A stretch of 54,429 nucleotides of DNA from the IMG/VR virus record IMGVR_UViG_3300009788_000023, positions 1-54,429 of that record. One strand, given 5' to 3'. Positions 1-54,429 of this stretch are shown piece by piece. A program made the translations under genes and the position numbers. This DNA is from a virus. The notes beneath the pieces are model-generated. The model saw nothing but the letters and a program-made list of their open reading frames with translations. It did no database searches and was not told the DNA's origin. How positions within the stretch are numbered: the first letter of the stretch is position 1; each line of letters begins with the position of its first letter.

Positions 1-123
1 CATGAAAGCCTGTCGGATCTGCTTGAGATTGCGTTTCCCATTCATTAACAATCCCTGCCGCGGTTATTGCTGAATGTGTATTAAGCTGAGAGGCATCAAT
101 TCGGGTAGAATCGTCAACGACGG
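1..123. repeat. Terminal direct repeat, copy 1 (circular-map overlap)
   Basis: Bases 1-123 are identical to 54307-54429. An exact ~120-nt end overlap is what an assembler leaves when it closes a circular or circularly permuted molecule, so this is most simply one locus seen twice. A true short terminal repeat is possible, but the repeat lies inside an open reading frame that continues unbroken across the join, which favours an assembly overlap. Confidence 0.95.
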
Positions 124-835
124 AATCTCGTATCTGGTCGGTAGCGTCTGAGCCCTCTATAGTGAGGCAGTCGGATTCGGTCTGCCACTTGTCGTTTGCA
201 ACGCTGTAATTTGTGGCAAAATCGGTGTCGAAAACAATCTCCGCATTATTCGCTGCCGTCGCACTACTGCTTATTCTCAGTACATCCACTTGCCAAACAT
301 TACTGCCGTAGTTCGTCGCAAAGTCCGTATCGAACACAACTTCAAGATTGTTGGCCGCGGTTGTATTGCCACTAATAGATAAACAGTCGGACTCGACTTG
401 CCATTTATCATTAGCAGCACTGTAGTTAGTCGCAAAATCAGTATCAAATACGACCTCGACGTTATTTGCCGCCGTTGTGCTACCGCTAACCTGGACGGCA
501 TTGGCGTCCACTATGGCGTTCGAGATAGCAAGAGTGTTGATAGCCGGTGCAGTAGTCCAAACAGCGCCCGGGACGCCGATTACTTGTATATCCCCAGTCG
601 AACTCTCGGGCATTATCAATAAATAGTCGCCGTTTGTTTCGCCTTGGTCTAAATCAAAAACATAATAACCATCTTCGAGTTCAGTTGGATTTGTGTCGGT
701 TATGTTTCCCCCGCCCGCCGCACCATCAATGCTTATCTCGGCCGTTATCTGGCCCGCATCGCCGGCCTTAGCAGTATTATCAGTCTCGTCAAACGCAAAG
801 ACTACCCATTTTTGGCTTGCGACGTTCTTTTGCAT
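1..835 (-). CDS. Tail/baseplate-like structural protein with triple repeat, N-terminal part (gene crosses the circular join)
   Basis: The ATG is at 835, overlapping the TAA of the upstream LamG gene (TAATG), which implies translational coupling. The frame stays open to base 1 and continues in register at 54306, ending at 53825; the whole protein is about 438 aa. Residues ~119-227 hold three tandem copies of a 31-37-residue unit whose core reads TAANN-x-E-[IV]-VFDTDFATNY followed by a W-Q motif. The central copy lacks the Asn-Asp-Lys before Trp. No family was recognised. Position between LamG tail genes and the terminase suggests a virion fibre or baseplate role; this is inference. Confidence 0.85.
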   Translation of the reverse strand, partial: MQKNVASQKWVVFAFDETDNTAKAGDAGQITAEISIDGAAGGGNITDTNPTELEDGYYVFDLDQGETNGDYLLIMPESSTGDIQVIGVPGAVWTTAPAINTLAISNAIVDANAVQVSGSTTAANNVEVVFDTDFATNYSAANDKWQVESDCLSISGNTTAANNLEVVFDTDFATNYGSNVWQVDVLRISSSATAANNAEIVFDTDFATNYSVANDKWQTESDCLTIEGSDATDQIRDSVVDDSTRIDASQLNTHSAITAAGIVNEWETQSQADPTGFH

Positions 836-2403
836 TATGCAACGCCTCTTAGGAAATTATAATAATAGTGCGGTGAAAATATGCCTGACGGCGGAGCAAC
901 CACAACCGCTTCATTCGTAAGAAGTTCATCGTAATCCCATTGACGGTATGCTTCCTGGTATAATTGCAAAAACTCGTTTGGCGTTAAAATACGATTGTAT
1001 ATTGCCGCTTGGTTTATCTCGCCGGAAAGCGGCCAGAATGTTGAGTCGTGTATGCAGCCTAAAGAAAGCTGGTTCATGCCTGTCGGTGATGCTGCTGCTA
1101 CTGATGTATCATCAGGTATAAGTTCTATACCATCCCTGAAAACACGATATTCATTAGCGATAGTATCCCATGATACCCCAAGATGATGAAGTAAACCATC
1201 ATCCATAAGTTTACCATTTTCTACCCAAACTGCCTCTCCGGGCGGAGCGGCAGCACCATCACTAATTACAAGGTCCATCACATCTAAAGGCTGACTATCT
1301 ACTCTGGACGCTAATATTATTCTGTTTACATTTGTGCCATCGTGCAAGCAGAAGTAAGCACCGCCCTCAGTTGGAGCCTGCGGCGGGTCGCCACCAGTAA
1401 AAAAATCCTTTACCCAAATCGACGCAGAGCCTTTAACGCCTATATCTGTCAAGTTTGCTTTTACCGTATTCTGGATACCTGTGACACCATCTAATAAGAG
1501 GCAAGGGCCGAGTTTGTTCTTTGACCATATCGTACCGCTTACCCCGAATGGTAACTTATCGTCGTTAATACCATCGGTAATATCACTACCCGTAGTCGCA
1601 TTTATCGGGAAGTTCTGAACTAAGTTATTATTGAGAGAAATGTCAGGATTAGGTTTCAGACCGAGCATAGGCTTCTGATTGCCATGCCTGAAACGATGCG
1701 GGACTATTATAGACGCAGGAGCAAGTGCAGGTAGGAATATAGATACATCTTCTTCGTCAAGGATGAATCTGAACGGTTCTCGGTTGAGGTCGGATATTTC
1801 GCTTGAGGTTAAGGCTCTGTTGTAAAGATAGACATAGCCCATCTTGCCTTTATAATCTTCCGCTGTATTATTAGAGCCTATATATTCTGCTGTAAAGGCT
1901 GTATCAGCGGCGAACGTATCTGTTCCGTCAGATACTCCATTCAAGAAATATTCTATTGCCCTTTTGTTTCTTACGAAAGCAACTTGGCTCCATGTATCGT
2001 GAGGTATAACAGTGTCACTAAAATGGTCGCCGTTAAGAAAATATGTTAATTTATCGGAACCTTCGTGATAGTATAAGCCGTGTATATTGCTCTCACCAAC
2101 TATCACTCCATAGGCGTCCATCGTTACTGGGCATATATCAACTACAATAGTGAATACTTCACCTAAGCTCACTGATATATCTACATAATCAGCAACACCG
2201 CCAAATTCTAAGGCTGGGCCATGCCTACCTGCTACCCAGCTAACATCACTTACAAACGGCCCTGTATTCCCATTACCACTCAAGTCCTGAACGATAGAGC
2301 CTGTGGTCTCGTTAAACAGCCAAATAGCGGCGTTGGGAGCGAGAGAATCTTCCCAGTCTACCCCGAAACCGAGCATAGGTTTTTGATTAGGTGGTCGAGA
2401 CAT
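835..2403 (-). CDS. Tail protein with two LamG/concanavalin-like domains
   Basis: 522 aa. Two consecutive jelly-roll-type domains are visible, each beginning with an NQKPMLG-like segment (residues ~6 and ~240) and ending with an IYNR/LYNRALT motif typical of LamG/laminin-G-like (concanavalin fold) proteins. Such domains bind glycans and are frequent in phage tail appendages. The repeated opening motif indicates an internal duplication. The ATG overlaps the stop of the preceding gene at 2403 and its own stop overlaps the next start at 835, so the tail genes are tightly coupled. Carbohydrate specificity cannot be deduced. Confidence 0.75.
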   Translation of the reverse strand: MSRPPNQKPMLGFGVDWEDSLAPNAAIWLFNETTGSIVQDLSGNGNTGPFVSDVSWVAGRHGPALEFGGVADYVDISVSLGEVFTIVVDICPVTMDAYGVIVGESNIHGLYYHEGSDKLTYFLNGDHFSDTVIPHDTWSQVAFVRNKRAIEYFLNGVSDGTDTFAADTAFTAEYIGSNNTAEDYKGKMGYVYLYNRALTSSEISDLNREPFRFILDEEDVSIFLPALAPASIIVPHRFRHGNQKPMLGLKPNPDISLNNNLVQNFPINATTGSDITDGINDDKLPFGVSGTIWSKNKLGPCLLLDGVTGIQNTVKANLTDIGVKGSASIWVKDFFTGGDPPQAPTEGGAYFCLHDGTNVNRIILASRVDSQPLDVMDLVISDGAAAPPGEAVWVENGKLMDDGLLHHLGVSWDTIANEYRVFRDGIELIPDDTSVAAASPTGMNQLSLGCIHDSTFWPLSGEINQAAIYNRILTPNEFLQLYQEAYRQWDYDELLTNEAVVVAPPSGIFSPHYYYNFLRGVA

Positions 2404-3035
2404 TAGTCACCGGAATTAGATACTTGGTAAACTATCTCGCTATCAGCGGCTACGGTATTCTCTATGAACTTGTACTTACCATCATTGTCCTGATTATTCG
2501 TTACAGGGTCAGTAATCGCAAGGACAGTCTCACCGGCAGGTTCGGTAGCAGCAAAAGCAGTAGATATGGCCGTGCCGATAGGGCCAATCCAACGAGGGCC
2601 ATCTGACCATGAACCCTCGACTCCAGCCTCAGAGCCGTACTGAACTATAATCTCAGTCCCTGTATGAGCAGTTGTGCTCGACAGAGCAATAAAGATATGC
2701 AGTGTCGAACTCTGAGAAGCACTGACATCAATAGTGCCAGATTCAAGGACTGCGTTCTGTGCTATTTCCTGCCATGCAAGAACCTCTGTATTCTCTGTTT
2801 TGGTAACACCGGCAATATCAGTCACTTTAGTCAATCTCGCCATTATAAACACAGTCGAACCGTCAGAGTCATAGGTATTATTAAATGTAATATTAGCCTG
2901 TGATACTGATAGCGGAACGTGAATAGGAAACTTTCCTACGCACTCCGTTATCGCATGGTCTATATCATACATAATAGACGTTGTTTGGTCTTGCTCGTGG
3001 TCAAGACCAGCTTTAATTGTTACTGTATCGGCCAT
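2403..3035 (-). CDS. Putative tail/virion structural protein
   Basis: 210 aa, rich in Thr, Ser, Val and Asp with few Lys, as in beta-rich virion proteins. No catalytic motif or known family was recognised. It starts at the stop of the 3035-3379 gene and abuts the LamG protein gene, so it probably belongs to the same tail-appendage operon. The segment near residues 140-155 (GSWSDGPRWIGPIG) is Gly/Trp-rich. Function unknown. Confidence 0.7.
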   Translation of the reverse strand: MADTVTIKAGLDHEQDQTTSIMYDIDHAITECVGKFPIHVPLSVSQANITFNNTYDSDGSTVFIMARLTKVTDIAGVTKTENTEVLAWQEIAQNAVLESGTIDVSASQSSTLHIFIALSSTTAHTGTEIIVQYGSEAGVEGSWSDGPRWIGPIGTAISTAFAATEPAGETVLAITDPVTNNQDNDGKYKFIENTVAADSEIVYQVSNSGD

Positions 3036-3379
3036 TATATTGCCCCAAACTCAGAATCTAATTTTGTTTTCAAAATGCCCGCCCTATCAGTTATATGTTT
3101 ATCTACTAATAGGCTCTGCTCATTCAGATAAGCAGCAACCACCTCCTTCGCCTCTTTCTCAAGAAAGGCATCTATCACAGCATCTTGTTTGTCGGGGTCG
3201 GCTGATGCAGCAGAACGAGAATAATCGTGCTTGAGGTCTTTCTCGAAAACAGGGTCATCGGCATCTGGGTCTTGTGCCTTAGTCCAGACTTTAACCGTCC
3301 ATGTCATATCGAGAAGTTTACCAGCAAATATTCTGCCCCTGTCCTTTGCCTTTTTTTCAATAATTCTAAATTGCATCAT
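3035..3379 (-). CDS. Hypothetical protein in tail operon
   Basis: 114 aa, highly charged and mostly helical by composition. The first of two consecutive ATGs (3379) overlaps the TGA of the preceding gene (ATGA), and AAAGGAG lies just upstream, which supports this start. The position in front of the tail appendage genes suggests a virion assembly or accessory role, but no family was recognised. Confidence 0.7.
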   Translation of the reverse strand: MMQFRIIEKKAKDRGRIFAGKLLDMTWTVKVWTKAQDPDADDPVFEKDLKHDYSRSAASADPDKQDAVIDAFLEKEAKEVVAAYLNEQSLLVDKHITDRAGILKTKLDSEFGAI

Positions 3380-3702
3380 TTACTCCTTTTGCGCTTAGAC
3401 CTTCGGCGCTTTTTCTTGGTTTTGGGTGGTTCGGGAGCTTCGTCCGGCTCCGGAGAAAGGATCTGATAAAATGCGAAATCGCAATGCCAGCATTTAGCGG
3501 CGATAGAATTGGAAAAAACCGTGCAATCGAAGGCGGAATCGTTGATTACAGGTAATGGTTGGCCGGATGGGCCGATACCGAAGTGTTTGCCGTAGAACCC
3601 CCGCTTCGCTCCACAGCAACCGCAAGTGAAGTGCTCTTTGCTCTCTGCAATACGGGCAGGTTCGCCCCAGCTTATCGTGCCGGTGTCCTTTTTAACGGCC
3701 AA
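3376..3702 (-). CDS. Zinc-ribbon-like hypothetical protein with basic tail
   Basis: 108 aa. A CxCC pair near residue 27 and a CWHC near residue 71 could form one zinc site, which suggests a treble-clef or zinc-ribbon fold. The C-terminal 20 residues are almost entirely Lys/Arg, as in nucleic-acid-binding tails. GGAAAGGAAAC precedes the ATG. It is the first gene after the repeat-bearing gap 3703-3798, so it may be the first gene of the rightmost tail operon. Function unknown. Confidence 0.65.
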   Translation of the reverse strand: MAVKKDTGTISWGEPARIAESKEHFTCGCCGAKRGFYGKHFGIGPSGQPLPVINDSAFDCTVFSNSIAAKCWHCDFAFYQILSPEPDEAPEPPKTKKKRRRSKRKRSK

Positions 3703-3727
3703 ACATGGTTTCCTTTCCTTTTCTCAA

Positions 3728-3768
3728 GTGTAATGATTCGTTACAAAAAAGTGTAACGAAACGTTACG
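3728..3768. promoter_or_regulatory. Cluster of GTAAC/GTTAC motifs (candidate operator)
   Basis: Four copies of a TGTAACG-type heptamer lie within 41 nt, in alternating orientation: TGTAATG (729-735), CGTTACA (739-745), TGTAACG (752-758) and CGTTACG (762-768). The middle two form a perfect 7-bp inverted repeat. The cluster lies between the small HTH gene (3799-4053) and the start of the tail operon, so it is a plausible binding site for a phage regulator. No sigma70-like promoter was seen here. Confidence 0.45.
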
Positions 3769-3798
3769 TTCCTTTTGTAAGGTAAGGAAGTATGGAAC

Positions 3799-4053
3799 TT
3801 AGAACCGCCTTTTTGGCTGAGAATCGCGTTCTTCGTTAAAACGAACGGTTAATTTGAAGTGCATTTGCTTCGGAGCTATGTTCGGCCAAATCTTTCGTAG
3901 TTTTTGGAGTAACTTGAGTACGGCACTTGGGCTAATCTGCATCCTGTTCGCAACCTCTTGTATTGGCAAACGGTATGCGTATCGGTACACAAAGGCGGTC
4001 AACTGTCTCTGTGTGGGGTATTTTATGTGATTTTTGCAGATAGGGCATTTCAA
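3799..4053 (-). CDS. Small zinc/HTH protein, sigma region 4-like
   Basis: 84 aa. A CPIC motif at residues 3-6 is followed by a helix-turn-helix around residues 30-52 (IQEVANRMQISPSAVLKLLQ-like), resembling sigma70 region 4 or LuxR-type HTHs. The start overlaps the stop of the upstream gene (4050). It is the last gene before the tail operon and faces a cluster of inverted motifs at 3728-3768, which makes it a candidate late regulator. Lack of sigma region 2 argues against a true sigma factor. Confidence 0.6.
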   Translation of the reverse strand: MKCPICKNHIKYPTQRQLTAFVYRYAYRLPIQEVANRMQISPSAVLKLLQKLRKIWPNIAPKQMHFKLTVRFNEERDSQPKRRF

Positions 4054-4832
4054 TTGGCTTTATTCTCCGCATTCTCGTATTCGGCGATTTTGGCTTGGAG
4101 TTGCTTGATTTCTGCCTCTGCTTTTCTAAGTCTATTAACACACATAGCGTCAGAGTCTCGCCATGCTTTTTCTCTTTTCTCTGCCTCATCTGCCCGATTG
4201 GTCTCGGCTTCGAGCTTGGCTTGTAATTCAAGACTCTTTTCTACATGAGCAGTGATATATTTCTGCCCTGTCTCATTTCTCTTAATCTCATCTTCGAGGC
4301 GGTCGCAGGCTTTAGCTAAAAAATGCCATGTAGTAGCCCATTCCTTTTCTTTCGCTGTTGATAGGTGAAATCTTGCGTTCTTCACAAACTCACTCGTAGC
4401 AGGCTCTTGGCTTCTTAATCCACGACATTCCCTAATCTGAACGCAATTTTCGCAATCTTTATCATCGTCAGGATGCACTAACCAACATTCCTCGAAATCT
4501 TCAGCTGTTTTGCATCTTCCATCCGCAGGCTCAAGGGGCTTCTTGTTGTAAGCCGATACCTTCTCGGTATCCTCTTGGCTCTCTGGCTTGTCTGTGTGTG
4601 CCATCATAATCGCTGTATCTGAATCTGCCATCGCTTGGTCACATTCAGCTTGAGTAGGGTCGCAGGGCTTGAGCAGGGCTTGTTTGACATCCTTTATCAA
4701 GGCAGGAATGTGAGAATATTCAGCATTTTTTGGTGTGCCGTCCGACCATGATAAACTATCCCAATGGTATAGAGCATATAGATTATTCCATACCTTTTTC
4801 AGTAATTCGATTGCTTTTTGGTTATCTGTCAT
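4050..4832 (-). CDS. Hypothetical protein with Cys cluster and C-terminal coiled coil
   Basis: 260 aa from the ATG at 4832, which overlaps the previous stop (ATGA). The middle contains a Cys cluster (residues ~105-136, including CENC and a REC) that could bind zinc. The last ~70 residues are Glu/Lys/Ala-rich with heptad spacing, consistent with a long coiled coil. Nothing identifies its role. Tight coupling to neighbours suggests membership in the early/middle operon running from 7.2 to 3.8 kb. Confidence 0.65.
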   Translation of the reverse strand: MTDNQKAIELLKKVWNNLYALYHWDSLSWSDGTPKNAEYSHIPALIKDVKQALLKPCDPTQAECDQAMADSDTAIMMAHTDKPESQEDTEKVSAYNKKPLEPADGRCKTAEDFEECWLVHPDDDKDCENCVQIRECRGLRSQEPATSEFVKNARFHLSTAKEKEWATTWHFLAKACDRLEDEIKRNETGQKYITAHVEKSLELQAKLEAETNRADEAEKREKAWRDSDAMCVNRLRKAEAEIKQLQAKIAEYENAENKAN

Positions 4833-5146
4833 TTTGTCTCCTTTGCTATTAAGGCTGCGATTATCCAGTGGATGGGCTTGGCATAGTACAACCAAAAATC
4901 ATCTTCACTAACCCAACGCCAGTTTTTATGTTGGTCAAATGTTTTCCATACCAAATTCATTGCTTTTCGCGATTCTGGGATACGGGGGGTAATCGCTTCA
5001 TCCCTCAGCCTGAAGGCGAGGTCAGCAAAGGAATCGAATTGATAATCTTCGGGATGCTCAGTTAAAGGATAATAGTTTTCTCTTAACCATATCCATTGCT
5101 CATCCTCGATATGAGCGAGGATGGCGAGTAGTTTGTCGTTAGTCAT
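4829..5146 (-). CDS. Hypothetical protein, Trp-rich
   Basis: 105 aa with ten Trp residues and a repeated W-x-W or W-x-x-Y pattern. No recognised domain. It overlaps the small zinc-ribbon gene upstream by 8 nt and the downstream gene by 4 nt, which strongly suggests a real coupled gene. Function unknown. Confidence 0.6.
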   Translation of the reverse strand: MTNDKLLAILAHIEDEQWIWLRENYYPLTEHPEDYQFDSFADLAFRLRDEAITPRIPESRKAMNLVWKTFDQHKNWRWVSEDDFWLYYAKPIHWIIAALIAKETK

Positions 5147-5276
5147 GCTCTATTCTCCTAATCCTTTTGGGATAATAATATCCGCATTTGGGGCATGGTT
5201 TTGCAATCATCGCTCTTTTGCCTTTCCAGCCACACTTGCATTTTACGGGGTATTTGGGTACCCAATTTCTACCCAT
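5139..5276 (-). CDS. Small zinc-ribbon protein (45 aa)
   Basis: A 45-aa frame from the ATG at 5276 to the TAA at 5139. It encodes CKCG (residues 13-16) and CPKC (residues 28-31), a complete four-cysteine zinc ribbon, followed by Tyr/Lys/Arg. TAGGAGATAG precedes the start and the end overlaps the next gene by 8 nt. Many phages carry such ribbons; they may bind nucleic acid or host RNA polymerase, but no specific role can be given. Confidence 0.65.
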   Translation of the reverse strand: MGRNWVPKYPVKCKCGWKGKRAMIAKPCPKCGYYYPKRIRRIEHD

Positions 5277-5281
5277 ATCAT

Positions 5282-5464
5282 CTATCTCCTAATCGAATTT
5301 CTGCTTACACACTCTCGCTGGCCATTGTCTGTAAACTGTATAAGACAACTATTCATCCGGCCTCTGGCAAGTACTATGCAAGTCCGTCCCTTCATTGTCT
5401 TTCGTTTTGAGTTGTTGCCCCAACGGTATTTGTAGAGCTTTGTGAGTACCGTTGGTTTAGCCAT
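5282..5464 (-). CDS. Small conserved-type phage protein
   Basis: 60 aa, basic. It carries a YRWGNNSKRKTMKG-like start and a V-L-A-R-G-R-M-N-S-C core followed by a DNGQRE motif. Short proteins of this pattern are common in phage replication regions, where they are annotated as hypothetical. The gene sits 4 nt from the RuvC-like gene and is probably cotranscribed with it. Function unknown. Confidence 0.6.
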   Translation of the reverse strand: MAKPTVLTKLYKYRWGNNSKRKTMKGRTCIVLARGRMNSCLIQFTDNGQRECVSRNSIRR

Positions 5465-5467
5465 CGC

Positions 5468-5956
5468 TCATCCTTTCAAAGTTTCTGCTGCGGTTATAGC
5501 TACTGCAAGAGCACTCCAAACGTCCTTAGAGACTCCATACAACGGCCCGGGCTGGGCTTTGGTCCCGATCTGCGGAGTCTTTCCCCCGCCCGTAGCTGGA
5601 TACCTGTCGATTATCGCCTGCCTGACATTGCCATCCTTGGCCCTTGTATTGTGGCAAAGGTGCATTTTAACGTCCATGCGGTAGATTTTCTTCCATTTTC
5701 TATCATCACGACCTGCCCATGCCTGAATAAATCTCCCTATCCAGACGCAGGTTTCAAACACTGTTTTGCCGACGGCCATGCCATAAGATGCTATCATTTC
5801 AATTGCGAAGAAATCGACCGTTGCATGAGTTAGTGTTAACTTAAAAGCTAAGTCTTCGTTATCTACTATACCCTTAGCGGTAATCTTCTTTGTTTCTGAG
5901 TTATAAGTGACAAAGGCCGACTTCTCGCTTCCTGGGTCAATCGCCAGTATTATCAT
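5468..5956 (-). CDS. RuvC-like Holliday junction resolvase
   Basis: 162 aa. The RNase H-like core is readable: LAIDPGSEKSA (Asp7), an FFAIEM strand ending in Glu53, and a KDVWSALAVA helix (Asp145), which supply the acidic triad expected for RuvC-family resolvases. The ATG at 5956 overlaps the upstream stop and follows GAAGGGAG, so it is preferred to the longer start at 5983. It probably resolves branched DNA made by the phage recombination module before packaging. It could also be a RuvC-fold nuclease with another substrate. Confidence 0.75.
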   Translation of the reverse strand: MIILAIDPGSEKSAFVTYNSETKKITAKGIVDNEDLAFKLTLTHATVDFFAIEMIASYGMAVGKTVFETCVWIGRFIQAWAGRDDRKWKKIYRMDVKMHLCHNTRAKDGNVRQAIIDRYPATGGGKTPQIGTKAQPGPLYGVSKDVWSALAVAITAAETLKG

Positions 5957-6402
5957 AACAGACTCCCTTCTTTCATATTCCATAATTGCCTAACTATCAG
6001 TTTCCGGCCGTACAGTTCCGAGCACAATTTGCGCATCCTCTGCGATTCAACCTCAAGTTCCTGGACAGGCCACGGTTTTTTCCCGCCGGCAGGGCTGAAG
6101 CTGAGTACATAAGCGATATCCTCGGGATCGAAAAGCTCGTAATCCGGAATCGGGTCTTTCTTCTCGGTTGTCTTGAATACTTTTTTAATACTAAACCACC
6201 GCAAAATCTTATTAATAGGCGGCTGCTTGTAATTGATGGTCTGCTCACAGAACCACTCATTCAGGGCTTCTTTGGCTTTGTGGTAGTCGTATCGCTTGAG
6301 TTTGCGGCTCCAGAGGCCGTACTGGGCGTCCGTAGGCTCCCAGCCCTGCCACAAGCCTTGCAGTTGCGAAGATATGAAGTTTTGGGCTTCGATTTCAGTC
6401 AT
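5953..6402 (-). CDS. Hypothetical replication-region protein
   Basis: 149 aa. The N-terminal ~60 residues (helical, W-rich, with KLKRYDYHKAKEALNEWF) resemble in style the small helicase-loader-type domains found in phage replication operons, but no defining motif is present. It lies between a truncated replisome-organizer-like protein and RuvC, which supports a DNA metabolism role. The start overlaps the upstream gene by 8 nt. Confidence 0.55.
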   Translation of the reverse strand: MTEIEAQNFISSQLQGLWQGWEPTDAQYGLWSRKLKRYDYHKAKEALNEWFCEQTINYKQPPINKILRWFSIKKVFKTTEKKDPIPDYELFDPEDIAYVLSFSPAGGKKPWPVQELEVESQRMRKLCSELYGRKLIVRQLWNMKEGSLL

Positions 6403-6601
6403 TTATAAAACCATCTATTTTCTTGCAAACTTGCTCACATTCTTTACATTGGCGGCAATGATGGCTCGTATCGCATGTTTCATCTGTGCAATGACCAATT
6501 ACGTTAGAAAAGATGTTTTCTGCGTTCAATAATAATCCTATGGCTTCACGAAAATCTTCTGTGGAACTCTCCATGGTTGCCTCAAATGTTGACTTACTCA
6601 T
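6395..6601 (-). CDS. Small Cys/His-rich protein
   Basis: 68 aa from the ATG at 6601 (ATGA overlap with the previous stop). A C-terminal cluster C-x4-C-x4-HHC-x2-C-x2-C-x3-C suggests binding of one or two zinc ions. The N-terminal half looks helical. A longer in-frame start upstream would be antisense to conserved residues of the preceding gene and is not used. Function unknown. Confidence 0.55.
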   Translation of the reverse strand: MSKSTFEATMESSTEDFREAIGLLLNAENIFSNVIGHCTDETCDTSHHCRQCKECEQVCKKIDGFIND

Positions 6602-6930
6602 AATTCCCCTTTCGCCTTCAGCCGTTCGTGCTTCTCGGCCATGGTTTCCTTGTACGTCAGTTCGTCGTCCCAGCGGCCTTGGTTCAGCCATGTGGACGGG
6701 TTCGGGATGTATTTCTTGTCTTTCCATTCCTCTGATTTTAACTGTTTTTTGAGCGCCTCTAACATTATTAAAGCTAAATTAACCTTTGAATTGATTTTAA
6801 TATAGCATTTTTTTGCATATCCCTTACCGACCTTTTTGGGATACAGCTTCCAGAACACTTTGAATGATACAGCAAGTAGCTTTTTCTTGCTCACTTCTGG
6901 CTGAAAGAATTTTAAGAAGGTCTGGGTCAT
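6598..6930 (-). CDS. C-terminal domain of a phage replication initiator/replisome organizer
   Basis: 110 aa. The FWKLYPKKVGKGYAKKC and YIPNPSTWLNQGRWDDE motifs are the signature of the C-terminal domain found in many phage replication proteins (DnaD/replisome-organizer type), which normally follow an N-terminal winged helix. Here only this domain is present; the upstream frame encodes an unrelated protein. The ATG at 6930 overlaps the preceding TAA (TAATG). It may work as a stand-alone partner of host DnaC/DnaB, or be a remnant. Confidence 0.65.
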   Translation of the reverse strand: MTQTFLKFFQPEVSKKKLLAVSFKVFWKLYPKKVGKGYAKKCYIKINSKVNLALIMLEALKKQLKSEEWKDKKYIPNPSTWLNQGRWDDELTYKETMAEKHERLKAKGEL

Positions 6931-7253
6931 TAAGGCATAAGCTTTCCACAATGCGGACAGGATTCTACTGGAATCTCTTCTGTGATTAGAATTAAATCAC
7001 TTGGGTTGAAATTGAACACTTTTTGTATCATGCCGCCTTCAAAAACCCTCGGTGTATCAAACTCAAGAATGATTCCGAGATATCCTCCGTTATTACGGAT
7101 AACTTTCCCCGTCTCTCCATAGAAAAAATGAAAATCTTGGCACGGGGTTATTACTTTTGCTTTTGCGCCGACAGGGAAATCCCCATGTTTGTTTTTCTCT
7201 GTTTTGTGCTGTTTTTTTAGTTCTTTCGACAATTCTAACATGCTTTTGCTCAT
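6930..7253 (-). CDS. Hypothetical protein with SH3-like strand pattern and C-terminal CPHCG
   Basis: 107 aa. The middle reads as a small beta-barrel: PVGAKAKVITP, GETGKVIRNNGGYLGIILEF, and PSDLILI. It ends with a single CPHCGK half-ribbon. Similar KOW/SH3-like small proteins occur in phages without known function. GAAAGAAGGTAAAA precedes the ATG. It is the first protein gene after the noncoding segment 7254-7896. Confidence 0.6.
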   Translation of the reverse strand: MSKSMLELSKELKKQHKTEKNKHGDFPVGAKAKVITPCQDFHFFYGETGKVIRNNGGYLGIILEFDTPRVFEGGMIQKVFNFNPSDLILITEEIPVESCPHCGKLMP

Positions 7254-7722
7254 TTTTACCTTCTTTCTTTTAAGACCGAGTTCCTACGCATATTAACAAT
7301 GCGCTACCAACACCTACGATATTCTCCTTGGCTATCCATAGCCCTTGCTTATGCGTTGCGGGCGGACCCGGGTACTGCATTACGGTACCGTCTCGGGATA
7401 GGTCCTCGTCGATAGCTGAGACGCTTTATCCATCCTTGGAAGTAAAAAAGGAAGGCCGAAAAAGCTTTGTGTATCATAACGGAGTAGGAGTTGCAAAAAG
7501 GTGCAGGCAGGCAGTTGGTACTGCGATTCATATGGCAAGCACTACAAGTTTGACCGCGGATTATTCTGACATTGGTGAAATCACCAAAACTACGAATCCG
7601 GTTCCTGCGCCGCTGCCTGCATAAATTATCTTGAAAAGTTCGGGGACTGGCCATAATCGTGCGCCAACACAAGCCAATCCCCATGTCACGGAAATGACAT
7701 AAATTGTCTGAAAAATTAGGTG

Positions 7723-7812
7723 CCTGGCGGGCAGAAGTTGCATCTACGACCTGTGGGTATGCCTTGCGGCAGTGACCCACCGCTCTAACTATCGCATCTG
7801 AGCTACCGCCAT
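7723..7812 (-). other. tRNA-like segment with expanded anticodon loop
   Basis: In minus orientation, tRNA landmarks appear in order: acceptor-like GGCGG, TA then GCTC...GAGC (D arm), GTGGG...CCCAC (anticodon stem), AGGTC variable loop, a T-arm GTAGA-TGCAACT-TCTGC, and CCGCCA. The anticodon loop is 18 nt and contains a TGCC-GCAA-GGCA tetraloop hairpin. It is therefore not a working standard tRNA. It may be a tRNA mimic inside the noncoding RNA, a degenerate tRNA gene, or an intron-like insertion. Confidence 0.4.
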
Positions 7813-7819
7813 AAAAAAA

Positions 7820-7890
7820 GCCCTGTGAAGAATACTGGTCAGAGAATTCCACAGAGCCTTTATAAGCACCTAATTGTATTTGACCAGTAT
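7820..7890 (-). promoter_or_regulatory. Interleaved helices: terminator-like hairpin and competing stem
   Basis: Minus strand: helix A pairs 7881-7890 with 7832-7841 (10 bp, ATACTGGTCA/TGACCAGTAT); helix B pairs 7850-7857 with 7820-7827 (GCTCTGTG/CACAGGGC, one GU), and B is followed at once by seven Us. The order A5', B5', A3', B3' makes the helices either a pseudoknot or mutually exclusive, as in a transcription attenuator. It lies only ~10-75 nt downstream of the predicted transcription start. Confidence 0.5.
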
Positions 7891-7902
7891 CCATAAGAAA
7901 CA

Positions 7903-7931
7903 ACTATATCAACCTTCCTCACATTTGTCAA
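7903..7931 (-). promoter_or_regulatory. Sigma70-type promoter
   Basis: Minus-strand TTGACA (7926-7931), 17-nt spacer, TATAGT (7903-7908). Transcription would start near 7896 and enter the noncoding segment 7254-7896 directly, with no usable ribosome-binding site before the first ATG (7894). Confidence 0.7.
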
Positions 7932-7943
7932 TATAAAAATAAA

Positions 7944-8213
7944 TTATTTCTGAGATTCATTGAGTTCGTTAAAAGCAGTACATAATCTCATAAAGATATG
8001 TTGCACATTTCGGGGGTGCTCTAATTGCTCAAGGCCCCATTTTTCTTGGTCGGCCTTATCTATTAGCATGTCAAGAGTAGTCTCTATGCCACAAAGCTCC
8101 TGTTCCCGCAGGCGTTTATTCTCGGCTCCCAAGTGGTTTATGAGCTTAACGACGTGCTTATCCATATTGTCTGGATTGTGGAATTTCCAGAAGTTTTCGA
8201 ATTGCTCAGACAT
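7944..8213 (-). CDS. Hypothetical helical protein
   Basis: 89 aa, predicted helical from composition, with a leucine-zipper-like stretch (residues ~25-60). GAAAGAAA precedes the ATG. It follows the methyltransferase gene on the same strand and ends just before the promoter at 7903-7931. No family recognised. Confidence 0.55.
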   Translation of the reverse strand: MSEQFENFWKFHNPDNMDKHVVKLINHLGAENKRLREQELCGIETTLDMLIDKADQEKWGLEQLEHPRNVQHIFMRLCTAFNELNESQK

Positions 8214-8230
8214 TTTCTTTCCTCTTTCCT

Positions 8231-9319
8231 CTAAAAAAGCTGTATCAAAGTCCTAAACGCCAGTTCCGCACATTGCGGCACTACTCCGTTTCCCAAGAGC
8301 CTAAGTCTGTCCACCCGACTGGCAGGCCCATTAGCTGCTCTACCCAGTCGGGGTTTAGTTTGCCCTTCTGTTTCATCCTGTTTAGATTTCGCCCTATGCA
8401 GGTTTGTTTGCTTTCGGGTATCGTCCTTGCCCCTTCTACCCAATCGCTTGCTTGTGGAGTTCCCCACAACTCTTGGCTCTTCCCATTCGTACTGGGGCTG
8501 TCCGGGGCGAGAAGGCCAACGGCATCCCTGAGAGCGGCCTGGCCCTCTATGTTCTGGTTGCTCTTGAATCGTATTGAATTGCCTCTCTTGAATACTTCCC
8601 TGTTGTTGTCCAGGCAGTCCATTGTCTGTGGTGTCGGCCAGTTCACCGGTAATTTGCCCCTGTGTAGTGTTGCGTTGTGTAAATTGAACTGTGTCGCTGA
8701 CCATGTTCCTCCGTGACCATGTCCGGCGTCCGTTGCCATTATTGTTGGCCAGGATAAACAGCCTTTCTCTCTTGTGTGGGCAACATTCACACCTTTCGAT
8801 TTCAATAGTTTCTCCATCTTCAAACGTGATTGTTTCTGTAAATGTCGAGATACATTCACACGCTGTAAACAGTCCTGCCTCGACATAGTAACCCAAATTT
8901 CGTAGGCTTCGATAAACCTCGGGGTATCCGATGATAAGATGTCCTGAGACATTCTCGAAGAAGCACCAAACAGGTCTAACTGCCTCGATGATTCTTTCAA
9001 TATACGGCCAAAGGTGTCGAGGATCGTCTGTTCCCTGTCTTTTGCCGGCGACTGAGAAGGGTTGGCAGGGATAACCGCCAGTGATGATATGTACTTGGTT
9101 ACGAAACGGTTTTCCATTAAAGGATTTAATATCCGTCCAGATAGGCGCCGCATCCAGCCGCCCTTGTTCAATCTTCGATACCAGGTTCGCACAAGCGAAG
9201 GCTTCGATCTCCACATAACAGATTGTTCTAAGGTTCGCAATAACTCTACGGAGTCCCAATTCCAGCCCACCGTATCCCGTACACAGGCTGATACAGTTAA
9301 ATTGTTCGGTATTATCCAC
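8231..9319 (-). CDS. C5 cytosine DNA methyltransferase
   Basis: 362 aa from a GTG at 9319. The C5-methyltransferase motifs are in order: SLCTGYGGLELGL (I, residues 11-23), GGYPCQPFS with the catalytic Cys (IV, 81-89), FFENVSG (VI, 120-126), PHKRERLFIL (VIII) and RLLGNGVVPQ (IX/X, near the C-terminus). GAGG lies 6 nt before the GTG. No cognate restriction enzyme is next to it, so it is probably an orphan that shields phage DNA or modifies regulation. The target sequence cannot be read off. A second long frame overlaps almost the entire gene (see 8281-9321). Confidence 0.9.
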   Translation of the reverse strand: MDNTEQFNCISLCTGYGGLELGLRRVIANLRTICYVEIEAFACANLVSKIEQGRLDAAPIWTDIKSFNGKPFRNQVHIITGGYPCQPFSVAGKRQGTDDPRHLWPYIERIIEAVRPVWCFFENVSGHLIIGYPEVYRSLRNLGYYVEAGLFTACECISTFTETITFEDGETIEIERCECCPHKRERLFILANNNGNGRRTWSRRNMVSDTVQFTQRNTTQGQITGELADTTDNGLPGQQQGSIQERQFNTIQEQPEHRGPGRSQGCRWPSRPGQPQYEWEEPRVVGNSTSKRLGRRGKDDTRKQTNLHRAKSKQDETEGQTKPRLGRAANGPASRVDRLRLLGNGVVPQCAELAFRTLIQLF

Positions 9320-9321
9320 AT
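8281..9321 (-). CDS. Overlapping frame within the methyltransferase gene (possible overprinted gene)
   Basis: A 346-codon frame begins at an ATG (9321) that overlaps the methyltransferase GTG by two bases (ATGTG) and shares its Shine-Dalgarno. It has no stop for 1,041 nt. Its product carries patterns I recognise from phage annotations: DLFGASSRMSQD, FIEAYEIWVT, LSWPTIMATD, NWPTPQTMD, LWGTPQASDW and LNPDWVEQLMGLPVGWTDL. These could reflect true overprinting, or be frame-shadow conservation of the methyltransferase. No catalytic domain is evident. Expression is unproven. Confidence 0.4.
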   Translation of the reverse strand: MWIIPNNLTVSACVRDTVGWNWDSVELLRTLEQSVMWRSKPSLVRTWYRRLNKGGWMRRLSGRILNPLMENRFVTKYISSLAVIPANPSQSPAKDREQTILDTFGRILKESSRQLDLFGASSRMSQDILSSDTPRFIEAYEIWVTMSRQDCLQRVNVSRHLQKQSRLKMEKLLKSKGVNVAHTREKGCLSWPTIMATDAGHGHGGTWSATQFNLHNATLHRGKLPVNWPTPQTMDCLDNNREVFKRGNSIRFKSNQNIEGQAALRDAVGLLAPDSPSTNGKSQELWGTPQASDWVEGARTIPESKQTCIGRNLNRMKQKGKLNPDWVEQLMGLPVGWTDLGSWETE

Positions 9322-9382
9322 GTAACCTCAAAAACCGGCGCCGGGGCAAGCATCGAAAACCCCGACGCCTTATTCGAAACAA

Positions 9383-9637
9383 CTATCCTTCGTTTGTGGT
9401 TTCGCTCGGAAGTTCGCCCAAAGCCTCTTGCTCAGTCTCAAACAGGTTCTTTTCAGTCTGTGCGATAGTTACTCTTACAAGCGTTCCTTCCTCGCAAAGA
9501 TACGAAAGCCTGCCGATCTCTTCGGCTGGGAATACGAGGCTATCAAAGAACGGCATCAAATTCCCGTTTGGTAAGTGCCTGAAGTTCTTAATTCTTGAGG
9601 CTTGGCCGACTGCCTTTACAAATTTTTCCTTTGCCAT
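9383..9637 (-). CDS. Hypothetical protein
   Basis: 84 aa, mixed alpha/beta with an acidic C-terminus. GGAAAGGACACACAGAAC precedes the ATG. It sits immediately upstream of the methyltransferase on the same strand, with the methyltransferase start about 60 nt downstream of its stop. No motif recognised. Confidence 0.55.
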   Translation of the reverse strand: MAKEKFVKAVGQASRIKNFRHLPNGNLMPFFDSLVFPAEEIGRLSYLCEEGTLVRVTIAQTEKNLFETEQEALGELPSETTNEG

Positions 9638-9687
9638 TGTTCTGTGTGTCCTTTCTTGTGCGTTAAGTAAAAAATAATTGTAATTGC

Positions 9688-10155
9688 TTACTTGTCTTGC
9701 TGCATCTTCAATTCCATGCCTCGGAGCTTGAGGATGAAGGCGTGGATGTCTGATTCTTTGACGCGATATGGGTGTATAATAAGGGCGCCATCGTCAATAA
9801 GCACTCTTTGGTTGCCTTTGCCAAACCCATCTATCGGCTTGATTTCGGCGAGGTCGGTGAAGATGTTGCCGAGGACGGTATTGCTCATTTGATTCTTACA
9901 TCCACCTATCGGCATATTACTTTTACCTACTTGCATCAAATCATTACCATGCTTGATAACGATTCTTGCATACCCATCGGCATTTCCACTGTCGGTATAG
10001 CCATAATCCCCATGCCGAAGCTCCGGCTTCTCAGGCTCGGCGAGTTGTTTTACTACCCTGTTAACTTCGTTGTTTGCTTCGACGTATTTGGCGTAGGCGA
10101 GGTCGTTGTCTTTTCTGGCTTGAGCTAATTTGTGTTGGATTTCTTCTTTGTTCAT
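9688..10155 (-). CDS. Hypothetical protein with N-terminal coiled coil
   Basis: 155 aa from the ATG at 10155. Residues ~1-40 form a charged helix (QHKLAQARKDNDLAYAKY-like), followed by a beta-rich domain containing HGDYGYTDSGN and a conserved-looking LIDDGALIIHP. No family recognised. A longer frame to 10236 starts with TTG and has low-complexity sequence, so it was not used. Confidence 0.55.
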   Translation of the reverse strand: MNKEEIQHKLAQARKDNDLAYAKYVEANNEVNRVVKQLAEPEKPELRHGDYGYTDSGNADGYARIVIKHGNDLMQVGKSNMPIGGCKNQMSNTVLGNIFTDLAEIKPIDGFGKGNQRVLIDDGALIIHPYRVKESDIHAFILKLRGMELKMQQDK

Positions 10156-10260
10156 TTCTTTGCTCTCAAAATTTAAGTTATAATTGCACCCAGCAGCGCT
10201 TCCAGTGGCCGTAACCGCATCGGGCATCGTTGCCAAAGGGGTCTGCCGGGCGTAAGGAGA

Positions 10261-10506
10261 TTACTCGCTACTCAGTAAATCGTTCGGATCGAGCCATTCT
10301 GCGTAAACTATAACGCCGGTCAATTTGACGATATCGCCCTGTTCGACGTACATATCAGGGCCCAAGTTCCAGCCTGTGTGCGGGGCTCTCTGTCCTTCCA
10401 GTACTGGGGATATCATACCGTCACCCCTTTGGCACCCGCACAACGGCAGGCACAACGGCAGGCACAACGGCAGGCACAGTAGTAAACAAATTAGAATCCG
10501 TTTCAT
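10261..10506 (-). CDS. Small predicted lipoprotein with repeated signal peptide core
   Basis: 81 aa. An N-terminal MKR is followed by a hydrophobic stretch in which a four-residue unit (Leu-Cys-Leu-Pro type) is repeated three to four times, ending in an LCGC lipobox-like cleavage site. The mature part is ~55 aa and acidic. The repetition is caused by a 12-bp DNA tandem repeat at ~10440-10477. A lipoprotein in the recombination/early region could act in superinfection exclusion; that is inference from position and type only. Confidence 0.65.
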   Translation of the reverse strand: MKRILICLLLCLPLCLPLCLPLCGCQRGDGMISPVLEGQRAPHTGWNLGPDMYVEQGDIVKLTGVIVYAEWLDPNDLLSSE

Positions 10507-10534
10507 AATATGTCCTTTCGAAAAAAGTTAATAG

Positions 10535-10609
10535 GGCGATAGGCGGGATTTGAACCCGCAACCCCCGGAATCACAGTCCGGTGCTCTAACCAGTTGAGCT
10601 ACTTTCGCC
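10535..10609 (-). tRNA. tRNA-His (GTG)
   Basis: Full cloverleaf on the minus strand: acceptor GCGAAAG/CTATCGC with one mismatch, an extra 5' G opposite C73 (the tRNA-His hallmark), D arm GCTC/GAGC, anticodon stem CCGGA/TCCGG with loop CTGTGAT (anticodon GTG), variable GGGTT, and T arm GCGGG-TTCAAAT-CCCGC. The CCA end is not encoded, so the host adds it. Confidence 0.92.
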
Positions 10610-10619
10610 ATTACAATCG

Positions 10620-10757
10620 CCCAGAAAAACACTTAGCGTCAGGTGTCGGGCTACACTTCTTAGGGACTCCCGACTCGCCCTGCCATATGGACCCGTTATC
10701 CTGATACCCCCGAGACGGGTCAACCTCGGGGCGCCAGCATATTAAATTGTCAAAGTT
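10620..10757 (-). ncRNA. Structured intergenic RNA with H-type pseudoknot
   Basis: The 250-nt gap between RecT and tRNA-His holds no gene. On the minus strand CCCCGAG (10725-10731) pairs with CTCGGGG (10708-10714), and GACCCGT (10715-10721) pairs with ACGGGTC (10690-10696). The order a, b, a', b' gives a classic H-type pseudoknot with two 7-bp stems and b directly abutting a'. A further GTCGGG/CCCGAC stem lies downstream. It may be a leader of the tRNA/lipoprotein transcript, a regulatory RNA, or protection against exonucleases. Confidence 0.5.
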
Positions 10758-10785
10758 GGGGACGGCTACGGATAAAACCGTCCCC
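10758..10785 (-). terminator. Hairpin downstream of RecT
   Basis: GGGGACGG (10758-10765) and CCGTCCCC (10778-10785) form a perfect 8-bp GC-rich stem with a 12-nt loop. The U-run beyond it on the minus strand is weak (AACTTTG), so it may be an inefficient intrinsic terminator or an RNA-processing/stability hairpin. Confidence 0.45.
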
Positions 10786-10859
10786 GGAGTCTGAAAATAT
10801 GAATCGGCCGGTGATAAAGTATCGGGCTCTGCCGGCTTACCCGTTTGAAAGGTAAATCC

Positions 10860-11999
10860 CTAATTGGCTTTCTTGTAACAAATTGGGCATAATATCGAAC
10901 CGCCTGCTGCGGAGTTGCCCTCTTCTTTATTAAAGCTATGGTTACAGCCCTTGCAAGTAAAATCTTTTTCATCAAGCAGTTTATCCGCGGGATTCTCGAC
11001 CGGTGCAGGCTCTTCTTCCGGCGCCTGTTCTGGGATAATATCGACGGGCATCGGGGCTTCCTGGACCTGCTCGACCGGCATCATATTCTCTTCTTTAGTC
11101 GGCTCAGGGGGAACACTAACAGTATCTTTGTTCATTTCCTCGGCTGTAAGAGTCGTTTTTGTGACGGTTTCCTTCTTCTTATTCTTAGAGCCTTTGGGGC
11201 GGCCTTGCTTCTTCTTAGCATTCTTATCGGCCTCGGCAAGCTGCTCAACCTCGGTCTGCTCAAGGGGGACGACGTTTTCCTGTTGTGGCTGCTCTACAGG
11301 CTGGCTCTCGACGTGCTTGGGCGGCGTTACGGCGGCAGTTTCTTCCTTCATGCGATTAAGTAAGCCTGCTGTGCCAGTCTTTGGTGCGTCCTCAGTAGGG
11401 ACGAAAGTCTCTGTCAGTGGCGGGGCTTCAATGTCAGCAAGTTCGTCAATAGTGTACATTCCCTGAATTAAATCGCTGTAATACCGCCGACAATGCCGAC
11501 TTACTGCTCGCCATGTGAGCATGTCTTTGGGATATTTTATCCAGTTATCCTTCTTTTTTGAGCCGCCTTCCCACAAGTTTGCTCGCTTGGCATCATCGAC
11601 CGAAAACTCTGTCACATTAACCGCCGATTCATTCCGTCGCTTTGACGTTACCATAGCCCTGTAGTTGTCCTCGTAAGGCGTACCTTCAAAATAACAGGTA
11701 ATATACTCACAGGCGCCACTCTTGCGTGCCAATGCGAGCATTGCAGAGCCTTCCATCCCCAGTCGGCCATTGATAACGTGCATTATTTGCATCGACTGCC
11801 ATGGCTTAAATCCAAGCTCTGCGCCTGCTTGAAGAACAACAACGACCTTTTCGGGCCGGTCTAATCCATAAGGGCATAATCCTGATTGGACGAACATCTT
11901 AGCGGTTCGCCACAGGTCGTCAATTGTCCCCAACTGCAAACTGCCTTGAACGACCTGCATTTGCGTTGGTTTTGTTGTTTGAATTTCGTTTTCTGCCAT
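10860..11999 (-). CDS. recT: RecT-family single-strand annealing protein with AT-hook and zinc ribbon extension
   Basis: 379 aa. Residues ~20-190 match the RecT-type annealing proteins (DDLWRTAKMFVQSGL, ELGFKPWQSMQIMHVINGR, and the W-R-A-V-S-R-H-CRRYYSDLIQGMYT region). RecT anneals complementary strands exposed by a partner 5'-3' exonuclease, which is encoded two genes upstream. The C-terminal half is unusual: a Pro/Glu linker, an AT-hook-like KKQGRPKGSKNKKK (residues ~263-276), and a terminal CxxC...CPIC zinc ribbon (349-374). GGAGAAATA precedes the ATG. Confidence 0.85.
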   Translation of the reverse strand: MAENEIQTTKPTQMQVVQGSLQLGTIDDLWRTAKMFVQSGLCPYGLDRPEKVVVVLQAGAELGFKPWQSMQIMHVINGRLGMEGSAMLALARKSGACEYITCYFEGTPYEDNYRAMVTSKRRNESAVNVTEFSVDDAKRANLWEGGSKKKDNWIKYPKDMLTWRAVSRHCRRYYSDLIQGMYTIDELADIEAPPLTETFVPTEDAPKTGTAGLLNRMKEETAAVTPPKHVESQPVEQPQQENVVPLEQTEVEQLAEADKNAKKKQGRPKGSKNKKKETVTKTTLTAEEMNKDTVSVPPEPTKEENMMPVEQVQEAPMPVDIIPEQAPEEEPAPVENPADKLLDEKDFTCKGCNHSFNKEEGNSAAGGSILCPICYKKAN

Positions 12000-12017
12000 T
12001 ATTTCTCCTTTTAAGTA

Positions 12018-12467
12018 TTAACTAAAACGTTCAATCCAGTCCGCTTCCAGCATTTCCCAGATGCGGCCTAATCCTTCTCTGAGAAACACCTTATACCACT
12101 CGTCTGCCCTTAAAGACGAACCATCATAATAACAAGCACAGCCAATATACGGACATTTTTCTTTCATAGGCTCTTGGTCGTCAAACATTGGCGTTGGAGA
12201 GTGATAGCCTACATCAGCCCCCATACCTTTGAATGAATTGTATGTACCATGTTTATTCCACAGTTCATCAGTAACTTCAGGAAGATGAACTGGCAAATAC
12301 GCAAGAAACTGGACGGCTTTTTTATCTTTAATTACTAAGCAATGCAAAGTCATGCCCCCAATCCCATAATTCTTCTTTGGGTCTGGATGTCTGCGGTCAA
12401 AAGGTGGAGTTATGGTCAATTGGCGAACGTATCCATTCACATCCTCTTTTATTGTGCTTTTTTCCAT
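12018..12467 (-). CDS. Hypothetical protein between RecT and exonuclease genes
   Basis: 149 aa, with a central CPYIGCACYYDGS segment and a C-terminal helical EWYKVFLREGLGRIWEMLE-type region. No family recognised, but unlinked small genes often lie between phage recombination pairs. AGGGAGAAAGTT precedes the ATG. Spacing of ~10-18 nt to its neighbours indicates one operon with recT and the exonuclease. Confidence 0.65.
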   Translation of the reverse strand: MEKSTIKEDVNGYVRQLTITPPFDRRHPDPKKNYGIGGMTLHCLVIKDKKAVQFLAYLPVHLPEVTDELWNKHGTYNSFKGMGADVGYHSPTPMFDDQEPMKEKCPYIGCACYYDGSSLRADEWYKVFLREGLGRIWEMLEADWIERFS

Positions 12468-12477
12468 AACTTTCTCC

Positions 12478-13431
12478 CTAAAATTTCTTTTTCGGCGGCT
12501 TCTTGATTCTTAAAACTCTTGATTTTGATACATTCTTGTACTTTTCGAATATCTCAGGCTCTTTTTCTTTTAAGTCGCTACCGCTGATAGTTTCTTTCGT
12601 ATGTTCCAGATAAGTTACTATCCTCCCATCCTCAAGATATACGCCCTCGGCATCACCCATATAAGTAGTTACTTCAGTGTAAGCCCCTTCTAAGATGTCT
12701 TTAGTTAATTTTGCTCCTTCTCTGGCGTTTTCCCAAGCCGTAACGAGCACCATAAACAAGGTCATTTCATCCTTGCCGAGCTTGATAATCTTACCTGGCT
12801 CCCGTTTTCTACGCTTTGCCATAGCAAAAGACGGAATAATATCCGGTGGCGGCATATCCTTCTCAACGTAGGTTTCCCAGAAGTCCATCGCCGTATCGCA
12901 GATAATGTCTATCATTTCCTGCTTGCGGCTAACGTGGTACATCACAAAGCCCTTGCCGCCTAATAGGACAGGTACCCAGCAAACTTCCCTGTCCCAACAG
13001 AGCATGTGGACGTGGCCTTGTACGAGGATCCGATCAGGCAATTCATCGCTTCCAGGTTCACCGTAATATTCCACAAACGGGCCAAGGATGCCTGCGGTCT
13101 TTGCTTCGACAGGAACGCCAGATGCAATAACTTCTCCGTCTGCATGTGAGCCTATTGGGAAGCCCTGTGCTTTGCGGAATAGAGCGGAACCATCTTCCTG
13201 CTCGCATTTAATCGGGCCAAGATCGCCTTCTGCCCACGACAAAATGCCTGCTTCCAATTTATTGCCCATATCGAGCCAAGGTTTATTTGCTGGGTCTGGG
13301 CCAAGTTTGCCAGTTTTGTCCATCCAGCAATCGTATGCGTTACCATAAGGGCTTACCCCTAAAACCATTGCCATATCGCTTGAGCCCAACCAGCCTTGAC
13401 GGGCCCGTCTTTGTTCTTCTGTAATTCCCAT
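12478..13431 (-). CDS. YqaJ-like/lambda-type exonuclease
   Basis: 317 aa from the ATG at 13431. The YqaJ-domain signatures are present: GSSDMAMVLGVSPYGNA (residues 16-32), GNKLEAG (57-62), HADGE with Asp98, VEAKTA (E109-x-K111) and VQGHVHMLCW (137-146), matching the PD-(D/E)xK fold. It should degrade 5' ends of linear DNA and hand single strands to RecT. A longer frame from 13461 overlaps the HNH gene and is less likely, although that ATG is in frame. Confidence 0.82.
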   Translation of the reverse strand: MGITEEQRRARQGWLGSSDMAMVLGVSPYGNAYDCWMDKTGKLGPDPANKPWLDMGNKLEAGILSWAEGDLGPIKCEQEDGSALFRKAQGFPIGSHADGEVIASGVPVEAKTAGILGPFVEYYGEPGSDELPDRILVQGHVHMLCWDREVCWVPVLLGGKGFVMYHVSRKQEMIDIICDTAMDFWETYVEKDMPPPDIIPSFAMAKRRKREPGKIIKLGKDEMTLFMVLVTAWENAREGAKLTKDILEGAYTEVTTYMGDAEGVYLEDGRIVTYLEHTKETISGSDLKEKEPEIFEKYKNVSKSRVLRIKKPPKKKF

Positions 13432-13432
13432 G

Positions 13433-13900
13433 TCAAAAATTCGTCCTTGCGAATTCTCCATAAAGTTCTATTGCTTTGGTATCATAGGCCTTTGCTGCCT
13501 CGATTTCATCGTCAAAGCGGCCATAATGCTTGCTACCCACCTGAAGCATCCATCTTTGTCTTGCTTTATCCCAACACACCCCCTTGTAGTTAGAGCTTGT
13601 ATTGAGGCGTTTTTTTGCATTTGCGTGATTAAGGCTATAGTTGCAAAACCTTAGATTTAATCGTTGGTTATCCAAGCCGTTTCTGTTGCGATGGTCTATC
13701 TGTTGCCCTTTGTTGGCTTTCATTATCATTCTGTGCATATAAGGATGCTCGCTTTTGCTTTTGCTGATATAGATAGATGTTTTGGCATAACAATTTCCAG
13801 AGTCCGTCTCAAAATAAAACCACTTCAGCTTTCGGAGCCACTCAAAATCTTCATCATCCACAATAGCAAAATAGCCCTGAGTCAATTCAATCTGTTTCAT
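13433..13900 (-). CDS. HNH homing endonuclease with AP2 DNA-binding domain
   Basis: 155 aa. Residues ~55-90 form the HNH core (HRMIMKANKGQQIDHRNRNGLDNQRLNLR-type), and the C-terminal ~50 residues (SNYKGVCWDKARQRW...YGRFDDEIEAAKAYDTKA) form an AP2 domain. This pairing is typical of free-standing phage homing endonucleases. It lies directly in front of the exonuclease gene. GAGGATTGAATT precedes the ATG. Confidence 0.88.
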   Translation of the reverse strand: MKQIELTQGYFAIVDDEDFEWLRKLKWFYFETDSGNCYAKTSIYISKSKSEHPYMHRMIMKANKGQQIDHRNRNGLDNQRLNLRFCNYSLNHANAKKRLNTSSNYKGVCWDKARQRWMLQVGSKHYGRFDDEIEAAKAYDTKAIELYGEFARTNF

Positions 13901-13981
13901 AATTCAATCCTCAAAAATCCCCAGCCACGAAAGCGGCAGGAAGAAACAAATGTCGGTTATAAAGTGTAATATTTTCATAAT

Positions 13982-14022
13982 AAAAGCCCGCCGGTTCGCC
14001 GGAGGATAACGCCCCGACGGGC
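13982..14022 (-). terminator. Intrinsic terminator after lysozyme gene
   Basis: Minus strand GCCCGTCGG (14014-14022) pairs with CCGGCGGGC (13986-13994), 9 bp with one GU, followed by TTTTATT. It sits right after the lysozyme stop (14033). The stretch 13901-13985 contains only a possible 24-codon frame ending 3 nt before the HNH start; no Shine-Dalgarno was seen for it. Confidence 0.75.
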
Positions 14023-14032
14023 CCGTTTCAGG

Positions 14033-14533
14033 TCATTCGTAAAGTCTCTTTTTCACTTTCTGCCAATATGCTTTTGTGGAATCCTTTTTCCATCCGTTCG
14101 GGCCGCCGTTGTGAATTCTTGCTATATCCTCAAAGGTAGGTTCTCTGCCGATGCGTTCTTTTGTGGCGTAATGCTCAAGGTAGTGCTTAACCATACATTT
14201 ACTGTACCAATAGTTGTGCCTATCTTCGTATTTGAATTTGTATGCCTTGTGCTGATATGTAGATTGCAATATCCGGTTCACATCATCGACGTAGATAGAA
14301 TGAATCTGGAAGCTCCCAATTGCCTTACCATTGTCGCCTACGGCGTGTTTGTTCCCCCCGCTTTCCACGAACTCCATCGCATCGAGTAATTGCTCAAAAG
14401 GCGGCTTTGGAGCCGAAGCGTGCGGTATAGTCAATTCGACAGTCCGCTTCATATCAGCCCCGGCTTCACGGCAGACAATCGCCATCAGGTAGATGAACGC
14501 AAGTCCCAAAAGTACGCAAAATAGTGTTTTCAT
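14033..14533 (-). CDS. Endolysin: lysozyme/transglycosylase-like with N-terminal signal or anchor
   Basis: 166 aa. An N-terminal hydrophobic segment (residues 4-20) precedes a lysozyme-fold domain with the catalytic Glu in MEFVESGG (Glu57), GDNGKAIGSFQIH (66-78) and IARIHNGGPNGW. It is predicted to cut peptidoglycan. The membrane segment suggests export via Sec or a signal-anchor-release endolysin, which would reduce dependence on a large-hole holin. Neighbouring membrane genes (14731-15239) complete a probable lysis cassette. GAAGGGGTTTTATT precedes the ATG. Confidence 0.8.
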   Translation of the reverse strand: MKTLFCVLLGLAFIYLMAIVCREAGADMKRTVELTIPHASAPKPPFEQLLDAMEFVESGGNKHAVGDNGKAIGSFQIHSIYVDDVNRILQSTYQHKAYKFKYEDRHNYWYSKCMVKHYLEHYATKERIGREPTFEDIARIHNGGPNGWKKDSTKAYWQKVKKRLYE

Positions 14534-14557
14534 AATAAAACCCCTTCAAAATAGTAA

Positions 14558-14661
14558 ACGCCCGGCCACTTTCCTTTTTGCATTTTTATGTCAATTGATG
14601 TAAACCCAGTTCAATAATTAGCTCTTTCTAAAAAGTTAATCAATTGTTTGTGGCCGGGCGT
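14558..14661. repeat. 12-bp inverted repeat flanking an 80-nt leader
   Basis: ACGCCCGGCCAC (14558-14569) and GTGGCCGGGCGT (14650-14661) are perfect inverted copies 80 nt apart, lying just upstream of the lysozyme ribosome-binding site. In RNA they would close a long stem-loop in the lysozyme leader, and the region has no gene. It may delay or gate endolysin expression. Confidence 0.65.
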
Positions 14662-14674
14662 ATTACGGCTTAAA

Positions 14675-14721
14675 TAAACAGCAGGAGGCATCCTTGCCCT
14701 TCACTCCGTTGGTCCCTGCTG
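14675..14721 (-). terminator. Hairpin after holin-like gene
   Basis: Minus strand CAGCAGG (14715-14721) pairs with CCTGCTG (14679-14685), followed by TTTATTT. Likely a modest intrinsic terminator between the holin-like gene (ends 14731) and the lysozyme leader. Confidence 0.55.
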
Positions 14722-14730
14722 AGTCCATAA

Positions 14731-14937
14731 CTACTTTCCAAGAATTGCTATCAGCAAAAGAACTATGCCTACGATTACTAATATAGCCAAAGTAACCACT
14801 GCTGGCAGCCATAGTGGAGCAGTAACCCACCACCAAGACCATGTTATCTTTTCGAGCAACTTGAGTATTAAAAATACAATAAAAGTTGCTCCACAAACTC
14901 CAATTCCACCTGATGAACTTGATGATGTTGTGCTCAT
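14731..14937 (-). CDS. Holin-like two-transmembrane protein
   Basis: 68 aa. A short Ser-rich N-terminus is followed by two hydrophobic segments (residues ~12-27 and ~43-66) separated by LEKITWSWWWVTAPLW. Small phage membrane proteins with this WSWWWVTAPLW signature are often annotated 'transmembrane Fragile-X-F protein'; their role is unproven. Beside an endolysin it is a reasonable holin candidate. GCAGGAAGGAAATAGTT precedes the ATG at 14937. Confidence 0.65.
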   Translation of the reverse strand: MSTTSSSSSGGIGVCGATFIVFLILKLLEKITWSWWWVTAPLWLPAVVTLAILVIVGIVLLLIAILGK

Positions 14938-14939
14938 AA

Positions 14940-15239
14940 CTATTTCCTTCCTGCTTCGTGTCCATGCCTTAACATTTCTTGCCCTGCTTCTGCCGTCCAG
15001 GTTATATCTCGCCCGAAACCGCCGACAGCTTCGCATCCGTGAATAAACCCCATCGAGAACAGAAGCACCGCCACGATCCCCCAGAGCAAATAACTCTCGA
15101 CATGGCGGATTTTGTTCGATACCGCCCGAAGTCGCTCCACATCGCCCCTTGTGTACGGTAACTCGCTACAAATTATACTCCGTAGCCGAATCCGTTCACC
15201 TTTACACTCTGCTAAACTCATTTTTCTAACATTCTTCAT
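14940..15239 (-). CDS. Membrane protein with entericidin-like C-terminal motif
   Basis: 99 aa. The first ~50 residues are charged and cytoplasmic in type; a hydrophobic segment (residues ~52-68) ends at a Cys, followed by EAVGGFGRDITWTAEA, which closely resembles the short entericidin A/B lipoproteins (GC-x-V-x-G-x-G-x-D pattern). Entericidins are bacterial bacteriolytic lipoproteins. Here the motif is fused behind an N-terminal extension, so it may be a membrane-anchored lysis or spanin-like factor. GAGGAAAGCAAA precedes the start. Confidence 0.6.
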   Translation of the reverse strand: MKNVRKMSLAECKGERIRLRSIICSELPYTRGDVERLRAVSNKIRHVESYLLWGIVAVLLFSMGFIHGCEAVGGFGRDITWTAEAGQEMLRHGHEAGRK

Positions 15240-15276
15240 TTTGCTTTCCTCTCTCTCCCGCTCTCAAGGTTACGGT

Positions 15277-15492
15277 TTATATTGTCATTCCATCTGGATA
15301 TTTAGTAGCTAATGGCCGGTAATCATCATCAGCTTTTTTGCCACATTCTCCGCACTTCATTTCAGGTATGACGTTATTGTGAAAATTACTATCGTCATAA
15401 CCTCGGCCTTCTTCCGTATGACCGCAATGTTCGCATTCATAAATAGCCCTAAAATCGCGCCTATGCTGGCTTGTTATTTTCTGTATTTTCAT
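15277..15492 (-). CDS. Small zinc-ribbon protein, first leftward early gene
   Basis: 71 aa. CEHCGH (residues 20-25) and CGECGK (47-52) form a zinc ribbon. The ATG at 15492 follows GAGGTGGAAATT; the longer upstream frame is not supported because it crosses the inverted repeat region. It is the first gene after the leftward promoter at 15686-15714, at the end of a ~195-nt leader. A role as an immediate-early regulator is possible but not shown. Confidence 0.65.
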   Translation of the reverse strand: MKIQKITSQHRRDFRAIYECEHCGHTEEGRGYDDSNFHNNVIPEMKCGECGKKADDDYRPLATKYPDGMTI

Positions 15493-15559
15493 AATTTCCA
15501 CCTCATAATTAAAGTCTAAGAAATAAAATTCAGGTATGCAAATAAAACCGCCAGGGAGC

Positions 15560-15651
15560 GGAATCGTCGGAAAGAATTGATAGACGCCCCTTGACGGTAC
15601 GATTGCCGTTTTAAGTTGTTTTTTGAGTGTTATCATTTTTCCGACGATTCC
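15560..15651. repeat. Perfect 14-bp inverted repeat in the leftward leader
   Basis: GGAATCGTCGGAAA (15560-15573) and TTTCCGACGATTCC (15638-15651) are exact inverted copies 64 nt apart, between the leftward promoter and the first leftward gene. They could bind a repressor cooperatively, form a long RNA stem in the leader, or mark a recombination site near the integrase block. Confidence 0.75.
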
Positions 15652-15685
15652 ACTTGATTCAATTGTCAATCTCTACTATCGACTC

Positions 15686-15714
15686 ATTATATCATAAACT
15701 TTAACATCTGTCAA
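15686..15714 (-). promoter_or_regulatory. Perfect sigma70 promoter, leftward
   Basis: Minus-strand TTGACA (15709-15714), 17-nt spacer, TATAAT (15686-15691). It should drive the lysis and recombination genes to the left. TACTATC (15674-15680) and GATAGTA (15746-15752) flank it as possible operator halves. Confidence 0.88.
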
Positions 15715-15776
15715 TAAAAATCCAATTTAATTATGAGATATTTTTGATAGTACAAGATTTAATAGTATTTTTTAGC

Positions 15777-15805
15777 TTGACAAATGGATTAAAGTGTGGT
15801 ATAAG
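15777..15805 (+). promoter_or_regulatory. Sigma70 promoter, rightward (integrase block)
   Basis: TTGACA (15777-15782), 17-nt spacer, TATAAG (15800-15805), about 30 nt before the first plus-strand gene. Divergent from the promoter at 15686-15714, with 62 nt between the two -35 boxes. Confidence 0.82.
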
Positions 15806-15837
15806 CGGATAATTGATACTATTTAAGGATGAATAAA

Positions 15838-16014
15838 ATGTTATATAAGTGTCCAGACTGCGGAAACGAGTTCGCCGGATATGACGATTCGGCCGGTGAG
15901 CCGTGTATCTGCGGTGGAGTTTACTATCCTACGCAGCTAAACGAAGATGAAAAGGTGCTCTGCGCTGAAGTTGACAGGTTATTTGGAGTTGAAAATGGCG
16001 AAGAAAAAACTTAA
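15838..16014 (+). CDS. Small zinc-ribbon protein
   Basis: 58 aa from the ATG at 15838, which has AAGGA 8 nt upstream; an in-frame ATG at 15829 lies too close to that site. CPDCG (residues 5-9) and CICGG (26-30) form a zinc ribbon (FmdB-like in appearance). First gene of the plus-strand block that ends in the integrase, so a regulatory role is possible. Not proven. Confidence 0.65.
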   Translation: MLYKCPDCGNEFAGYDDSAGEPCICGGVYYPTQLNEDEKVLCAEVDRLFGVENGEEKT

Positions 16015-16204
16015 ATTATTTGTATGGGATGATTATGCCCCTGATTATTCCCCCGGCTTAGCTTTTGCGATTGCCGAAGATTCTGAGCAAGCAAGGGATA
16101 TGATTGAAAAAGATGTAGGTTACAGGAACGACAGCCTATCTGCTACCCCGGATACTTACGACCTTACAACCCCTGTTGTTTATGCTTGTTCAGGGGGTGG
16201 ATAA
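15995..16204 (+). CDS. Hypothetical protein in integrase operon
   Basis: 69 aa from the ATG at 15995, preceded by TTGGAGTTGAAA. It overlaps the upstream gene by 20 nt. A small alpha/beta domain starts KKKLKLFVWDDYAPDYS and ends with a Gly-rich tail. Small proteins of this type appear in phages without known function. TAATG coupling links it to the next gene. Confidence 0.65.
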   Translation: MAKKKLKLFVWDDYAPDYSPGLAFAIAEDSEQARDMIEKDVGYRNDSLSATPDTYDLTTPVVYACSGGG

Positions 16205-16374
16205 TGGCACGAACGAAAATTAACACCTGCCTCGGATGCGGGAAAGTTATTCCGCTTGACAGGGTTTGGTGCGATGAATGTGAAATACATAGCCCCGAGG
16301 ACGACTATCAATTTGGCATGGGGGATTTAGACGAATATGAGGATTCTACCGACTTTCTGGAGGATGAACTATGA
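16204..16374 (+). CDS. Small zinc-ribbon protein with acidic tail
   Basis: 56 aa. CLGCG (residues 9-13) and CDEC (23-26) form a short zinc ribbon followed by a strongly acidic C-terminus (Asp/Glu every second or third residue). The start overlaps the previous stop (TAATG), and its own stop region overlaps the next ATG by 4 nt. Acidic tail plus ribbon could bind a basic protein or RNA polymerase; speculative. Confidence 0.65.
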   Translation: MARTKINTCLGCGKVIPLDRVWCDECEIHSPEDDYQFGMGDLDEYEDSTDFLEDEL

Positions 16375-16616
16375 AATGCCCAAAATGCCAAAGGAAAACC
16401 GAAGTAACAGACTCCCGACCAGCGCCAAATAACAGAATTAGGCGCCGAAGGGGTTGTCCAAATTGTTCTCATACCTTTACAACTTATGAATCAACCGATA
16501 TTAGCGAGGACAAGGCCAAGTTATTGAGAATGCAGGAAATACAACTGAAGTTGATAGACAAACGAGTCCGTGCATTGCAAGCTTTGATGCGCAGAATGGA
16601 GAAGGCAAGTGTCTAA
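16371..16616 (+). CDS. NrdR N-terminal-like zinc-ribbon protein
   Basis: 81 aa. MKCPKC...VTDSRP...NNRIRRRRGCPNCSHTFTTYE is the pattern of the zinc-ribbon half of the ribonucleotide reductase repressor NrdR. The ATP-cone domain is missing and replaced by a ~40-residue helix. It could be a DNA-binding regulator for the integrase block; binding targets are unknown. It overlaps the integrase start by 8 nt. Confidence 0.7.
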   Translation: MKCPKCQRKTEVTDSRPAPNNRIRRRRGCPNCSHTFTTYESTDISEDKAKLLRMQEIQLKLIDKRVRALQALMRRMEKASV

Positions 16617-17634
16617 AGCATGGGTAACAAAGACTAAATCAGGCAACTTTCAAGTGTCATGGTACGAAGGACGCGACCAAAACGGCAAACTCAAGAAACA
16701 TTCCAAAGTACAGTATTCCCGGGACCAGGCCGAAGGATTCAAGGCCGATATTATACACAAGCTCAATCGCGGACTGACTACAAGCCTTCTGGCTGTGCCA
16801 TGGGACCAACTCAAATACGAATACATCGAGGCAAAGCAGGCCGAAAGAAAGGCCAAAGCGACGATAATCGAGATAGTAGGCATGTTCAAGCGTTTCGAGC
16901 GACTTGTCGGCCTACTGCGGTCCACGGAGCTCCAACAGGAGCACCTTGACAAGTTTAAGCGACTCCGAGGGAACGAATGCAAGTCGGCCAACACTCTGAA
17001 TAAGGATTTAGCCAACCTCAAGGCGTTCGTTCGCTATTTTTCCATCGACAGGGCTTATATTAGGCCGTATATGGTCATTAAGCAGGTCAAGGCGACTGTT
17101 AAGCCTGTCCGGGCGCTGACTGAGGAACAGATCCAAAGCCTTTTGTGTTCGTTAAAGCAAAACAGCCGGCCATATTATATTCGGGCCTTGCTTGCGCTCT
17201 GTGCCGGTCTGGACGTTAGCTCGATAGACTACATCCGGATTCAGGATATTCATTTCGAGGACGATACGATAGATACGTTCCGGCCTAAGAAGAGTAAGTG
17301 GCACGCTATGCGCCCTATTCAAAGTGCTGTTATGAATGAAATCGCCGACTTCTGGTTGCATCAAAAGGACGGGCAGGTTCGGTTATTGCCGGATAGATAT
17401 ACCTGGTACGCGTGGAATCAACTGTGCGATAGTGCCGGTATAAACTCGACTTTCCATAATCTTCGCAAAACCTACGCAAGTATGCTCGTCAAAAAAGGCG
17501 TTTCTTTGGCTGTCGCGCAGGGCTTACTTGACCACCAGTCGATTGAAACAACTCGAAAGTTCTATCTCGACATAACCGGGGAAGAAAAAAAGGCAGCCGA
17601 TAGTTTACCGGCAGCCTCTTGGATTGGCCGATAG
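16609..17634 (+). CDS. int: Tyrosine recombinase/integrase with substituted first catalytic Arg
   Basis: 341 aa from a GTG at 16609 with GAAGG 5-7 nt upstream. An N-terminal arm-type domain (residues 1-60) and SAM-like core-binding domain (~65-160) precede the catalytic domain. H283-x-x-R286, H309 and the nucleophile Tyr319 are in place, with a Lys-rich beta turn near 227-230. The position normally filled by catalytic Arg I (TGLR) reads AGLD (Asp202). This may abolish or alter strand cleavage. It is the last gene of the plus-strand block; no attachment site was recognised. Confidence 0.82.
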   Translation: MSKAWVTKTKSGNFQVSWYEGRDQNGKLKKHSKVQYSRDQAEGFKADIIHKLNRGLTTSLLAVPWDQLKYEYIEAKQAERKAKATIIEIVGMFKRFERLVGLLRSTELQQEHLDKFKRLRGNECKSANTLNKDLANLKAFVRYFSIDRAYIRPYMVIKQVKATVKPVRALTEEQIQSLLCSLKQNSRPYYIRALLALCAGLDVSSIDYIRIQDIHFEDDTIDTFRPKKSKWHAMRPIQSAVMNEIADFWLHQKDGQVRLLPDRYTWYAWNQLCDSAGINSTFHNLRKTYASMLVKKGVSLAVAQGLLDHQSIETTRKFYLDITGEEKKAADSLPAASWIGR

Positions 17635-17639
17635 TTTAG

Positions 17640-18050
17640 TTACGCCACTTGAAAATCAACCCGCGGGGCGCAGGAATCAGAGCAATAACTTCCCCAGTAT
17701 TTTTTAGGTAACGGTTTTCCGTTTAGCTCGTATTGGTCGTCAAACCAAAATCCTTCGCAGTCCGTGTTATACAGTTCGCCGCAAACATCGCATTTTTCGA
17801 TTGTATCTGGTAGGCAATGTATGGTTTCTTGTAGATAGTATATCAGACTAAAAGCTTTGTTTTGGGACAACTTTGGACGGAATTCGCCAGTCAAGTATTC
17901 ATATAACTTGCTCACTTGTTCGCAAATCCCAATATAATTATCGGTCTTTTCTTCGGCTTCAGAGTTCTCATTGCGAGTGCAACTCCAGCATTTTACGCCA
18001 TAATTGTTTTCATTCCAACAATTGGAAACTCTCAAAATACATTTAATCAT
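17640..18050 (-). CDS. Cysteine-rich hypothetical protein
   Basis: 136 aa. Cys pairs CWSC (residues ~21-24), CDVC (~88-91) and a C-terminal CSDSC suggest two zinc sites. It is transcribed toward the integrase stop, ending 6 nt from it (convergent). The ATG overlaps the stop of the ribbon-helix-helix candidate upstream. Function unknown. Confidence 0.6.
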   Translation of the reverse strand: MIKCILRVSNCWNENNYGVKCWSCTRNENSEAEEKTDNYIGICEQVSKLYEYLTGEFRPKLSQNKAFSLIYYLQETIHCLPDTIEKCDVCGELYNTDCEGFWFDDQYELNGKPLPKKYWGSYCSDSCAPRVDFQVA

Positions 18051-18202
18051 TTCCCCAACCCCCTCTCCAGTAGCTGTTTGTAAAACTCCGCTTTACTAAG
18101 CTCCGCGTTCTTCGCAGCGGCGCGATGATAGGCAATCATAACCTTGCGATATAACGGCAGGTCGATATTTAGCGCCCTTTGTTTTTTGCGTTCTTTTGTC
18201 AT
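18047..18202 (-). CDS. Small ribbon-helix-helix-like DNA-binding protein (51 aa)
   Basis: A 51-aa frame from the ATG at 18202 (preceded by AAAGG) to the TGA overlapping the next start. The sequence R-A-L-N-I-D-L-P-L-Y-R-K-V followed by two helices and SKAEFYKQLLERGL matches the Arc/CopG/MetJ ribbon-helix-helix layout: one strand, then helix A and helix B. This is the best candidate for a classical small repressor near the integrase, although it lies on the leftward transcript rather than beside int's promoter. Confidence 0.6.
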   Translation of the reverse strand: MTKERKKQRALNIDLPLYRKVMIAYHRAAAKNAELSKAEFYKQLLERGLGK

Positions 18203-18205
18203 TGT

Positions 18206-18298
18206 TCAAGCCTTTCTAACTAAAAGTTTCCATAAATTGAGTAAAATATAGTTTGTGAGTAATAACTGTGATAATATCGCAATTAAGAACCATATCAT
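18206..18298 (-). CDS. Short single-span membrane peptide (30 aa)
   Basis: A 30-aa frame with a strong Shine-Dalgarno (GAAAGGAAG) 7 nt before the ATG at 18298. Almost all residues are Leu/Ile/Phe/Tyr with a Lys/Arg C-terminus, consistent with a single transmembrane span, N-out. Such micropeptides are common in early phage regions; role unknown. The rest of the gap 18299-18377 is a leader with a weak hairpin and TTTTTTGGGGG. Confidence 0.5.
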   Translation of the reverse strand: MIWFLIAILSQLLLTNYILLNLWKLLVRKA

Positions 18299-18377
18299 AA
18301 TATCACTTCCTTTCTAAGCCCCCAAAAAAGTTTCTGAGTCCTATTGCATTGGCCGTGTCGATATTTACGGGCGTTTT

Positions 18378-18791
18378 TCAGCCTGTATCGCCTGTAATCG
18401 CTGTGTATTGGTAAACGTGCTTGTGAACTTCACAGAAATCTGTTTTACATTTTTGGCACGTGGCGGTTTGGTTCGTATAGGTGATTTCGTCCCAGTCGGT
18501 ATCGGAACAATCCCACACTATATCGTCGCCCATTGCGCCACATTTCGGACATTTACTCTCGCATCGGCGCTGATTGTCCTCAATTTCCGGCTCGTTTAGC
18601 TTTTCGAGTAGCTTGTTAAAAGCTAACTTGTCGATAATCAAATCGGCGTTCAATGTTTTGCCAGAGCGACCGATAGCGTCAACATAAACCATTTCGTTTC
18701 CATCCCAAACGTGGACAGCTTTTAGTTTATGCGTTCCATTCCTGCCAGTAACGAGCGAGCGTTCTACGTTTGTTTCTTGCATAATGTTCAT
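18378..18791 (-). CDS. Zinc-ribbon protein with N-terminal domain of unknown function
   Basis: 137 aa. A C-terminal double Cys pair CPKCG (residues ~81-85) and CQKC (~112-115) plus a nearby Cys/His form a zinc ribbon. The N-terminal ~70 residues look like a small alpha/beta domain. A hairpin leader (CCGGG...CCCGG) and TTTTGAAAGGGG precede the ATG. Confidence 0.6.
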   Translation of the reverse strand: MNIMQETNVERSLVTGRNGTHKLKAVHVWDGNEMVYVDAIGRSGKTLNADLIIDKLAFNKLLEKLNEPEIEDNQRRCESKCPKCGAMGDDIVWDCSDTDWDEITYTNQTATCQKCKTDFCEVHKHVYQYTAITGDTG

Positions 18792-18859
18792 AATAAACCC
18801 CTTTCAAAAGTTATCAAAACAGTTATCCGGGAACTCCGCAGAGCGCCCGGCAAACGGTT

Positions 18860-19204
18860 TTAATATAAGTCGTCTATTGCATCCTTGAGGTTTTCTTTCA
18901 ATTCGTCCAATTCATCAGGAGTCAAGTATTGCTCATTAAGCTCAATAAGAATACCGTCCGTCGTCTGTGAGTCCAACCAATCGCATTTTCCGCAACGATA
19001 GGCTATTGGGTCATTCTCTTTGAGAAACTTGGCAGGTTCGATGTGAACGCCTAATATCTCATGTTCTGGCGTTATCTCGTTGAGCATTTCGTCGTATTGA
19101 TCATCCAATTCATCGTAAGATAAACCGCCAATTTCAATGCCCAAAGTTTCCGATAATTCTACCAATTTTTGGTCATCGTCAATTTTCTTTTGTTCTGCTT
19201 TCAT
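18860..19204 (-). CDS. Acidic hypothetical protein
   Basis: 114 aa and strongly acidic (Asp/Glu about one in four). A single CGKC occurs at residues ~72-75. The acidic repeats DELDDQYDEML and DELDELKENLKDAIDDL recall DNA mimics or inhibitor proteins, a common early-phage strategy, but this is only an idea. GAGTCGAAAAA precedes the ATG. Confidence 0.6.
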   Translation of the reverse strand: MKAEQKKIDDDQKLVELSETLGIEIGGLSYDELDDQYDEMLNEITPEHEILGVHIEPAKFLKENDPIAYRCGKCDWLDSQTTDGILIELNEQYLTPDELDELKENLKDAIDDLY

Positions 19205-19232
19205 TTTTTCGACTCCTTAATAAAGTTAGTGG

Positions 19233-19403
19233 TTAATCTTCTAAGCCTTGCATTAAGGCTCTCATATATTCCATGCGTTTCTGCTTATCAGGAAAGGCAC
19301 GCCGTGTGCCGTAATCAAGGTTTTCTCTGATTCTAATATCACTTAACCCGATAGTTTCACTGAGTTTTAACTTGTGTCTATTCTTAAACTTTTTAGGCTT
19401 CAT
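19233..19403 (-). CDS. Small basic hypothetical protein
   Basis: 56 aa from the ATG at 19403, preceded by CTTTTGAAAGGGAAAGCC. Lys/Arg-rich N-terminus and a helical C-terminus. A GC-rich hairpin-like leader lies in the gap 19404-19471. No family recognised. Confidence 0.5.
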   Translation of the reverse strand: MKPKKFKNRHKLKLSETIGLSDIRIRENLDYGTRRAFPDKQKRMEYMRALMQGLED

Positions 19404-19471
19404 GGCTTTCCCTTTCAAAAGCCCCGCCCGGCAGATATTCCAACTACCAAGTGGAGCGGGAGTTGGTTGTA

Positions 19472-19627
19472 TCAAGCCTTATCCCATCTTCCAGTAAATC
19501 CCCATTCACACAACATCGCAAAGCTTACGGCTATCCACAAAGGTATGCTTACACAGATTACAAAAAAGCCAGCGAGCAACCAAATAGGGGATGTAATAAT
19601 TATAGCTACTAATCTTAATAGTTTCAT
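19472..19627 (-). CDS. Small membrane protein (51 aa)
   Basis: Starts at the ATG at 19627 (TTGAAAGGGTTGGAATT upstream). Two hydrophobic segments cover residues ~5-22 and ~23-38, with a charged C-terminus ending GRWDKA. Position in the leftward early cluster suggests an accessory membrane function such as superinfection exclusion; not demonstrated. Confidence 0.55.
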   Translation of the reverse strand: MKLLRLVAIIITSPIWLLAGFFVICVSIPLWIAVSFAMLCEWGFTGRWDKA

Positions 19628-19777
19628 AATTCCAACCCTTTCAATTAAAGTTAATAAAGCCCACCGACCAGTAATCAACCGACCAAAGAAGAGAATTGAG
19701 GCCGATGGGCGTTGTTTTAGTTGTTTGGTCGATATAGCACATATACAGAGGCTATGAATAGCCCCGCCCTGCGGATT
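19628..19777 (-). promoter_or_regulatory. Hairpin leader between small early genes
   Basis: Minus strand GCCCATCGGCC and GGTCGGTGGGC form an 11-bp stem with two GU pairs, followed by TTTATT and then TTGAAAGGG before the next ATG. GGTCGGT occurs twice as a direct repeat. Looks like an attenuator/terminator placed in front of a ribosome-binding site. Confidence 0.5.
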
Positions 19778-19957
19778 TTAGATACCCATATCACGTCTGG
19801 CGGCGGCTGCCGATGTGCCGCAAATATCTCTGAGAATCTGATTCTTTGCCCTTGCAGCAGCGTTACGCTGGCACTTAACACAAAAAAACTTACCATTGCG
19901 CTTGCTAATTGGTGCTCGGTGTTTCTTGCAGACTAAAATGCCGTTTTCATGTTCCAT
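19778..19957 (-). CDS. Small zinc-finger-like protein (59 aa)
   Basis: 59 aa from the ATG at 19957, preceded by AAGGGGTTAAAA. CKKH (residues 10-13) and CVKC (26-29) could chelate zinc; the rest is Arg/Ala-rich and helical. It resembles the minimal zinc portions of HNH-related proteins but lacks the nuclease motif. First gene behind the consensus promoter at 20004-20032. Confidence 0.6.
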   Translation of the reverse strand: MEHENGILVCKKHRAPISKRNGKFFCVKCQRNAAARAKNQILRDICGTSAAAARRDMGI

Positions 19958-20003
19958 TTTTAACCCCTTGTTAAACTCGATTAACTTGTCATTTACTACT
20001 CAA

Positions 20004-20032
20004 ATTATATCGGCTATTTATGTTGTTGTCAA
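20004..20032 (-). promoter_or_regulatory. Perfect sigma70 promoter, leftward early
   Basis: Minus-strand TTGACA (20027-20032), 17-nt spacer, TATAAT (20004-20009). It drives the cluster of small genes from 19.9 to 17.6 kb. Confidence 0.88.
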
Positions 20033-20142
20033 CAATAAAATGTAACCAATTGTAATATTTATTCGATGATAACAGTTATAGTCTATAATAATAGTATAAA
20101 AAATATTAAGATTAATTTGCTTTTTTTGACGATAGAGTAAAT

Positions 20143-20244
20143 ATGATTAAAGAGTTTATACTGTTTGTTATTTGCAATTCCGTCGGGCGGGTTATCTTTA
20201 ATCATAAGCCGTCCGGCTTTTTTCTTGCTTATGAGACCAAATAA
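20143..20244 (+). CDS. Possible short peptide (33 aa)
   Basis: ATG at 20143, stop at 20242-20244, overlapping the next plus-strand ATG (20231). The product is hydrophobic at its N-terminus. No clear Shine-Dalgarno, and a small GCCG/CGGC hairpin followed by six Ts lies inside it (~20206-20224). It may be a leader peptide or chance. Confidence 0.3.
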   Translation: MIKEFILFVICNSVGRVIFNHKPSGFFLAYETK

Positions 20245-20437
20245 ACATAAACGCAAAAGACAGAACAAACACCAACAGAGCCCATTTTGTAAGCGTATTT
20301 TAGCACTACTCAATACCCAGTCAATAACAGGCAAAGAGCGCGACTTCCTAACGGATTGTTACGGCTCAAAGTCTGTAGGCAAACAGCAGCAATATATCCT
20401 TAACAGGATAGAAGATAGACAAAGACAATTGATTTAA
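20231..20437 (+). CDS. Small conserved-type phage protein
   Basis: 68 aa from the ATG at 20231. After a basic N-terminus (PNKHKRKRQNKH), the second half LTDCYGSKSVGKQQQYILNRI follows a layout seen in short phage proteins of unknown function (a L-T-x-x-E/D-x-x-F segment then KQ-x-x-I-L-x-x-I). It lies divergent to the early promoter at 20004-20032 and is one of few plus-strand genes. Confidence 0.5.
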   Translation: MRPNKHKRKRQNKHQQSPFCKRILALLNTQSITGKERDFLTDCYGSKSVGKQQQYILNRIEDRQRQLI

Positions 20438-21313
20438 GGCAGCTTTAATCCCTGTCGTGTAGTAAGGGCGGCGAAAACAAAGCGAGTCGCAGGATTAATC
20501 GCAGATGGATCAGCGGCGCAGTAAGCTGGCCGGAACATAAAACTTAGACGTCGAAAAACCTACTCAACGCAAAGTTAAGACTCGAACCAAATTCAGCAGA
20601 AGTCTCGGACGTTTCACCGATTAAATGCTTAAACAATTTGGCTATTCTTTCAAAAATAGTGCCAGACAGGGCCTTAATTCTGTCAACTTATAATAGTCTT
20701 TACTAATAAATCAGCGCATAAAATCAGACAGTAAACAACTCCAAAAGCGACTATAAACAAGGTAGAATGAATGAACGTAGAGTGAGTCCAGAACGAACGA
20801 AGTGAAGGAATGAACAACTAAGATAATTGAATTGATTAAATGAAGTGCAATTATAAACACAGTCTATAATACCAGCTTGAATGAGCAATGCAGTACTAAT
20901 AGACGGTTGAATAAGTAGCTTGTGTATCATAACCAATGAAATATGAGACACAAACCAGCTTGTGTGTAGTGTATCAGACTCAAGGCGTTAATACTATCAG
21001 ACCTTGCAATATGTAGTACGGCTCAATCTTTCCCGGTTAACCACTACCACCAGTATCCGCTTTAATACCGCTTTATACCCGCTTTTAGCCCTGTATATGG
21101 GCTCATTGTAGCCCTGATAGTGTGATTATAGTATGATGCGGGTAATAGCGTAGTGTTAAGTGTGGTAGTAGCAAGCACTTAGTGATAGTGTTGATAGTAT
21201 AGATAATACGATTAAGGCTGTTTAGGGCTCAATAAGGCGATTCTCTCAGAAAGGTCGGGCAGGCGTCCCAAGGGGGGCGGGGGGCTTGCTGGGTCCCATT
21301 ACTACACTCCCCC
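20438..21313. other. Gene-free region with iteron-like repeats and nested inverted repeats
   Basis: About 880 nt with no credible frame on either strand. It contains three exact-spaced 11-bp tandem units CCGCTTT(A/T)... (21057-21089), then nested inverted repeats: 21043-21050/21162-21169 (ACTACCAC/GTGGTAGT), 21076-21082/21138-21144 (TACCCGC/GCGGGTA), and an AGCCC/GGGCT hairpin inside. AGCTTGTGT recurs (20918, 20953), and GAATGAA/GAACGAA motifs cluster at 20765-20815. The right end has GGGGGGCGGGGGG (~21273-21286). It may be a replication origin, a large structured RNA, or both; the strand is undecided. Confidence 0.5.
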
Positions 21314-21751
21314 CTACCGATATGAAATCCCATAGATTCGTTTTAGGTTTGCGGCAAGAACGACCATATCTACAGCGTAATGCACTTTTCTATGGCAGTT
21401 GGCACAAATTAAAGCACATTCTTCGCACATTTCCTTTAATCTCTTTATAGAGTATGATTTCTGTGCCCACATAGCGGCTCTATCGGTCTTTCCCTTCTTT
21501 TCATTGACATGGTGGAACTCAAGGCAGGAATGGTCGTTCTCGGGGCAAATCAGGCATTTATGGGTTCGTTTATAATTGTCGAGAAAAGCTCTATTTCGCT
21601 TTCGGATCTGTTTATTCTTTTTCCTGAGTCTGGCATTTTCGCAGAGCCGGCACCATGATTTATATCTTTTCCGGTCTGCTTTAGTCGTTCTTGCCAAAAC
21701 GAAGAATTCTTTATTTGGCTGAGATTTTTTACATTTAGTGCATATTCTCAT
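21314..21751 (-). CDS. HNH endonuclease
   Basis: 145 aa. An N-terminal C-x2-C...C-x2-C zinc pair (residues 4-37) is followed by basic helices and an HNH core: CLICPENDHSCLEFHHV, then CALICANCHRKVHY near the C-terminus. It is probably a free-standing homing nuclease or a packaging-associated HNH protein. It is the last gene of the 24.6-21.3 kb unit and borders the gene-free region. Confidence 0.85.
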   Translation of the reverse strand: MRICTKCKKSQPNKEFFVLARTTKADRKRYKSWCRLCENARLRKKNKQIRKRNRAFLDNYKRTHKCLICPENDHSCLEFHHVNEKKGKTDRAAMWAQKSYSIKRLKEMCEECALICANCHRKVHYAVDMVVLAANLKRIYGISYR

Positions 21752-21766
21752 AATTTAGGTACCATA

Positions 21767-21928
21767 CTACTTGAGTCCCACTCGATTCAATTTCCGACAA
21801 AAGTGTTTTCTACAGAGGTTCGAGAAGGTTGGTTTCAGCTTTGGGTTTTCGAATTTACCTGAAGCTCTGTCGATTTTTAATTGTTCGTTGATTTTATTAA
21901 TTAATTGAGTTATTGTATATTTAATCAC
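21767..21928 (-). CDS. Small hypothetical protein with GTG start
   Basis: 53 aa from a GTG at 21928, preceded by AAAAGGGAAGATT. Basic, with a predicted helix LINKINEQLKID and a C-terminal LCRKHFCRKLNR. Amino-acid use looks natural and the spacing fits the operon. Ends 15 nt before the HNH start. Unknown function. Confidence 0.5.
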   Translation of the reverse strand: MIKYTITQLINKINEQLKIDRASGKFENPKLKPTFSNLCRKHFCRKLNRVGLK

Positions 21929-21952
21929 AATCTTCCCTTTTTACTTTTGGTC

Positions 21953-22135
21953 TTACGAATTCAGATGTTCACAAGTATTATAATGCGGGCATTTTGATTC
22001 ATACTTTGAGTTATCTGCTTGGCAGCATATTCCTGGATGGAATGGTCCGCCTTTTTTGCAGGGACTTGATGGGTGATATATTGGATGCTTGGCGGTTTTT
22101 GAGTCTGGTTGCGTATTTGCTGTTATTAGCTTCAT
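21953..22135 (-). CDS. Small Cys-rich protein
   Basis: 60 aa. The ATG overlaps the TGA of the zinc-ribbon gene upstream (ATGA). Cys at CKK, CC, and CPHYNTC near the C-terminus could bind zinc. Unknown function. Confidence 0.5.
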   Translation of the reverse strand: MKLITANTQPDSKTAKHPIYHPSSPCKKGGPFHPGICCQADNSKYESKCPHYNTCEHLNS

Positions 22136-22266
22136 CTGTCAATTTTCCTCCATTCCATCCATTTCCCACAGTTATCGCATCTGGTTTTGATTACATTGGC
22201 GTCGTGGATTTCCTGTTTGTGGCATTTTGGGCATTTCCACTTAAATTGTTCGAGTGTATTTTCCAT
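22132..22266 (-). CDS. Small zinc-ribbon protein (44 aa)
   Basis: 44 aa from the ATG at 22266 to the TGA at 22132. It encodes a compact ribbon, CPKCHK (residues 12-17) and CDNCGKW (30-36), with little else. It begins just after the stop of the previous gene and ends by ATGA overlap, so it is coupled in the operon. Confidence 0.6.
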   Translation of the reverse strand: MENTLEQFKWKCPKCHKQEIHDANVIKTRCDNCGKWMEWRKIDR

Positions 22267-22267
22267 A

Positions 22268-22537
22268 TCAGTATCTGAACCCAAATTCCTCTGGCATCAT
22301 TTTGAATATTGGCTCTTCAAAAGTTATTGGTACCTTTAGTTGATCTATGAGAGATTTTGGTAGCGGTACGATTTTATCATCTTCGACTAAATCTGATATT
22401 CTTAAGGGTATGCCATCCCAGAATCCTACATTTGGGAAGATTCCTTCAACTTCGGGCGGGAATTCTTCTTTTATCCTATCCCATGTATTTTTTGAGACGA
22501 GAATCATTCCTACTTCGTATGGTATTTCTTTTTCCAT
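22268..22537 (-). CDS. Hypothetical protein
   Basis: 89 aa from the ATG at 22537, one base after the upstream TGA. Contains IPYEVGMILVSKNTWDRI and several Pro-Glu stretches; no domain recognised. A longer frame to 22570 would overlap the preceding gene. Confidence 0.55.
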   Translation of the reverse strand: MEKEIPYEVGMILVSKNTWDRIKEEFPPEVEGIFPNVGFWDGIPLRISDLVEDDKIVPLPKSLIDQLKVPITFEEPIFKMMPEEFGFRY

Positions 22538-22538
22538 A

Positions 22539-22958
22539 TCAGAGTTTTTCGAGGAGTTCTTTGATTTCAATGGCGCCGTTTTTGCAGAGCAATCTTTCTC
22601 CCGGGTAATCGCCCGTAGTATTATTGCAAGTGTTTATTATCGCTCTGGCTATTGTGCTTATTTCCTCTTTAATCTTCTGTTTTTCCTCGGGTGCCTTGGT
22701 ATTGATTATATTGCCATCGTCGCTGACTTGAACATTTAATCCTATACATGGATTTTCTTCTTCTTTCCCATCCCTGACGGGGTTTGAGCCGATCTTGTGT
22801 TCTCCGCACCATCCGAGGTAGGCATAAACTACTGGATACCCCTGCAAAGTAGGACATCTTCGCCTACAGGCACCTCGGTTATCACCGTAGGGTGGTTTCG
22901 GCACATAATATCTGCACGAATTACAATTGAAGTTTGTTTTTCTGTCCCATTTATCCAT
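22539..22958 (-). CDS. Cys-rich phage protein
   Basis: 139 aa. The N-terminal half C-x2-CRYYVPKP...GACRRRCP...WCGEHK is a pattern seen in many small phage proteins of unknown function, probably a zinc-stabilised fold. The C-terminal half is helical. GAGGAAAGAAA precedes the ATG. Confidence 0.65.
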   Translation of the reverse strand: MDKWDRKTNFNCNSCRYYVPKPPYGDNRGACRRRCPTLQGYPVVYAYLGWCGEHKIGSNPVRDGKEEENPCIGLNVQVSDDGNIINTKAPEEKQKIKEEISTIARAIINTCNNTTGDYPGERLLCKNGAIEIKELLEKL

Positions 22959-23051
22959 TTTCTTTCCTCAGTTCGCTCTGTGTTGATTTCTGCGTAATAA
23001 TCCTCGCTTGAAGGCAGTTCGTCCAGCCACCGGCCTGCTGTGGCCTCAGAT

Positions 23052-23339
23052 TTAATCCTGTGGGCCTTCCGAGTCGTCCTCTGGCGGGTTCATAAGTAAA
23101 ATGTACTCGCCGGTTATCATAGTTGTTGCCGATTGGAGTAAATCCATTGCTTTTGCGAAGTCGTAATCATCCACTTTGAAGTTTCCGGACTTGCCTGCCT
23201 CGGTCTTTATGGAGGTTTGTAGCGTGTCTGGGTCTTTGATATCTTCTCGGATCACCATTATTTCGTCGTGTCGGACAAAGAGTTCGTCGAGTAGATCTTG
23301 TGTGCTCACGCATTTCAGGTCTGTTGTGGTTTCGGACAT
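23052..23339 (-). CDS. Hypothetical acidic protein
   Basis: 95 aa, acidic. Contains a CVSTQDLLDELFVRHD N-terminal helix and an acidic PPEDDSEGPQD tail. The ATG lies inside the end of the 57-aa gene upstream (25-nt overlap). The gap 22959-23051 contains nothing convincing. Unknown function. Confidence 0.6.
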   Translation of the reverse strand: MSETTTDLKCVSTQDLLDELFVRHDEIMVIREDIKDPDTLQTSIKTEAGKSGNFKVDDYDFAKAMDLLQSATTMITGEYILLMNPPEDDSEGPQD

Positions 23340-23488
23340 TCCGGGCCCCTTTCTTCTACGATTACGCCTTGCTGGACTAATTTACTGAAATTATGCTGCT
23401 CTATGGCTTCCTGGGCAATACTCTTGGTATATTGGTTAATCTGCTGAGTTTCCAGCATCGCCGTTCTTTTTCGCTTTGCCTGGCCCAT
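23315..23488 (-). CDS. Small helical protein (57 aa)
   Basis: 57 aa; the ATG at 23488 overlaps the TAA of the 24-aa peptide (TAATG). Basic start (GQAKRKRT) then an amphipathic helix rich in Gln. Coupling at both ends supports reality. Unknown function. Confidence 0.5.
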   Translation of the reverse strand: MGQAKRKRTAMLETQQINQYTKSIAQEAIEQHNFSKLVQQGVIVEERGPECPKPQQT

Positions 23489-23562
23489 TAATACCCCCTC
23501 TTGGCCTTATTCCGCTTGGCCCGGCCGCCGCGTTTCTTTTTCTTTTTTGCTTTCTTAGCCAT
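23488..23562 (-). CDS. Lys/Arg-rich micropeptide (24 aa)
   Basis: 24 aa of which 15 are Lys or Arg. Its ATG overlaps the previous TAA and its TAA overlaps the next ATG (TAATG at both ends). Such a strongly basic peptide should bind nucleic acid or membranes. The DNA is A/G-rich, so chance is not excluded, but the two couplings argue for a gene. Confidence 0.45.
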   Translation of the reverse strand: MAKKAKKKKKRGGRAKRNKAKRGY

Positions 23563-23999
23563 TATCTGGGCTCCAAATCAGGTGCTCTGTTACCTAATAA
23601 AACGTTGAAAACGACCGTGCCTCTGGCTGATAGAGGTTGATTTCCCGGCGGTGGAATGTCGATAGCTTCGATGTCGATGGTGTACGTCCCGGGCGTTGTT
23701 GGGGTCCACTTAATGTCCCATCTGCCAGTCGATGTATTCTCGGTGATTGTCATACCCGGCTCTGGATTGATAATGGCTATCACGAACGGATCGCCGTCTG
23801 GGTCGGTGCATTTCTGGTCCCATACGAATTCTGTGCCGGCCCGACCTTCGATTCCGCCCTGGAGTTCGTACTGGACCGATGCGGCGTCGTAAGCAAAGGG
23901 GATATCTGCGGCCTTATACAAGACTGCTCCGCGGGACATGAGAACGAAGGCTACGATTATTGCTAATACTGTCAAGACCATTAAGATTCGCTTGTTCAT
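23562..23999 (-). CDS. Secreted/anchored Ig-like domain protein
   Basis: 145 aa. A signal peptide or anchor (residues ~4-23) precedes a single beta-sandwich domain with WTPTTPGTYTIDIEAID, the typical closing strands of the putative-Ig/cadherin-like folds (He_PIG type). Phage Ig-like domains often bind cell-surface carbohydrate; here the signal suggests display in the cell envelope. The ATG overlaps the TGA of the lysine-rich peptide. Confidence 0.65.
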   Translation of the reverse strand: MNKRILMVLTVLAIIVAFVLMSRGAVLYKAADIPFAYDAASVQYELQGGIEGRAGTEFVWDQKCTDPDGDPFVIAIINPEPGMTITENTSTGRWDIKWTPTTPGTYTIDIEAIDIPPPGNQPLSARGTVVFNVLLGNRAPDLEPR

Positions 24000-24097
24000 T
24001 TTTTGCCTGCTTTCTTCTCAGCCTTCCGCTGTTTTTTAATCTTTTTCTTCAAAGACTTGTCGCGGACGATTTTTTCTTTATTAAGTTTGAATTCCAT
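23996..24097 (-). CDS. Lys-rich micropeptide (33 aa)
   Basis: 33 aa with 18 Lys/Arg. The ATG at 24097 lies inside the end of the Tat-leader gene (17-nt overlap) and the stop overlaps the next start (ATGA). Possibly a nucleic-acid-binding peptide. Real expression is uncertain. Confidence 0.42.
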   Translation of the reverse strand: MEFKLNKEKIVRDKSLKKKIKKQRKAEKKAGKK

Positions 24098-24350
24098 AAT
24101 CGCCTACCTTTAACCATTCGTTACCACTATAAACATAAAGTGTGAAATTGGAATCGTTATAATACATATCACCGCTTGTTGCGGTCCAACATGGTTCTTC
24201 GCCGATAAAAATAAGTTCCCTTGTGCGTCCCTTGAGTTCTTCGTGGGCTTCTTCGAGTTTCTCTTCTGTGAGGTCAGTAGGCACCGCCATCAGCACGCTC
24301 GGGACCGCCGGGGCTATGCACAATGCTTTAAGAAAGTCGCGTCGCTTCAT
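24081..24350 (-). CDS. Small exported protein with twin-arginine leader
   Basis: 89 aa from the ATG at 24350 with GAGGGAAACAG before it. The N-terminus MKRRDFLKALCIAPAVPSV is a textbook Tat signal (RR-x-F-L-K, hydrophobic region, Ala-x-Pro region). The mature part (~60 aa) has an acidic helix and a YYNDSNFTLYVYSGNEWLKVGDY segment resembling short beta-hairpins of tail or cell-wall proteins. Tat leaders are rare in phage proteins. Longer frames upstream start inside the previous gene. Confidence 0.65.
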   Translation of the reverse strand: MKRRDFLKALCIAPAVPSVLMAVPTDLTEEKLEEAHEELKGRTRELIFIGEEPCWTATSGDMYYNDSNFTLYVYSGNEWLKVGDYGIQT

Positions 24351-24360
24351 TCTGTTTCCC

Positions 24361-24567
24361 TCAACAATCGGAACAATATCGGCCTTCAGGGAAGTCACCT
24401 TCTTGATGTGGAAGGCATCTTTCACAACCTTGTATGCCACAGTGAAAACAATAGAAAATCCCATATTTCGCGTAAGTGTTTTCGCAGATTGGGCAACAAT
24501 GGAAGAGTTGGTAAATTTGCCTACACAAAATGAGAAATAAAATCGAGAACGGCACAAAGTACTCCAT
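24361..24567 (-). CDS. Membrane-anchored double Cys-motif protein
   Basis: 68 aa from the ATG at 24567, preceded by GAAAGGAAAGAAT. One transmembrane segment (residues ~4-21) is followed by CPIC, CFHCG and CERC, a cysteine-rich cytosolic/periplasmic tail of about 45 residues that could bind zinc in a RING- or ribbon-like way. First gene behind the consensus promoter at 24592-24620. Confidence 0.6.
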   Translation of the reverse strand: MEYFVPFSILFLILCRQIYQLFHCCPICENTYAKYGIFYCFHCGIQGCERCLPHQEGDFPEGRYCSDC

Positions 24568-24591
24568 ATTCTTTCCTTTCAAAGAGCCGGC

Positions 24592-24620
24592 ATTATACCA
24601 AATACTATCAACTTTGTCAA
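24592..24620 (-). promoter_or_regulatory. Perfect sigma70 promoter
   Basis: Minus-strand TTGACA (24615-24620), 17-nt spacer, TATAAT (24592-24597). It overlaps the 3' end of the preceding coiled-coil gene and starts a separate unit of small genes (24.6-21.3 kb), with a leader of only ~20 nt. Confidence 0.88.
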
Positions 24621-24781
24621 GGATTATTTTCCAAGAGCTCGTTAATCGTATTTTGTAGTGCCAAAATCCGCTTTTTAAGGCTGTTTTTCTGGGCTTCCTG
24701 AATATCGACTCGCTTACTGAGTCGGCCGTTTTTCATTTCCAGAACCTTGATGTATTCGTCTTTGTCGAGTTCTTCTGTCAT
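24617..24781 (-). CDS. Short coiled-coil protein (54 aa)
   Basis: 54 aa from the ATG at 24781 (ATGA overlap with the preceding stop). Charged heptad-like sequence throughout (KVLEMKNGRLSKRV..., LKKRILALQNTINELL), so probably a coiled coil. Follows the holin-like gene, so it may be a lysis accessory or a small virion factor. Confidence 0.55.
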   Translation of the reverse strand: MTEELDKDEYIKVLEMKNGRLSKRVDIQEAQKNSLKKRILALQNTINELLENNP

Positions 24782-24927
24782 GTTCTCGGTCCGAATATTT
24801 GCGTATTGAATCCGTGTGGCTTCTTCTTCTTTTTGGGTTTAGATTTGTTCTTTTTCTTAATGATAACATCTTTGAGCAGGCCGTCACCGGCGCCATTGTT
24901 CGTTACGTCCTGGATATTCGTAGCCAT
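24778..24927 (-). CDS. Small Lys-rich protein
   Basis: 49 aa from the ATG at 24927, which overlaps the TAA of the previous gene (TAATG). The second half has KKKNKSKPKKKKKPHGF. A longer frame from 25011 would run antisense-like through the holin gene and is rejected. Unknown function; probable nucleic-acid or envelope contact. Confidence 0.5.
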   Translation of the reverse strand: MATNIQDVTNNGAGDGLLKDVIIKKKNKSKPKKKKKPHGFNTQIFGPRT

Positions 24928-25169
24928 TATTTCCCCCAATCGTGAGTTAAAGCGTAAATAACAAGGGCCAGAATAAGCGACGTGCCAAATCCAATAGCCC
25001 ACTTTTTCCATGCCTGAAGAGTCTTTATTCTGTCGTCATGCAGAGCAACCTTCGTAACAAGGCCGTCGGTGCCGTTGCCTTCGAGAATGAGAAAGATTTT
25101 TTTGCAATACCCCTCAATTCTGGTAAAGTCCGGCTTGATTACTTTTTCGTAAAATTGCTGTTCGTCCAT
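24927..25169 (-). CDS. Holin-like/XhlA-like small membrane protein
   Basis: 80 aa. A soluble N-terminal helical part ends in DRIKTLQAWKKWAIGFGTSLILALVIYALTHDWGK: one transmembrane helix at residues ~57-73 with a short charged tail. The arrangement recalls XhlA-type haemolysin-associated proteins, which work next to phage lysins. Whether it or the 14731 protein is the holin cannot be told. Confidence 0.55.
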   Translation of the reverse strand: MDEQQFYEKVIKPDFTRIEGYCKKIFLILEGNGTDGLVTKVALHDDRIKTLQAWKKWAIGFGTSLILALVIYALTHDWGK

Positions 25170-25170
25170 G

Positions 25171-28100
25171 CTATCGAGTCCTTTTTCTGAATGTAGTCTT
25201 TCGACCTGAAGTTGATGTGGAACGTCGTCTGAATGTCGTTTTCTTGCCTTTTGAGTCGCCCTTAGAGTCTTTTGTGATTTGCCTAACCCTGAATCCTATC
25301 TCTCCGCGGGGCGCCGAGAAGGGCAGGCCGTTACGCAGGGCTATCAATTCTGCCAGCGAGACTGCGAATCTATTTCTTTCCCGCTTCCATTTAGGTTTGC
25401 CTTTGTCGGATCCTGATTTGAACACTTCGCCGGTACCCATAAGCTGAAGCATCTTACCGAAACTGCCAACTACGTCCGAAGCGTCCAGGGTCATATCGAC
25501 GAAGATGTTCCCTGTCCGTATGCTCTGCAAGTCTCTAATAGGCAATCCGGGCGTTTTGAGTCTTTTAATGACTTCGTCGGCCGTATTCTGGGCGAATGGG
25601 CCTATTAATGCTGGCAGGCTTATCAGGTTAAGGACTGTCCCCAAAGGCACCTTCGTAGCTTGTTTTTTGACTGATTCGGCGATTATCCGCTTGGCCTTCT
25701 CTTCGTCGCCGCTTGCCCATATCAGAGCCGCGGTCGCTGAAGTTACGCCGATGGCAACTAAGCCCCTGACTACCTGGACAAGAACATTGGCAAAGAATAC
25801 TCCACCCCACCGCTCAAGCATCTGGGCAGTACTGATTCGGCCTTTTACCCTATCAATAGTCGCTCTTTGCAGGACGTTCAATTGGGCTACCCTGGCCGAA
25901 GAGAATATCGTAGAGCCCCGCAAAGGCACGTTCGGACTACTTGTGAGAAGGTTCCTGTGTACCATATCCCACTGAGGCTGGCTGTCCAGGGCTACTTCAG
26001 TCAATTTCATAGCCGCCTCTTTGTTGGCCTTGGTCCCCTTCTTTAATCCCTGTTCTGCGGCAACTTTTTCCTGTGCGGCCAGGTAAATCGTATAAATGGC
26101 CTTCTGGTCGCCCCATAGGTATTGGTTCAGGAATTTGTCCGTCATGGGCGAATCCTGTAATACCATCGTATCAAAGGCGTGCTGTGCGGCTACGGCACCT
26201 GTAACGTAATTGAATCGGCGCCCTTCCCAACGCATCCAGAGTATGTCGGAAAGCTCCTTCATTTCCGTAACGCCCGCCCGGGGGATTTCCGCTGCCGAAA
26301 TAAGAGGTCTTGCCCTCAAGAAATATTTAGAGTTTATTGTCTCATAAGCTGCCGGTATTGAGGCAGTCTGTATTCCATATCCAGTTAACCTCAAGGACAA
26401 AACCGATTTTCCGAAGTTGTTTAACTGTTCTGCTAAAAACAAGTCAATCATAGAAGCGTCCGAACTGAACGCCTGAATCCTGTTGACCAGTTTAATGATC
26501 GTATCTAATTCGTCGGCCCGACCGGCATCCCGCATTGCCTTCTGCCATCTGTGGCTGTTAACGAGGATCCGTAAATCCTGAATGGGGATAACTCCGCCGG
26601 CATAAGCGGCGTCGGCCTGCAGCGAGGACATTAATTCCTGCCTGAATGGCACTATCCGGATCTTGGCGGTTCCGCCGGTCTTTGGTTGCCGCCTTGACTC
26701 TTCTTCGAGTACCTTCGTTGTTTCGGTTGGCCTGGTCGCCGTTTTTTTATCGAACACCCGAACCGTCCGCCAATGCTTCTTTTCGGTGTTCAGGTCGAAG
26801 TTCTGGTATTCGTTGGATGTTTTATTAACCTCTGGGGTTACGACTTCCCTGTTAATCTTGAAGGCCGCATCGCTCAATGCCTTGAATTTGGGGTCGCCCT
26901 CAATAATCTCCACGATCCTGCGGAGTTCGGCATCTGTAGGCGTTCCGGTTTCGGTTACGACCTTTTTCTTAATAACGTTAAGAGGTCCGCCGCGTTCGGT
27001 TTGAAGTATAACCAGGCCGTCCGTTCGAAGCAATTGTCTCAGATTGCCATCAGCCTTAATGTGCTGGTAAATCGAAAGAACGTTGTCGAGGTCCATATTG
27101 ATCGACTTGCCGCCAAGGGTTACTTTTACCTTTTTGTCCAGACGTTTTGAGTCGGCCTTTGTGAAATTGATTTTGTTGATTATGGCTCGAGCGCCTTCTG
27201 TGAATTGCCTACTGACTTTGGCCTTGCCTTCCTCGTACTTCCTGAGATTGTCCTGGATAAAGAAGTCGGTCGCGTCCGTAGTTTTGCCGGTCACTTTACT
27301 GGAAAGCGTTCTGAGCGTCATTTGCTGGATTGTTAAGACCTTGGGTATGAATCCCGGCAAGCCGAGGATATCTACATTTACGCCCTTTTCCTTGGACTTT
27401 GAATCCACTTCCTTGACCGCGGCATCCTTCTGTTGGTTCTCTTTTTCGGCCTTGGCGGACTGTTTTTCAAGGAACGCCTTATCGCCCATAGCCACTAAAT
27501 GCTCTATAGACGTTTTAATGTAGTTGATTTCGTCGATATCAAGGTCTTTTATGGGTACTTTCCGGAGCCGGTTCAATTCGTCGATGTGAGACTGCGGCAT
27601 CCAGGGAAGCAACGTTCCGATTTCGTCTTTTAGGTTACTGCCCAAATCGGCAAGGTTCCCGGCCATTTTACTGACAAAGGCTTCGCGTTCGAGTAGTTCG
27701 TCAAATTTCTTCTGGGACATCTTCGAAAAATCAAAGGTATCGAAGAACGCCTTAATCGGACCGCGGACCTCTGGCGACAACTTGCCGAGTTCAACTTTGC
27801 CGAACCGCCTTTCTTTCCGGAGCTTCTTCATAAAGTCTTTGAGCTCGTTAACGGCGCCACGGTGTTCCGCTCTGAAGGCAAGCATTTCAACTGCCGCAAC
27901 GGCCTTCTGCTTTTCAAGGTCTGTTCTGCCTTTAGCAACGAGTGAAAGAAGTCGATTTTGCTCCGCAGCCGTTATATCGACGCCTTTCAGCCTCGTTTTG
28001 ATGCGTGCCGCAAGGTCTTTGTGGCTCGCAACTATATCCTTGGCGCTCTCAAGCCAAGCTTTAGCGGACGATACTTCCGCCTTCTTCATCGCAATATCAA

Positions 28101-30420
28101 GGACCTGCTGGGCGGTTTTGCCCGAATCAATGCCCTTGGACGGCTGGACGGCTAATTGTACTCGTTTCTTGACGGGAATATCCTGTGCTTCTGATGGCGC
28201 TAAAATGACTTTACCACGCCTGATATCGGTTATCGCTCTTTCTTGTAAGTCGCGTACTTGCGCTCGAGTTAGGGCGATTTCCCTGCCTTGGATTTCTGTG
28301 GTTGTCGGGATATCTATTTCCAGGTCCTCGGCAATGCCCGCGACCTCTTCGTTTGTCATTGTGGAGATATTGACTTCCCGGAACGGCCTGGCCCCGATTG
28401 GGATGCCGAGTACTTCCCTCAATGCCTTGATATCCGCCCAGTCAACATTTGCCTGTCTCAGTCCATTCTCTGTTCTGATCAGGTCGTTATCAACCTTCTC
28501 CTGCAAGCTATTCTCAATAAAGACAAGGGTTCTCTCGGCTTCTGATCGGGCCATGGGTATCTGAGTTTTCTTTGTCGGGAATCCACCTTCTTTGAATCCC
28601 TGAATGTCCTCGGCTTTCAGTCCGGTACCCGCTTCTATTCGGGTCTTCATCCCCGGCGTTACGTTGCCGATGTGGAGTTTGGGGGTTACTATGTCGGGCT
28701 TCATCGGGCGGCCTTGCTCTTTGAAGCTCAAAGCATCCAGTTCTGTCCCGCCCTCAAACACCATATTGGCAGTTGGCTTGACATTTGTTTTCTCGAAAGC
28801 CTCTTGCCTTGTAAGGAAAACGCCATCAGGGCCAATAAATCCTTCTGATGTAAATGTTGGTTCGCCGGGCGTTAAATTTTCCGACTCTCGTATCTGTTCC
28901 GAATATTGCTCTGACAGATTGAAGTGGATATCGCTTGCGTCCCCGACGTACACCTTTCCGTCTGCTCCTATATTGGCGACAAAAAGACCTTCTTCTGGCG
29001 TTGGCAATCTTCCGCCAATCTTTTCTACCTGTTGGCCTTGTATTGTTACGGGGGTAATATCCGCCGCTTCAACAGGCGGTTGTCCAGCCACGGCTCCAGA
29101 CGGCTCTGCAATCCCCTCTGCGGGCTGTGGTTCGACGGGGATTTCGCGGGGGAAAGCTATGGATTGCTCTGCTTCTGGCGTTCTTGGCGGAAACGTTCGT
29201 CCTTTCAGGATATCAGAAACAGGCGGGATTCCATCTTCGGGCGCAATTGGCTCTTTGAGAATGTCTGAGACGGGGGGAATTTCGTCCTTGGCCTTGATAT
29301 CTCCAATGTCCCGACGGATGAATCTTCCTGCCTCGTCAACCTGGCCTTGTGCCTGCTCAATTTCGCTTTGAATCTCTGCGTCTTGCTGTGTCGTCTCAAC
29401 TACGCCGCGTGCCACACTGACCGCTGCTCCGGGTATGGGCAGGAGTGCCATCGGACCAATTGCCTGTTTGCCCTCTTCGAGCATTGCCTTGGCGGTGTCT
29501 TTGAGTTCTGCCGGAATATCGGCCGCTTCAATCTGGCCTTCAATAGCTCTGCCTGTCTTGACGGCAATTTCCTCGACGCCCTTCTGAACGACTTCCTCGG
29601 CGACTTCGGTTCCGACTGTCTTGGCGTATGCTATCAGGAGTTTGAGGATTCCGCTTTTAGCTCTGCCAAGGCCCGGAATGATTTTGTCAATCTGAGACTG
29701 TTCAATATAACCATAAAGAGGGCCGCCTACGCTTGACACAAGGGCGGCTGTTTTATGTGAAACGCCAGCTTTTCTTGCGGCTCCATAAATAGCACCTTCT
29801 CCTTGCTCTGACCAAAACTTCGTACTGCCGATGGCCTGGCCGGCTACGTAAGAGCCTGGGACGGTCACGATTTCTTCGGGGAAGGCTGCCTGTGGCCCGA
29901 CTTGGCCGGCAAGTGCGGCTGCTCCAGCAAAGGCCGTTCCCGTTTTAACGCCTTCCCCCAACCCTCGTATCATGCCCGGCGTAACCTGAACAGTGCTTAA
30001 CAGCAGGGATTCGGCAAAGTTTCTGCCTTCAATGGGATTGCTTTCGTTAAGTTCGGCAAGTCTCTTGTCGGCAGCGAAAGCCTCTTCTTCACTAATTAGA
30101 CCATATTTTGCCTGCCGCCATGTGAAATCTAAAGAGATATTCTGTTGGCCACGCTGGAAAGCTTCGCCTGCTCTTTCGGAAAAGCTTCTCTCTTTTGGAA
30201 ACGCTGAAGGCGCAGAAATTCCCTGCGGATCGGCTATCCTGGGAATGTCAACTTGGGGGATTGTGTTCTCGATGGCCCCGATGGGCTTGTTGGGGTCTAA
30301 ATCGGGAAGGGATGGGAATACTGTGGGGGGTGCGGCCTCTACGTCAAGTGCTGACAGACCGGCCTCGTTGTCCAGAGAAGCAAAGACTTCTGCATCTAAA
30401 TCTTCGAATGTTTTTGCCAT
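25171..30420 (-). CDS. Very large polyvalent ejection/internal virion protein
   Basis: 1749 aa. The N-terminal ~380 residues are Ala/Gly-rich with possible membrane-active helices (residues ~140-260); ~385-420 repeat an I-P-P-V-S-D-I-L-K block twice; long charged coiled-coil stretches follow. The C-terminal region (~1330-1660: LRLTGYGIQTASIPAAYE, NQYLWGDQKAIYTIYLAAQEKV, TFSSARVAQ-type) resembles the LPD38-type domain of large polyvalent phage proteins. The last 25 residues are Ser/Arg/Thr repeats. Such proteins are stored in the head and injected with DNA. No catalytic motif was confirmed. Confidence 0.75.
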   Translation of the reverse strand: MAKTFEDLDAEVFASLDNEAGLSALDVEAAPPTVFPSLPDLDPNKPIGAIENTIPQVDIPRIADPQGISAPSAFPKERSFSERAGEAFQRGQQNISLDFTWRQAKYGLISEEEAFAADKRLAELNESNPIEGRNFAESLLLSTVQVTPGMIRGLGEGVKTGTAFAGAAALAGQVGPQAAFPEEIVTVPGSYVAGQAIGSTKFWSEQGEGAIYGAARKAGVSHKTAALVSSVGGPLYGYIEQSQIDKIIPGLGRAKSGILKLLIAYAKTVGTEVAEEVVQKGVEEIAVKTGRAIEGQIEAADIPAELKDTAKAMLEEGKQAIGPMALLPIPGAAVSVARGVVETTQQDAEIQSEIEQAQGQVDEAGRFIRRDIGDIKAKDEIPPVSDILKEPIAPEDGIPPVSDILKGRTFPPRTPEAEQSIAFPREIPVEPQPAEGIAEPSGAVAGQPPVEAADITPVTIQGQQVEKIGGRLPTPEEGLFVANIGADGKVYVGDASDIHFNLSEQYSEQIRESENLTPGEPTFTSEGFIGPDGVFLTRQEAFEKTNVKPTANMVFEGGTELDALSFKEQGRPMKPDIVTPKLHIGNVTPGMKTRIEAGTGLKAEDIQGFKEGGFPTKKTQIPMARSEAERTLVFIENSLQEKVDNDLIRTENGLRQANVDWADIKALREVLGIPIGARPFREVNISTMTNEEVAGIAEDLEIDIPTTTEIQGREIALTRAQVRDLQERAITDIRRGKVILAPSEAQDIPVKKRVQLAVQPSKGIDSGKTAQQVLDIAMKKAEVSSAKAWLESAKDIVASHKDLAARIKTRLKGVDITAAEQNRLLSLVAKGRTDLEKQKAVAAVEMLAFRAEHRGAVNELKDFMKKLRKERRFGKVELGKLSPEVRGPIKAFFDTFDFSKMSQKKFDELLEREAFVSKMAGNLADLGSNLKDEIGTLLPWMPQSHIDELNRLRKVPIKDLDIDEINYIKTSIEHLVAMGDKAFLEKQSAKAEKENQQKDAAVKEVDSKSKEKGVNVDILGLPGFIPKVLTIQQMTLRTLSSKVTGKTTDATDFFIQDNLRKYEEGKAKVSRQFTEGARAIINKINFTKADSKRLDKKVKVTLGGKSINMDLDNVLSIYQHIKADGNLRQLLRTDGLVILQTERGGPLNVIKKKVVTETGTPTDAELRRIVEIIEGDPKFKALSDAAFKINREVVTPEVNKTSNEYQNFDLNTEKKHWRTVRVFDKKTATRPTETTKVLEEESRRQPKTGGTAKIRIVPFRQELMSSLQADAAYAGGVIPIQDLRILVNSHRWQKAMRDAGRADELDTIIKLVNRIQAFSSDASMIDLFLAEQLNNFGKSVLSLRLTGYGIQTASIPAAYETINSKYFLRARPLISAAEIPRAGVTEMKELSDILWMRWEGRRFNYVTGAVAAQHAFDTMVLQDSPMTDKFLNQYLWGDQKAIYTIYLAAQEKVAAEQGLKKGTKANKEAAMKLTEVALDSQPQWDMVHRNLLTSSPNVPLRGSTIFSSARVAQLNVLQRATIDRVKGRISTAQMLERWGGVFFANVLVQVVRGLVAIGVTSATAALIWASGDEEKAKRIIAESVKKQATKVPLGTVLNLISLPALIGPFAQNTADEVIKRLKTPGLPIRDLQSIRTGNIFVDMTLDASDVVGSFGKMLQLMGTGEVFKSGSDKGKPKWKRERNRFAVSLAELIALRNGLPFSAPRGEIGFRVRQITKDSKGDSKGKKTTFRRRSTSTSGRKTTFRKRTR

Positions 30421-31145
30421 TATTCAAGGAGTCCATTATCTTCTGCAAATTTCCGAGCGTCTGGATTAGTTGAGCCACCCAACTCTTTGAATCTTCTGAG
30501 CAGAGTGGACCTGTCTTGTGTGGCGTTAGGGAAGGTTGATTTGTTTTGTGGAGGTATGCTGCTTGGACCAAACTGACCGAATGGAGGGAAAGTTGGTTGG
30601 CTTCGCGTTTTAGTTGGGAATGTACCGGATTGCTGAGTTCCCTGTGATGCCGCAGGTCTTTCGAATTGAACCGTAAAGCCATCTTCGTCCTCGAATCCAG
30701 TTTCGATTATAGAGTCAATTTCAGCCTGAACCTGCTGTTGTTTGGCGGGACCGAGAAAATCAAAGCCGGCTCTTGTTTTGATGCCCTGTATTATGCGTTC
30801 TGTTTCTTCGCGGGATATCGTATCCGGTTTGTCCTTACGAATAAGCCTTCGGCCGGACTTGTCTCTGGTTGCATCAGCAAAGCTACTGCCTACAAAGCCT
30901 CGGATATCATCAGACTGGCCAGGGCTAAAGACTGAAATATTGGTAGTTCTTGGCTGTGCCGCTCGTATCCGGTTGGTTTCCCGGGCAATCTCAATCCTCT
31001 CCTGATTGAACCGCCGGTTGTCCTGAAGCTGGGCATCGAAACGCTTGTTCCGGGCATCTTCTCGGCGATTCCGTTGGTTAATCAGACTGATCTGAATGAA
31101 CTTGTCTGTAAGATTTCTTGCGAATGCTATGCCTTCGTCTGCCAT
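30420..31145 (-). CDS. Putative internal virion/ejection protein
   Basis: 241 aa. A charged coiled-coil N-terminal half (residues ~10-60, INQRNRREDARNKRFDAQ) precedes a Gln/Pro/Ser/Phe-rich second half. Its position directly upstream of the 1749-aa protein parallels the small ejection proteins (gp7, gp20 class) of P22-like phages; the sequence itself gives no family. The start overlaps the previous stop. Confidence 0.6.
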   Translation of the reverse strand: MADEGIAFARNLTDKFIQISLINQRNRREDARNKRFDAQLQDNRRFNQERIEIARETNRIRAAQPRTTNISVFSPGQSDDIRGFVGSSFADATRDKSGRRLIRKDKPDTISREETERIIQGIKTRAGFDFLGPAKQQQVQAEIDSIIETGFEDEDGFTVQFERPAASQGTQQSGTFPTKTRSQPTFPPFGQFGPSSIPPQNKSTFPNATQDRSTLLRRFKELGGSTNPDARKFAEDNGLLE

Positions 31146-31708
31146 TATCCGAATCCTCCCGTAGCGCCTAAAGTTGCAAGGCTTAGGCCAGAGCCTATTA
31201 AGGCACCTGTTTGGGCGCCTTGGGCTTGGTCTTGTTCGCCTTTAATCAATCCGGCTTGGGCCCGCAATAGAGGCGTGCTGGATTGAAGATTGATAAAGTT
31301 CTGTAAATTACCGAGACGATTGAGGCTGAATTCTCTCTTAGCTTGGCCTGCCGCCCGGACTCCTGTTCCGGATTCCCCGAGCCTCGTCGCTGATTCTCTC
31401 AGCAAGCTTTTGCCTACATTGCCGGAAACGATATTGTCTGGTCCTGTAAAACCTGCCCCGGCCGTTGCAGTCTTGAATTGCCTACGCCTTGCCCCTGCCA
31501 ACTTCTTTGCGTCGCCGATAAATCTTGAAGCAAGGTTCTCTGGAAACAGGTCGGTTTTGATAGACTCAAACAGGCCCTTCTCAAGCTTCTTGCCTTCGGG
31601 GGTAAGCTTGGGCTGTGTAAATGGCTTGGCTTTATCGTCACCACTTAACGAATCGGCTATACCCAAGCCAAGGCTTCCCGCTAAAAGTGCTGTTGTCAAA
31701 AACGCCAT
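31145..31708 (-). CDS. Putative ejection protein, paralogue of the upstream gene
   Basis: 187 aa. Hydrophobic, Ala/Gly-rich at both ends (residues ~4-18 and ~160-187), which is common in phage ejection proteins that contact membranes. The P-x-L-x-P-E-x-K/G-KKLE start of the central part matches the 31710-32372 product, so the two are probably ancient duplicates. Candidate functional equivalent of P22 gp7/gp20; inferred. Confidence 0.6.
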   Translation of the reverse strand: MAFLTTALLAGSLGLGIADSLSGDDKAKPFTQPKLTPEGKKLEKGLFESIKTDLFPENLASRFIGDAKKLAGARRRQFKTATAGAGFTGPDNIVSGNVGKSLLRESATRLGESGTGVRAAGQAKREFSLNRLGNLQNFINLQSSTPLLRAQAGLIKGEQDQAQGAQTGALIGSGLSLATLGATGGFG

Positions 31709-31709
31709 A

Positions 31710-32372
31710 TTATCTACTCCCGAACTGCTGAAAGAATCCTACCGAACCCGTTGCTGGTTGGCCTGCAAATGAAGATGTTACTCCAGGGCTGCCCGTTACG
31801 CCTGTGTTTGGGTTTACATTGGATGGGGTAAATCCCTTATTGAATCCACTTGCCAATGCGATTCCCGCAGCGCTACCTACGCCCCCTGCAAGCTCCGAAC
31901 TAAAAGATGGTGATTGCGACCGTCGCAGGATAGATTGATTCGTTGCATTCAAAATATCCGTAGCAACTCTCCGTTCTCCGCCGACCGCATTGAAAGCAAG
32001 TCCCTGGGCAATCCCTTTGTCCTCAAAGCCGCTGAACTCAAACTCTCGATTAATTCCTTCCTTTTGCCTTGCGAACTGTCTTTTAAGTGAACTTCTCAAA
32101 AAACTTCGAACGCCGACATCTGCCCTTGGGATTGCCCTGTTGATTCCGGATTCCAGATTTCTTCTTGTACTGACGAATTCTTCGCCGGTCCTTCGCAATA
32201 TGCCGGATTCTGTCTCAGCGGTAATTCCGGGTGTCAAACCTTCCCCGCGAAGTCCCTGTTCGATTCTGGGAAACAATTCGGCCTGAAATTCCTTCGCTTC
32301 CGGTTCGAGTTGAGGCGCAAGTAGTTTCGGCTTACTGCTGTCAGCACCAAGTAATTTACTGAGAAATCCCAT
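31710..32372 (-). CDS. Putative ejection protein, paralogue
   Basis: 220 aa. Starts MGFLSKLLGAD and shares the PEAK-LF-I motif spacing and the RSFLRSSLKRQF helix with the downstream 187-aa protein, ending in a Gly/Ser-rich hydrophobic segment (~150-175). Lies between the tail fibre-like and ejection genes. Inferred virion role. Confidence 0.6.
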   Translation of the reverse strand: MGFLSKLLGADSSKPKLLAPQLEPEAKEFQAELFPRIEQGLRGEGLTPGITAETESGILRRTGEEFVSTRRNLESGINRAIPRADVGVRSFLRSSLKRQFARQKEGINREFEFSGFEDKGIAQGLAFNAVGGERRVATDILNATNQSILRRSQSPSFSSELAGGVGSAAGIALASGFNKGFTPSNVNPNTGVTGSPGVTSSFAGQPATGSVGFFQQFGSR

Positions 32373-32385
32373 GCTCTAATCCTTA

Positions 32386-32982
32386 TTAATTGCCTATTGC
32401 CATAATAGTTACAAGGTTATAATCAGCCGCAGCACCATCGACTCTATGCGTCTGTATTAAAGCCTGATTTGCCGACAAAGGCGTGTCCGTAGCTCCGTTT
32501 GCAACTACGCCAGCCGGAAGGCCCAAATCTGCAAGAAATCCCGCGATTGCATAATTAGCATCTGGAAAAAAGGAGTCCCACACAATCGTATATGCCCCAA
32601 CTCCAGTTCTGGTCACGCTAAAGACATTGAATGAATCGGCAACCGTCCCGTCATCTCCATCAAAATTCACCCACGCTTTAATAAATCCACTCTCCGCAGC
32701 CGTAATAGCGGTATCGTAAGCATCCTTAACGGCGGCGCACGTTGCTAATGTCGTATCGTTATCGTTGCTCTCTATACCTTCTGCCTCCGTTACTAAGGTG
32801 GATGCGGCAAGCTGGGCAACCGTAAGGCCGGATATCCGGGCAAGGGGAACGGTCCCAGAGGCAAGATTGGAAGCGTCGAAAGCATTAAGAGCAGTCAATA
32901 CATCTGTAAAGTTCTGATTGACCTCGCTCGCAACGGCAGTTGTATCGGCCGTGAACGTATTCGTAACTGTGTAAGTTGCCAT
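32386..32982 (-). CDS. Putative tail fibre/needle-like protein
   Basis: 198 aa. The N-terminus ATYTVTNTFTADTTAVASEVNQNFTDVLTALNAF is a layout common to trimeric phage fibres (a collagen/fibre-like capsid or tail anchoring segment before NFTD). The C-terminal ~90 residues are Thr/Ala/Asp-rich beta. It follows the gp10-like gene, where P22 keeps its needle gp26; the equivalence is positional only. Confidence 0.6.
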   Translation of the reverse strand: MATYTVTNTFTADTTAVASEVNQNFTDVLTALNAFDASNLASGTVPLARISGLTVAQLAASTLVTEAEGIESNDNDTTLATCAAVKDAYDTAITAAESGFIKAWVNFDGDDGTVADSFNVFSVTRTGVGAYTIVWDSFFPDANYAIAGFLADLGLPAGVVANGATDTPLSANQALIQTHRVDGAAADYNLVTIMAIGN

Positions 32983-32993
32983 ATTAGAATTCC

Positions 32994-35306
32994 TTAACTT
33001 GGAATCGGAAGTTGCTTGTGGTAAAGTTTCAGGGCAATCAAAGTTGTATCCTGTGCGTTACTCGTCTGAATATCAAGTTTGGCGTTTATGCCCTTACCGC
33101 CTTTGCCGATTTTCTTATGGGCATTCTGAAGCGCAAAAGATGTAGAGCCCCAATTGAAGTTGCCCCACGTTCCCTGGCCCCAGATAAGCCATGAGCTATT
33201 AACTGCCAGTGAGCCGCTGCCGAGAACGAATTGCTTTGTCCTTTGGAATTCATTGCCGTTAAAAGAAATAGTCGTGTCGAACGTCACGCCCGAACTCTTG
33301 GCGACAATCGAAAGAGAATTGACGACTTTTTCAGTCGCTTCGTGTCCGAAGAAAAAGTCGCCTGTGGTATATTGAGTAGCTAAGTTCTGGGAAGTTGATG
33401 CGTCAAAATCTGTTTTGTTAAGGAAGTCTGCGCTGCCTGCAAAGTCGTGTTCCATTATATACTTGTTGATATTGTCGGCAGTATAAAGCGTTCCATCAAA
33501 AACATGCAAGTCATTCGCCGCCCAACTAACTGTTGACCATGCCCCGGTCAAGCCTTGAAACAGAAGCCTTGTTCCGTTTTTCACATCCCAGACGACCGTT
33601 GCCGTGTTCGTTGATTGATTCGGGCCGGTTATCGAAAGATAATACCTGTCCATATAGAAAACGCCGGCGGAATTATCTCTTTGTGCTGTGGGTATGCCTT
33701 TTTGGTTGCCGATTTTGTCTCGAATCGGGTCGCCTACAGGCCAAGGCAGTTCTCCGGTTTGCGGGTTAAAGGCATTGAAATTGGCCCAATAAATATTGCC
33801 GTTGAACTGCCATACAAGGCCGTTGCCAACATCGACAATCGAATCGTAAGCATCGCAACCGACGTCAGCAATTTTGACTGTGCTTGCGTTTGGATCTTCA
33901 AGGTTGGTCGTTAGCCATATCTGAGACTCGGTGAACCAAAATATCTGTTTATTGAAAAGAGCAGGGCCTATAAGGGCGTCCGGGAAGTATATGAAATTGA
34001 GTGCCGGAAACATATCCGGAGCCCCTCGCCTCGTATAGACGCCTTTGTTCGTTAGCTCGTCGGAACTATTTATGCCGATTCCCCATATTCTACTATCGTA
34101 TGCAATTGGATTTTTCAGTCTTGGCGGCGTTCCGGCATCTAAGGTAATTTCGACGCCCTCTTCTCCGTTCGGGACAACATCAACGAAATCCACGCTCTCG
34201 CCGGTTATAAGTCCCACGAAACGAAAAGGCCCGTCTGGGGTGTCTGCCGGCGAACGATAAACACCTATTGTATCGACGCCGGCTTCGAAATGGAAAGTCA
34301 TTAATGTAACCTTCTGGGGGGTGGCAGTTGCCCCTCCTGTGACCGCTATGGACGTGTTAACGCTATTGGGTCCGGACTCGCCGAACTTAGTCGATGCCCC
34401 GCCGTCGTCCCAGTTGTTCGTGAATCTATAATAATATGTCCCATTAATCGTTATTCCCCTGCCATCGGCCGTTGCTGCCCCTGTCGATATGACGAAGTGG
34501 CTGTGTGTTATTGTTGCGCCACCGAAGTTAGTTCCAGCACTGTATGCAATAGCAAAAGTTAAAGTTGTCGCTGTCTTTGCAGTAACCTCAATGCCGTCGG
34601 TATTATTCCATGTAGCCGCAGCGGTTCCGGAAACGCCGACGAAAAGAACGTGCTCAGCAACTTCAACATCGTCGGTATCCCCGGCATTAAATGTTATCTC
34701 TGTACTTGCCCCGCCACCTGCCGTTGCATGGGAATTGTATGTTAAGGTAGCTGTAACGCCACCGTCAACTGGTACGCCAAGGCCAAGGTCGGATGAAGCC
34801 GTGTCAATTGTTCCTATCCAGCGCTGAGGCACATCCTTGCCGTTACAGAAAATCAAGTCCTCTGCTTCGTTAATGCTGTACTTGGCGAAACGGACCTGAT
34901 TGCCGGAGGTTAAGCCGGTCTTAATGGGAGTGCCGCCGCCTTGGCCTGCCCATCTGTCGTTGGCTTCGTCGTAAACACTGACTTCGTCCGTAGCCCCCGC
35001 ATCCCAACTGGCAACGCGGTAATCTGCGCCTCGGAGCTCTACAATAATAAACGTAAGAGGCGGAGCGCTGTCCGGCAATATCGTGTCCTCAGAAGCGACA
35101 AGCCATGGCCTGAACGGGCCGCGGGTTACGAGCGTGCGGTTCGGCTGGTGGTAGTAATTCGATAAGGCCGTTTGCTGGTCCTTGCGAATCGAGGCCGAAG
35201 GCTCTGCGGTATTCAAGCCGCCACTGAAGTCATCCATCTGCCACGGCTCCCATGTCTCGGAAGGTTGGCTGGGAAGTTTCGGAATTGGGATTGGTATATT
35301 CAGCAT
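32994..35306 (-). CDS. P22 gp10-like tail stabilisation/hub protein
   Basis: 770 aa. The opening EPWQMDDFSGGLNTAEPSASIRKDQ is the type of N-terminus found in podovirus gp10-like and tail-tubular hub proteins, and the rest is a large beta-rich body with W/Y/D repeats. It likely closes the neck below the portal and adaptor. Consistent with gene order portal-coat-gp4-gp10 of P22-like phages, although unusually long. ATTCAGCAT start follows TAACT. Confidence 0.7.
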   Translation of the reverse strand: MLNIPIPIPKLPSQPSETWEPWQMDDFSGGLNTAEPSASIRKDQQTALSNYYHQPNRTLVTRGPFRPWLVASEDTILPDSAPPLTFIIVELRGADYRVASWDAGATDEVSVYDEANDRWAGQGGGTPIKTGLTSGNQVRFAKYSINEAEDLIFCNGKDVPQRWIGTIDTASSDLGLGVPVDGGVTATLTYNSHATAGGGASTEITFNAGDTDDVEVAEHVLFVGVSGTAAATWNNTDGIEVTAKTATTLTFAIAYSAGTNFGGATITHSHFVISTGAATADGRGITINGTYYYRFTNNWDDGGASTKFGESGPNSVNTSIAVTGGATATPQKVTLMTFHFEAGVDTIGVYRSPADTPDGPFRFVGLITGESVDFVDVVPNGEEGVEITLDAGTPPRLKNPIAYDSRIWGIGINSSDELTNKGVYTRRGAPDMFPALNFIYFPDALIGPALFNKQIFWFTESQIWLTTNLEDPNASTVKIADVGCDAYDSIVDVGNGLVWQFNGNIYWANFNAFNPQTGELPWPVGDPIRDKIGNQKGIPTAQRDNSAGVFYMDRYYLSITGPNQSTNTATVVWDVKNGTRLLFQGLTGAWSTVSWAANDLHVFDGTLYTADNINKYIMEHDFAGSADFLNKTDFDASTSQNLATQYTTGDFFFGHEATEKVVNSLSIVAKSSGVTFDTTISFNGNEFQRTKQFVLGSGSLAVNSSWLIWGQGTWGNFNWGSTSFALQNAHKKIGKGGKGINAKLDIQTSNAQDTTLIALKLYHKQLPIPS

Positions 35307-35319
35307 AGTTAAATAAAAA

Positions 35320-35345
35320 AGGACGACCGTTTTATGGCCGCCCTT
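35320..35345 (-). terminator. Intrinsic terminator
   Basis: Minus strand GGGCGGCC pairs with GGTCGTCC (two GU pairs) across a short AT loop, followed by TTTTTTATTT. It lies between the 35376 gene and the gp10-like gene, so the latter may need its own or a read-through transcript. Confidence 0.65.
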
Positions 35346-35375
35346 CGAAGGAGGGTAGTAATGAAAAAGAATCGA

Positions 35376-35651
35376 TTAAATTCTACTTGGGTCGCGTTTG
35401 GGTGAAACCGAGCGAGGGGGTCCGCCCGGAGCATTTTTCTTCGAGGCTTTCTTAGGGACGCTTTTTGAGCGAACACTAATAAGTTGTGGCTCGTCAAACC
35501 AAACCTCGGTTAGGAATTCTCCATCTTTATTCAACTTATCAGGGATAATCATTACCCGAACACACCCATAAAGATAAATTGCACGCGCAACCGCAATGCC
35601 TTCGTAGCCAGTGATTGAATCTTTGTACTTTTTCCCTAATGTCACTTTCAT
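35376..35651 (-). CDS. Hypothetical protein with basic tail
   Basis: 91 aa from the ATG at 35651 (GAAAGGAAAGAATT upstream). The first ~60 residues form a likely SH3-like beta-barrel (YKDSITGYEGIAVARAIYLYGCVRV), as in small phage neck or head proteins; the last 25 are Lys/Pro/Arg/Ser-rich. Sits among the head-tail connector genes, so a connector accessory role is possible. Confidence 0.55.
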   Translation of the reverse strand: MKVTLGKKYKDSITGYEGIAVARAIYLYGCVRVMIIPDKLNKDGEFLTEVWFDEPQLISVRSKSVPKKASKKNAPGGPPRSVSPKRDPSRI

Positions 35652-35664
35652 AATTCTTTCCTTT

Positions 35665-36276
35665 CTAATTTGCGTCACCTAAAAGTTTATTCTTATTGAT
35701 GGCTCTCGCGCCTTCTCTGATAGCGTAATACTGAGCCATTTCCGAGGATGCAAGAATCGAATCCCTGTCGGAATATCTTACCCTTGCGATTCCCCAGTCA
35801 ACGATTGCAGGTTCATACTCCGCCGGAAAATCAAACGTACTACCAACGGCCGTCATAACCGTAGGCGTTCGGAAGTAGGATATATTCAAGGCATCGGCGC
35901 CTGTCGCCGTTGGCGGGATAACTTCGATATAAAGAACGCCATTGAACTCAAACCAAGCAGTCGCGTTTGTCGGCGTTTCTTTGTCGGCTCCGAACTGATA
36001 AGTGACTTCGTGATGAAACGTCCTCGAAAGTGGAGTGCCGTTGAATTCGACTTCGAACACGGCTACGTTATTCGTTAATGAAGCCGATAAGGTAAACTTG
36101 AAATTCGTATTGTCGGTATTGATATTGGCTGTACCCTGCAAGGCGCCCGAGAGGGTGCAGAAGTCCTTAGCTCCGCGATTGATGTATCGCAGAAGGACGG
36201 CATCATCCACGCTCAAATCGTCCGTGTCTTGAGTCTCGTCACGAATCTCATCTATTATATCCTGGCCTGTTGACAT
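35665..36276 (-). CDS. Head-tail connector/adaptor protein (gp6-like)
   Basis: 203 aa. The N-terminal VDDAVLLRYINRGAKDFCTL helix and following beta region with ...FEFNGVLYIEVIPP... and C-terminal EPAIVDWGIARVRY-S-D-R... match the layout of phage gp6-like/adaptor proteins that sit beneath the portal. It is one of two adaptor-like genes here. Inference from pattern and position. Confidence 0.6.
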   Translation of the reverse strand: MSTGQDIIDEIRDETQDTDDLSVDDAVLLRYINRGAKDFCTLSGALQGTANINTDNTNFKFTLSASLTNNVAVFEVEFNGTPLSRTFHHEVTYQFGADKETPTNATAWFEFNGVLYIEVIPPTATGADALNISYFRTPTVMTAVGSTFDFPAEYEPAIVDWGIARVRYSDRDSILASSEMAQYYAIREGARAINKNKLLGDAN

Positions 36277-36279
36277 TAT

Positions 36280-36843
36280 TTATCCAACCAATTTTAAGGG
36301 ATTAAGGGCTTTGAGGCGCTCTATGACGTTGGCGTGAATTTGGCTAATCCTTGACTCTGTAAGTCCAATGGCCTTAGATACGTCCGCTTGCGTACAACCG
36401 TCAAGGTACATTGACTTCATAAGAAGTTGCTCTTCATTTGAAAGCGAAGGGTGATTTACTAAATAATTAATCAAATCCTTCTGTTCGAGGTCGTCATTCT
36501 TGGCGATTAGTGTGGTTTCAAATCCATCGCCATCTTCGACTTGCGAACTGAATGTTATGTCAGAAATGAAATTCATAAAAGGAAAATGCTTCCATCGCTT
36601 CCCCGTTTGTCGCCGTTCGTACATTCGGTACTTAAGAATGCCCCGCATATAATCAATCATATCCCAGCGAATACGAGCAGGAGCATATTTGATTTTAGAC
36701 TGAGGCATACGCCTAACTCCGCCTTCGAGCCAAGCCGAGTTTATTAATTCCCAATAATCGAATTGTTTATTGCAGTATATTTGGGCCCATTTATGAAACG
36801 CAGCCTCGACCTGCTCAAACTGTATCGTGTTGGCCTTAATCAT
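36280..36843 (-). CDS. Sigma70-family (FliA/sigB-like) RNA polymerase sigma factor-like protein
   Basis: 187 aa. Residues ~20-70 resemble sigma region 2 (FDYWELINSAWLEGG...ARIRWDMIDYMRG), and ~130-180 form a canonical region 4 HTH (LSNEEQLLMKSMYLDGCTQADVSKAIGLTESRISQIHANVIERL). It is coupled by 1-nt overlap to the gp4-like gene. A phage-encoded sigma factor could redirect host RNA polymerase to late genes, which lack obvious sigma70 sites here. Placement within a structural operon is unusual. Confidence 0.7.
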   Translation of the reverse strand: MIKANTIQFEQVEAAFHKWAQIYCNKQFDYWELINSAWLEGGVRRMPQSKIKYAPARIRWDMIDYMRGILKYRMYERRQTGKRWKHFPFMNFISDITFSSQVEDGDGFETTLIAKNDDLEQKDLINYLVNHPSLSNEEQLLMKSMYLDGCTQADVSKAIGLTESRISQIHANVIERLKALNPLKLVG

Positions 36844-37547
36844 TAGAAGTTGGCCCTCAGTTGCGGTGAACGGAAATTCGCCGGGCGATTCTCTCGCATC
36901 TGGATATGCTGTGGGCCGCTGTGGCCCCGCATCTTCTCTCGTATATCTTTTTTCCTGTCTTGGTACCTTGCTTCATCTGCACGGCCATCAAGGCCAAGGG
37001 CATCCAAGGCAATTGAAGTAGCCTTCGAACGCAAAGCGGGATGATACCAGCCGGGGAAAGTCGATACGGAATCTTCGTCTGGAATGGATTCGATGTCCAA
37101 GTCAATTGTGTAAACCTGGCCGGGCGTATTGCGCAATCGCATTCTAAGTATCCCTGAACCATCGGTATCCATTGCGTATTTGGTCGGGAATGAAGATGCG
37201 GAGTTTTCTCGGGGATCCCATCTGTAGAAACTTCCCAAGTCGCCGAAGAAGGGCGTCAAAATTACTCCTTCCGAAATAATCCTAACAGTGCCGTCAACCA
37301 CCTGAATAGCAGTAGAAGGCAAATCAACATAATTCTGGCTTGCTACAGTCGTAAGAGTCGTGTGGGACGTTATGACCTTCGGAGCGTCAAGGCTGCGGTC
37401 GATAGAGAAATCGATAAGAGCTTCGTTGATGGCGCCGTAGATGGATTTTCTGTCGTTCGCTGTAATTTGAGCCCGTCCAGACAAGCGCACAACCTTCGCT
37501 TCGATTGTCCTCTGGATTACATTAAAACTTAGTGACCATGCAGCCAT
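36843..37547 (-). CDS. P22 gp4-like head-completion/adaptor protein
   Basis: 234 aa. Layout: an N-terminal helical DRKSIYGAINEALIDFSIDR segment, a beta core (VVDGTVRIISEGVILTPFFGDLGSFYRWDP...), and a C-terminal ALRSKATSIALDALG helix plus Arg/Asn tail, as in podovirus head-completion proteins that bind the portal (gp4 class). Order relative to portal, coat and gp10-like genes supports the call. Confidence 0.65.
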   Translation of the reverse strand: MAAWSLSFNVIQRTIEAKVVRLSGRAQITANDRKSIYGAINEALIDFSIDRSLDAPKVITSHTTLTTVASQNYVDLPSTAIQVVDGTVRIISEGVILTPFFGDLGSFYRWDPRENSASSFPTKYAMDTDGSGILRMRLRNTPGQVYTIDLDIESIPDEDSVSTFPGWYHPALRSKATSIALDALGLDGRADEARYQDRKKDIREKMRGHSGPQHIQMRENRPANFRSPQLRANF

Positions 37548-37549
37548 GA

Positions 37550-37744
37550 TTAACCTGCCTTATTGTATTGAGTAAGGTTTCTTTTTGCAGCCTGAAGTTT
37601 GTTTTGTTTTTCGACTTGCTTCTGTTGTTTTTGTTTAAGCTTATCTTGAGCCTTAATACCCTTTGTTATCTGGGCATCAGTAGCATTTATCTTTATTTGG
37701 TTCTTCGCAATTTCTGCGTTGATTTCTGTTAAATTGAGTGCCAT
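37550..37744 (-). CDS. Short coiled-coil protein
   Basis: 64 aa, almost purely Lys/Gln/Ala/Asn heptads (residues 5-55), so probably a long coiled coil, with an ordinary ATG start. Located in the head-tail region beside a tRNA. It might be a structural spacer or assembly factor. Unknown function. Confidence 0.55.
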   Translation of the reverse strand: MALNLTEINAEIAKNQIKINATDAQITKGIKAQDKLKQKQQKQVEKQNKLQAAKRNLTQYNKAG

Positions 37745-37785
37745 GATTTGTCCCTCAAATTACGTTTATATTTAATCCTCCTGAA

Positions 37786-37858
37786 TAGCAGCGTCGGGAT
37801 TCGAACCCGAGACCTTGTGGATATGAGCCACATGAGATAACCGCTTCTCTACGCTGCG
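37786..37858 (-). tRNA. tRNA-Met (CAT), initiator-like
   Basis: Minus strand: acceptor CGCAGCG/CGCTGCT with C1 opposite U72 (mispaired), A73 discriminator, D stem GAGA/TCTC giving A11:U24, anticodon stem TGTGG/CCACA with loop CTCATAT, variable AGGTC, and T arm TCGGG-TTCGAAT-CCCGA. A mismatched 1:72 pair and A11:U24 are bacterial initiator tRNA hallmarks. The conserved three-G:C anticodon stem is only partly kept (29:41 is U:A). CCA not encoded. Confidence 0.82.
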
Positions 37859-37863
37859 ATGTA

Positions 37864-38301
37864 CTAAAAATCATTATCAACTATAGCATCGTTCGTTACC
37901 CTTTTGCGGGCCGAATGATGTAGTGCTTCGCCAAATTCCTCGGAGCATTCCCGAATCAAATCCTTCTGCCGTTTTTCCTCGGTTCCCTTTTCGTCTTGGC
38001 GCATCCGTACAACATCACGCATACTCAAGCTGCTGTTATGCTTGACGTTCCAGAATGCCATGGCAAACGATTCGTTCATCGCAAACGACCGGATACATTG
38101 CACTTGGCCGTGGTGGTCGTAGAAGATAAGGAAGTTGTTAGATTCAGGATTGAAGCGAAGATGTAGTTCCGGGTCAAACTCTTTGAGCGTTTTATCCCAC
38201 TCCTTCGGCGTCCCGGACGGTTGCGGTAGGTTATGGAAAAACGAGCGCATCCGCAAATCTGCGCTCGACTTTTCGCTGAATTCAATTTCGCTTGCTATCA
38301 T
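37864..38301 (-). CDS. Hypothetical helical protein
   Basis: 145 aa from the ATG at 38301. Charged helices and a central FLIFYDHHGQVQCIRSF strand-like stretch. Could be a small chaperone or head accessory; no family recognised. The upstream frame to 38382 overlaps the previous gene and was not used. Confidence 0.5.
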   Translation of the reverse strand: MIASEIEFSEKSSADLRMRSFFHNLPQPSGTPKEWDKTLKEFDPELHLRFNPESNNFLIFYDHHGQVQCIRSFAMNESFAMAFWNVKHNSSLSMRDVVRMRQDEKGTEEKRQKDLIRECSEEFGEALHHSARKRVTNDAIVDNDF

Positions 38302-38309
38302 AGGATGAA

Positions 38310-38807
38310 TTACCCTTTTTTGCCGAGGATGTCCCTTGTGACTGCGACTGCACCCTTTTTGACATTGATGGCCGTCCTGCATGTTTGCAGTTGGGCTAAC
38401 AATCGCTGTTCGCTTTCCATAAGTTTGTTCAAGTCGCCTTCGTGCAGTTTGAGTTTTGCTCGAATATCTTCTCGGCTGATAGGTTCTGTGCTGACAGGCT
38501 TCGCAGGTTGTGGCTCCGGCTTCGGTTCGCTCTTGGGCGTTACGATTGGTTCGTTCTGGACGCCCTCGAATTTCTTGATAACGGGTCGGTTGCCCTTCAA
38601 TGGGTCGTTGGGGTCAACCGCTGTGACCGCACACGCATCGGGTACCGCAGGGTCAATTTTCGGCACATCTAAAGCAATCAACTTGCCGTCCTTGCCTGCA
38701 CAATCGTCGCAACAATTGAGTTCCTTGCCCGGAACCTTGCCGAGATTAGGTTTGTATTTTTTCAGTTCTTTTGTTTCTCCGCAGCGTTCACATCTCTCTT
38801 CTGGCAT
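38310..38807 (-). CDS. Zinc-ribbon protein with Pro-rich linker and coiled coil
   Basis: 165 aa. CERCGE...CCDDC (residues ~6-36) forms a zinc ribbon; a KSEPKPEPQPAKP linker follows; the C-terminal ~60 residues are a coiled coil (SREDIRAKLKLHEGDLNKLMESEQRLLAQL). Modular, scaffold-like build. Unknown role in the structural operon. Confidence 0.6.
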   Translation of the reverse strand: MPEERCERCGETKELKKYKPNLGKVPGKELNCCDDCAGKDGKLIALDVPKIDPAVPDACAVTAVDPNDPLKGNRPVIKKFEGVQNEPIVTPKSEPKPEPQPAKPVSTEPISREDIRAKLKLHEGDLNKLMESEQRLLAQLQTCRTAINVKKGAVAVTRDILGKKG

Positions 38808-38821
38808 AACATTACTCCTTT

Positions 38822-39016
38822 TTAGTTTTCGATTTCTTTGAGCATATTTTGCAAGGCTTCCTGGGCGCCATTAAATCTGAGCTCATTAGCCTTGCATTCG
38901 TTCAGTATGGTCTGTGCCTGAGCGCCCTTTTCTCGGTTCGCAAGTAGTTCCTTTTGAAGTGCGGCCATGCGATTTTTGATTGTCTGGGCTATTGTGGATT
39001 CTTCTGGTTCTGGCAT
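38822..39016 (-). CDS. Short coiled-coil protein
   Basis: 64 aa from the ATG at 39016, preceded by AAGGAAGGGACAGCA. Helical throughout (TIAQTIKNRMAALQKELLANREKGAQAQTILNE). Overlaps the end of the glycosyltransferase-like gene. The longer frame to 39118 is antisense-like and is rejected. Confidence 0.55.
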   Translation of the reverse strand: MPEPEESTIAQTIKNRMAALQKELLANREKGAQAQTILNECKANELRFNGAQEALQNMLKEIEN

Positions 39017-40263
39017 TGCTGTCCCTTCCTTGGTCGAATTACCATCGCGCCGCACCAAGGGCATTTGCCGACTCTTTGAGCGGGATGGAAGTAATGTACG
39101 TTCTTGCAAGCAGGGCATTGTCCGATGTCTGTATTATTGCTTGCTACCTGTGGGTATTTTGATGTCCCTGCAATCTCATAATTTGTATCCGAATCCGGCC
39201 ATCTGCTCGGGAACGTTAGTCGCATTGGCTCTAATTCGGATATTGCTTTGGCGGCACGTTCGCAGGCGTTGCCGTCTATGGGGCCGAAGAAGTCTTTTGA
39301 TAATTGGTCAATAACATCTTGATTGGCGTTTGACTTGCCCAACGTGGCGTCATTGACTTCTCTAAGGCTTTTAATCCCTGTCGAAACGCTTGCCAACAAA
39401 TAACCCTTATTCCCGCAGTTGCCGAACCGCAAAGCGGGTATCCCCATCAAGTGAGCCTCAATTGCCATCGTAGAAGCAGGATGAACCAAAAGGTCGGTAT
39501 GCTCTAAAGTCTCTCTCGCAGAAGGTAGCTGGATAACCTTGATGTCCGTGTCTTTGAAATAGTGTTCGTACTCGGCTGCGGCTTCAACCGGATGCGTTTT
39601 TAAGGTTATGTCCCATTCATCTTTCAAGTCGTCGTAACAATCGAGGATTTCGTCGATCCACAGCATCCGGCCTTCTCGGCCTTTGTCGAAGTAGTATTTA
39701 TGCAAGGGACTTCCAAAGGGGGCTTCAGGCACCGAGAATGCCGAAGTCCTGTCAGCGTAGTCCCAAGAGGCGGCTAACACAAGATGTTTCTTGCCGGGAT
39801 TATTCGCCTCCCGTTTCTTTATTGGAAAATATGGGTCGAAGGCTATGCCGCCGATTACTTTAACATTCTTGTTCAGCACTTCGCTTCTGCCCATTAGAAT
39901 TTCTTTGAACGGCTCGGACCAAACCAATTCTAAATCAACGAAATAATCCCATGAGCTTATGTATAAGCGTCTTTTGTCCTCGCTGGCTTCATCGTAGTCA
40001 TGCTTAGTCAATCCAGGCTCACAGCGACGTACAGCGACCTTGATGCCCATTCTACGGCAGGCTATACAGAAGTCTCTGCAATATTCGCTTCCAGCCTCCG
40101 GCACAACGACAACGTGGGGTTTGTATTTGAGAACTTCTCTGCGGCCATGCGGTATGAACTGAATAGCCTCGGCGGTATGACCGAGTTTCTTTAGATGGTT
40201 GGCGATGCTCTGGTCAATCCATCCGTCACGTGATATTGTCTGAGTCAGTATTAGGACTCTCAT
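38989..40263 (-). CDS. GT-B-type glycosyltransferase-like protein with C-terminal zinc ribbon
   Basis: 424 aa. A Rossmann-type N-terminal half (MRVLILTQTISRDGWIDQSI...) and a C-terminal HPASTMAIEAHLMGIPALRFGN motif fit the sugar-donor half of GT-B enzymes (CDP-glycerol/UDP-sugar transferase or epimerase style). The final ~40 residues carry CPACKN and CPWCG, a zinc ribbon. In phages, glycosyltransferases modify DNA bases, virion glycans or host receptors; the neighbouring methyltransferase suggests a joint modification pathway. Substrate unknown. Confidence 0.65.
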   Translation of the reverse strand: MRVLILTQTISRDGWIDQSIANHLKKLGHTAEAIQFIPHGRREVLKYKPHVVVVPEAGSEYCRDFCIACRRMGIKVAVRRCEPGLTKHDYDEASEDKRRLYISSWDYFVDLELVWSEPFKEILMGRSEVLNKNVKVIGGIAFDPYFPIKKREANNPGKKHLVLAASWDYADRTSAFSVPEAPFGSPLHKYYFDKGREGRMLWIDEILDCYDDLKDEWDITLKTHPVEAAAEYEHYFKDTDIKVIQLPSARETLEHTDLLVHPASTMAIEAHLMGIPALRFGNCGNKGYLLASVSTGIKSLREVNDATLGKSNANQDVIDQLSKDFFGPIDGNACERAAKAISELEPMRLTFPSRWPDSDTNYEIAGTSKYPQVASNNTDIGQCPACKNVHYFHPAQRVGKCPWCGAMVIRPRKGQQCQNQKNPQ

Positions 40264-40271
40264 TTAATTCC

Positions 40272-40562
40272 TTATAACAATAATAACTCACCAACAATAA
40301 CATTGTTTGCACCAATGAAAAGGTGCTCAGGGTTTTCTCGGTGATATTCTTTCTCGCAAGGACTGCAAGTAAGCACAAGATTAGACTGTTTATTAGAACC
40401 GCCAGCCCAACGAGATATTATGTGATGCGCCTGAGCTTTTCTACTACTCGGCCAATCAGGTTTTTCGCCTCTTAAGTGCAGTGGACAACCACATCTTTCG
40501 CATTGAGCGCCACGCCTTTTCATCAAAGCAAGCTTTTTTCTTTTTGTGACACTCTTACTCAT
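40272..40562 (-). CDS. Small HNH endonuclease
   Basis: 96 aa. CERCGCPL (residues ~20-27), AHHIISRWAGGSNKQSNLVLTC (~45-66) and a final HRENPEH give the Cys-His-Asn-His core. Probably a free-standing nicking HNH nuclease inserted next to the glycan genes. It overlaps the upstream gene by 4 nt (ATGA), so it is translated from the same message. Confidence 0.8.
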   Translation of the reverse strand: MSKSVTKRKKLALMKRRGAQCERCGCPLHLRGEKPDWPSSRKAQAHHIISRWAGGSNKQSNLVLTCSPCEKEYHRENPEHLFIGANNVIVGELLLL

Positions 40563-40768
40563 TTCACCTTAAACCCTATTGGTTTTAATTCAGTCGTTTC
40601 TAATTCACATTCAGCTACATTTTCAGTATGATGTTTACCATCATTATCTATATAACTAAACTCATATTCATTTAGCCCGTTTCTTATATGTATTGCGGTT
40701 ATTTTGCCTATAAGACCGTAACAACTCACTGTTTGCCCATATTCGTATTTAGTTTCTATCGTTGGCAC
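40559..40768 (-). CDS. Small hypothetical protein (SH3/KOW-like)
   Basis: 69 aa. Beta-rich: TKYEYGQTVSCYGLIGKITAIHIRNGLNEYEFSYID resembles a small SH3/KOW-type barrel. The ATG directly follows the methyltransferase stop. The role is unknown; possibly a partner of the modification enzymes. Confidence 0.55.
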   Translation of the reverse strand: MPTIETKYEYGQTVSCYGLIGKITAIHIRNGLNEYEFSYIDNDGKHHTENVAECELETTELKPIGFKVK

Positions 40769-41674
40769 TCATTTTCCCTTCCTATACAAAAGCGTCATTA
40801 AAGTACCGTAAAACGGGGGGCAAATTATACTCAAGTTTTTGGTTAAATCTCGGTTTTCAATTGCATAGGCCATCGTACAAATATCCGGTTTAACATCAGC
40901 ATAAGGCGTTTCCTCGTAGAAGAACTTCTCTCCGAGTTTCTTAAAGCCGTTCTTTCGGAAATACTCGTCGAACAGCTTTGGCTTGAAGTGCATCAGGTGA
41001 CTCTTAGGCTTGTGCTGATTCCAGTGGATTCCGAAAACCTTAGCGGCAATGCAGTCCGAGTTCGGCGTGCTGGTAATGAAAATCATGCCGTTGTCTTTGA
41101 GTAACGATATCGCTTTGTCAAGCGTTTCCCTCGGCTGTGCCATGTGTTCGATTGAGCCGCGGAAGATTATTAGGTCAAAGCGGTGTTCGGTCTGGACACA
41201 AGTTAAATCCATCGACCAAACGTGATGGAAATTTCTCTCTGCCTTTTCGCGTGCTTTCTTGCCGACTTCTACGCCGTAGAGAGTTGTTCCAAGAAAATAC
41301 GTACACAGCCACGCAAAGCTCCCGTCGCCACAACCGACATCAAGGATTGTCAAGTGACGTAGTTTTCCTGTCTGAGAAAGATATGGCCTTATCCAAGAAT
41401 ATTCCAACTGGTACATCTTCTTACGACGTACTTCATCAACCTCATGCTGTTCCTGATAGTCGTCGTAATACTTGCGGAGATATTCAAGCGTGTACCGCGT
41501 CCGAAGATAAATCAACCCACATTCACAAAGAACCTGCTCGCAATTATCCTTACACTCGCTTCCGCCCCAGTCGTTGCTGTAATTCTCCGAACCGCACCAG
41601 GGGCAATCAGAAACGGTTTCTCTTTCGCTTTCGGTGCCAAGGTGGATAATGTTCGTCTTGCCGGGCTCTACCAT
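40769..41674 (-). CDS. SAM-dependent methyltransferase with N-terminal zinc ribbon
   Basis: 301 aa from the ATG at 41674, with AGGAGG optimally placed. A Cys-x2-Cys...Cys cluster (CPWCGS and C...C...CECG, residues ~18-44) precedes a class I methyltransferase fold: LTILDVGCGDGSFAWL (~103-118) and DLIIFRGSIEHM (~155-168). It resembles the methyltransferases found in glycan-modification clusters. Together with the GT-like gene at 38989 it may form a surface- or sugar-modifying pair. The longer upstream frame is antisense-like and rejected. Confidence 0.8.
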   Translation of the reverse strand: MVEPGKTNIIHLGTESERETVSDCPWCGSENYSNDWGGSECKDNCEQVLCECGLIYLRTRYTLEYLRKYYDDYQEQHEVDEVRRKKMYQLEYSWIRPYLSQTGKLRHLTILDVGCGDGSFAWLCTYFLGTTLYGVEVGKKAREKAERNFHHVWSMDLTCVQTEHRFDLIIFRGSIEHMAQPRETLDKAISLLKDNGMIFITSTPNSDCIAAKVFGIHWNQHKPKSHLMHFKPKLFDEYFRKNGFKKLGEKFFYEETPYADVKPDICTMAYAIENRDLTKNLSIICPPFYGTLMTLLYRKGK

Positions 41675-41811
41675 CAAAAGCCTCCTATGCACTCAATGTC
41701 TCTTTGGTGACGTTTGGAGCATTTCTTTCGGCCACAAAGACGGGGTTCGTTGTTCTGTGGCTTGGAAGGCTTTTTACAAATCGGGCATTGATTTATGTTT
41801 CTTTCCTTCAT
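41674..41811 (-). CDS. Small zinc-finger protein (45 aa)
   Basis: 45 aa; ATG at 41811 with GGAAAGAAA upstream, TGA overlapping the methyltransferase ATG (TGATG). C-P-I-C (9-12) and a basic C-G-R-K-K-C make a compact Cys4/Cys2-type zinc site. Coupling implies joint regulation with the methyltransferase. Confidence 0.6.
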   Translation of the reverse strand: MKERNINQCPICKKPSKPQNNEPRLCGRKKCSKRHQRDIECIGGF

Positions 41812-41827
41812 TTTCTTTCCTTTAGTA

Positions 41828-41947
41828 TTATTTCATCAGAAAATGAATAATGGCATCAATTAAATCAGGTTCTCCACAGAAACAAACCAAAAGTAAAACG
41901 ATACCTAAAAAGACTTGTTCGGGGTATTCTATCTTTACTTTGTCCAT
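41828..41947 (-). CDS. Short membrane peptide (39 aa)
   Basis: 39 aa: an 8-residue charged start, a hydrophobic segment (residues ~13-24, FLGIVLLLVCFC) and a C-terminal DAIIHFLMK. Good Shine-Dalgarno (TTGAAGGAAAG) precedes the ATG. It is the first gene after the promoter at 42025-42052 and its hairpin leader. Role unknown. Confidence 0.5.
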   Translation of the reverse strand: MDKVKIEYPEQVFLGIVLLLVCFCGEPDLIDAIIHFLMK

Positions 41948-41966
41948 TTTCTTTCCTTCAAAAACT

Positions 41967-42001
41967 GGGTAGCTGGCCGGGGGTCAAGCAACCAGCTACC
42001 C
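41967..42001 (-). terminator. Hairpin plus T-run in leader of 41.9-kb genes
   Basis: GGGTAGCTGG (41967-41976) and CCAGCTACCC (41992-42001) form a perfect 10-bp stem; on the minus strand it is followed by AGTTTTTG. It could terminate the 968-aa gene transcript and/or act as an attenuator just before the ribosome-binding site of 41828-41947, because a promoter lies upstream of it. Confidence 0.7.
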
Positions 42002-42024
42002 TTATTCCATCAAATCCATTTCCC

Positions 42025-42052
42025 TCTATAACAAATAAATTCCATTTGTCAA
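42025..42052 (-). promoter_or_regulatory. Sigma70-like promoter
   Basis: Minus-strand TTGACA (42047-42052), 16-nt spacer, TATAGA (42025-42030). Transcription would begin near 42018 and run through the hairpin at 41967-42001 into the cargo genes (methyltransferase, HNH, glycosyltransferase-like). Confidence 0.6.
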
Positions 42053-42065
42053 GAGAAAAATAATT

Positions 42066-44972
42066 TTAAGTCAAAGCTATGGTGCCGAGCCATGCTGTAG
42101 TAGCTGCGTCAAAGACGTAAAGCTTCTTGTTGGTACTGTCGTAAACGAGTGAAGCGCTTGTCGCACTTGTACTCGAAGGCGTACCTGCCTTGATGGGAAT
42201 AGAAAGACCAGACTCAAGAGCCGTCAAGGTGTAAACAGTTTGCGCTGCGGAACTTGAAGTCATAACCCCAGTACCCGCGTCCCATGTCAGGGTTGCTCCT
42301 GTAGCCGAGCCTTGGAATATGACATCAATGCCGGTCGCTACAGATGTACCAAACGTCCATGAGCTTGCCCCTGCGTCGAATGTGACGCTTGCGCCTGTAA
42401 CCACTGAGTCGAATACAACATCAATGCCGTTGCCTGCGGTCGCACCAAACGTCCATGTTTCCGCACCTGCGTCAAACTTGACCATAGTGCTTACATTGAC
42501 TGACTGGAATACCACATCAAGTCCTGCACCGACAGAAGTTCCGAACGTCCAAGATGGGTTTGCTCCTGCAAGGAACGTGGAATTAACGCCGGTAATGGAT
42601 GTGTTGAAAACGATATCCATTCCATTAGTTCCGGTAGTTCCGAGAACAAGGCGTGCTGCGGAATTATCAGTCGCACTCAATGTCAAGAAGTCGCCCGAAT
42701 CGACAACGGTAGTATAGGCCACAGTGTTGTTGTCGAAGCCAAAGACGGTGCTACAGTCGGTGAATGTCAGGGTCTTGTTAGCTGCATCAAAAGTGATATC
42801 GTCGCTTGCTGTTCCCGATTGGAATATAACATCCAATCCATTCGTACCTGTGATGCCGAAAGTAAGCGACGTGGACGAATTGTCGGCATCGGCAATGATC
42901 ATTGTACTTCCGGCAAGTATCGTCTGAGTGATGGTCGTTCCTGACGCGCTGATATCCAAATCTTTTCCATCGCCGAAAGTGACCTTATCACCGTCGCCCA
43001 TGTTAATATCAGCAAGGTCGAAGATTAAGGCATCCGAAGCCTGGGTCCATTCCATAAAGGCTGAAGATGTTTCTCCGAAGCACTTGAAGTCCAGGCCCTT
43101 GCCGTTGACACCGACTTCGACACCCTTGCCGGCAGATGCTATTTCTCTGATGTATAGGTTTGCACCAGTTGAGGACATACTGAAGTCACCCGCACCGGAC
43201 GCACCGTCACCAAACAGAAGCGTGGTGCTGTCCATCATGGTCAGTGAGATATCTTCAAATTCCATCCGGTCAGCACTCATATCGAATGTGATGTTGTCGC
43301 CGGAAGTTCCGCCGTAGAATACAACGTCCACACCGAGATCGTTTCCGCCGAAGTACCATGTGCCGTTATTGGAATCTGCTGAGGCGTCGAACCATACATC
43401 GGCACCTGCAACGGTGGCGTTGTCGATTCTGAAGTCACAGAGAACCGAACCATCGCCGATGTTAATTGCGTCGTTGGCGTTAGTTGATGCAAGAATAAGA
43501 GCTCCGGTAGATCCGGCAGTCGAGATTGTATAATCTGGGCCGTCACCGAACGAAAGTTCCTCGCCGTCACCAAGGGCAATTGAACCTGGGGCTAAAGCAC
43601 CGGACATCGTTAACGTTCCACCAACGGTCAAATTGTTATCAACGATTATCTCAGAGCCTTCGAAAGTGGTATTGCCGATAATCTCAAGGACGCTGTTGGT
43701 GTTGTCCCATCGCAGAGTACCATCGGTGGTACTGCCTGCCGAGGCTGAATCTCCAAGCAAAAGATAATCGTCGTCGCCGAGTCGGAGGTCGCAAATATCA
43801 AAGGCCATTACGTTGCCGTCGTAGTCTATGGCAATTGTACCAGATGTCTCGAAGTTGTAAGTTATATCGAAGCCGGTACTCGTATCGCCTATTTTCCAAG
43901 GCGTATCTGTGGCAAGCGCTGCCATATTGAAGTTCGTGCCGTCGAATTCAAACTGAACGTCACCAACGCCAGTAGTCCCGAAGTTGGCTCCCGTTCCGAA
44001 TGTTACCTGAACGAAATCATCGAACTGCAACATCGGGTCGCTGGAAGATGCGGCAGACTGGAAATTCAATCTGTCGTTATCCGACTTCCATTCGATGTAG
44101 CTTGTGTCTGTGTCGCCAAAGACTTTCAAACTCATTGCGGCACCAGATGTGCCGATTACCATGTCGGCGTTATTGGCCGCGGGTACTATATTAAATTCTC
44201 CGTCCCAACCTATAAGGACATCGCTGCTATCACCACAGACAAACAGATCATTGTCGCCGACTCTTATATCAGCATTGTCGGTGATAAGAACATCTGCACT
44301 CGCGTCCCAGTGAAGGAAGTTGGCAGTCGATGTGCCTATAATTAGAACATCAATGGCATTTGAACTGCCTATCTGAAGTTGGTCTGCGCCGCCGACTGCG
44401 GCAAGGAGTAAGCCTGCCCCTGCCGTCCCGGGCGTTGAGCCGTCCGTAAAGGCAAGGGTCATGTCGCCGCCGGATGCCGTTCCGAACTCAATTTTCTTGG
44501 CGTCCTTTAGCCACAAGCTATTGAGGATAGCCGCACCTGCTTTACTGAGCGACCATGTGGAACTTGTACCGTCGATATCCATACCTGTCCCGCCTTGGGT
44601 CAGGTTGATAAGGTGTGTCGCCCCGCCTGCCTGACTGATATCGAGAACGTCGGCCGTTCCAGTACCATTTGAATCGAGAATGAGAAGGTTCGAGGCGGGG
44701 GATGTTGACTCTATCTCAATCGCAACGGCGTTAGTTATCTTGGCGCCTATCTGGGCGGCGTCGTCGAGAGAACCGGCACTCATACTGTTAAGGCCGGCAG
44801 GCGACCAACTTGAGCCGTCGTTGGTCCGAAGTTGGTTTAAGGTTGTGTCGTAATATGTATCGCCCTCAGAAGCAGTAGTCTTTTCAGACTTTTTGAGAAA
44901 TTCTGCTATCGTTGCGGCGACTGTAATAATCCGCGCATCCGAGCGAATATTTGCTGGTTTGATACCTGACAT
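42066..44972 (-). CDS. Giant repeat-rich virion surface/fibre protein
   Basis: 968 aa, Gly/Asp/Thr/Ser-rich and almost lacking Lys/Arg. Short motifs repeat throughout: W-x-F-G-x-S/T, GIDVVF/GMDIVF, D-A-G/S, LGDGD/LRLGDDD. This looks like a beta-helix or stacked-sandwich fibre. The N-terminal YYDTTLNQLRTNDGSSW resembles phage structural-fibre openings. The gene lies directly downstream of the coat gene, an unusual place for a fibre, so a capsid-surface decoration is possible. Confidence 0.65.
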   Translation of the reverse strand: MSGIKPANIRSDARIITVAATIAEFLKKSEKTTASEGDTYYDTTLNQLRTNDGSSWSPAGLNSMSAGSLDDAAQIGAKITNAVAIEIESTSPASNLLILDSNGTGTADVLDISQAGGATHLINLTQGGTGMDIDGTSSTWSLSKAGAAILNSLWLKDAKKIEFGTASGGDMTLAFTDGSTPGTAGAGLLLAAVGGADQLQIGSSNAIDVLIIGTSTANFLHWDASADVLITDNADIRVGDNDLFVCGDSSDVLIGWDGEFNIVPAANNADMVIGTSGAAMSLKVFGDTDTSYIEWKSDNDRLNFQSAASSSDPMLQFDDFVQVTFGTGANFGTTGVGDVQFEFDGTNFNMAALATDTPWKIGDTSTGFDITYNFETSGTIAIDYDGNVMAFDICDLRLGDDDYLLLGDSASAGSTTDGTLRWDNTNSVLEIIGNTTFEGSEIIVDNNLTVGGTLTMSGALAPGSIALGDGEELSFGDGPDYTISTAGSTGALILASTNANDAINIGDGSVLCDFRIDNATVAGADVWFDASADSNNGTWYFGGNDLGVDVVFYGGTSGDNITFDMSADRMEFEDISLTMMDSTTLLFGDGASGAGDFSMSSTGANLYIREIASAGKGVEVGVNGKGLDFKCFGETSSAFMEWTQASDALIFDLADINMGDGDKVTFGDGKDLDISASGTTITQTILAGSTMIIADADNSSTSLTFGITGTNGLDVIFQSGTASDDITFDAANKTLTFTDCSTVFGFDNNTVAYTTVVDSGDFLTLSATDNSAARLVLGTTGTNGMDIVFNTSITGVNSTFLAGANPSWTFGTSVGAGLDVVFQSVNVSTMVKFDAGAETWTFGATAGNGIDVVFDSVVTGASVTFDAGASSWTFGTSVATGIDVIFQGSATGATLTWDAGTGVMTSSSAAQTVYTLTALESGLSIPIKAGTPSSTSATSASLVYDSTNKKLYVFDAATTAWLGTIALT

Positions 44973-45071
44973 AATAAATTACCTCTTTTCGTGGGTGTGT
45001 ATTCTGAGGAAATCCAAGTTATGCGGCAACACCCCTGACAATGCCGCAACGTAAGGAAATGGCAGAAACGA

Positions 45072-45091
45072 GCGGGGAACCACGTCCCCGC
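45072..45091 (-). terminator. GC hairpin after capsid gene
   Basis: GCGGGGA (45072-45078) and TCCCCGC (45085-45091) pair perfectly over a 6-nt loop, following the capsid stop (45128). The U-run is weak (CTCGTTTC). It could reduce read-through from the abundant capsid transcript into the 968-aa gene. Confidence 0.5.
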
Positions 45092-45127
45092 CCGACCGCC
45101 AAAAGGAAAGAAAATTTAGAAGTCTGA

Positions 45128-46513
45128 TTAAGATTCTGCTACGTCAAAACCCTTTGCCTGTCGTCTTGGGTCGAAGCATACGAAGTTGACGTACTGTTTC
45201 ATCGTTGCGAACTTATTGTCGCCGGTGTGGCTCTGAATCAGAGCGTTCTGGCCATCGCCAAGGATCCACTGCATTGGGGAATTCTGTGCAAAAGCGAAGT
45301 CGTCGGTGTTAATCATAAACAGTACTCCGGACGGGACGGCACCAAGCGATGTCAATACGAGTTGCCATTCCGAAAGTTGGATTCCTGTTCGGGTAACACC
45401 ACCCATAAAGTCAAGGGGTCCGACGTTATTGAATCGCCTATTGTCCTTTTGGTTGAGGAAATAGAACAATTCCATTTTCGGAGTTACCATCAGGAGGTTC
45501 GCTCTGCCCTGCCGGTGATACTTGAGGTCAAGCATGATTTCGAGCAGGTTTTGTTCGCCGAGTTGCTGGCTTGCAAAGTCCTTCATCAAGGATTGCAGGT
45601 TCGAGAAGCTTGTACGAGTCAAGTTCCAGTTGGTTGTGAAATTACTCGTAGTCTCTGAATTAGCTACGCCATCGGAAACAAGATTGCTCAAGCCGTTAAT
45701 CTCTCTCGAAGTTGACCATATATAGGCTTGGGCCGCTGCCGTATTGTAGTAAGACTTCTCTCGGTAGCAATAGTCGCCTACTGCTATATCCTCAGAGCCC
45801 GAACCGTCATAGGCATCCCCGTTTTCGTCTGTAATCGACAAAACGGAAGTGCCGGCGTCAAGGTCAACAGAGTCGATATTACTAACGATGAACGTGAAGT
45901 CATCGCCACTGTTGGAGTTGGCCGGGCCGCTGGAATCAATTCCGGCAGAGTCAAAAGTCGCAACGTGGAATCGGGTACCAACCGGCATGAACAGGTCGGC
46001 AAAATAAGCCGCACCGGCAAAATCTGTTTTGGTGACGGTCATCTTGCTTGTGCCGGTATTTATCGCCGAGACAAGGGCCAGTCTTGCGGCACCATCGCCC
46101 ATAAGTTGACGGTCGAAATCATTCTTAAACGCCAGAATGTTAGTCTCAAAAGACTTATTGACGATATTGACGGCACTCTTCTTACCATCGTTTGCTGCAT
46201 CTACGACTGGGCCAGTCAATGCGATGTAGGCGTTCAGGTACTTCACGTTCTCCGTCAACTGTTTACCCTTGACAGGGACGTTGTTAACGAAGTTCTCGCC
46301 TTCGCCGAATGCACCGACACCCTGCGCCCACTGAAGCGTTGCAAAGTGCGTTATGTTATTACCGCCGCCACCAATCAGGTCCGACCTGTCCTTAATCATC
46401 GAAGAGAAGGAGAAGTCGTTGTATGCCACTTCCTGCATGGTAGGGAGATAAACGTTTTTGAGCAACCCGTCCAAATTACCGGAGTTGTTCAGGTCTGAAA
46501 TTGAAGTTGTCAT
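45128..46513 (-). CDS. Major capsid protein
   Basis: 461 aa. Located directly after a scaffold-like gene, of typical coat length and composition, with an N-terminal segment and the HK97-fold-like layout (an N-arm, a long helix KKSAVNIVNKSFETNILAFKNDFDRQL, then beta-rich P-domain-like FYFLNQKDNRRFNNVGPLDF region). The C-terminal GLKYVNFVCFDPRRQ-type end is beta-rich. Sequence is not close to P22 coat by eye; the call rests on order, size and composition. Confidence 0.7.
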   Translation of the reverse strand: MTTSISDLNNSGNLDGLLKNVYLPTMQEVAYNDFSFSSMIKDRSDLIGGGGNNITHFATLQWAQGVGAFGEGENFVNNVPVKGKQLTENVKYLNAYIALTGPVVDAANDGKKSAVNIVNKSFETNILAFKNDFDRQLMGDGAARLALVSAINTGTSKMTVTKTDFAGAAYFADLFMPVGTRFHVATFDSAGIDSSGPANSNSGDDFTFIVSNIDSVDLDAGTSVLSITDENGDAYDGSGSEDIAVGDYCYREKSYYNTAAAQAYIWSTSREINGLSNLVSDGVANSETTSNFTTNWNLTRTSFSNLQSLMKDFASQQLGEQNLLEIMLDLKYHRQGRANLLMVTPKMELFYFLNQKDNRRFNNVGPLDFMGGVTRTGIQLSEWQLVLTSLGAVPSGVLFMINTDDFAFAQNSPMQWILGDGQNALIQSHTGDNKFATMKQYVNFVCFDPRRQAKGFDVAES

Positions 46514-46524
46514 AATTGTATTCC

Positions 46525-47556
46525 TTAAACTCGGGGCTGTTGTGCGGCTAAATAGTTATTCGCATTAGCCTCCAAGTTTCCTAAAGTGAATTTGGTTGTA
46601 TTTACAGGGGCAGGCGGTGCGCCGCCTACTGCGGGTTTCAGGACGTTCGGGGGCGTAACGTTATGGACTCCGGCGTTTGGTACTGCCGGAACCGCAGGTG
46701 CGGCACCAGTAGAAGCTATGCCAGCGTCGAAAGCGCCTTTAAGCACAGCGGCGAATTGTGGAGCCACTTTTTTAGCCGTAAAAGTGTAACCCTCTGGGGT
46801 TTGGGCTTTTGCTTTGCCGTGAGACCTAACTAAGTCGTCGTTACTGAAGTCCACTGTGGCAAGGAACATCTGTGTCGCGGTCTGTTTTAACTCTTCTGAT
46901 AATCCCGTTGGTAATATTGGAGTTATCTGTTCGTCGAAAACAGTATTGATTGCCGCTACCGATTTGTTTGCCTCAACGGTGGCCCTGTCTTGGTCCTGTG
47001 TTTTTGTTACGTTATTGATTTGCTCAGCTTGTGTCGCTATCACATCCAAAAATGCTTCTTGTCTTTCCTGCACGTCTTGAGAAGATAACCCCTTCTCTGG
47101 TATCGGAACCGCCAAGACGCTTTTTAGATTGTTGATTTTTTCGCCAAGCGTTGGTTCTGGGGCAGTTGGGGTAGATGCTGCTGTCGGGGCAATTGGCTGT
47201 CGCGCTGCTATTACTTCATCTATAGTCACTAAGCCGGTATTGATTGCCTCAATCGTATCGCCGTCGGGGTCAACGCCGAACTTAGTCAGAGCCGCCCTCA
47301 TTTGAGCGTTCTGCTGACTAAGGCGACTTGCCTTACCCTGGTCTGCTTCGGCTTCTGGTGTTCCTTCGACTGGGGTTCCCGGTGCCGCTTCCGGTTCGCC
47401 TGATGCTGGGGTCGTTGTATCTGGGACAACGCCTGCATTCACGTCTGCTTGTGCGGCCAATTCGGTCGCTACGTTAGTGTCCAGGTTCTCCAATGTGCTT
47501 GCTGGCTGGTCGTTTGTCGATACGGCCGCCTCAGCTACTTCGGCTGTTTTTAACAT
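46525..47556 (-). CDS. Capsid assembly scaffold-like protein
   Basis: 343 aa, low complexity: Ala/Pro/Glu/Thr-rich N-terminal ~130 residues, a helical middle with SLSEELKQTATQMFLATVDFS, and a C-terminal LGNLEANANNYLAAQQPRV. The gene lies between portal and coat, where scaffolding proteins are encoded in P22-like phages, and has the soluble, disordered character typical of them. No motif proves the role. Confidence 0.6.
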   Translation of the reverse strand: MLKTAEVAEAAVSTNDQPASTLENLDTNVATELAAQADVNAGVVPDTTTPASGEPEAAPGTPVEGTPEAEADQGKASRLSQQNAQMRAALTKFGVDPDGDTIEAINTGLVTIDEVIAARQPIAPTAASTPTAPEPTLGEKINNLKSVLAVPIPEKGLSSQDVQERQEAFLDVIATQAEQINNVTKTQDQDRATVEANKSVAAINTVFDEQITPILPTGLSEELKQTATQMFLATVDFSNDDLVRSHGKAKAQTPEGYTFTAKKVAPQFAAVLKGAFDAGIASTGAAPAVPAVPNAGVHNVTPPNVLKPAVGGAPPAPVNTTKFTLGNLEANANNYLAAQQPRV

Positions 47557-47584
47557 GGTAATACTCCTATTCGTTTATATGTTG

Positions 47585-49714
47585 TCAATCAGACTCATTC
47601 GACGATGATGTCTTGGCTGACTCTTTCTCTTGGCTTGATTCTAAATCTTCCCGCTTGATTTGGCCGGTCATTATTGCTTGTCTAAGTTGGATTTCAGACA
47701 GTATCTCCGAATGCAACTGAAAATGAACAAGCATTGCGTTTGCAATCACCATCAAACCTTCATCGCCCGAACCTAAATATTTGGGATATTTATCGGTTAA
47801 ATCGTTTCTGTGTTCAACAATATGAACGTCGTGATTATCGAAGAAGGTTGGTGGGGGAATATATATAGTAGCGAGTATTTCATCAGATGGTATTTGTAAG
47901 CCAGATTGCTGCATCAACTCTTGGTAATTTTTGAAAGGTGCTAAGTATTCTGTCTTTGCGTAATTAACGTCTTTGTTGTTCGCCTTGAGGAAAGTGTCCT
48001 TTCCGCCAATGTCCAATTGCTGAAGTACGAGCTTCTTGGTAACCGGGTCTTGTGGATTGCCAAATAATCCCCTGTCGAGCAATTCAAACATCCTTTGTTC
48101 CTCAATCGCCCTGCTGACAGGTAAAGACGAACCGCTGCGAACCACGACGTTAAAATGTGTATTGTATGAATTCGGGTCAAATTCAAAGAATGTCCATTCG
48201 TTGTCCTTGCCGACTATCTGGAAGTTTCTTTTCCCATAATTTGCAAAGCCTATCGAAAGAAGCTGGTTCATCGCCCTTTCGTCGCGCCGATCCATTTCGT
48301 TTGTAATCGGGGAATGCTGAGCATTCGCACTTTCCTCTAGTAGAGCTATGCCTATGCCGGATTTGGGGCCGCCTGTGGGACGTTTGCCTTGTGTGACGGC
48401 TGGGAAACTGAATATATCGTTAATATCCTGAATGATTTCTCTGGCGTAAACGAATAGCTGTCCGGAAACCGGCTGACCCTGTTCTCTCTGGGGCCTCTTA
48501 AAGTTGTCGTATTCTATGATTAAACCAGGCCCATTGTCGAGGCGCTTAAGGTTGAGATTGGCTTCTCTGGGTACATACATAACCCCGAAGCCTAAAGCGG
48601 CCGTGTTCTCTCGAATAAGGCTCCTGATTTCATTTAGTTCTCTTTGGATTGGCCTTGCCTGTGATATCCTGCTTGCTGTGCCAACTACCGCTTTATCAGG
48701 AACCATCATGTCATAGGCCGTAAAAGGTACTTCGCCATGCGGGTAACTCTCAATTGGATATGGCCCGTTTTCAAGCACAACTCCCGGCTCAGTTCCGGCC
48801 ATTGTTGCAAATACGCCTTCGGGCCAATTGCCGTCGGCTACCTGCCAGAACTCATAGACCATTACTTCCTTGTCTCTTTTGGCCATCTGAGATGAATCTG
48901 CTTTGGTTTTAGAGCCTGTAGAATTACCGGCGAACTGTGAGAATTCATTAAAAACCTTAATCTCAAACTCATTCATTCCCGAGTTAGGGTCTAAGAATGC
49001 GGCCTCGTTAATCAAAGGGGCTTTTTCTGGGTACTTTTTGAGAAGGTCGCCGTAAGTAACCGGCCTTGCATGGATGATCCAGGGAAGCCTCTCTGTGTTC
49101 TGACGCCAATCCCAGATAACCTCGTTTGTCGGAGTATGTTCCGAAAGAGCTTCGCCCTGATAAATCGGTTCGCCGACGGGCAGTTCCGGGTTATGGTTCG
49201 GATCCTCTTCGTCTGGATTGAGCCCTATCATCTTGTATTGGGCATCCCAATATTGCTTTCGCCTTGCTATAGAGGCGATGTCGTACCAAATAATTATCTT
49301 GCCGCGGGACTTATCGAAATCATTAATTCTGCGAAGATAACCGGCCATTTTGTCGCCGGCAACCGCAGTCGCCTTGTCGTTTTCGTCGGTCGTATCAGGG
49401 ACTACATCGAACTTTGGCGGTACCTTCGTCGCCATAGCAACGTCATTTCTGACGGCGGGGCCTATTTTATTGACAACGATATTGAACGGGCTGGCGCCTT
49501 TGATTACCCGAAGATTCGTACCGTTCCAGCCGATGTTCTGATGGCCGCAGAGATAAGCGATATTGATATTCCATTCGGGGATTCTTTCCCGGCGAAACGG
49601 ATTGAAAGTCTTAATCCGAGACTCCATGATATCCCGAACAGCTTCGTCTCTTTGATTTTCTTCGGCGGCTCCGGTATTAAGAATTACCGGTTTAGCCTTG
49701 AATTCTTGTACCAT
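47585..49714 (-). CDS. Portal protein
   Basis: 709 aa, the expected size for a P22-type portal (about 700 aa). Contains the usual portal features by eye: a charged N-terminus, a VVNKIGPAVRNDVAMATKVPPKFDVVPDT segment, IQRELNEIRSLIRENTAALGFGVMY-type stem helix, and a long C-terminal helical barrel-like stretch ending SSQEKESAKTSS. Position between terminase and scaffold supports it. It should form the dodecameric ring that docks terminase and tail. Confidence 0.75.
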   Translation of the reverse strand: MVQEFKAKPVILNTGAAEENQRDEAVRDIMESRIKTFNPFRRERIPEWNINIAYLCGHQNIGWNGTNLRVIKGASPFNIVVNKIGPAVRNDVAMATKVPPKFDVVPDTTDENDKATAVAGDKMAGYLRRINDFDKSRGKIIIWYDIASIARRKQYWDAQYKMIGLNPDEEDPNHNPELPVGEPIYQGEALSEHTPTNEVIWDWRQNTERLPWIIHARPVTYGDLLKKYPEKAPLINEAAFLDPNSGMNEFEIKVFNEFSQFAGNSTGSKTKADSSQMAKRDKEVMVYEFWQVADGNWPEGVFATMAGTEPGVVLENGPYPIESYPHGEVPFTAYDMMVPDKAVVGTASRISQARPIQRELNEIRSLIRENTAALGFGVMYVPREANLNLKRLDNGPGLIIEYDNFKRPQREQGQPVSGQLFVYAREIIQDINDIFSFPAVTQGKRPTGGPKSGIGIALLEESANAQHSPITNEMDRRDERAMNQLLSIGFANYGKRNFQIVGKDNEWTFFEFDPNSYNTHFNVVVRSGSSLPVSRAIEEQRMFELLDRGLFGNPQDPVTKKLVLQQLDIGGKDTFLKANNKDVNYAKTEYLAPFKNYQELMQQSGLQIPSDEILATIYIPPPTFFDNHDVHIVEHRNDLTDKYPKYLGSGDEGLMVIANAMLVHFQLHSEILSEIQLRQAIMTGQIKREDLESSQEKESAKTSSSNESD

Positions 49715-49955
49715 CGTTTGATTCCGTTATGCCTTCGTCTGCTGTTATTTTGTGCAACATTCCGCATTCACGACATTGGATAAAAAACTCTAAGGCGCTA
49801 ATGTGAGTAACTTTGCCCGCGTTACTGTATCGAACATGCAATAGCCAGCCTTCTTGGCTCAGTTTCCTATCACAAAGCCTGACTGCACAATTAGGGCAAT
49901 GAACCTTAATCCGATTACACAGGGTCGAAACCTTCGTCTGGGTCTGGGTTGTCAT
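49692..49955 (-). CDS. Com-like zinc-ribbon protein
   Basis: 87 aa. VHCPNCAVRLCDRK...IQCRECGMLHKI is the layout of small zinc-ribbon translation regulators related to phage Mu Com (two CxxC knuckles, basic). It overlaps the portal start by 23 nt and lies between terminase and portal. It may control translation of the portal message. Only the fold is supported; the target is unknown. Confidence 0.6.
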   Translation of the reverse strand: MTTQTQTKVSTLCNRIKVHCPNCAVRLCDRKLSQEGWLLHVRYSNAGKVTHISALEFFIQCRECGMLHKITADEGITESNDGTRIQG

Positions 49956-50115
49956 TTGGGCTTTCTTCCTTTTTTGAACTCTTTTTGAAGTCGCCGAATT
50001 TACTTGCGTGTTCGACTTCGACTTCCATTTGGTCCATATATCTCCGCATTCTCGGCTTTGAATTCTTGAGCGATATCCATAGATGCCTAAAAAAAGCTTC
50101 GTTCTCGCCTGTCAT
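49915..50115 (-). CDS. Hypothetical acidic protein
   Basis: 66 aa. Basic helical N-terminus (FFRHLWISLKNSKPRMRRY) and an acidic C-terminus (SPNDNPDPDEGFDP). It overlaps the TerL C-terminal frame at 50112 by 4 nt and the Com-like gene by 41 nt, so these are tightly packed genes. Unknown function. Confidence 0.5.
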   Translation of the reverse strand: MTGENEAFFRHLWISLKNSKPRMRRYMDQMEVEVEHASKFGDFKKSSKKEESPNDNPDPDEGFDPV

Positions 50116-50873
50116 AACACTAAAATCCCTTCTTCTTTCTTTCCGAATAAACTTTCCTTGTGCTTCTGCTGTAGATATGCACAGTGAGCGGCGTGCTCAC
50201 CTTCTATGCTGAATTCCTCGACGACTTCTATTGGCCTCTGCGGCCTGAGAGAACAGCCGTACAGGGCAAGCATGGCCCCCATCACAGTATCGTCGTGGAA
50301 GCCTTCGCCACCGCCCATCTTGTCCTTATCCTCAAGATAGACGTAATTGCAAAATTCATAAATCGTGTTCTCGTCGTGGAAGATTATCTGTGGACCGTTA
50401 ATGTCCTCGGTTAATTCCTTGAAATTATTAACGAGAAGGTGCTTGTCGGTTTCGGTTGTGCAGATTCCGTATTTGCTGGACTCCGAAGGATTTTCGTCAA
50501 GCGTCTGGCGCTTCTGGTATATATTCCCGTAACCGAAATTCTCAATCGCATTATCGACGTAAGCATTGCCCGGGTACCTTGTCTCGGGTACTATGTAGGC
50601 GTTATTATAGTACCTTGCAAGGGCTACCATTACCTCGGAACCAACGACTGTTGTTGTTCTTTTATTCCAAAGCCAAGCGACCTGTTCAAAAGGAATCCTG
50701 TTGGACCAAACCTGAATCGAAGTATAGTCGGCGCCAAAGCCGGTTGCGGCATCTAAGCCAATCGTATATTTCAAACCCGGCTCTGGTTTCTTCCAAATAG
50801 TAATTAAATCTTGGCGGAACTTATCTTCCGGCTTGGCAAGTCTGAACTCGTATTTACGCTGCTTGTATTTCAC
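50112..50873 (-). CDS. Terminase large subunit, nuclease half (separate or frameshifted frame)
   Basis: 253 aa from a GTG at 50873. Carries the RNase H-like nuclease of large terminases: YTIGLDAATGFGADYTSIQVW (Asp41), VPETR (Glu97) and FHDDTVMGAMLALYG (Asp194/195). The ATPase half is encoded in the preceding frame (50854-51825), which ends 20 nt inside this one, in a different frame (+1). Joined, they would give a ~575-aa terminase. AGGA lies 7 nt before the GTG, so independent initiation is plausible; so are frameshifting or a sequencing indel. Confidence 0.8.
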   Translation of the reverse strand: MKYKQRKYEFRLAKPEDKFRQDLITIWKKPEPGLKYTIGLDAATGFGADYTSIQVWSNRIPFEQVAWLWNKRTTTVVGSEVMVALARYYNNAYIVPETRYPGNAYVDNAIENFGYGNIYQKRQTLDENPSESSKYGICTTETDKHLLVNNFKELTEDINGPQIIFHDENTIYEFCNYVYLEDKDKMGGGEGFHDDTVMGAMLALYGCSLRPQRPIEVVEEFSIEGEHAAHCAYLQQKHKESLFGKKEEGILVL

Positions 50874-51825
50874 GGAGCGTTCCTATCGAAAGCGGAATAT
50901 CATGCTTAATTCCAGACAACATCGCATTCAAAACAGGTATCTTGAAAACCGGATTGCCGCCGAAAACGATGTATTTCCCTTCGATTCGAACTTCTCTTTC
51001 ATCTTCCGGATATTTAGCGGCAGCCTTTTTAATTTCCTCAAGCGGAAGATAAGGGTTATCCCACATGGCGCCAGTGGTAACAAATACATCATCTTCTGCC
51101 ATTCGAGCTTTAAGCCAAGCGGTCCCTCGAATTGGCGTTGCTGTCATCCACCAAATACCAGCCCTATCAATTAAACGGGTCATACACTCGGTAAAGATGT
51201 CTGTTTTTGAGGGCTCTTCGTCAAACCAGATAAAATCAACTTCGTCGCCCTGAAACTTTTCACGTCCAGAATCCGATGATTTGAACTGAATCTTCCATTC
51301 CCTGTCCTCTCCTTTGATATACCAGATATTGTCTGATTTATTGAATGTGGATTCTCCGATCACCGTGTAATTACTTGGTAGTAACTTATTGAACTTCGGC
51401 AAGTTAACATCCCGGACCATATTATAGTCAAGGCCAACTATCCATCCTTTGCCTTTTTTTGGGAACTTCCTGTAAGGGTGTTTTCCGGTCAGGGCAAGAA
51501 CGCACTCGTAAGCGCCTTCGTCTGACTTGCCGATTCTGTTACCGCCAATTGCTATTCGACCTTTGTAACCACCGGCTGCCGCCAAAAATTGCCATTGCCA
51601 GCCGGGTTTGCCGTCTCTGCGATTAAAATAGGGTTCGTACTTATAGAAGAGTTCTCGGGAACGCTCAAGGAGTAGTTGCGCCCTCTGCGTGTTCTCTGGG
51701 TTCGACCGCCACTTCGGATCCTGCAAAAGCTGTCGCGTTCGTAATACACGCTCCCGCATCAAGTGAACCGGTAATTTTACGTCGTGTATTTGCATTTTCT
51801 TCGATCTCCTTGGCAGATTGCTCAT
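50854..51825 (-). CDS. Terminase large subunit, ATPase half
   Basis: 323 aa. Walker A GGNRIGKSDEG (residues 94-104), Walker B DFIWFDEEP (197-205) and a WWMTATPIRG coupling motif (~229-238) identify the packaging ATPase. The nuclease half is absent from this frame and present in 50112-50873. The ATG is at 51825 (an internal ATG at 51795 is possible), overlapping the small terminase gene by 161 nt. It should drive DNA packaging with the portal. Confidence 0.85.
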   Translation of the reverse strand: MSNLPRRSKKMQIHDVKLPVHLMRERVLRTRQLLQDPKWRSNPENTQRAQLLLERSRELFYKYEPYFNRRDGKPGWQWQFLAAAGGYKGRIAIGGNRIGKSDEGAYECVLALTGKHPYRKFPKKGKGWIVGLDYNMVRDVNLPKFNKLLPSNYTVIGESTFNKSDNIWYIKGEDREWKIQFKSSDSGREKFQGDEVDFIWFDEEPSKTDIFTECMTRLIDRAGIWWMTATPIRGTAWLKARMAEDDVFVTTGAMWDNPYLPLEEIKKAAAKYPEDEREVRIEGKYIVFGGNPVFKIPVLNAMLSGIKHDIPLSIGTLREIQAA

Positions 51826-52330
51826 AGCCTTCTATAAGTTCATCATCCCCTAATGCTTGCATTGAATGTTTCAAATCAATCTGTTTGGGCGCTTTGGCTC
51901 CGAAGATGTCGCCGATTTCAACTAAGGCGTTAAATCTTACATTATTCTCTGGCTCTTCAACTCTTTCTATAACAAAGGCTGAGCCCTTGATTTTGCCTTC
52001 TACTTTCGATGGAACTCTGATATTGACTTTTTTTGTAGCCTTCGTAAGCTCAACTAATCCTTTGGCGTATTCTTTTGTGCTAAAATCCAATTCGCCTTCT
52101 AAAAACGCTTGCGTCTGACTGTTGTAAGTAGATTTTCTCTTAGTACGAGCTATCCTGTTGGGGCTACAACGGAGTTCTTCTGAGGTCTCTTTGAATGTTT
52201 TGCCTCTGTGCTTTTTGGCGTTAGGGTTGGTGCTCATTTCGATTTCCTGAGAATGCCAAATCTCAAGCTCCTTCAAAGTCATGGGGTCGTCAAGTCGCTT
52301 CGAATACTTGAGATTATGCTTGTGTTCCAT
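51665..52330 (-). CDS. Terminase small subunit-like protein
   Basis: 221 aa from the ATG at 52330, right after the stop of the previous gene. Helical, with an HTH-like stretch KTFKETSEELRCSPNRIARTKRK (residues ~44-66) and a long charged middle, as expected of a small terminase that recognises the packaging site. It overlaps the large terminase start by 161 nt. Placement before TerL is the main evidence; no family signature was certain. Confidence 0.65.
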   Translation of the reverse strand: MEHKHNLKYSKRLDDPMTLKELEIWHSQEIEMSTNPNAKKHRGKTFKETSEELRCSPNRIARTKRKSTYNSQTQAFLEGELDFSTKEYAKGLVELTKATKKVNIRVPSKVEGKIKGSAFVIERVEEPENNVRFNALVEIGDIFGAKAPKQIDLKHSMQALGDDELIEGYEQSAKEIEENANTRRKITGSLDAGACITNATAFAGSEVAVEPREHAEGATTP

Positions 52331-52331
52331 C

Positions 52332-52865
52332 TTAGTAGAATTTAATCCATGCGCGGACATCATCGGTAGATGATATGGTTGTGAATTGCAGGAATAGATA
52401 TTTGTAACCTACGGCATCGAATTTAATCTTCGCTACGCGGTCTGCGCCTCCGCCATCAACTTCTTCGACTGCGCCCGAGCCGCCAATAAACGCTTGCGTA
52501 ATCGTTCCTATTGTATCCGAGAAGTATCTTAGGGTCGTTGAGTGGTCGAGGTCGCTGGTCTGTTTGCCGGATGTTATTGTGTCTATGCTACAAATAAACT
52601 CGGCAGGGCCGCCCTCGGCGTAGGCCCATAAGGTCAAAGCTGCTGTATCTGTATCAATATGCTCATGGTCAAAGCAGATTATAGCTCGGTTCTCAAACCT
52701 ATCCATCTTAAACGCCTTATTGACTATCGCGGGGTCGTTTGGCTTTAGGTTTGCAAGGAAATACGCCCACGTCCTGTTCGTTACTGAAAGAATAGTATCC
52801 GCAGTGGAAACCGTGTTTCGAAGTAACCTGTATTTTTGCCTGATTGTCTCTAATTGCTGGCCCAT
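52332..52865 (-). CDS. Hypothetical protein upstream of terminase
   Basis: 177 aa, mixed; ends in a beta-rich VGYKYLFLQFTTISSTDDVRAWIKFY. The sequence is Thr/Asp-rich, typical of a virion protein rather than an enzyme. Packed between the zinc-ribbon gene and the small terminase. GGTTATT precedes the start. Unknown. Confidence 0.55.
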   Translation of the reverse strand: MGQQLETIRQKYRLLRNTVSTADTILSVTNRTWAYFLANLKPNDPAIVNKAFKMDRFENRAIICFDHEHIDTDTAALTLWAYAEGGPAEFICSIDTITSGKQTSDLDHSTTLRYFSDTIGTITQAFIGGSGAVEEVDGGGADRVAKIKFDAVGYKYLFLQFTTISSTDDVRAWIKFY

Positions 52866-52874
52866 AATAACCTC

Positions 52875-53078
52875 TTAAATAGTTGGTGAAGTTTGTTTTA
52901 TTTCCCGCGTTACCAATTTGGATGTTTTCACTTTCGAGCTACCGCACTTCGGACAGGTATCACGGAATTTCTTTTTGAGTCTTAAAAACCTGGCTATTCT
53001 GCCCTGTTCTTTATAGGGAAGATAATAGGCGTGCGTGCAATTCTTGCAGTCCCTTCGCCAAAAAGTCTCAGTTTCCAT
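52875..53078 (-). CDS. Zinc-ribbon protein in tail/terminase junction
   Basis: 67 aa from the ATG at 53078, one base beyond the LamG gene stop. CKNC (~12-15) and CPKCGS (~43-48) form a ribbon. An in-frame ATG at 53162 would overlap the LamG gene by 83 nt; it is possible but less economical. The TAGGAATTGGTAAG leader gives a fair ribosome site. Confidence 0.55.
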   Translation of the reverse strand: METETFWRRDCKNCTHAYYLPYKEQGRIARFLRLKKKFRDTCPKCGSSKVKTSKLVTREIKQTSPTI

Positions 53079-53079
53079 C

Positions 53080-53823
53080 TTACCAATTCCTACTGATTCT
53101 ATCGCGGGTTCGGGTTCTGCCTCTTTCGTGACGACGCAAATTGTATTGCTGTTGAATTTCATCTATCCCTAATGCCCTGTTATATATTATTATATTGTCT
53201 ATCGTTCCGTCGAAGGTCCGGTCCTTGGCAGCGGAATTGCCTATATTCAAGTCCAATGCGCTATCATTTGATGGTGAGCCTATAACATTTCCCGCAATAT
53301 CAATATCCAAGGCCAACAAGAGGGCGTTAAGATACAACTTGATTTTGCCATCAGAGTCTTCATTATAAACAAAAGCAACGTGTGACCACAAATTATTCGG
53401 GACAACGGCATCACTCCGAGCTTGAGCGTCAGTAATTGCGTGCTGTATTATTACTTGGAGTTTAGTAAAACCCGCAACTTCATCTCTCAAAAGGAAATTA
53501 TAGCCAAGGGTTGCGTTATTATTATTTGCTTTATCAATTATTCTGCCTGTAGTACGCCCTACGCTTGCAGGTCTTATCCATGTCGAAACAGAATAGGAAG
53601 TCTTGCCTTTAATATCTATTGAAGGATCGGCAGGTGCAGTAATCACGTCGGAACCAGCGGCGCCGCCGTCAAAGAAGAGGCCACCGCCCACTTTGGCCGT
53701 CATAGATGTAAGTCCCTGGGCGCCAGTTCCCGCCCAAGTGCCGGTATTCGTCCCGGCGGAATCAGCAATAGACGTTCCGGATGTTTCGTTTAGTTTGTAA
53801 TGAGCACCGGCGCCTATTATCAT
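53080..53823 (-). CDS. Single LamG-domain tail protein
   Basis: 247 aa. A typical LamG/concanavalin jelly roll: AHYKLNETSGTSIADSAG at the start, SVSTWIRPA in the middle, and DGTIDNIIIYNRAL near residue 210, then an Arg-rich end (LRRHERGRTRTRDRISRNW). Second LamG gene beside the terminase, probably also a tail adhesin. Starts 1 nt below the stop of the triple-repeat tail protein (TAAGATG-type junction). Confidence 0.75.
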   Translation of the reverse strand: MIIGAGAHYKLNETSGTSIADSAGTNTGTWAGTGAQGLTSMTAKVGGGLFFDGGAAGSDVITAPADPSIDIKGKTSYSVSTWIRPASVGRTTGRIIDKANNNNATLGYNFLLRDEVAGFTKLQVIIQHAITDAQARSDAVVPNNLWSHVAFVYNEDSDGKIKLYLNALLLALDIDIAGNVIGSPSNDSALDLNIGNSAAKDRTFDGTIDNIIIYNRALGIDEIQQQYNLRRHERGRTRTRDRISRNW

Positions 53824-53824
53824 C

Positions 53825-54429
53825 TTATCTTCCTACCCTATCGGAAACGTTCTGCTTGGCACCCATGGTTAACTCTGTAAGATGTAAGGATTGGAGTTCG
53901 TCCCAAACGCCGTCAACGATATCGCCAATGTCGCCTGGCGTAATCGAACCACCCGCCGCGGTCGTTGCATAAGAAACGTTCCAGATAACTACCCTGTCGC
54001 CTGCGGCAAGCGGGAATGCCGTATTTGCGTCAATAGTTATTGTAAGCGAGCCGTGGACGTAATCCGTAACCCTTCTCGGGCCACTCCAAATCACGCCAGT
54101 CGTATCGAATATTGAGCAAACGGCGTTATTGATGTCGTCATTACCAGTCAAGCCTGCTGCTACCGTAAAGACTGTATCAGGCGTTGTGACTGTGGCGATA
54201 GTCGTGTCCAGGACCTTCATATCGTCCGTTACGGCCGTAATCGTGTTGATTAGGGCTACAACATCCCCTGCGGTCTGTGCGGTGCCGTTGACTTCTTTGA
54301 CGTTAACATGAAAGCCTGTCGGATCTGCTTGAGATTGCGTTTCCCATTCATTAACAATCCCTGCCGCGGTTATTGCTGAATGTGTATTAAGCTGAGAGGC
54401 ATCAATTCGGGTAGAATCGTCAACGACGG
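53825..54429 (-). CDS. Tail/baseplate-like structural protein, C-terminal part (continues from 1-835)
   Basis: This frame is the continuation of the gene starting at 835; the boundary at 54306/1 is only the circular cut. The visible C-terminal ~130 residues (from Met at 54220) include VKVLDTTIATVTTPDTVFTVAAG and end with a charged DELQSLHLTELTMGAKQNVSDRVGR. The last 123 nt duplicate the start of the window. See the 1-835 entry for repeats. Confidence 0.85.
   Translation of the reverse strand, partial: VVDDSTRIDASQLNTHSAITAAGIVNEWETQSQADPTGFHVNVKEVNGTAQTAGDVVALINTITAVTDDMKVLDTTIATVTTPDTVFTVAAGLTGNDDINNAVCSIFDTTGVIWSGPRRVTDYVHGSLTITIDANTAFPLAAGDRVVIWNVSYATTAAGGSITPGDIGDIVDGVWDELQSLHLTELTMGAKQNVSDRVGR
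54307..54429. repeat. Terminal direct repeat, copy 2 (circular-map overlap)
   Basis: Identical to bases 1-123; see the first copy. When both are collapsed the circle is 54,306 bp and the gene across the junction reads without interruption. Confidence 0.95.

Follow-up and report, generated by a model that had tools for sequence, protein, structure and literature searches.

The window analysed here, the 54,429 bases of virus record IMGVR_UViG_3300009788_000023, is a complete phage genome, since a 123-base direct terminal repeat (1-123 and 54307-54429) joins both ends. Most of the long genes of the phage are carried by the minus strand. Its terminase large subunit gene (50112-51825, minus strand) consists of two overlapping ORFs, and several kin have insertions in this gene, close to its Walker A codon (NRIGKS). 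Ordinary tRNA genes are present elsewhere in the same phage. The locus under study is a gene-free stretch flanked by genes at 8213-7944 and 7253-6930, where 650 nt of the minus strand downstream of a promoter are without a credible gene. Its features, and those of the genes below it, are as follows:

7903-7931, minus strand: extended -10 sigma70 promoter, TTGACA-N17-TATAGT with TG before the -10 box
7830-7892, minus strand: helix S1, a pseudoknot pairing 7892-7881 (GGAUACUGGUCA) with 7841-7830 in the apical loop of the T hairpin
7813-7861, minus strand: T hairpin (7861-7848/7829-7816) with U7 (7819-7813), resembling an intrinsic terminator
7714-7875, minus strand: helix C (7875-7864/7725-7714), then a U-run; closes the junction that holds the T hairpin and the tRNA-like domain
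7725-7811, minus strand: tRNA-like cloverleaf with a 6-bp acceptor stem (7811-7806/7730-7725)
7698-7714, minus strand: linker motif, first copy, UUUUCAGACAAUUUAUG
7641-7683, minus strand: 43-nt hairpin GGGGAUUGGCU/GGCCAGUCCCC, z -4.3
7620-7637, minus strand: linker motif, second copy, UUUUCAAGAUAAUUUAUG
7495-7623, minus strand: D module, with P1 (7621-7613/7510-7502), P2 (7612-7599), P3 (7524-7511) and U5 (7499-7495)
7254-7440, minus strand: structured 3' block directly ahead of the next gene, with a predicted long-range helix (7416-7407/7312-7303)
6930-7253, minus strand: first gene downstream of the RNA region, 107 aa, without a family match
6598-6951: replication-initiation-like gene, next after the gene at 6930-7253
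5468-5983: Holliday-junction resolvase-like gene, downstream of the RNA region

The promoter hexamers (TTGACA at 7931-7926, TATAGT at 7908-7903) are separated by a 17 nt spacer on the minus strand, and the near-perfect sigma70 promoter which an earlier note had placed here proved to be among the best in the genome, with a match of 11/12 and an extended -10 box. Counting both strands, the 54-kb genome contains six sigma70 sites matching at 11/12 or better, against about 1.1 expected. Near-perfect sigma70 promoters are located at 24620 (-), 20032 (-), 15714 (-), 15777 (+) and 7931 (-), most of them with TG before the -10 box, and the one at 7931 opens onto the gene-free stretch.

Two open frames run through the region, one of 184 codons on the minus strand (7903-7349) and one of 98 codons on the plus strand (7328-7624), and their being open is what speaks for a protein gene. 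That reading has next to no chance of being correct: the codon scores of the two frames (-0.17 and -0.08, respectively) are like those of antisense shadow ORFs, Pfam and PHROGs gave no family for either frame (one Pfam match lay far below the cut-off), the minus frame has no relative by phage tblastn or in viral contigs, and the frame is broken in the D-module homologue described below, where the alignment gaps of 5, 2 and 23 nt are evidence against coding as they are not multiples of three. The absence of a convincing gene, as first noted from the sequence, thus stands for both strands.

No Rfam family exceeded its gathering threshold in the RNA region. The suggestion that this could be a GOLLD or ROOL RNA is not supported: cmscan matched neither at E up to 10, and the GOLLD model (RF02032) found no match in the window genome or in the related phage G014, nor did the ROOL model (RF03087), although the latter is a weaker test because the control genomes gave no positive either. 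Likewise, no Rfam model for group I or group II introns matched within the RNA region. Another related phage (G010) contains group II intron domains (L138 1482-1789, minus strand), and as these were detected, the intron search works for the group II kind.

Over 644 nt the folding energy of the minus strand has a z of -3.6, and that of the plus strand a z of -2.2 (20 shuffles each). In a genome-wide scan with 160 nt windows the local z was ordinary in places, and the window 7401-7560 is unstructured (z +1.2). The hairpins first read at 7587-7572, 7700-7683 and 7303-7287 are present, but the best-supported structures lie elsewhere, at 7892-7881/7841-7830, 7861-7848/7829-7816, 7875-7864/7725-7714, 7683-7672/7652-7641 and 7621-7613/7510-7502. 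Four helices of 12-14 bp fall within 264 nt at the 5' end of the region, compared with a maximum of two in 2000 dinucleotide shuffles, a statistic which is somewhat post hoc because the helix-strength threshold was derived from the observed helices themselves; this count is reached in none of the other genome windows. Within the junction closed by helix C, the T hairpin and the cloverleaf arms are a few nucleotides away from the helix, and 3' of it follow, in order, the linker, the 43-nt hairpin, the second linker copy and the D module. We consider the structure of the 5' block well supported; the searches made found no homologue of its pseudoknot domain or of the 3' block at 7254-7440.

The tRNA-like domain that had been noticed here is real, as a cloverleaf descriptor run over 5.0 Mb of phage sequence matched only ordinary tRNAs and this domain (two matches were obtained in 4.35 Mb of random sequence). 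Its D arm, preceded by U8-A9, has a GCUC..GAGC stem and a 14-nt loop in which 5 inserted nt separate the two Gs, the 5-bp anticodon stem (GUGGG/CCCAC) is capped not by an anticodon loop but by 18 nt that include the hairpin UGCC-GCAA-GGCA, the variable loop is AGGUC, and the T loop is UGCAACU with one mismatch. Once the two insertions are removed, its match to phage genes for tRNA-Met and tRNA-Phe is 74-85%. It shares with phage class I tRNA genes of the Met/Phe type the cloverleaf, U8, the D arm GCUCAG..GUUAGAGC, the AGGUC variable loop and the UGCAACU T loop, but differs from them in the D-loop insertion and the GCAA hairpin, in having no 3' CCA in place and in its position within helix C. 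The stems and the T- and D-loop residues are thus canonical, whereas the 7-nt anticodon loop is missing and neither ARAGORN nor Rfam makes a tRNA call. Judged by its sequence, it is a class I tRNA with a loop insertion and a hairpin for an anticodon, and as such non-decoding; it had no homologue in the searches made. A tRNA-like domain together with pseudoknots is characteristic of tmRNA, and both are also seen here, but unlike in tmRNA the cloverleaf is contiguous and has a D stem, there is no tag frame, and neither ARAGORN nor Rfam called a tmRNA with a tag peptide.

Relatives of the RNA were reached by terminase alignment, which gave kin with up to 70% terminase identity, followed by blastn of the RNA against these kin. 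A single phage, G014, was matched, and it carries two copies of the D module:

L184 1894-2043, plus strand: D module copy, an intergenic element of about 145 nt, blastn E 5e-6
L184 13152-13000, minus strand: weaker D module copy, found with the two-sequence model, 16.3 bits, E 0.48

The module consists of a closing helix P1, hairpins P2 and P3 that are flush with P1, a variable middle and U5. In the window and in the first G014 copy P1, P2 and P3 are all paired, with two two-sided changes. Over all three copies the P1 strands are UGCAGGCAG/CUGCCUGCA, GAUGCUGGCAG/CUGCCAGCAUC and AAGACUGGCAG/CUGUCAGUCUU; in an alignment in which every row is a copy's 5' part joined to its 3' part, 94% of the cells are paired, and four of the 11 pairs have two-sided changes, versus 1.3 in shuffles (4/500 shuffles equal the count). 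The D module at 7623-7495 is therefore a homologous element with compensatory changes, and its structure is well supported; it is also the only part of the region for which the covariation called for by the earlier note was found. Both G014 copies are intergenic and point in the same direction as the genes, and in both P1 ends in U5-U6 with a start codon directly after, while in the window some 240 nt separate the module, which is behind a promoter of its own, from the downstream gene at 7253. From a reading of their translations, the genes that follow the three copies have no recognisable mutual kinship, so that no shared regulatory target is apparent.

The module is known from these three copies in two phages, the third copy being weak. 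Its model had no match up to E 1 in 1.04 Mb of other phage loci, and the queries tried against viral contigs, genomes, phages and plasmids yielded nothing further; blastn of the RNA in phages and plasmids gave nothing useful. Searches for close kin with single proteins found none, and kin at 35-40% portal identity lack the RNA both by blastn and by model. Queries with the linker motif, CCCC-AACUUU, the D-loop insertion and the P3/P1 17-mer in viral and genome collections gave matches that were judged to be chance and were mostly coding-looking, and a third D candidate in G014 (53392-53252) was rejected as it is antisense inside a gene. G014 also contains a small intergenic element (L184 1590-1643, plus strand) in which a GGUGAAAUUCC hairpin directly abuts a closing helix; this element resembles a cobalamin box yet is not an Rfam match.

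Elsewhere in the window, the minus-strand region 10609-10859, upstream of tRNA-His, is gene-free and contains the genome's only strict H-type pseudoknot (10731-10690), of which the same scan found one match in 60 random genome strands. It has the motif CCCC-AACUUU-GACAAUUUA in common with 7645-7622, and is probably another structured RNA, in this case linked to a genuine tRNA, the tRNA-His. Tested as a paralogue of the RNA described here, it had an alignment score of 48, compared with a mean of 32 for shuffles, and since other windows of the genome reach 52, kinship is not claimed.

Taken as a whole, the locus is best read as a real, previously undescribed structured phage RNA. The earlier proposal of a promoter-driven structured non-coding RNA is supported with regard to the structure, the lack of coding and the tRNA-like domain, but the region is a string of modules and not one proven RNA of 640 nt. 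From the module boundaries, the several U-runs and the unstructured part at about 7500-7440, one would expect either an RNA of some 400 nt, running from 7896 to about 7495, or a long leader of the gene at 7253.

The reading we favour, to which we give a little less than an even chance, is a modular leader or attenuator that acts in cis on the early/replication genes from 7253 downwards and incorporates a captured non-decoding tRNA. We infer transcription, termination, the cis role and the protein partner as follows. The promoter at 7931-7903 would transcribe a structured non-coding leader built of a pseudoknotted three-way junction with a degenerate tRNA, the 43-nt hairpin, the D module and the 3' block. 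Where a closing helix or hairpin ends in a U-run (7819-7813, about 7716-7712 and 7499-7495), it may serve as a regulated terminator through which the RNA would set read-through into the early/replication operon, and termination at P1 and U5 would release a short RNA of about 400 nt. The tRNA-like domain may be the binding site of a protein that handles tRNAs, such as RNase P or EF-Tu, which could then process the RNA or shift the balance of termination. A cis role is favoured because the G014 copies are intergenic, directed towards genes, end in a U-run and are followed at once by a start codon. As in attenuator- or riboswitch-type leaders, a structured RNA lies between promoter and gene, helices are followed by U-runs and, in the G014 copies, a start codon is just downstream; unlike the known leaders of this type, there is no Rfam family match here. 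Promoter-to-gene location and covarying helices, the general marks of a cis-acting leader, are both present, with the covariation confined to the D module, and no alternative fold of the antiterminator kind was identified.

Rather unlikely, by comparison with that leader, is a trans-acting ornate RNA of the GOLLD/ROOL kind, i.e. a discrete, abundant and possibly oligomeric RNA that is made during infection and is not a leader. GOLLD is induced during phage lysis and forms an RNA cage. Transfer RNAs are sometimes found inside the linker region of GOLLD, and ROOL is an ornate phage RNA of about 600 nt with pseudoknots, often near tRNAs (PMC12286853). The size, the own promoter, the dense pseudoknotted structure and the tRNA element fit such an RNA: like GOLLD (RF02032) it is a large structured phage RNA with a tRNA element, and with ROOL (RF03087) it shares the size of about 600 nt, the pseudoknots and the association with tRNA. 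It has, however, no sequence or model relationship to either, and the D module in G014 is only about 150 nt, inside operons and right before start codons. Furthermore, the RNA is smaller than GOLLD and built of modules, the conserved one being followed by a U-run, and its tRNA-like domain is not a functional tRNA; unlike in ROOL, the conserved unit is a module of about 120-150 nt.

It is quite improbable that the locus represents a new ornate RNA class in which an anticodon-less captured tRNA, held by helix C in the pseudoknotted junction, is combined with the recurring P1-P2-P3-U module; such an RNA might mimic a tRNA in trans, acting as a decoy for, or recruiting, the host's tRNA-handling factors or defence enzymes that cut tRNA. 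Decay is similarly doubtful, the region then being one without present function, in which a promoter is followed by a broken tRNA gene and by hairpins that arose by chance or are terminators. The tRNA-like part has no homologue and has lost its anticodon loop, and the phage has ordinary tRNA genes elsewhere, all of which would agree with decay, but the tRNA stems are intact with insertions confined to loops (one of which folds into a neat GCAA hairpin), the four helices are more than chance would give, and the D-module helices have been kept via compensatory changes. The replication-initiation-like and Holliday-junction resolvase-like genes close by would suit an element acting as DNA, a replication origin or recombination site with its inverted repeats as DNA hairpins. 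This is very unlikely, given the tRNA cloverleaf, the U-runs on the RNA 3' side, the sense orientation of all three D-module copies relative to genes, the two copies in different gene contexts in G014, and the better folding of the minus strand than the plus strand.

The RNA thus probably represents a phage control RNA of a new kind. Few structured RNAs of this size are known from phages, and their mechanisms are mostly unknown. A non-decoding tRNA-derived domain kept folded within a larger RNA would offer a direct route to its binding partners, and the D module, with its three copies in two phages, is a searchable family outside Rfam.

Follow-up and report, generated by a model that had tools for sequence, protein, structure and literature searches.

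A phage C5-cytosine methyltransferase locus whose two overlapping reading frames probably encode complementary subunits of one enzyme

The systems closest to the locus described here are C5-cytosine methyltransferases divided between two polypeptides. In the case of EcoHK31I, which recognizes YGGCCR, Lee, Kam and Shaw reportedly observed in 1995 that the beta ORF overlaps that of alpha in the other frame, and that both proteins are needed. The sequence motifs of such enzymes are distributed in different ways. The large subunit of M.EcoHK31I carries motifs I-VIII and X and the small subunit motif IX, with the target-recognition region (TRD) predicted on the large subunit, while in M.AquI motifs I-VIII are located on the large subunit and the distal variable region, motif IX and motif X on the small one (PMC3404938). 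Totally overlapping C5-methyltransferase products were described for Streptococcus thermophilus phages of the 5093 group, and similar ones for a pneumococcal phage and a streptococcal conjugative transposon; the passages of that report concerned with the overlap give it without a selection test or a mechanism (PMC5601072). In phage ShiLan, a protein is hidden in another frame of a methylase gene (PMC11855218), but it represents a homing element, inserted and read in the third frame, and is not a part of the enzyme. Our literature search retrieved no account of phage-wide dual coding beyond PMC5601072. There are precedents for both split and overlapping C5 methyltransferases; the new elements are the extent of the overlap, the shared start, the evidence of selection and the spread.

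The window analyzed here, i.e., the whole stretch of DNA, is a virus contig of 54,429 bases, in which the methyltransferase locus occupies positions 8231-9321 of the minus strand in the form of two long frames that overlap. Frame 1, called alpha, is open over 8231-9382 and encodes 362 aa from a GTG at 9319 to a stop at 8231, while frame 2 (beta), at +1 relative to alpha, runs from an ATG at 9321 to a stop at 8281 (346 aa). The coordinates given for both in a first-pass annotation of the window (GTG 9319; ATG 9321; 346 codons) proved to be right. The features of the locus are the following.

8231..9319, minus strand: alpha, C5-cytosine DNA methyltransferase, 362 aa, GTG start (Pfam PF00145, phrog_363)
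8281..9321, minus strand: beta, 346 aa, ATG start, overlapping almost the entire alpha (open frame, phrog_1008, purifying selection)
9316..9321, minus strand: dual start ATGTGG, the ATG for beta and the GTG two bases on for alpha (shared by most loci)
9326..9329, minus strand: GAGG, Shine-Dalgarno-like, preceding the ATG by 4 nt and the GTG by 6 nt
8735..9319, minus strand: alpha residues 1-195, motifs I-VIII, large catalytic domain (pLDDT mostly ~90; HhaI/HaeIII alignment)
9053-9070, minus strand: alpha PCQPFS
8948-8959, minus strand: alpha FENV
8750-8770, minus strand: alpha RERLFIL
8321..8731, minus strand: alpha residues 197-333, unstructured linker at the expected small-domain site (pLDDT, substitution pattern)
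8471..8518, minus strand: alpha island WPSRPGQPQYEWEEPR within the linker (frame-1 substitution pattern; conserved in alignment A2)
8234..8317, minus strand: alpha motif X, RVDRLRLLGNGVVPQCAELAFRTLI, with GNGVVP at 8276-8293 (pLDDT 81-96 mostly; frame-1 pattern past the beta stop)
8782..9321, minus strand: beta residues 1-180, helical N-terminal region overlying the catalytic domain, MWIIP..SVMWRSKPS..RTW.. (AlphaFold, conservation above synonymous shuffles)
8359..8757, minus strand: beta probable target-recognition region, WPTP-type modules WPTIMATD, WPTPQTMD and WGTPQASDW (single-chain homology; dN/dS 0.22)
8302..8358, minus strand: beta C5-methyltransferase motif IX, LNPDWVEQLMGLPVGWTDL (motif pattern; in-frame alignment with single-chain relatives)

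The genome record also contains portal, major head, RecE- and RecT-like genes. The RecT-like annealing protein (10860-11999) and RecE-like exonuclease (12478-13461) are encoded upstream of the methyltransferase, and a Destabilase-domain protein at 14033-14533 (Pfam E=4.9e-9) is probably the product of a lysozyme-like lysis gene. No restriction enzyme was recognized by Pfam among ten genes near the methyltransferase, although one may still be present.

Alpha has the catalytic domain, motifs I-VIII and motif X of a C5-cytosine methyltransferase. It matches PF00145 over residues 7-155 (E=1.6e-28) and phrog_363 (E=4e-49), and its AlphaFold model, which is confident over most of residues 1-195 and 335-362, aligns to HhaI and HaeIII with Z of 19-20 over about 185 residues. 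It departs from an ordinary single-chain enzyme in that it has no motif IX, which none of 83 loci has in its alpha, and in that residues 197-333 are predicted to be unstructured (pLDDT mostly <50).

Beta matches phrog_1008 (E=2.8e-19), which is annotated as 'DNA methyltransferase' and is matched by 115 of 115 aligned relatives. Its tail probably consists of motif IX and a target-recognition region, both absent from frame 1. We take LNPDWVEQLMGLP to be motif IX on the basis of its position, homology with single-chain enzymes and comparison with HhaI. A strict pattern detected motif IX-like LNPDWVEQLMGLPVGWT in beta in 70 of the 83 loci, and in most of the others it was recognizable by eye; a phmmer search of the PDB with the IX-X segment of locus L091 did not find HhaI and returned only chance sigma-factor matches.

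In four relatives from mycobacteriophages and Gordonia phages (Tweety gp72, Ramsey gp69, Sanjuju gp4 and prophiGD91-2 gp27), all of the pieces are located in one frame, in the order alpha-like catalytic part, beta-like LPTP modules with an EWMMGWPAGW-type motif IX, and alpha-like motif X. The match to beta, in a database made up of these four sequences, has an E of 3e-5 for Tweety and of about 1e-8 for the other three, and their +1 frames contain 8-11 stops. Since the single-frame relatives hold it in order, the C-terminal half of beta would correspond to the small domain of the enzyme, i.e., the TRD and motif IX. In terms of structure, residues 1-180 of beta are modelled by AlphaFold as helices, with pLDDT 80-92 in much of them, while the model as a whole is partly confident (mean pLDDT 62.8) and the probable TRD is mostly below 50. 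A Foldseek search of the PDB with this model gave nothing at E <0.001 (a single match had E=9.9), and a PDB sequence search with the beta profile was uninformative (best E=0.069). The assignment of the TRD role consequently rests on sequence homology and position. A hidden homing endonuclease of the ShiLan kind was also considered for beta and rejected, as neither HNH nor any other convincing Pfam match was found.

A genuine overprinted protein of separate function, e.g., a regulator, a nuclease or an anti-restriction protein, would account for the independent start of beta and for its N-terminal 180 residues, which have no Pfam or PDB relative. We consider such a role quite improbable, given that the C-terminal half is homologous to the VIII-X region of single-chain methyltransferases, that beta carries motif IX, which alpha lacks, and in some loci also motif X, and that it accompanies alpha in the loci seen. 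As the beta tail holds pieces that are missing from frame 1, the two products look like complementary subunits and not alternative tails. The locus most probably encodes a fully overprinted two-subunit C5-cytosine methyltransferase like M.EcoHK31I and M.AquI, in which beta would provide target recognition and motif IX.

The likeness to M.EcoHK31I is one of motif layout: motifs I-VIII and X are on alpha and motif IX on a second polypeptide, as read here at the level of open frames. In contrast to M.EcoHK31I, whose TRD is predicted on the large subunit, the TRD-like WPTP region of the window is on beta and the alpha linker is disordered; moreover, beta begins 2 nt ahead of alpha and covers nearly the whole of it. 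The difference from M.AquI lies in motif X, which is on alpha in the window and not with motif IX on the second chain, and in the overlap of the frames over almost their full length. Two annotated CDS at +1 are likewise found in Paenibacillus larvae phage Redbud (g50/g51, 'internal gene') and in coliphage K1ind2 ('C-specific methylase' and 'Mte8-like protein'), but there beta is shorter and starts within the catalytic region, and the annotations state no function. In phage 5093, unlike the window pair, the main frame contains HhaI-like motifs IX and X, with a +1 ORF of 143 codons. This ORF, in the HhaI-type methyltransferase of that phage (L213, 6212-6643), has SLLDILEENVDEKFFLS, which resembles sequence located in frame in the methyltransferase of L023, and overprinting may extend to this HhaI-type family.

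The first-pass annotation had further described three pairs of motifs as identical bases offset by one, and all three were located in the window. LADTTDNGL of frame 1 and WPTPQTMD of frame 2 have bases 8617-8640 in common, VGNSTSKRLG and WGTPQASDW bases 8440-8466, and RAANGPASRVDRLR and LNPDWVEQLMGLPVGWTDL bases 8302-8358. It had also regarded an open run of 346 codons as unlikely to arise by chance. Synonymous-codon shuffles of the window alpha agree with this, having a mean of 5.7 stops in the +1 frame and P(0)=0.0004, while the real beta has none.

The openness of frame 2 extends to the relatives. Among 85 non-redundant loci, with a mean alpha identity of 55%, the catalytic region (150 codons each) contained 16 stops in the +1 frame versus 220 expected, and 82 of the 85 were stop-free over this length; in the +2 frame of the same loci, 605 stops were counted versus 674 expected. 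In nine flanking gene families treated alike, +1 stops were near expectation, without depletion. The pairwise identity of beta was 0.38 versus 0.24 after synonymous shuffling, and third-position identity at degenerate codons for the same residue was 0.526 versus 0.314 (two outgroups were left out in both cases). Since shuffling loses the relatedness of the sequences, the conservation argument leans on the flanking-gene controls and on the analysis of pairs.

The latter comprised 18 independent close pairs with no sequence in common and 78-97% identity, in which substitutions were classed by their effect in each frame. In the catalytic part (p1/p2/p3 =.086/.043/.145), substitutions synonymous in frame 1 and not in frame 2 were suppressed, with SN/SS of 0.25 (0.19-0.34), and NS/SS was 0.11 (0.08-0.17); alpha and beta are both under purifying selection over their common bases. 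In the downstream overlap (p1/p2/p3 =.139/.041/.064), beta is the dominant constrained frame, with dN/dS of 0.22 (0.17-0.28) versus 0.57 (0.44-0.70) for alpha, except in the alpha island and motif X. This downstream pattern was unchanged with beta-guided or nucleotide alignments. In the alpha linker outside the EWEEPR island, frame-1 position 1 is the fastest (0.142) and position 3 is slow (0.052), while the island itself, WPxRPGxxQxEWEEPR, has an alpha-type substitution pattern (p1/p2/p3 =.039/.000/.129). Past the beta stop, an ordinary alpha pattern is observed (p1/p2/p3 =.083/.074/.318, point values).

Stops in relatives, or substitutions free of frame-2 constraint, had been named at the outset as the marks of a mere shadow frame. 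Neither mark applies: practically all relatives have an open frame 2, among them 80 of 80 loci found with an alpha-only query, all of which carry beta at +1, and this frame is constrained in both parts of the overlap. Codon bias can yield stop-free +1 frames, but an origin of beta as an untranslated by-product of alpha codon use is hardly credible in view of the synonymous-shuffle nulls, the control families without the effect, and the downstream substitutions, which track the codon positions of beta and not those of alpha. The earlier suggestion that two common types of methyltransferase tail are overprinted products of one gene is supported by the same tests of openness and constraint.

Programmed frameshifting was weighed as another way of using both frames: translation would begin at the alpha start, shift by +1 after motif VIII into the TRD and motif IX of beta, and return to the alpha frame ahead of motif X, so that a single full-length chain results. 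The three segments are indeed in the order of the single-chain homologues, and downstream it is beta that is constrained and alpha little so outside one island. Such a mechanism would not need beta in the catalytic half, yet it is there that SN/SS is suppressed and stops are depleted; moreover, beta has its own conserved start, and five loci have an alpha that lacks motif X at its end, this motif being already encoded in the frame of beta. On account of the upstream constraint on beta and of its separate start, we regard frameshifting as unlikely, and prefer two separately initiated subunits.

The start region was compared among relatives with an intact beta N-terminus, 73 of 79 of which have NTGTGG (58 ATG, 12 GTG and 3 TTG). 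In 38 relatives, the GTG within this sequence is the sole nearby start for alpha, while about half have another candidate; in the window, in-frame TTG starts upstream (e.g., 9382) are also possible for alpha. A Shine-Dalgarno-like element precedes the dual start in 45 of the 73, compared with 16% of random positions. We infer that one mRNA with one ribosome-binding region would serve both subunits, beta being translated from the ATG and alpha from the GTG two bases on. Beta would contribute the WPTP-type target-recognition region, presumably with the specificity of the enzyme, together with motif IX, and its N-terminal helical part may dock it on alpha. The two chains, both presumably needed, would assemble into a single enzyme that methylates the phage genome. 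Phage methyltransferases have a protective role, and such methylation would probably serve as protection against host restriction.

Contig searches of viral and genome sequences gave about 170 related loci, some contigs being counted twice. When profiles of both frames were applied to all open frames, beta was located at +1 to the catalytic part of alpha in nearly all of them, and both frames were usually 270-480 codons long. Cases with an offset of 0 arise mostly because the beta frame extends into motif X and draws the best alpha-profile match; the catalytic part is still at +1. Well over a hundred related virus sequences have this predicted double-coded gene, in most cases without annotation. 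The +1 overlap was read directly in phages of Lactobacillus (Lc-Nu), Acinetobacter (ABMM1), Pseudomonas (PMG1), Bacteroides (BS-TP4), Bordetella (PHB09), Burkholderia (BcepC6B), Salmonella (SEN4, ABTNLsp11242 and epsilon15) and Edwardsiella (eiAU-183), in coliphage K1ind2, in Klebsiella CP052639, in Paenibacillus larvae phages and in a Sphingomonas plasmid. Several of these phages have the beta start within the catalytic part, and the selection results pertain to 18 other pairs only. The gene annotated in PMG1 and in the Sphingomonas plasmid is that of beta, homologues of which are annotated as 'Mte8-like' in PMG1 and K1ind2. In Edwardsiella phage eiAU-183 (L207, 995-2419), the beta frame is stop-free into a downstream gene annotated as DNA methyltransferase.

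The distribution of motifs between the frames varied among the loci. By pattern, motif X is in alpha in 73 of the 83 loci, while in L020, L021, L091 and L095 (4 of the 83), and additionally in L088, it is missing from alpha and located in the beta frame. The AquI layout, with motifs IX and X both on beta, occurs in L021, L088, L091 and L095. In L061 and L065 (3163-3666) and in L102 (3403-3774), alpha terminates after motif VIII, at 189 codons, beta is intact and motif X forms a separate downstream ORF, so that a three-piece enzyme is possible. A reverse layout is seen in L022 (2486-3583 and 3022-3597), in which a single frame contains the catalytic part, the WPTP region and motif IX, and another contains motif X.

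With somewhat less assurance than for the window itself, we favour a general interpretation in which a widespread class of phage methyltransferases would be dual-coding over nearly its full length, one ribosome-binding region and ATGTGG giving two subunits in fixed proportion. Indels would shift motif segments from one frame to the other and thereby interconvert single-chain, EcoHK31I-like and AquI-like layouts inside a single family, and the N-terminal part of beta would then have been created by overprinting on the catalytic domain. If this is right, the routine annotation 'DNA methyltransferase' in many phages conceals half of the enzyme in the other frame, and consequently a cloned or modelled alpha would seem to lack activity and the wrong sequence would be used to assign specificity. 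The overlap would also be unusually long and widely conserved among same-strand overlaps of prokaryotic viruses, and would offer abundant natural variants for studying the origin and persistence of overprinted genes, as well as a natural set of split C5 methyltransferases.

Some loci contain additional sequence. A second copy of the methyltransferase 5' end (MWIIPKNLDVSACV.. or ISLCSGYEGLG..), followed by unrelated sequence, is located upstream in L011 (1959-2501), L019 (1975-2487) and L022 (1823-2485); in L022 it looks HNH/AP2-like, which suggests homing-type elements inserted at the start of the gene. In L020, a cysteine-rich HNH-like ORF (3508-3981) is located inside the methyltransferase region, between motifs IX and X.
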